Assembly: GCA_003640385.1 (NCBI GenBank)
Contig: RCAB01000671.1
Coordinates: 1-27,915, forward strand
Source of the DNA: Setaria digitata
Taxonomy: Eukaryota > Nematoda > Chromadorea > Rhabditida > Setariidae
DNA length: 27,915 nt
Direction of reading: 5' to 3'
Positions 1 to 27,915 of this stretch are shown in pieces. The notes under the pieces were generated by a model, which saw only the letters and a list, made by a program, of their open reading frames with translations, ran no database searches and was not told the origin of the DNA. Positions within the stretch are counted from its first letter, which is position 1; every line of letters begins with the position of its first letter. The position numbers and the translations under genes are program-made.

Positions 1-290
1 ACGTTTAAGACTTTCCTTCACCTAATACAGAATCCATAACGTTTAAGACTTTCTTTCACCTAATACAGAATCCATAACGTTTGAGATGTTCCTTCATCTA
101 ATACAAAATATACAGAATCCATAACGTTTGAGACTTTCCTTCATCTAATACAGAATCCATAACGTTTGAGATGTTCCTTCACCTAATACAAAATATACAG
201 AATCCATAACGTTTGAGACTTTCCTTCATCTAATACAGAATCCATAACGTTTAAAAGTTTTCTCTATCTGAATCCTCACGGTTTAAAAAT
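1..290. repeat. Tandem array of 38-bp and 47-bp units
   Basis: Six head-to-tail copies start at 1, 39, 77, 124, 162 and 209, each beginning ACGTTT(A/G)AGA and ending AGAATCCATA. Copies 1, 2, 4 and 6 are 38 bp. Copies 3 and 5 are 47 bp because they carry an extra 9-bp AAAATATAC-type insertion before the common end, and they also share a GATGTT variant. A seventh, decayed copy runs from 247 to about 290. The alternation 38-38-47-38-47-38 suggests a higher-order unit of 85 bp (47+38). The array starts at the window edge, so its full length is unknown. No coding potential is seen. Confidence 0.93.
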
Positions 291-312
291 CCGTAATTTT
301 ATTAATGCTTTT

Positions 313-390
313 ACGGTGGCAGCGTACTTCTTTGCATCGCCATACGGAATGTTGAAGACTATGGAATGTAAAGAAGTATGTAGCCCCAGA
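313..390 (+). ncRNA. mir-1: mir-1 microRNA precursor
   Basis: The mature miR-1 sequence is at 362-383, beginning TGGAATGTAAAGAAGTATG, which matches the highly conserved animal miR-1. Bases 318-344 pair with 360-385, leaving a loop at about 345-359. The stem has the TACTTCTTT/AAAGAAGTA core and only a few mismatches or G-U pairs, with the mature strand on the 3' arm as in other animals. miR-1 is a muscle-enriched microRNA; this role is family knowledge and not visible here. No host gene is evident. The hairpin lies just downstream of the tandem array and converges on the 3' end of the minus-strand carboxypeptidase gene. Confidence 0.95.
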
Positions 391-1847
391 AGCTTCCATT
401 CATTTCCACCAATTAATTAATTTCTTTCTCATTGTTTCCATCTCTTTTGCACTGAACTTATGAATTATTTCAATAATGAAAAGGAAACGAATTATTAATT
501 CACTGCTACCTTATAATTGTTTTAAAATCATAAGATCAATATTCTTACGTGATCCTGTGAAATTATTATTGCAAACGTTACGTGAATATATGAAATTTTT
601 AATATCAAATTATTTGAATCAATAAAATTCTGCAGTTTTTAAAATTGTACTAATATTTGCAATTATGTAGAGCCAGTAAATTTTTGCATTCATTGATAGA
701 ATTTTCCGGATCATTTTATACAAATTATCTAGATAACATCTAATTTAATTGCAAACGTGTCATTGATAAATGATAATTGATATGCTATTATTAAATAATG
801 AAAAATTCAAACAAAAATCATGTCGAGATAAATTTTAAAAACTTCTTTTTAAAAACTTATTATTATTTTTTTTTTAATCCAAAACGACTAATATTTTTCA
901 TTCTCCCTTTCCTTTTCTTTTTCTGTTTGTTTCAACTGGTACGGATGATAGCTTTAAGTTTTATTGCACCATCGGTTCTATCCACCGTACAACTTCTGTA
1001 GGAAAGAAGCAAATGAATAATTTGCAATTTAATTAATATTAAAATGAAAATATGCATTACATCTACGTGTGCTGCCAGGTGTTACGTGTATGCATTTTAC
1101 ATTCGCATACATGCACTTCAATCCACGCCCATTTGCTCGTTGCATCTACGTCACGCCTGTACGTTGCACTTACGTGTATCCTATTCGTTACGAGTGCTTA
1201 TTTCTTGTGATATCAGAAATTTTATCGCTTGATTACAACACTCAGCAACAACAAACTTTTTCACATGGAACAATGATCGAATATTTCAAGTATTTAAGTA
1301 TTTAAGCTACTGGGCAATTATGATGTTGCATAAATTTCGCCCTTTTCACTTCATTCAAACAAAAAAAGTTAAAAAAATTATTGATTCCTTTTTTTGATAA
1401 CTATTTCTTTCATTAGACATTATCGAGATCGGAAGTATGAATTAATTACAAAAACATATGGCAGCATGCTGGAAATAATTCATCCAAATAATATATGCTA
1501 TATTGGTAAAAAAAAAAAGGAAAAGAAATTAGAATTCTCTTTTTTTATTTTAATGTTGTTTAAATTTCATTTTAATTAAGCATTGCGTGAAAAATATTCA
1601 AATGAAAGTTTATTTAATGACCATTCTTTAAATATCTAATCTAATTAGATTTATCAACTATGCTAGATGCTAAAATGAAAAAGAAAAAAATTTAGAATGG
1701 AGGAAAAAAGAAAACGATGCGCTAATTGAATTGATTGTTTTCCGTTGAAATTTAGTTTAAAATGCATTAAATCACTACGAAAAAGAAAGAAAATTATTTG
1801 GTGTTTGAAATTGAAAAAATTTACCAATTATTTTGTTAATTATCCAA
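391..1847. other. Intergenic region, mir-1 to carboxypeptidase 3' end
   Basis: No supportable gene is seen. The plus-strand open frames at 798-1001, 1044-1305 and 1394-1579 are short, low-complexity or match nothing I recognise. The stretch 1060-1210 is less AT-rich than its surroundings and repeats ACGT-containing words (TACGTG, CTACGTC, TTACGTG), but I cannot assign it. On the minus strand an AATAAA (plus-strand 1609-1614) lies about 230 bases past the carboxypeptidase stop and is a weak polyadenylation-signal candidate for that gene. Confidence 0.6.
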
Positions 1848-2374
1848 TTAAGAGCAATATTCACAAGTATGCTCACAATTCACTTTCATAAATTGATACT
1901 GTACAGTGCAAAGATCTGGATTACCTCGTAACCAAAATTTGCATGAATTTCGCTTATCATTACATTTCGGATCCGGAAAATGTGCACCGGAATTACCCAA
2001 ATGATCATTTCGTATTGTTGACGAAGATAAAGTTATAGCTGTTGAGGGTTGTCGTTTCGTATAGTTTGATAATGTTTGAATTGGTTTTAAATCATATCTT
2101 GAATTGATAATTTTGAACGGTTGTACGATATTTGTTATCAATAAACCGTTACCATTGCTGGTAGGTTTTCTGATAGTATCAATTTTCGATGTCGAATTTG
2201 TTGGAACCGTTTTAATGGTACCGTTACGAAAATAAACTGTAGAACCAATTGCTCGGGATTGGATCTCCTTATCAATCTCATCACTGATTGCATGATTTGG
2301 GACAGTTTTGATATTAGCTAATATCCGTGATATGCTACCAGTGTTTGGCTGAATTTTGGCTTCCTTGTTACTTG
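1848..2374 (-). other. Carboxypeptidase last exon: linker and ShK domain
   Basis: The acceptor TTTTATTCTAG precedes 2374. About 135 residues of Ser/Thr/Asn-rich, low-complexity sequence with several N-x-S/T sequons are followed by a ShK (SXC) module. Its cysteines are in the segments PKC, NSC, DLC, VNC, HTC and EYC, and the protein ends one residue after the sixth. ShK modules are common small disulfide-rich extensions of secreted nematode enzymes. This one is not an independent gene, because phase and position tie it to the M14 exons. Confidence 0.88.
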
Positions 2375-5300
2375 CTAGAATAAAAATTCCCAGAAACAAA
2401 AAATTCAATTAAGTTTTTCATGCATTTAAATGGTAATAGAAGAAAAGTTTTTAAATGATATTTTTATATAAATAAAAAGAGAGATTTTTGGCATTTCAAA
2501 AAAGAAACGGAAAAAGTATGTCAAAAAGTAAAGCTGAAAATTAATTGAAAAAAAAAAGAAAAACTAACGAATTTGATGATTTATAAATTGACCTAATACA
2601 GAAAGCGGTTCAGTATTCGTCGTTTTGACGTTTCTTATAACCAGTAATTCATTAGCACGAATAGTATCATCGATAACTGTTCGAACACCTTCCCAAGTTT
2701 CTACAGCTGTTGGAATTAGTTCATTTTTGTTTAGAATAAAACCATTTAATACTGAAAAAAAAAATTTTAAATGAAAAAAAAAAAGAAATTTTTTCATTTA
2801 ATGAAAAAGAAAGCAAATTTTCAAAAATGATATAATATGAAATAATATCAAAAATCATACAGATTTATTCTAGCCATTTTCATTTTATTTCATTTCTCTG
2901 TTTGTATCAATTATAGCTCCATTTTTTAAAATCTATTTTTAAATTAGAACTTTGAATAAATATTCAAATATAAAATACATAATTAAACATTCAAACATAA
3001 AATGTAAACAATGAAAACAATTAAATCACGTACACTCTAACTGAGGTCGAAGTTCAAGTAAGTAAACGAATTTCACACCAAGTACGTCTTTAGCCCAGTC
3101 ATCCGAACCACCAGATGCTGGTGCTGAAAATTTCCATTAAATTTTAATGCTGCTTAATTAAAAACCATTTGTAAAAAGATTTCATATTTTTTTTTTTTTA
3201 AATTAAAACAACAGATAACAGATAATGAAGAAACCTAAAATATCAGCTCCAGTACCAATTTGATATGTTGTTCCATAAACCTTCTTCAGTCGACTCACCG
3301 CTCGTTTTGCTGTACGTTTCTGTATGATTTTCATAAGACAAGTTTAAATAAAAAAAAATGAAAAATAAAAAAAAAAAAACAAAGTAAAATTACTTTATGA
3401 TATTTAATAATAAATATAAAAATTGAATATAATTTTCATAAGACAATTTCATAAGGAAAAATTTTCAAAACAGAAAAAAAGAAAAAACGAAATAAAAGTC
3501 TTTGACAATATTGTTAGCAAACATGAAAATCGAAATCGATAGATAAGAAAGGTAAAAGTGAAAGAATAGAAATAATTTGAAATTAAAAGAAATATTCATA
3601 AATTTCAAAAAATTCATTGCTTTTTACTAATGATTGCAAAGCATTTTATTTGCCAGACATATAAGCTGTACGTTATTTACGGAATAAATGTTCTAGCAAA
3701 GGAATAATATTAACAATTGTAATTAGTAAATCACCAGTTGCGCATAATTGTCTGGAAATGATTCCACTTTGTGGCTATATGGATGTATCCATAATTGAGC
3801 ATATGTGTGAAGCGTTATAAAACCGTCTAATTTACCTTGCATCTCAGGTGAAAGCAAAAAATCTCTTACCGCTCTGAAATTGTATACTCAAAAAACTTTT
3901 AAATGAAGAATTCATTATGCACTTAATTTGAGAAAACAAAAAACGAAATTTTCCATACATTTACATTCTTTTTTTTTCTTGAAATAATTTTTAATATTAT
4001 CAATAAAAATTTATTTGTTCGAATTAAAAAAAAAAAAAAAACATTTGCATGCAATAACAATAATTGATTTGTTTCAATTAATATAAAATGAAATTTAATA
4101 GCGGACAATAAAAAAAAAAAAAAAAGATTGAAGAAGAGATGAAAGAGAAGGAATTTAATTAACCATTTTCTGTTTTTGGAATATCTTTTTGATTGTCATA
4201 AAACAAAAAAGATTTTTACCTGAGTTACTAGTATTTGCCTAAACAATTTGGGTAAATTTTTTTTTTCTAACTTTTAATTTTCCAATCAAAATGTCGCTAT
4301 TATTAACGAAAACTAATTAATATTTTAGCTGTCTTGCCAAAATCTCCTTTTCTGATGTACAGCTCATATTTCTACCTAAGCCAATTTCATTTTTTATATG
4401 GACAATTTTTAGAATAGCATAATTATTGACTTTTTATATTCATTTTGAGTAAATATTTCTTCAATTTTTTTTTCTTTTTTAATTTGAAAAGCAGTTTTTG
4501 AAAATACCTCGTTTCCGGCTCACTAAATGCGCTTTCACCCTGATACAAATATGAACAAGGATTTTCACTTGAGCCCACTTCTGAAATTTACAAAATATAG
4601 AAATTTGTTAATTTAATCGCATTTTTGTGCTACTCTTATCAGAGTAAGTAGAGAAAATGATATGAAAAGATGAATTTTTTCCAATTCTATTTTGAATTCA
4701 GTTGCTTCTATTTTTTTTTTCTTTTTTTTTCAATCTTTGTTTATCTGTTTGTTTGCTTGCTTGTTTATTTAACGAACTGCAAACAGATCAACATGATTTA
4801 AATACGGCTTTCATCGATCACTCAAATTTATGATTTCTTCACAGATGAATTTCTTTATTGCATCATTTTTCCATCATTTCTCAGTAAAATTACAAAGAAA
4901 AAAAAAAAAAAAAAGAAACTAACAATAAAAAAAAAGAAAAAAATTCGAACCAGCCCAGTGAAAATCGAAATTTCGATTTAAATCAACTCCCTGACAACAT
5001 CGGCGACCACCCCATTGGGAACGAACGCACTTTTGTGGTGAACGATTTTTACGCCATAATCGAACCTGAAATGAGAAATTGATCACATAATTAGCTTTTA
5101 ATTGAGTATTATAAGCGCAATGGCATATGCTCTCCTGTTGTATGAGTATTTCTGCAATTATTATAAGTGCGACGACCATAACAAAAAGAATTATGTGCTT
5201 GGATAGCTTCCAATGCGTATCACTGATGATGCAAAAGTTATTTTTAGCTACTTATTGTACGCAGACTGCTATAGCAATAATTATCATTATGATTAAGTTG

Positions 5301-8300
5301 GTTCAAATTACATAATAGTGATAAAACAAGTGTATTTTTTCTCTTCTTTATTGTATGGATATCACTGTAACAATAAAAGTTACGTTAATACAATTGCTTA
5401 TAAATGATGATATATATATATATATAATACCGCTGAGTGCTTATTTTCATCATACTAATACTCAAACAATAATATAATGTTTCTTCGTAGTAATGAAATT
5501 TAGCAATTATATCGTGGAAATTAATAAATACGTGAATGAACATATGATAGAAATGCTTGGCACTTTATGCTTAACTAATTAATTAATGAGCGACAATTAA
5601 TAAAAGAACCTGAGGATTTGGTTTTGACCGTGTATATTCATAGCCATCTGGATTTAAGCATGGAAAAATATAAATATTAATTGATTTAATATATCGTGTT
5701 ATAATTGGATCCTTTCCGAATCCTGAGACCAACTAAAAAGTAATCTGTGCAATCTTTTATAAATTTTTCAAATAAATCGAAAAATTACATTTCGCTTTAA
5801 TTTTCAATTTCTTCCCTTGGAATTCACAAATTTGATGTATTCTTTTATTAGCCATAAGACAGGCACAATTCAAAAGAATTATGGAAATAAAATTAAAAAA
5901 AAAAGAGAGAACTGAGCATATTATATTCACTGTTCGTTTCTTTTTTTTTTCTTTGAAAATTTTTTTTTTTTTTCAAGTTTTCACTTTTTTCTTGTGAATA
6001 TTCGATTACCCTAAATATAACTGACAAAGGAATTCGTTTTCCAAAATTTACGAGAAAGCAGAAGTTGATGCAATCTTTCATACTTTGTGATTTTTGTTTG
6101 TCTAATCTCCTGGGTGATAAACTGATAAGTACCTGATTTATGAAATAAAGTGCTGTATGACTTGAAGCCCATTCTCGTGCGTGAATATTTCCGTCAATCC
6201 AAAATGCGCGTTTATTTGTATCACGTATTGGATAACCAATCTTAAACAGTATTAAATATTTCTAATCAGTCATATGCATTGCTAATTTAACACTATATTA
6301 TATTAATTAATTATCCAAAAAATTATATTGCTGACTTTTTAAAAGAGAATAGCAAGCAAGAAAAAATACTGAGGTAGTAAAAAAATACGTTAATCACTTG
6401 TCTGCATTTTTCTTTTAAATTATAATAGTTTAAAATTTTTCAATGATTTTAAACTGATAAATTTTTACTATAATAATATTTCATTACTAAGTGAAAAGAA
6501 TTATATATTTTTTTTTTTTAAAAAAAAAGGTAGAGTTATTGTTTTATAAAATCTCAGGTAAATTTACATATTATTATTTGATTTTCGAAAAAAAAAAAAA
6601 GAAATTGACAGTAATAAAAAGTAAAAGTTAACCTTTAACCCTTCAATTGGTGCACCCTCGTGTGAAACACCAATTCGTACAAGCTTTGTTATATGAGGAT
6701 AATAAAATTCAATTGTGCGCATATATTTTAGCATTTCTTTATATGAACCATAATCACCAAAACGATATTTCACTTTTAAATTGCTTACTTTTCTTAATGA
6801 TTCTTCTGAAACTGTTTAAAAAGAAAAAAAAAAAGTGAATTGAAAATGAAAAGAACAGAAAAATTAAATAAATAGATGTAGAGAAAGATGAACGGCAAAA
6901 CGGACGAAAGCACATTTTTATTCATTTAAAAATTAAATTTTATTATAAAAATTTCATTTCTTAGATTAATTTGAAAATAAATGAATGCTTTCTTTCTTTT
7001 TTTTTTTTTAAAAATACACTTTTATTACACATTTCAAAATTAAATCTTTTGATTTGATTTTTTAATAACGACTAATTTGCTAACTTAAAGGATTGCATTT
7101 TTTTGCTCAGTTAAAAATTAGATTTTACTCCAATTAATTGATTTTTCTGGTTTAAGCTAATTTGATTTTGATTAATTCATCAATCTCTCATTACTGTTTT
7201 CATTGCAGCAGAATAGTTTTTTTTTTTTTTTTGCTTCACAATTTTGAAAAAGAAATTTTTGCCGTGTTACGATGAAATAATATTCAAAATTTAAAACGAT
7301 TCTTCTGCCTATCAATGATTGGTGGCAAAAAAATTTCTGCAGTAATAAACTAATTAAACAAAAAAGGAAAATTAACATTCAGGGAGAGAAAAAAGTTTGC
7401 TTAATTTTCAGAAATAAACTTGGAAACTAAAAGTCACCTAATACTATTTATATGAGCATAAAAATGAATGTAAATTATCATTTAACAATTAAAAATATCA
7501 GTGCAGCACTCCATAACTTAATCTCAAAACCATTCAAATTTACAACTGAACAATTTTTTTTTTTTTTTTAACAAAAATGTAATGTCCATGTATATATACA
7601 TAAATCAATCAAGATTTCAAATGATTTTGTCTGTTGAAATATATAATATATATATATACATATATTTTTATACATAAATAATTGTTGTTAATGAAAAATT
7701 CTTAATAAAATCATTTATTAAAGACTCACGTGAATCATCTGCTTCTTCATCCAAAATTGGGTCATCTTTTAAATGAGCAAAAAATGATTCTAACAATGTA
7801 TCACGCTCTTTCATCGTCCTTCCAGCATTGTTTGCATTTCTCGGATAGATTTCATTCCGCTCGATCAAACTAAAAATCATTTCAAATCTTCTCATCTTTA
7901 ATATTTTTTGCAATTTAAAAATTTTTCTCATATATAGGAATTAAACTTTTGTATAAATTTATTTAACTTTTTTTTTTTTTTTTTTGGATATTTCAAAAAG
8001 TTGATATAGATTTGTTAGTTCGCAATGGGCAGTCCTGTTAATGGATATAATTTGATGTTCAATATCTCAATCGATCACTAAACTTGTCCCGTTAATTACA
8101 AAAATATTTCGTCTCAACTACCTGACTCATCATTTGGAAAATAAATCAAACTGAACAATAGTGTTTAGTACTTTTGTAACATATCAGATGAGTCTTCACA
8201 CTCAAATAATAGAATCTCGTCTTGAAAGTTTAGCTAAGAACTTTGTGCTAAAATTTCAACTTTTTTTTTTTTTGAATATATAAAGCATGATATTTGCTGA

Positions 8301-11300
8301 AAAACTGTGAACTAGTGAGTGATTATTAACTGTCGAAATGGTCGATAGAAGCAAAAAAAAAAAAGAAAAAAAGATTTGGCAGAAAGTAAGCGACACGTAA
8401 ATAGATTGACGTGGAATCACGTCAAACCTATTTGCTGTATTAAAGGCAATATTTAAATCAATTCTTAAAAAAAAAATCACTCAAACCTCTTTTTCATTTT
8501 TCCAACATATTAAAAGGGGTATTACTATTTTAAACTAATTAAATAATTAAATTTTGCTTCTTTCCTTGAAAAATTGCTAGCAAAAATTTGGTTTTTGTAT
8601 AAAAAAGATTCTATAACTAATAATATTTGCTTTGCCATTTGACATACAGTGTTGTATCATCTCGAAAATCAATCATTTTATTTGAAATGAACTAATTGAA
8701 TAATGTGCTCCAGTTTTTTTTAAATAGCAAGATAAATAAATTATTTGTATCCATCCAATTTGTCTTATATAATTAATCTTTTTCCTACATAAATAGCTTC
8801 GATTAATGAGCAAAGCGAACGAAATCTTAGTTTATTATCTGTCTTTAAGTATAATAAATTTATGCTTCATTTACATTTACGATAAATTCTGCTCTTTACA
8901 AAAAAAAAAAAAAAAATTTCCTTGAGAAAATTCGCAGCCTACAAAAATATCCTTAAGAGATTCGTAACTGTTATGGGGATATTAGTTAATGATAAGCAAA
9001 CAAGAAAGAAATTTGAAATAATTTATAAATTGATAAAAGAAATGTCAACAGCATTATACATAACTAAATTTTTTAATTAAATTACTAACATAATTTTATA
9101 ATTCAAGCATTAAGAAATATTTCGTGTCGTTTAGTTATCATAAATATGTCGTTTTTTCTCGTACAGTTAGGAATTTTTTCGTAGCACTGTAAAATTGCTA
9201 GAAAAAGCAATCAACAGCATTTTAAAAATATCTATTTAATTAAATTTTAACTTGCAAAATATTCTGCATAACCATATCGATGTAAAAAATTAATAAGAAA
9301 ACTTTGATAAATAATTTGCAATCGCTCCACTTTTTTTCCAACTATCTCTAATTAATAGCAACCATTTGTAAAAATTAAATTTAATACTTAAATTCCATTA
9401 CTGACTCCAGAAAGAGCTGAGTCAGGCAGTTCAGAATTTGTCTTCTAAGAGTGGCTATCAGCAATAATTAAATTTGAAAATTTTCATTAACTGTTTAATC
9501 GTAAATTAGAATGTGAAGAACTAAAAGAAAAATAAAAAAGGAAGAACACCAAGTTTATTGCAGTTTGTTAACTGATAAATTATAGCTCATATAAATTGTA
9601 AATTGTATATAACAATAACAACAAAAACATCAACAACAGCAAAAGCAAAAAAAAAACAAAAAATGTATGACATTTGGATTCAAAAAATTGTGTGAATTAA
9701 AAGTGGATGAATGAAAATAGAACTGGATGAAATTTTGGGGAAGAAAAAAAACTCAAAAAAAAAGGAAAAAAGCAAAACGTCAAAGTTGGACAAAAAAAAA
9801 AAAAAAGAAAGAAATGGAAAGAAAAGAAAAGATATTGTAAGAATTTAGGTGAATTTTCTTCGAAACTTTAATTTTTAATGCACTTTATTTTTTCTAAAGT
9901 ATTCCAATATGGCCTACTATTTGACACATATATACATATATATTTATATATATATATACATATATATGTATATGAATATTCATGCATAACAATTAGTTAC
10001 TTATATTAAGATTTTGCATTTTCTTTTTGTCCTCTTATAAATATTACAATTTTTACTCATATACTTACTTGTTCACGCATATGTACTCATTACATACTTA
10101 CTTATCTGTACTTATATTACACATTTCATTTATTTTTCTCACATGCTTCCTTGTTTTTTTCTTCGGAATTATTAGCAATTGTGAATGAGTGAATTTTCAT
10201 TTAGCTTTTCTGAATTTAACTTATTTATGCCACGAAAAAAAGGCCTTGGAGTTAATTGACATTTCACTAGGATGTTAACAATGAAAAAATGAAAAATTTT
10301 CAAATGCTACTTTTTGCTGCTATTTCAGGAGCTAGTTAACCATAATTAATGTGCTTAACTATGACAAAATTTTAGAACAATTTAAGCACGGAAATTAAAT
10401 TAAAACAAGAACGGTAATTAAATCATGTATGCAAAGCCGGTGAATAAAGAACAAGCAGTTTGTTAACTTTTTTCTTATTCTTATTCTTGAAATGAAATCA
10501 TACATATAGAAAAAATTTAACTAGTTTAAAAATGAAAATGGAAAAATAAGAACTTTCAGCATTTCAATTTCGAAAGCTGAAATCTAAAAACAAATAATTG
10601 TTCAAGAATCGCTCTAACGAATTCCTTTTGAGTTGAAATTTTTACATAAAATTAAAAAATATTGTGGCTGATTATTGTAAAAATCAGATATTGTATGTTT
10701 ATGTCACGTCAAAAGTTCAATTAATTATCAATTAATCGTTTTATTGTAATTAAAACGGTTGTGCTTCTGTATTGTCTGAAAGAGAAGTCATGCCATTGCT
10801 GAAGTTTTTCATTCGGTAGCTATTAGGAGTTTTTAGTGCCACAGTTTTAGTGTTAAATTTTCCAATTTGACAAATCTCTTGTAGAAGTGATAATTTTTTG
10901 ATAATTTTGATCGTCTTTGTTATAATGATTGAATTATTGTTATTTCATATCACAGCGACTTTGATATTGTTGTCAAAGCTTCGCAGAACATTTCTCTTTT
11001 ATTTAGGGCGATTTCTTTGTTAATTTTCTATTTTCTAGGTCTCTAAATATCATATCTTTCAGCATGTTTCCCCGCTGTTATGATCATTGAAGTATCTTTT
11101 GAAAATTTTGATGAGAAAATATCAATTAATTATTGCAAAAATTTTCACCTTCTTAATTGAAACAAATGTTTAACTTAATATCTAAAGACATCGACTGAAC
11201 TGATTATTGCTTATTAATGATACACCAACGCACTACTTATGAAATGCTACTTATCAGCGTGATAAAAATAGAAATTTCAAACATAAATCATTCCAAATCT

Positions 11301-11559
11301 CCTGTCCATTCTTTACTTAATTTGCGAAATTCTCTAGTTTCTTTTTTGTTTTCTATGAAAGCAATTCGAATTAAGATATTTCATCGCAAACATTGGATTT
11401 CTAAAATAATAATTGTTCCGGATGATAAACACAGTGTTATCCGATTACTCTACAAGTGATAGCGAAATTTTGAAATATGAAACAAATGCTTTCATTTCCA
11501 ATTAAGCATACAAGCTAGAGATAATAAATTAATTAATTGATCCATTATTATTATTATTA

Positions 11560-11594
<35 letters not shown>

Positions 11595-13478
11595 GTTACT
11601 ATTTACTATTACTATTATTAGTATTAGTATTAGCATTAGCCTTTTCATTAATTATTACCATTGTTAGTTGTTCGCACAGAAAATGGGAATTAATTTTCAT
11701 TGCTTAAGTATGATCATTAGAGCATTAAATCTTCAGTTAATTAAATTCATTTTTTACTTTCTAAAATCTCATTGCTATATATGTGTTATGCCTAAATGTA
11801 ATTTTATATATAAACACGAAAGTCTCATTATCTGGTAGTCGATTGATTGCTATTAATAAATGCAAATAAGAGCAGTGATTTTGGTTTTCCTTTCACATAT
11901 AAATTTATCTTTTTTTTTTTCTTTTTATCGATAAGAGATGAGAGAAATGAAAAACAAACTTCCTGACATCCGGTATTGTAATAAGATATTCGATGCCTTC
12001 TTTATGAAATAATTCCTCAATGATTGATAGCATATTGGGTGGCACCATGATATCCATGAAATTACCCAAACCACTTGTTTCTTTCCAAATATCCAACTTT
12101 GAAATACAAACTGTTCTTTTCTTAGGGATATAAAAAGTAAGCAAATCAACTTAAATAAATAAATAAATGAAAGTAGGTGGATGAATTAAATAATTTAAAA
12201 AGTAAATGAGTGAGTAAATAACAGAGGAAGTAAACAGATGTTTAGAAAACAAATAGGTGTTTTAAAGGTGCTATTTCATTTTGCATTGTAGTATTTTGCA
12301 ATTCTGCTGCGAAGTGTACTTGGAACTTGAAATTCCTCTTTATAAATTTCATAGATTAAATTGAATTGATTTAATTGCTAATGCAAGAAACTTCTTTTGC
12401 AAAGTTTCGCTTTTATTTTATTTTTTAAATTTATTTGAGAACTACTGATTTAAATAGAATTTGATGCCATAAGTAGCTATTTACGACTATATTTTGAGAA
12501 TTCCCATTAAAGATTGTAATTTAATTTTTGTTTTTTCCTCCTTTTTTTGTCTGTGTATTGTGCATTTCTAGATATTACTGGAAATGGTTTCCAAATTTTT
12601 AGATTATCTCGATGATATAGAGAGAGATTTTTTAAAAAAAAAAAAAGGAACAAATTTGATTTTAAAGGAATTATCACTCTGAGTGTTTATTATCATTTGA
12701 AAAGTTCTGATAGCTGATAAAAACGTTTACCTCATATTCCACAGCATTATTCCGTAACCAGTTGAGAACATCCATTTGACTATTATTCCGCGGTACCACC
12801 CGATATACCTTATATGGACCATTATCAGCGTTACTGTATAACAGAAATTACTCGTTGGGTAAGTTTCAAATTCGCAAGACTTTTTTACTCCCTTTTTACT
12901 TTTTTTTTTATTTTTCGTTTGATAAATGCAAGAAAAAACAGCACTCTTTAAAATTATTTCATTAAATTAAAACAAATTCTTAAAAAAAAAAAATTAATTA
13001 TTTTTCCTCATTTTTTCCTGCTAATTTCCGAAAAGAAACACTTTTTTGGAAAATAAAATTTCTATTCAAACAATATGAAAATTAACATTTCCATGAATTT
13101 TTTAACTCCTCTTTTTGCGCTTAAAAGAAAGGAAAGAAAATTGATTTAACTGTCTGATAAAATAATTTGTTATATGAAAATGTTCGGTGTTAAATTCTGT
13201 CAGATGTTTTTCATTCTCTTTTCCTTTCTTCCCCATTGTAAATTTTTAGGGAAGTCCTTTATATGAGCTGTAAACTAAAAATTTAGAAAAAAAAAAATTA
13301 TCGATTTCTTTTTATCATAGCATCGAAAGGAAAAAGAAAAATTATTTTGGTAACCCGAAACTGATTCTGATTACTTTGAATAAATTTTAAATAACAATTA
13401 AATCAATACAAACCTTTTAGTTGACAAGGTTAAAACTTGTCCAGTAATAAGTAATATGCTATAAGCAAGAAATAACAT
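1848..13478 (-). CDS. Secreted zinc carboxypeptidase (M14) with propeptide and C-terminal ShK domain
   Basis: Fourteen exons in transcript order: 13478-13414, 12833-12731, 12096-11960, 7869-7730, 6811-6633, 6240-6133, 5732-5610, 5065-4951, 4580-4508, 3873-3735, 3319-3235, 3123-3034, 2751-2593, 2374-1848. The total is 2043 nt, or 680 aa plus TAA, with consistent phase at every junction. Exon 1 encodes a hydrophobic signal peptide. Residues about 23-105 are an M14 propeptide (YKVYRVVPRN, LDIWKE, DIMVPP, IPDVR). The peptidase domain (about 165-500) has IDGNIHAREW (zinc ligands H228 and E231), LNPDGYEYT, RLWRKNRSP (R290), DLNRNFD (N315, R316), HTYAQLW (third zinc ligand H370) and ELR (general base E446). 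A Ser/Thr/Asn-rich linker (about 507-640) leads to a six-Cys ShK domain (643-679). The usual substrate-binding Tyr before PASGG is Ala423. C. elegans SURO-1, a hypodermal cuticle-organising carboxypeptidase homologue, has a similar layout as I recall; orthology is untested. Exon 5 could instead begin at 6805. Confidence 0.9.
6133..6240 (-). other. Carboxypeptidase zinc-site exon (HAREW)
   Basis: This phase-0 exon of 36 codons encodes IGYPIRDTNKRAFWIDGNIH followed by AREWASSHTALYFINQ. The HxxE pair (His228 and Glu231 of the model) supplies two zinc ligands, and the Arg between them is the conserved substrate-contact Arg. The acceptor (TTTAAG, ending at plus-strand 6241) and the donor (CAG/GTACTT) are clean. 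Confidence 0.92.
9925..9975. repeat. TA/TACA microsatellite
   Basis: An alternating (TA)n tract with CATATATA interruptions inside the large carboxypeptidase intron. Similar short tracts occur at about 5408-5427 and 7638-7672. Confidence 0.85.
10898..10975 (+). ncRNA. Candidate miR-2-family microRNA hairpin
   Basis: Position 10948 begins TATCACAGCGACTTTGATAT. This shares the first nine bases, including the ATCACAG seed, and the CTTTGAT block with nematode miR-2 (TATCACAGCCAGCTTTGATG). The preceding TTTCA also matches the C. elegans precursor as I remember it. Upstream bases at about 10901-10928 can pair imperfectly with 10945-10970, placing the mature strand on the 3' arm around a loop of about 16 nt, as expected for miR-2. 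Several mismatches and a bulge weaken the stem. A compact alternative hairpin (CTTTGA/TCAAAG, 10959-10978) would compete. It lies antisense within the large carboxypeptidase intron. Confidence 0.42.
11545..11640. repeat. ATT-type trinucleotide microsatellite
   Basis: Imperfect ATT repeats (TTATTATTATTATT, interrupted by G) grade into ACT/AGT-ATT variants up to about 11640. They lie inside the large carboxypeptidase intron. Confidence 0.9.
11960..12833 (-). other. Carboxypeptidase exons 2-3: M14 propeptide
   Basis: Exon 2 (12833-12731) reads NADNGPYKVYRVVPRNNSQ and continues to a GAG/GTAAAC donor. Exon 3 (12096-11960) reads LDIWKETSGLGNF followed by DIMVPP and GIEYLITIPDVR. These are the propeptide elements that fold over the active site in M14A zymogens. 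The exon 3 start at 12096 (TATTTCAAAG acceptor) is preferred over an in-frame acceptor 15 bases upstream, because families normally place the D-F/I-W-K-E motif directly after this splice. Confidence 0.85.
13414..13478 (-). other. Carboxypeptidase exon 1: start codon and signal peptide
   Basis: The ATG at 13478 opens MLFLAYSILLITGQVLTLS, a typical cleavable secretory signal with a hydrophobic core. It is followed by a donor (AAAAG/GTTTGT) that leaves phase 2, matching exon 2 at 12833. A 3' splice-type sequence (ATTAATTTTAG, ending at plus-strand 13504) lies 25 bases upstream of the ATG and is a good candidate for a spliced-leader addition site. I chose this start because the peptide is a convincing signal and joins in phase to the propeptide. 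Confidence 0.8.
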
Positions 13479-13888
13479 TGAGGACGGTCTTCTTTTGCTA
13501 GTACTAAAATTAATTATGCATGATTTTGTAGATTTATTAATTGCTGGGTAATACTTGATAGGAAATCAATTAACAAGACAAATTAATTATTAAGAAGTAC
13601 AATAATTTGTCGTCCATAATTATTATTAATTGCGCTACTGAAATCATCGTTAATTAGAGCAATTTAAACTTAAAAGTTCTTGGTATTTGCATTTTTGCTC
13701 ACAAATAATTTTGGTATTCATCACAACAAATTCTCTTAAGTTACAATTTCTGTAAAACAGTAAAATCAGAAATGCAAATGTATATAATTAAATACTTCAA
13801 TTTATTAGTTTAATTATAAATAATTATTGTCTCATTGAAAGGGAAAAAAACGGCAAGAAGAAAAATATATAGATAATAGTTGAGAAAA

Positions 13889-14142
13889 ATACAGAAATGG
13901 AATTGATTATACCATTAATGAATGAACGAACAAATGTCAGAAATGAAACTTTGTGTTCCAATAATTTAGTAATCGAATGCTTTCATAATTTTTTTTTAAG
14001 AATGATCACAAAAAATAAAAAAAAAAAAAAGAGAATGAATAAATAAACGATAAAGAATGAAACTGTACAAAAATCCAGTAATGAAATACAGAAATGAATG
14101 AATGAACGGATAAATGGCAAAGTGGAATTTGTTCCAATAATG
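13889..14142. repeat. Diverged direct repeat rich in GAATGA words
   Basis: Two segments, 13889-13969 and 14085-14142, share the order AATACAGAAATG, AATGAATGAACG, AAATG and TTGTTCCAATAAT-type sequence, with an indel between the first two elements. Further AATGAATGAACGAA words recur at 14345 and about 14398. It looks like an old local duplication in intergenic DNA. Confidence 0.55.
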
Positions 14143-14699
14143 GAACGAACACTCATTTACACTCTCTCCTTTATTTTCTCTTTTTTTTCCTCTCTTCCAT
14201 CTTCCTTTTTTCATTTTATAAAGAGAAGTTAAATGAATTTAATTAATTATTGTTATATTTCTCCGCCTTTTCGTTATTTTAATTAAAATAAAAGAATGTA
14301 AATGAATAGTAACAGGTTGTTAAAATTGTTGATAAAAGAATTGATGAATGAACGAATTTCATTTTTCACGAATGAAACGAAAACGAAAATAAAAAAGAAT
14401 GAATGAATGAAATGATTAGTCAAAATTAAACGATAGTATATCAATATATCATATAAATGAATCAGTAATTTAACAGAATGATAAAAATCATGGGAACGAA
14501 TGTTTAAAAGTCGCATCATTACCGCCCCTATCATTATCACATTATCACTATTGTCATATTGATTCGTATCATCAAATTCACCAATAGTATCAACACATAT
14601 TATCATCGCCACTAATATCATTATTGTTATCAGAATATAAAAAATATAAATTAATGCTTAAATATCGCATCATTGTATGTTGTTGTTATTACTATTGTC

Positions 14700-14940
14700 A
14701 TGTCACCATCATCATCATCATCATTATCACCATCATTATCACACGTCATAATAATTATAATTATATTATAATAATAATAATAAAATATAAATAAATTATT
14801 ATTATAATTTTATTATAATAATTATAACAATTAATTGTCATAATTATAATTATAATTATTATTATTACTATGATATTATAATAATAATTATTATCATCAT
14901 TTATAATAATTAATTATTATTATTATTGTTATTATTACTG
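14700..14940. repeat. CAT/ATT compound microsatellite block
   Basis: A (CAT)n/(ATC)n tract at about 14704-14745 is followed by interleaved AAT and ATT trinucleotide tracts to about 14940. The flanking AAT and ATT runs are mutually complementary and could form long AT hairpins. Confidence 0.88.
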
Positions 14941-17050
14941 ATAAAAACATATTTTAGAAACTTTATTTCATAAATATAAATGGAGAAAATGTTTGGAAAA
15001 TGTTTAATTTTAAAGTGAACAAAATCCACATGAATGATTAAAAATCAAATAACAGATAACTGTCTATGTGATATCCACGTAAAGGATTGCGATACGCAAC
15101 TTCTTTTTTTATATTACTGATAGAAAATTTCTTTGAATGAATGACAAAATATAAATCCTGTTTTTATTATACCACTACATCACTATTACTAATTTGCGGC
15201 ATTACAATTTACGCTATAATCGTTAGTGATAGTTGCTATCGACATTTATCAGTGCTGCAAAATACAAATAATTATCATTTAATGATAACACTATCTGATA
15301 TCGCGGATAAAGATTCTTTTTTTTTTTTGTCTCATTTATTCGCTTAAAAACTACGAATTATAAAATAAAAATTAGATTAAAGAAGAAATGTCTTTTTTTT
15401 TCTTTGTAAATTTAAACATAGGACTTAGCAAAAAAGGCCAATTAATTAATTTAGAACTAACAACCGAAAGCGAAATTTTATAAAATTTACTCGAGGAAGA
15501 AAAAAAAAAAAAGAAATTGATGATAAAAGAAAAATGAAGTTGTGCGATTGTTTTATTTGTCAAAAATACAGTAATTGTTCAATTGTAATTAAACAACTTT
15601 ACTAATGCTAATTTCAAATTATTAGAAAAATTACACGCAGTTGTATTATTTATTTAAATTTTGAAAAATTTTTTAAATAAGAGAATAGACGGAAACAAAA
15701 GACTCCAAGACGAAAATGTTTTCAACTATTAGTAATTCTGATTTCTTCTTTTTTGTTCATTTTTTTTGTATTTTCGTAGCAATTATTTTTGTTAAACATA
15801 ATAAAATATAAAACTTCATTAGTTCATCTTATCGTTTCTTCCGATAATGATCTTTTTTTTACCGTCTTGGCATTAATTATTGTTTATTCAGAGTAGTAAT
15901 TTTACCTTTTCCAAATTTATTCCTAATTTCTTAATTTCTTCTTGAAGAAAAAGTTGTTCAGGAAACAAAATTTTTGCAGAAAAAGACGGAATTACATGAT
16001 TCAGAGAATAATTACTAAGTCAGAAAAATTGCTGACACACAAATAAAAGAAAAAAAAAAGGAAGTAAAAAAAAAATTAAAGACGAAATTAATTAACAATC
16101 AGAAAAATACGAAAAAAAATTCTTTTCTTTGAAGCATTTTGTGAATCTTTAAATCATCTTATCTTTTCTTATCCTCTACCTCATTTTTCCCCTCTTTCAT
16201 TCCTTTTTTTTTTCTTCAAACTAATTAAGACACTCTTTTTATGAAGTAAAGGAAAAGTAAAATAAGAAATGAAATTCTGAACCAAAATGAATACAATTCA
16301 AACGATAATTGATTGAATTTATCATTAAATGATAAAACTTTTTCTTTTTGCTACTATCAACATAAACAGAAAGCAGTACAATAACATATATTTAATGATA
16401 AGTAACAATGAGAAGTTTTATATCGCTCACCTAAGCATGCGTAAAAATGATTTAAAAAAAAAAAAAAAAGAAAAGGAACTCTTGCGAATAATTTTATTAA
16501 ATCATTTTTTTTTTTTCATAAATATTATCGTTCTAAGAATAGTATTTTTGAAAAATTTACGAATAATTTACACTCTTTTTCCTAGAAATGATAATTTAAA
16601 TCAAAATAGATGAAAAAAGTTGAAGCATAAAAAGCTTTGTTAACATATCAGAAAATTAATCTTATTAGTGGCGATTATTAAAATCTAATTAAATTTCTCT
16701 AATATTTACAATGATTCTGATCAAGCATTTCATTACATTTCATCGAGAAAGACGTGTTGCACTTTTATATAACTAAATAATTTCCGGATAATTAACTCTG
16801 TTTCAGAAAAATCGCTATTATTCGTAACTATCAATTAATGTTATTAAATTTTTCCAATATTTAGAATACAATAAATATACAAATAACTGATGGACATCTC
16901 ATTAGCTCTATTGCTCCAAAATAACCGATCAGATTGATAAATAATTAATGTAGTTAAATTAAGGATAAATTGCTGGTAGGATTGAACAAACAAGTGAAGT
17001 TGGACAAATTTCAGTAAAAATTATTTCGCTCATTAATAAAACATCTTTAC

Positions 17051-17130
17051 CTCATTTGCTTTCCTCCCTCCGTGCAGATTTCTCGCAATAAATGCATTGA
17101 AATATTGTTGTAAAACAGGTTTAGGCAATT
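17051..17130 (-). other. Orphan exon-like block
   Basis: On the minus strand, a TGCTATGCAG acceptor precedes 80 nt of locally GC-richer sequence, followed by a GAG/GTAAAG donor. Two of its frames are open: one reads LPKPVLQQYFNAFIARNLHG and the other contains MHLLREICTEGG. The second ends in phase 2, which would join in frame to carboxypeptidase exon 2 at 12833, so an alternative first exon or a 5' UTR exon of that gene is possible. Nothing in the peptide is recognisable, and it could be chance. Confidence 0.25.
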
Positions 17131-17422
17131 CTGCATAGCAATTAATCCCACTAATTAGTATTTAGAAAGAGCCGAAAATTCTAAAAAGTCAATGACAGTT
17201 ATTATAATGTATACATTGTAACCGTTCGTTGCAACTTTTCTTACAAACTATACAATCATTTTCGATTTTTAGAATCATTTAGAAAAAAAAGAAAAAGAAA
17301 AAAGAAAAGGATCAAGAAATCATTAACAGTAATTATCAATTACAATACATCTATAACTTTTCACTTTACAATTCCTGTTTCACAGTATAATAATTAGGTT
17401 TTTTAAATTTTATTCCTTATCA

Positions 17423-17455
<33 letters not shown>

Positions 17456-19226
17456 GTATCTGTTTAGTAAAGAATTTATTAAAATTTCAAATTAAAAGTA
17501 GAAATATGACAAAAAAAAAGAAACTATCGATTCAAACTTCAAATGCTTATCTATTTTATTTGTTGAAAATAAAAGACAAAGAAATATATTCACTATTTTT
17601 TCTTTTTGAAATAAAGTAGCATTACATTATTGTAGTTTGAAAATTTTTCTTTTCTTTATTTTGCTCCTTTCCCCTATTTTCAACTGCTTAATTTTAATTA
17701 CCATTCACAAATGTCACATTTCTTGCCTTTCTCTCACCATCGAAATTATTTTTTTTTTTTGGTTTCCACAATTAGTATTAATTACATGTTTCGACTCGGG
17801 CACAATTTCGCTATTTATACTTAATTATCTGATTTTCAAGACAGCAGAGTTGGTTAAAAAATGAATAAACGATTGATTGGTTGATCTTATCTTTGATTAC
17901 TTGATTATAATTCAGGAATAATTTCACTATTTCTACTTCTACAGTTTTGCCAATATAAATTGACAAGCATTTAATCATTAGATATGATTGCTTAATAATG
18001 ACTTGCTTATCGACTGATTGATTAACTGATAAAATTTTAAATCCGTTCCGAAAAAAAAAAAAAACAACTGAAATGATGCAAGAAACTTTGAAAATGTTTA
18101 AATTATTCCTTCCCTTCCATGACTCATTTTTTGAATTTCCTTTTTTCCCCCTTTTCATTATAAAATTTATAAATCATTTTATGAAGAAATGATTCTATAC
18201 CCTTGCTTTTCTTCTCAATGCTGAAATGTCTTTTTTTTATTTTCTTCATTTTTCGTTTTTTTTTCTTTTTTTTTTTGAAATTCAAGCATAATGAAAGGAG
18301 AAAAAAAAAAAGAACAAACACCCAAACAAACAAACATGTAGACATTTTTATGTTGGATGAAACTATCAATAGATCGCTTCTTCAAATGGCAACATTTACT
18401 AAAATTCAGCCATATTTACGAATTTCTGTCTTTTTTTTTTGCTAAATTTTTTCAATTTTATAACTTGCATATTTGATCTAATTAAAAACTTTCAAATCAT
18501 TTATATAGTAATTCGTAATTTTTCGTTATTAATTACGGCGAAAAACAAAAAAAAAAAAAAATTGATTTTTGTATTATCGTTGGAAGAGACAGAAAAACAA
18601 ATAGTTTATTTGAGAATTAAATATAAGAAATTTCATTAAAATTTTTTATTTGTTAAATTTTTATTTTCTAGCTTTTCAAACATAAACTCCCAATATTTTG
18701 TATGCATTTTTCAAGACATCACTGCGTGAGAATTTGGATGTGAAATTTAAATGGATCTAAAATTTGTATTAGTTCTGACTATACTATAGTTAATGGTTTG
18801 ATGGTGCAAGTTTCGGATGAGTAAATCCTCGAGATTCTCGAGAATAAGAATGCCTAGTCTAATATCTGATATCGAAAAACAATATTAGTCAATATTTATA
18901 ATAGATGCTTCTTTTTAGTCTAAATCCAATTAATTAGACTATTACTAGTTTGTTAGATATTTTCAATTGATAAATGTAAGAGTAATAAAAATCTTTATAA
19001 AAAATTTTATATTCTTTAAAATCTTCACAAATAAAAAAATCTATGGACACAACAATCACAGCAATTACTACCTATTCTTTCCTTTTTTTTTTTTAATTTG
19101 TAAGTGTCTTTTTTTAAGATTTCTTTTTTGTCACTCTCTTCAATTTATAAAATATCTTGAAATTTACTAGCAAAATTCAAATTAGTAAATTTAAAGGCCA
19201 AAAATTTGCATCATCACTATTTGTAG
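17131..19226. other. AT-rich intergenic region, distal part
   Basis: I see no gene. It contains a 27-base T run (17425-17451), other poly(A)/poly(T) tracts and a short CTCGAGATTCTCGAG palindrome-like element near 18829-18843. The open frames (17637-17864, 17811-18158, 18124-18369, 18203-18445, 18439-18639, 18967-19170) are homopolymer-driven and not called. The last bases, CTATTTGTAG, form a 3' splice site directly abutting the ATG at 19227. Confidence 0.65.
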
Positions 19227-22200
19227 ATGTTTACCCAAAGGGAAGAACACTGGAAGGAAGGAGATGATTTGTTCAGTAGCGAATATCGACGTCGCATAAC
19301 GCATGAAGATATCTGTAATTGTGATAACGATCAATTTGCGATATCATATCATAGAGCAGCTCAAGCATCATCGCAAGACTGGCGAAAATCTACCGATTAC
19401 TGCAGTGGATTCAGTGACTATGCGCCATTGTATCCAGCAGATCTCTGGTTTCAGAATGATCTAAAGAGAATCAGAAGACAAAGCTTACAACGATGCTGCA
19501 ACTGTTGCAGTAATTGTTGTCGTAAACAGCAACGTAACTACTGCAAAGAATATCAGTGTGATGACGTAAATGACTATAGTCATGATTACGATACCGCGTT
19601 TGATTCAACGTATCTTAGCGATCATATTACGAAAAGTTCGGAAAATCTTAAAACAATACGCGTAATACCGGTGGCATTCGTTTCCTCATTAGCTTCCAAG
19701 AATATGGTTGATGCAACCAGGCAGTCGGGTAAAATTGCTCTCGATACCGATTCCGGTTATCTGAATGCTATTGATGCTTCTAATTATGGGCCATTTATGG
19801 CTCGTAAGATAAGAATTACACCAGCAATAATGGAACTTTTAACAAGAAGATATCAGACGACCCAGGAGCATCGTTCAACATCGGAAAGGAAATATTTACG
19901 TGAGATTCAGAATAATGAATATGATGTTACCAAACGTGTAGCATTCGTAAATGAGACACATGATGAATCAGATGATTCAAGAATTAAATTTGATGATTAT
20001 CATGATATTACGTCAAAACTTAAAAACAGCGAATTCGAAGCAACTTCATTATCTGCGCCAAGAAGTTCGAAAATTCCCATTCTTAAAAATTCTAATCTGT
20101 TATTTACAAAGACAATCGATGAATGTAAGTTGCCGAAAAAATACTTCCGGAAAAATTCATTTACTGAAGAGTGTAATCATGAAAGTGGACGTGATACATT
20201 AATGGAAGGATTAGCATTATTAAAGGATCGAAAAAAAGAACAGGAAACGAAAAAAACATTTCAGACAACACCAAGTGATAATTATTTTGGTGTGGAATCA
20301 ATCCACTCAGAAACAATTCCTAAAATTCGGGAATACAGCAACAACAATAACAAGCAACAACAACAAAAGCAACAACAACAACAACAACAACAGCAGCAAT
20401 CCGCAATTAAAAGAATTGCAACTTATTGGCATAAAAAAACATTTAAAAAGTTTCAACAAACGGAACGTTGTTCACCAAAACCCGAATCAAAATATAATAA
20501 TTTGATAAATAAACAAGTGGATGATGATGATTTGGTGAGAAGAAAATTGATAGCAGGAAGCAATGCTAATAATTCATCAGATAACAAAAATAATATTAAT
20601 AGTAATGAATCAAAATTCATTATGGAAATCCGTCATGCACGGGAAAATTTACGAAAGATTTCCAAACATTCAGCACTGATCGATAATTGTGAGGATGCAA
20701 CAAAGTTTGGAATTATTTCAAATAAAAAAGGTTGATTTTTCAATTTTTATATCCTTTTTTTTTTTCTAATTTTTATTTTTATTTTCAGTTATCCACTTAT
20801 TTTTTTTTAGCATTCATATCTATTTATCGAAATATATTATATTCTGATTATGCGTGAAATGTAACGATTAGTTTAAAAACAAAAAACAACAAAAAAACGG
20901 CATTTTTTTAATTAACTTTTCTTATTCAGTTTCTTGCATGAAACCTCAATATTAGAATCGAAAAATCAAAACAAATAATTTTCTTTCTTTCTTTCTTTCT
21001 TTTTTTTTTTTCAAGTAGCTCTTCATTAAATTATATTGCACACTTTTTTCTTTTTCGAATTAATTAACTTGAAATTATGCAGTATACTTTTTTCTCTAAA
21101 TTATTCATCTAATGGTGCAAAATCTCAATTTTTAATTGCAACTTTTTTGAAACTTTTCGTGCCTTTTAAGCTTTTTAATTAATAAAAGTTGTTGCATGTT
21201 CAATTTCTTTCTTCACATTTGATTATTTTATTTTTTTTTTTTTGCCTAAATAAGGTTTGTGGATTTTTTTTAAACAGAATTACCATNTGTTCAATTTCTT
21301 TCTTCACATTTGATTATTTTATTTTTTTTTTGCCTAAATAAGGTTTGTGGATTTTTTTTAAACAGAATTACCATTGCTGCACTCGATATTCATGTGCAAA
21401 TATGATATAGATATTCTATTGCTAAGTGAAAATATCAAATTATAATTCAAGTTTGTAAGTTTTAAATAATTTTTACAAATTGCACAGAAAATTTGCAGAG
21501 CTCCAAATGCACCCATTAGCGCCATCTTCTAAGAAAGAAATTTCAACTTCTCATGCATCACAGGCGTTTGCTAAAAATCGCAATCGAAATGACGACTATG
21601 CTGAAGACATTCCATCATTCCGGAACTTTCACCAGGCCAGAAAAACGCAAAATTTAGAATGCATTCAAGAAATAACCGAAACTAAACCTGTCGAAGAATT
21701 ATCACCGTACAAGAGCCGAAAGCGTGAAACAATTACCGCCGAAGTATACATTCGCAATCCAAGCAATCTGAAGCCAACGATAATTAACGTTTCAACAACC
21801 GAAAAAGAATCCAAAAGGCCATACTGGATGATTGTGAAGGCATATGAGTCATCATCCGGCGCAGATGCCCGAACTGTTTCAAGAAAAAATCCCAATGAAA
21901 GAAAGATACAAATTCGATCTGGATCCAGTTTGGATGCAGAAACTGAAAAATTATCTTCCAGAAATTTAGCTAAAAGCAATCTCTTGTTCAAAATCACTGC
22001 ACCAAAAACGAAGGACGATATATCTGAGAAAGATGGAATCCCTTCAGATTCTAAATTGCGATCAACAGTGCATCTGAAAACAAAAACTGAAACAAAAACT
22101 TCAATTAAATCACGAATTATTAGTGAGAGTAAGTGCTTTGTTAGAAAACAATCGTTTATAATTTATCAGTTGTGGTTGAATCATGAATTACCATAATTTC

Positions 22201-25200
22201 AATTAGCTACTTCATGATTAGCATAAAATTTTTTAGAAAGAATTTCTCTGAAAAATAGAAAAAATATTTTCTACGAAGTAAAAGTTTTAAAATTGCAATA
22301 ATTTGAATTTTAAATTGTGAATGTAGGAATGGAATTTCTTTTTTTTTTTTTTCCTCTTTCTCTTTCTCTGCCTCTTTGATGAGATCGAAATTCTCCACTG
22401 TAAAAAATTAATGCATTATGATAAAAGAAAAAAATTAGTGGAAATTCTTGAATTTCATCAGCAAATTCCTTTCCAAAAGGAATTTCTTCCTTTCTTGTTA
22501 TTGCGTGAAATTTTAGCTTCAATAAAAATTTCCTTTTATTGACTAATAACAAATGAATTTGCAGAAAATTTTACAAAATGTTGATAATTTAGCAGATAAT
22601 TTCCGACCACTGATAACAATGAAATCGGATGAAATTTGTGAAATTCATCATACTGATAACTTCGAACGATTTCATACAAATAATGGTGATTTGGTGGAAA
22701 TTTGTCGTCGTGGCTCACCAATATTTTTCATTTTCCAATATAATAACAATCTTGAAATTCTTGATAACCTATCAATTATTTTCAAAAATGGTATCTTTTA
22801 AATATTGCTTCACTTTAACAGAGAATGTGATAATTATGTTGCACATTTTCAAGCTGTTTGAAGAATTATTCCAGTATAATTGATTCAGTTTGAACTTCAA
22901 ATAATAAGAAATAAAAATAAAAAATATTGCTCAATATACCAAACTCTATTCACCTTTCCGCTTTTTAAATTCAATATACCAAACTCTATTCACCTTTCCG
23001 CTTTTTAAATTCAATATACCAAACTCTATTCACCTTTCCGCTTTTTAAATATTTATGTGTATATTTATTTTCATCACTCATTTGTTGAATTTCAGAGCTG
23101 ACGAATCATGAATTTAGAATTTCGGCCGTAAAGTATAACTATTCAACTCCGACATCAGCAACCGAATGGCACGCAACATACAAGATTCAATCATTGGGTA
23201 CAGCAATATTTGAAGTGAATTTTTGCACTCTAAATTAAATTTTTCCATACAATAGTTAAGGATATAAACTATCGACTAGTTTTATTATTCGATTTTTTTT
23301 GATTATTATTTTGTTTGATGAGTTGTTCTTTTCCTTTTCTCGTTTTAAAACTTAAATCAAATAAATGATTGATGGAAATTATCACTCAGATATTAACACC
23401 AGCTGATAGTCCAATTGGTCTTTGGCAGATGACTGTGCAATGTGATGAACAGTACAACTTAAGCACTGTTTATTTATGCATTTTGTTCAATCCATGGAAT
23501 AAAGGTTTTAGTTTTGCTGTGAATGTGGAGTAATTAAATTGGTAATCTAATAATCAACTAATTATTTCTTTAGTTTCAATATATTGTGCATTACTTAATT
23601 AATAGTATGACGAATCTAATCTGCTAAATTACAGATGACGAAACATATTATGCAAATCAGTTGGAACTCAAAGAATATATTTTAAATGAATTAGCAATAA
23701 TTCATAAATGGCATCAGAACGATGCGTGGATTCTCGGACAATTTAGTGCTGTTTGCATGAAGACAGTGTTAGAACTGCTGAAAATGTGTGAGAAAAATAA
23801 TTTCCTACGAGTAAATGAATTTGGATCAGCTTGTGCAGTGGTTAAAGGAATTGCTAGAGCTGTAAGTTAAGACTAAAATAGATATCAGTAATTAAGGAAG
23901 ATTTTTTCCTCTGCAAACGGAAGTCGAAATTTTGAAAGTTATTTTAAACCTCAATTTTTTGCATTTGTTTTTTCATCATATTTCCATAAAAAATTAGTTT
24001 TCTCGCCATTCTTTTTCTTTTTAGATTAGTAAATTTATGATGGAAATTAAGTGGAATGATTTTCGTGGAAGTAATTATGAAAATGAAATTTTGCCAAGTA
24101 GCTGGACTGGTAGCAAAGAAATTATGATAACTTATCAAAAAGTGGGTGGTCGAATTGGCTATGGGCAGTCGTGGTGCTATGCTGGTCTCCTGACGTCCAG
24201 TACAATTTCAATTTTATTTTCATTTTAGCATTGAAATTTCGAACTTATAGCAAATTGAAATACTATATAATTTATTTGGATTTTTATTGAATTAATTATC
24301 TTAAATTTGTTCTTATTTCTTTTTGAGAATAAAAAACTAGACTTCTTTAGTGTATAAAAAGAAAAAAAAATTGCAGTCTGTCGATGTATTGGCATACCAT
24401 GTCGTATGACAACTATTTATAATTTTCCTCCACAAATTAAGGATAATACAGTAATAACGTTGGATCTTATAGATGATATGCTTGCTGAACGAAGCAAGGA
24501 TACCGTGTGTTTTTCAAATTAATCATTATATGGTAGTGATTGTATACTGTATCATTGTGATAATGATATAAATTAATATAATAATTTTATACAGGAAAAA
24601 AATTGCATAATATGACATAACATTTTTACATAACACTTTGATATTTCATTTCATGATAATATTTCCTATTTTACCTTTCATCTGATGATTTTGTAATAGA
24701 ACTTATCAATAAAAGAGTAAGCATAGATTAGACGAAAATTTTAAGTGAAATTAATACAAAGAGTAAATTCATGAATAAAAGGAAAGTTAATTCCTTTTAA
24801 ATTTTGAAGGCAAGAATCAAATTCTTTTGAATTATATATTTCATATAGATACGAAGTTCGTTTTCTTGTTAAAGATGTATGCTTTGTGAGTTCTCAATCG
24901 TTTTATACTTAATCTGGTTTTCAATTGTAAGAAAAAATTTGTAAAGGTTTAAATTTTCGGACAAATTATTTTTCAATTATTAACTTCTTTAATCGTATTT
25001 TCTTGTGAGAAAAAGTTCAATTTATTGAAAAATATAGATATGGCATTATCATATTTGGAATGAATTATGGCTTCAATCAAAGTTTTTGAAAAATGGTGGC
25101 GATTGGCATGTCTGTGATGCGACACCAATTTCAAATGGTTTCCTTAGCGATGTTTCATCTTATTTCAGTGATAATATAAACTGATAATAGCGCTACTTTT

Positions 25201-27894
25201 AGACTTTTCAGTAATTAGCTCTCTCTAGCTTTAAAAAGCATTTATTTTTACACGTTCCAGAAGATGGATATCAAATTTCTGAGAAGGGACTCTTTCCGGT
25301 AAAGCGAATTAAAGATATGAATAATGATAATGACAATGATGGTGATGTTGATAAAACAAGAGAGCCAAATGAAGACGAATATTTTGGGAAAAAATTGCAT
25401 GGAAAACTAAATGCTAATATTATTTGTAATTATTACTACCGTGATCCAGTTACACGTGAACCAATTTTTGCGTATTCAAAAAAGCTTGAAAAAAAGTAAG
25501 TTTTAAGTTTATACCGGTTAAAAAAAATTTTAATCCAAGAAATTTTTATATTTTTATATGAATTTAAATTTATCCCACTTATCTCATATACTTTTAGCTA
25601 ATCAGTCTAAGAAATAATTTGAGGAATAATCAATTTGTAAGTAGTTTAAAACAAAAAATTTACATTGCTTTTGTATAGCTTCTGAAATTACCTGAAAATT
25701 TTTAAAATATTACGATTAAATGATTTTTATGCAGTGTAATAATATGAAAATAAAGTTATGCGCGTGTAATTACAATTAATAAAATGATATAATTATTTCA
25801 ATTTTGTTTGAGAGTAATCGTCTAATACAAAATACATTTTTAAGTAAAAAATAAATAGAATAAAAATGTAGCTAACAAGAAAAGAAATCATAAGTTTAAA
25901 ATTTTTGAAGTAAAATAAAGAGGAAAAAGAAAAAGACTCATAATCAGATTAGTTGCTTTCTATGAGTTTTCACTCTTTCTTGCTTATTTTATCTCTGCTT
26001 TTCTAATTATATATTACCATTTACTTGCTTGTGTTTTAAAGTTTTAAAGCAAAAAGTTTGCATACTGAAAATGCTTTACAAATTTTTGGTTTTTTAGAAT
26101 GTCTAATAATCTCATCACAACTATTTTGGACAAAGATATTAATGTTACAATGAATTATAAACAACAAGCAAGTTTGAATTCGCAAGTATTGGATGGCAAT
26201 TTTAAAAATGCATGCCTTACATTGATACATCAACATGGAGAAGTTGGTGATTTCGAAACAAACCTAAGCAGTTTTAAAAATGTTAGTTTATATTGGCAAT
26301 TTTGTATTAAAATTTAGACAGCTCCCACAGTACTGATTTACGAGGCAGAAAATTTTGAAATTTTAGTTTTCTCCTGAGATAGCTTATAGAAATTAACAGT
26401 ACTGTATGATTTCTTTTCTTGCTTGAAGATTACTGATACGATGAGATCGAAATTCCTTGAGACTATTTAAAAGATCCGACAATGATTGTTGCAAAATGCC
26501 TTAAATAATATCATTTAGTTCAGAAATTCTTCCACCTTCTAAATGGTTATCAGTGTTATTAGTACAGATATGTTAATGCATTGTAAACAAAATTGATGAT
26601 TTTATAATTTTTCTGGAAAAGATGCATATAGAATTTTTGACCAAAAATTCACTTAAAATTATCCAAATTTTAATTATTTATCTTATCATTATGCTATTTT
26701 TATAGGTTGCCTTATCTAACCATTTATCAAAAAACGTTCTACAGATTGATATCGATAAGCCAATAAATGGATATTTGATTATTAGCAATAAATCATTATT
26801 TGAACGAACTGTTAATGCGCAAATCCAAATTGATTTAACAAGTTATACAGGACTGGTTATCACACATATTTATCTTTACGAGAAAATGCTTATCATCAAA
26901 TCAAAGCAAAGTATGCAGCAAAAATTAGCAAAAATTTGTTAATTACTTCATCCAAGCATTTCCGCACAAATAATGAAATAAATGAAAAAAAGTATTGAGA
27001 ATAATTACTTGAGATCTCTTATCAGTTACACTTATCGTTTAAACAATTTATTTGAGGTGAAAAAATGGAATTTACTGTCCCGGCTGATTATATCCGGAAT
27101 ATGTTTACGGAAGATTGGAATATTTCAATAACAGCCTTTACACGAATTTTACATACTGATGAGCGATTTTATGCTCAGCAAATAATAGCACTTGTGAAAC
27201 CGGTTTTGTCAATTAGAAAGGTTTCTTTTTTTTTCGTCTCCCAGTAAAATTTCAAAAAATGATTACTTTTCTTGCAGTGTCTGCCCTATTTTAAGAATTT
27301 TAAATTTAAGAATTTCTTAATTTTTGCTAATTTCACTGCCACTAATTTTAAGGAATTAATTTAAGAATTTAAATTGCTATAGAAATAAAGAAAAAAAAGG
27401 AAAAAACTTGTTAAATTCTTTTTTCCCAACCTTTAATATCCTCATCAGACTCCAGCACAATTGCTCTCATCTCTGATTTCGATTAACTGTTCAAATTCGG
27501 TTTCGAGATGAATTTTAGTTTATTACAGAAAAACTCGTTGATTTCGTCTGCTAAAGAAGTGGAAGAACAATTTCAAATTTCAATGATCAATTCAACAAAT
27601 ATATTGCTGACAGGTTGTGAAATCAGAATTGATGGAGCAGGACTTTTATTTTGCGATTCACCGATCTTATGCGGGTTTATTGAATTTCAATTTTAATTCG
27701 AAGTTTGCCAAAATTTGTATAATTTTCAATTAAAATATTTGAAAAAGGTAGAAATGTATTGATATTATTAAAATAATTAATATATTTAATCAACTATTAG
27801 CTTTATATTTGACTATTTTCTTTCAAGGGTGTACAGCCCTTTACAAACTCATAATACAGTGTATTCTCGTCGTAGCAAGCTAATTAATCGCTGA
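19227..27894 (+). CDS. Transglutaminase-like protein with long disordered N-terminal region; catalytic Cys replaced by Ser
   Basis: Fifteen-exon model: 19227-20730, 21499-22128, 22593-22790, 23096-23214, 23390-23504, 23635-23861, 24025-24199, 24377-24504, 25038-25137, 25261-25495, 26098-26281, 26706-26910, 27057-27220, 27529-27674, 27828-27894. The total is 4197 nt (1398 aa), in phase throughout. Residues 1-711 are low-complexity with a Cys cluster and polyQ. From about 712 the order is TGase N-terminal sandwich (HHTDNFE, CRRGSPIFF, TPADSPIGLWQ, LFNPW), catalytic core (LELKEYILNE, GQF, SSWTGS, YGQSWCYAG, CRCIGIP, YHIWNELW, CDATP) and C-terminal barrels (NGYLIISNKS, EFTVPADY, IRIDGAGL). Active TGases have Cys in G-Q-C-W; here codon 24169-24171 is TCG (Ser980), while His1037 and Asp1059 remain. 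Cross-linking activity is therefore doubtful, and a structural or scaffold role is more likely. An alternative model starts at ATG 22553 and gives a 700-aa TGase-like protein, with 19227-22196 as a separate upstream gene. The 3' end is uncertain. Confidence 0.8.
19491..19526 (+). other. Cys-rich cluster resembling the TGM1 membrane-anchor motif
   Basis: Residues 89-100 read RCCNCCSNCCRK, with Cys at 90, 91, 93, 94, 97 and 98 flanked by Arg/Lys. Vertebrate keratinocyte transglutaminase (TGM1) has an N-terminal CCGCCSC cluster that is S-acylated and anchors it to membranes, and insect annulin is likewise fatty-acylated. The resemblance suggests palmitoylation and supports linking these exons to the downstream TGase-like domains. 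It lies further from the N terminus than in TGM1. A metal-binding or disulfide role is the alternative. Confidence 0.5.
20355..20399 (+). repeat. In-frame CAA/CAG polyglutamine tract
   Basis: Fifteen codons (residues 377-391) encode Gln4-Lys-Gln10, mainly by CAA with two CAG. The tract follows an Asn run and precedes a basic segment (SAIKRIATYWHKKTFKK). Such a repeat is likely to vary in length between isolates. Confidence 0.9.
21197..21374. repeat. Near-identical direct duplication flanking an N
   Basis: About 90 bases starting TGTTCAATTTCTTTC at 21197 are repeated from 21288. The two copies differ essentially only in the length of a T homopolymer and are separated by a single N at 21287. 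The pattern is that of two overlapping contig ends joined without being collapsed. It sits inside the first intron of the plus-strand gene and does not affect codons, though the intron length is unreliable. Confidence 0.9.
22553..23214 (+). other. TGase N-terminal sandwich, exons 3-4
   Basis: These exons carry EIHHTDNFERF, the EICRRGSPIFF strand (compare LIVRRGQPF in TGases) and EWHATYKIQSLGTAIFE (compare the GGWKAQVV region). The exon 4 donor GAA/GTGAAT at 23215 is preferred over GTACAG at 23198, because it keeps the phase and the alignment into TPADSPIG. ATG 22553 is the alternative start of a self-standing TGase-like protein; an ATTTTAG 3' splice site about 37 bases upstream could take a spliced leader. 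Confidence 0.85.
22931..23050. repeat. Three perfect 40-bp tandem copies in an intron
   Basis: Identical 40-bp units beginning TCAATATACCAAACTCTATT start at 22931, 22971 and 23011. They lie within the intron between TGase exons 3 and 4, ending 45 bases before the exon 4 acceptor. Their complete identity indicates recent expansion or an assembly effect. Confidence 0.95.
24025..24199 (+). other. Active-site exon with Ser in place of catalytic Cys
   Basis: The exon reads ISKFMMEIKWNDF, then ILPSSWTGSKEIMITYQ and GYGQSWCYAGLLTS. Its Trp in SSWTGS matches the conserved W-x-G-S of TGases, and YGQSW matches YGQCW. The Ser codon is TCG at 24169-24171. The nearest Cys (TGC, 24175-24177) is two residues later, where active enzymes usually have Val. 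The downstream join yields TS-I-CRCIGIPCR, aligning without gaps to the family's TTTVLRCLG, so the Ser is not produced by a misplaced splice or frame. Confidence 0.92.
24505..25037 (+). other. TGase-like intron 8
   Basis: A 533-base AT-rich intron between exons 8 and 9, with donor ACC/GTGTGT and acceptor AATATAG. I see no nested gene. The other introns longer than 300 bases in this gene (20731-21498, 22129-22592, 22791-23095, 25496-26097, 26282-26705, 27221-27528) also hold nothing beyond the repeats listed. Confidence 0.7.
25038..25137 (+). other. TGase triad His and Asp exon
   Basis: IWHYHIWNELW supplies the triad His (CAT at 25050-25052), and DWHVCDATP supplies the Asp (GAT at 25116-25118). 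Both sit where active TGases have them (WNFHVWN and GWQ-x-x-D-x-TPQ). The Gln after DATP is Ile here. Confidence 0.9.
27529..27894 (+). other. Putative 3' end of the TGase-like gene
   Basis: Exon 14 (27529-27674) encodes EEQFQISMINSTNILLTG and CEIRIDGAGL, matching the start of the last TGase barrel. A GG/GTTTAT donor at 27675 and a TTCTTTCAAG acceptor at 27827 join in phase to a short exon ending RRSKLINR and TGA (27892-27894). The result lacks roughly 40 residues of the usual barrel. Without that splice the frame stops at 27694-27696. Either the protein is truncated or further exons lie beyond the window. Confidence 0.45.
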
Positions 27895-27915
27895 TTAAAT
27901 TTTTGAAAAAAAAAA

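What the first reader, a model, noticed from the sequence alone, without database searches (positions are those of the whole stretch)
24025..25495. Transglutaminase pseudoenzyme: catalytic Cys is Ser and calcium ligands appear lost
The TGase core is well preserved (W-x-G-S, Y-G-Q-x-W, R-C-x-G, H-x-W-N, D-A-T-P), but the nucleophile is Ser (TCG at 24169). The segment aligning to the calcium-site N-S-D reads N-A-N. Joint loss of the nucleophile and the calcium sites in an otherwise intact open frame suggests selection for a non-enzymatic role, as in band 4.2 (Cys to Ala).
Basis: partly seen in the sequence, partly recalled or inferred. Interest (0 to 1): 0.88.

Follow-up and report, generated by a model that had tools for sequence, protein, structure and literature searches.

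The report
Nematode transglutaminase with serine for cysteine
A gene in a parasitic nematode encodes a relative of tissue transglutaminase in which a serine stands where the catalytic cysteine should be, and the same swap is present in all six nematode species in which the gene was found, so the protein has likely given up cross-linking and would instead work by binding other proteins.

Summary
The window is one contig, best matched by Setaria digitata (99%). A 14-exon model (19227-27696, +) gives one 1382-residue frame: a 711-residue N-terminal extension, then Transglut_N, Transglut_core and a weak Transglut_C. Codon TCG at 24169-24171 is Ser979, at the position of TG2 Cys277. TCG is two changes from either Cys codon, and 6 of 6 spiruromorph nematodes (five filariae and Gongylonema) have Ser there, so it is old and not a read error.

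The band 4.2 parallel is only partly right. Band 4.2 has lost Cys, His and Asp. Here the triad His and Asp, both tunnel tryptophans and Thr360 survive in every nematode sequence that covers them, and the stretch around Ser is the best conserved of eight compared. Lost are the amine-side pair (TG2 His305/Glu363), the calcium site 1 loop and the site 2 glutamates; site 3 is partly kept in orthologues. A Cys-rich N-terminal cluster resembles the TG1 palmitoylation anchor.

Best reading: a conserved, likely membrane-anchored pseudo-transglutaminase that keeps the glutamine-side pocket as a binding site. A working Ser-His-Asp hydrolase is not excluded. No expression, activity or structure data were available.

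The parts
19227..20730 (+). exon 1: N-terminal extension, residues 1-501 (Gln-rich run, Cys-rich cluster)
   Evidence: open frame from ATG; colinear with P0002, P0003, P0010, which start MFTQ/MLTQ and run on into the transglutaminase part; absent from public model P0001
19494..19520 (+). Cys cluster C90-C98 (CCNCCSNCC), possible S-acylation anchor like that of TG1
   Evidence: 8 Cys in 25 residues (87-111), 0 of 5000 shuffles reach it; clusters at about the same place in 3 of 3 other N-terminal extensions; acylation inferred
21499..22128 (+). exon 2: rest of N-terminal extension, residues 502-711
   Evidence: matches P0001 from MHPLAPSS on
22596..22790 (+). exon 3: start of Transglut_N domain (acceptor may lie 3 bases upstream, as in P0001)
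23096..23214 (+). exon 4: Transglut_N
23390..23504 (+). exon 5: end of Transglut_N, ILFNPW motif
23635..23861 (+). exon 6: start of catalytic core
24025..24199 (+). exon 7: core with Trp940 (TG2 Trp241), Ser979 (TG2 Cys277), Cys981
   Evidence: my 3' end gives GLLTSI where P0001 has one Val; 4 of 4 orthologues that read across it have six residues here (GLLTSI twice, GLLMSI, GLLTSL)
24169..24171 (+). TCG codon of Ser979 at the nucleophile position
   Evidence: Ser in 6 of 6 nematode sequences, Cys in 5 of 5 other invertebrate TGases
24377..24504 (+). exon 8: core; loop that lacks TG2 His305
25038..25137 (+). exon 9: Trp1033, triad His1036 and Asp1058, Thr1060; TG2 Glu363 position is Ser1063
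25261..25495 (+). exon 10: Asn-Ala-Asn (1115-1117) at calcium site 2, plus an acidic insert
26098..26281 (+). exon 11: link to first C-terminal barrel; site 2 Glu stretch missing
26706..26910 (+). exon 12: first C-terminal barrel, Tyr1251 of YTG
   Evidence: (Transglut_C below cut-off)
27057..27220 (+). exon 13: first C-terminal barrel, second half
27529..27696 (+). exon 14: part of second C-terminal barrel and stop; end may be incomplete
   Evidence: same end in P0001; contig stops at 27915

Best explanation
This gene encodes a TG2-family protein whose nucleophile position holds serine in all six nematode species in which it was found, so it is predicted to be a pseudo-transglutaminase that likely cannot cross-link proteins and would act as a scaffold anchored at a membrane. 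Shown by sequence: the fold domains, the Ser, the kept His, Asp, Trp, Trp and Thr of the glutamine (acyl-donor) side, the loss of the amine-side pair and of most calcium ligands in S. digitata, and a Cys cluster in a long N-terminal extension. Inferred: the Cys cluster is S-acylated and holds the protein at a membrane, as in TG1; the kept half-site still binds a glutamine-containing segment of a partner but goes no further, because the thiol, the amine-handling pair and most of the calcium switch are gone; the protein therefore works by binding. The partner is unknown.
For: Ser in 6 of 6 nematode sequences and Cys in 5 of 5 other invertebrate TGases. Residues 971-996 around Ser are 24 of 26 identical to each of three orthologues (P0002, P0003, P0010), against 26-45% in the extension, 54-69% in Transglut_N and the core before it, and 72-84% in the His-Asp stretch. 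431 core codons are open; random substitution to 34% amino-acid divergence gave a mean of 13 stops, and 0 of 300 runs had none. No His stands in the loop of TG2 His305 in 5 of 5 sequences that cover it, and Glu363 is Ser, Thr, Val or Ala in 4 of 4; that pair serves transamidation and not hydrolysis (PMC13073648, section 7). Mouse TG2 C277S, the same swap made in the laboratory, lacks transamidation but keeps GTP, fibronectin and integrin binding (PMC8322091, passages). TG1 is held in membranes by Cys47/48/50/51/53 (PMC11476513, passages); this protein has CC-N-CC-SN-CC.
Against: No transcript, protein, activity or structure was seen. The kept His, Asp, Trp and Thr are more than a mere scaffold needs and would also suit a working Ser nucleophile. 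Calcium site 3 keeps three acidic positions in 3 of 5 sequences that cover it. Public models of A. viteae and L. sigmodontis miss pieces (part of exon 3; in L. sigmodontis also exon 5), which could be poor prediction or real decay. In the orthologues Transglut_N is under its cut-off in P0002 (25.4 bits) and P0004 (18.0) and not listed for P0003 and P0010. The membrane anchor rests on a Cys cluster alone; the extension is weakly conserved (26-45%). O. flexuosa and Gongylonema models stop before His and Asp.
Confidence: 0.6

Rival explanations
1. A serine hydrolase in a transglutaminase fold: Ser979-His1036-Asp1058 works as a triad that cleaves esters or amides, or deamidates glutamine, without transamidation.
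For: His, Asp, Trp332 and Thr360 are kept in 4 of 4 sequences that cover them and Trp241 in 6 of 6, while the pair needed for amine transfer only is lost (PMC13073648 section 7). The Ser stretch is the most conserved of the eight compared.
Against: Mouse TG2 C277S has transamidation no different from a knockout (passages; hydrolysis not seen there); a thiol-evolved triad rarely works with Ser (established knowledge). Gongylonema has His for the Gln next to Ser. Calcium switch mostly lost in S. digitata.
Confidence: 0.12
2. A Cyk3-like regulator: the Cys-less domain uses its His and Asp surface to bind and switch on another enzyme, for instance a matrix or chitin synthase.
For: Fungal Cyk3 keeps His and Asp and lacks Cys; changing His and Asp to Ala is lethal in a strain that depends on Cyk3, and the paper reports that its transglutaminase-like domain helps activate chitin synthase Chs2 (PMC4758748, abstract and passages). 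Same triad pattern here.
Against: Cyk3 is not of the TG2 family and has an SH3 domain; no SH3 was found here. The Cyk3 change did not abolish Chs2 binding. No partner known.
Confidence: 0.15
3. A decaying former transglutaminase under weak constraint.
For: Fast-evolving extension (26-45% identity), core only 27-36% identical to canonical invertebrate TGases, gaps in two public models.
Against: Open frame across 14 exons here, six species with nearly the same Ser stretch, 24 of 26 identity around it in three, no stops where random substitution predicts about 13.
Confidence: 0.07
4. An active transglutaminase in which Ser979 or the invariant Cys981 two residues on serves as nucleophile.
For: Cys981 is invariant in 6 of 6 nematodes, where 5 of 5 canonical enzymes have Val.
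Against: Two residues along a helix does not point at the same His (established geometry; not modelled here, structure prediction was off). His305/Glu363 and calcium sites 1 and 2 lost.
Confidence: 0.04

Closest known systems
Band 4.2 (protein 4.2, EPB42)
   Same: TG2-family fold without catalytic Cys; scaffolding role in the red-cell membrane skeleton (PMC13073648, passages)
   Different: band 4.2 has Ala/Gln/His for Cys/His/Asp and lacks Trp241 (PMC13073648); here only Cys of the triad is changed, to Ser, and it is a nematode gene with a 711-residue extension
Fungal Cyk3 transglutaminase-like domain
   Same: His and Asp kept, catalytic Cys absent; His/Asp needed for a role other than cross-linking (PMC4758748, passages)
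   Different: different branch of the transglutaminase-like superfamily (recalled), SH3 domain
TG1 (keratinocyte transglutaminase)
   Same: N-terminal extension with five Cys (47, 48, 50, 51, 53) used as membrane anchor (PMC11476513, passages); this protein has CCxCCxxCC
   Different: TG1 is an active Cys enzyme; its anchoring domain is residues 1-92
Laboratory TG2 C277S
   Same: identical swap at the identical position; transamidation lost, binding kept (PMC8322091, passages)
   Different: made by mutation in a mouse; its other TG2 residues are unchanged
Filarial ERp60/PDI-like 'transglutaminase' of Dirofilaria immitis
   Same: filarial protein credited with transglutaminase activity
   Different: described as without homology to mammalian transglutaminases (PMC7914743, passage; PDI nature PMC4974336, passage)

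Membership tests
Animal TG2-type transglutaminase family (by descent) | Transglut_N domain over curated cut-off | tested here: met
   window model 39.0 bits, cut-off 27; but orthologues P0002 25.4 and P0004 18.0 are under it, P0003 and P0010 not listed
Animal TG2-type transglutaminase family (by descent) | Transglut_core over curated cut-off | tested here: met
   window 36.2 bits, cut-off 23; also P0002, P0003, P0010
Animal TG2-type transglutaminase family (by descent) | two Transglut_C barrels | tested here: inconclusive
   15.0 bits, cut-off 26.6; the TG3 alignment extends weakly (9.0 bits) through both barrels; barrel 2 looks short
Active transglutaminase | Cys nucleophile | tested here: not met
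   Ser in 6 of 6 nematode sequences
Active transglutaminase | triad His and Asp | tested here: met
   His1036 and Asp1058, 4 of 4 nematode sequences that cover them; 2 of 6 models stop before
Active transglutaminase | tunnel Trp241, Trp332, Thr360 | tested here: met
   Trp940 in 6 of 6; Trp1033 and Thr1060 in 4 of 4 (O. flexuosa and Gongylonema set aside for the last two, their models end earlier)
Active transglutaminase | amine-side pair His305/Glu363 | tested here: not met
   no His in the loop in 5 of 5; Ser/Thr/Val/Ala at Glu363 in 4 of 4
Active transglutaminase | calcium sites 1 and 2 | tested here: not met
   site 1 loop 4-5 residues shorter in 6 of 6; acidic stretch aligned to the site 2 Glu pair missing in 2 of 2; ligand list recalled from TG3 and factor XIII structures
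Active transglutaminase | calcium site 3 | tested here: inconclusive
   acidic positions kept: 1 of 3 in S. digitata, 2 in C. johnstoni, 3 in A. viteae, L. sigmodontis and Gongylonema, under one alignment; another alignment places the loop differently
Active transglutaminase | amine incorporation activity | not testable with these tools
   needs recombinant protein
Band 4.2-like pseudoenzyme | whole triad lost | tested here: not met
   His and Asp kept; band 4.2 has Ala/Gln/His
Cyk3-like regulator | His and Asp kept, Cys absent | tested here: met
   Cyk3 pattern from PMC4758748 (passages)
Cyk3-like regulator | SH3 plus Cyk3 architecture | tested here: not met
   no SH3 in the Pfam scan at E up to 1
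TG1-type membrane-anchored member | acylated N-terminal Cys cluster | tested here: inconclusive
   cluster present in 4 of 4 extensions examined; acylation not testable here

The most novel reading that the evidence does not exclude
Spiruromorph nematodes have turned a thiol transglutaminase into a Ser-His-Asp hydrolase: they replaced the nucleophile, dropped the amine-accepting half-site and most of the calcium switch, and kept the glutamine-side tunnel, a natural Cys-to-Ser change of chemistry within the papain-like transglutaminase fold.
Probability: 0.12. Interest if true: 0.88.

Novelty: new variant of a known kind. Interest (0 to 1): 0.64.

Why it matters
Filarial cross-linking activity has been ascribed to PDI-like proteins said to have no homology to mammalian transglutaminases (PMC7914743 and PMC4974336, passages). 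Here is a TG2-family gene in filariae, and it carries by nature the swap that a laboratory mouse model uses to remove TG2 transamidation (PMC8322091). Searches of its own genome with two canonical enzymes found no second TG2-type gene (sensitivity limited). It gives a natural system in which the glutamine-side pocket, the amine side and the calcium switch have come apart, which makes the question of what transglutaminases do without catalysis directly testable.

Tried and rejected
Sequencing error at the codon: rejected, TCG is two changes from either Cys codon and five other species agree. Pseudogene: disfavoured. Frameshift in exon 12: considered, then resolved by a phase-consistent splice to exon 13. 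A second, Cys-bearing TG2-type gene in the genome: searches with two canonical invertebrate TGases gave two matches each, both in this window's exons; the search works exon by exon and found only 2 of this gene's own exons, so a divergent gene could be missed. The family search with Transglut_core is weaker still: it did not report this gene itself; its one hit (C334) has a thioredoxin domain just upstream and reads as peptide N-glycanase, a name that is my recall of the architecture. The family search with Transglut_N found nothing, nor in its controls, so it says nothing. Brugia, Loa, Dirofilaria and Onchocerca volvulus did not appear in three protein searches; those need shared words and limited length, so absence is not claimed. 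A paper implies that C. elegans has a TGase gene (PMC2573874, passage); not tested. Paper searches found no report of this protein, judged from listings only: 20 of 25 listed; 1 of 1; 10 of 16; 3 of 3, one being the Cyk3 paper; 0. Structure prediction failed once and was then switched off, so there is no model and no fold search.

Full report
What it is. The window is contig C636, 27,915 bases, of a 75.6 Mb assembly. Its best protein match is a Setaria digitata record, 'Transglutaminase-like domain-containing protein', 874 aa, 99% identical over the queried part; S. digitata is a filarioid nematode. I built a 14-exon gene on the plus strand, 19227-27696; all 13 introns are GT-AG, phases agree and there is one stop, at the end: 1382 residues. 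From residue 505 on, the model differs from the public S. digitata model P0001 in two places only: N against TD at the exon 2/3 join (acceptor 3 bases away), and GLLTSI against V at the end of exon 7. Four of four orthologues that read across exon 7 have six residues there, as in my model. Exon 1 is not in P0001, but three other species' models begin with the same MFTQ/MLTQ start and run on into the transglutaminase part. Between exons 1 and 2 lies an assembly join (one N at 21287, an 88-bp near-duplicate).

The observation. Transglut_N and Transglut_core pass Pfam's cut-offs; Transglut_C does not. In the orthologues the core passes in P0002, P0003 and P0010, while Transglut_N is under its cut-off in P0002 and P0004 and not listed for P0003 and P0010. 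The 18 distinct PDB sequences matched are transglutaminases (TG2, TG3, factor XIII-A, one other) and band 4.2. The nucleophile is Ser979, codon TCG at 24169-24171, two changes from TGT and TGC.

Orthologues. Three protein searches gave, besides S. digitata, Cercopithifilaria johnstoni (P0002), Acanthocheilonema viteae (P0003), Onchocerca flexuosa (P0004, ends after the Ser stretch), Litomosoides sigmodontis (P0010) and Gongylonema pulchrum (P0011, 268 aa, ends before the triad His). Gongylonema lies in Spiruroidea, outside Filarioidea. At the nucleophile 6 of 6 have Ser; five other invertebrate TGases (P0005-P0009) have Cys. So the swap predates the split of these groups, if it happened once. 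I saw no Cys-bearing nematode relative, but the searches are word-limited.

Constraint. I compared eight stretches of residues 1-1142, with borders that I chose. Residues 971-996 are 24 of 26 identical between the window and each of P0002, P0003 and P0010; the His-Asp stretch is 72-84%, Transglut_N 54-62%, the core before the site 58-69%, the site 3 loop 50-68%, the part after the core 48-58%, the extension 26-45%. In 300 runs of random substitution of 431 core codons to 34% amino-acid divergence, stops averaged 13 and no run had none; the observed frame has none. Gene predictors avoid stops, so the test is strict only for the window itself. Two public models lack pieces (A. viteae part of exon 3; L. 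sigmodontis part of exon 3 and exon 5), which may be prediction or decay.

Which half of the active site is left. Of the TG2 residues named in a 2026 review (PMC13073648, section 7 read), Trp241 is kept in 6 of 6, and Trp332, His335, Asp358 and Thr360 in 4 of 4 sequences that cover them; Asn333 is His in 3 and Asn in 1. His305 has no counterpart: no His occurs in that loop in 5 of 5 sequences, although two alignments place the loop differently. Glu363 is Ser, Thr, Val, Ala. The review says the His305/Glu363 pair resolves the thioester into an isopeptide and is not needed for hydrolysis. Calcium: the site 1 loop is 4 to 5 residues shorter in 6 of 6; at site 2 the Asn is kept, the next-but-one Asp is Asn or Thr in 4 of 4, and the acidic stretch that aligns to the two Glu is missing in 2 of 2; at site 3 S. 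digitata keeps 1 of 3 acidic positions, C. johnstoni 2, and A. viteae, L. sigmodontis and Gongylonema 3, under one alignment. The ligand lists are recalled from the TG3 and factor XIII structures. Of 126 columns invariant among the five canonical TGases, the window keeps 65.

Against band 4.2 and towards Cyk3. Human band 4.2 reads Ala, Gln, His at the triad. The nematode protein reads Ser, His, Asp. Fungal Cyk3 also keeps His and Asp without Cys; changing both to Ala is lethal in a strain that depends on Cyk3, though it does not abolish binding to chitin synthase Chs2, which Cyk3 helps to activate (PMC4758748, abstract and passages). Mouse TG2 C277S lacks transamidation and keeps GTP, fibronectin and integrin binding (PMC8322091, passages).

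The extension. Residues 87-111 hold 8 of the extension's 16 Cys (0 of 5000 shuffles reach 8); the best 25-residue windows in P0002, P0003 and P0010 lie at about the same place with 6, 6 and 5 (6, 2 and 50 of 5000 shuffles). TG1 is inserted in membranes through Cys47, 48, 50, 51 and 53 (PMC11476513, passages). The spacing is much alike; acylation here is inference.

Own genome. Two canonical TGases used as queries gave two matches each, all in this gene's exons. Transglut_core as a family did not report this gene and hit only a gene at C334 with thioredoxin and transglutaminase-core exons, which I read as peptide N-glycanase.

Mechanism and likelihood (my estimates). No cross-linking: about 0.9. 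Conserved binding function that uses the kept half-site: about 0.6. Membrane anchoring by the Cys cluster: about 0.5. Ser-based hydrolase: about 0.12. Expression was not seen at all; the C. johnstoni annotation used no RNA-seq (PMC8564745, passages).

Literature. Filarial transglutaminase activity is ascribed to a PDI/ERp60-like protein (PMC4974336 and PMC7914743, passages; the 1998 original was not held). I found no paper on this protein in the searches, judged from their listings, which were cut short.

Noticed in passing
313-390 (+): mir-1 microRNA precursor, full-length Rfam match, 66.5 bits, about 19 kb upstream of the transglutaminase gene on the same strand.
   Followed up: no
1848-6815 (-): Exons of an M14 zinc carboxypeptidase gene; a nearby open frame carries a ShK-like domain just under its cut-off.
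   Followed up: partly
21197-21376: 88-bp near-duplicate around a single N at 21287 in intron 1, probably an assembly join.
   Followed up: partly
22931-23050: Three exact tandem copies of a 40-bp unit in intron 3.
   Followed up: no
24175-24177: Cys981, two residues after Ser979, is invariant in 6 of 6 nematodes where the five canonical enzymes have Val.
   Followed up: partly
25320-25352: Asp/Asn-rich insert (residues 1085-1095) after the triad Asp; the orthologues are shorter here.
   Followed up: no
P0004 (Onchocerca flexuosa): UniRef names this orthologue fragment 'SUN domain-containing protein'; Pfam shows no SUN domain, only a sub-cut-off Transglut_N.
   Followed up: partly
1-252: 38/85-bp tandem repeat at the contig start.
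   Followed up: no
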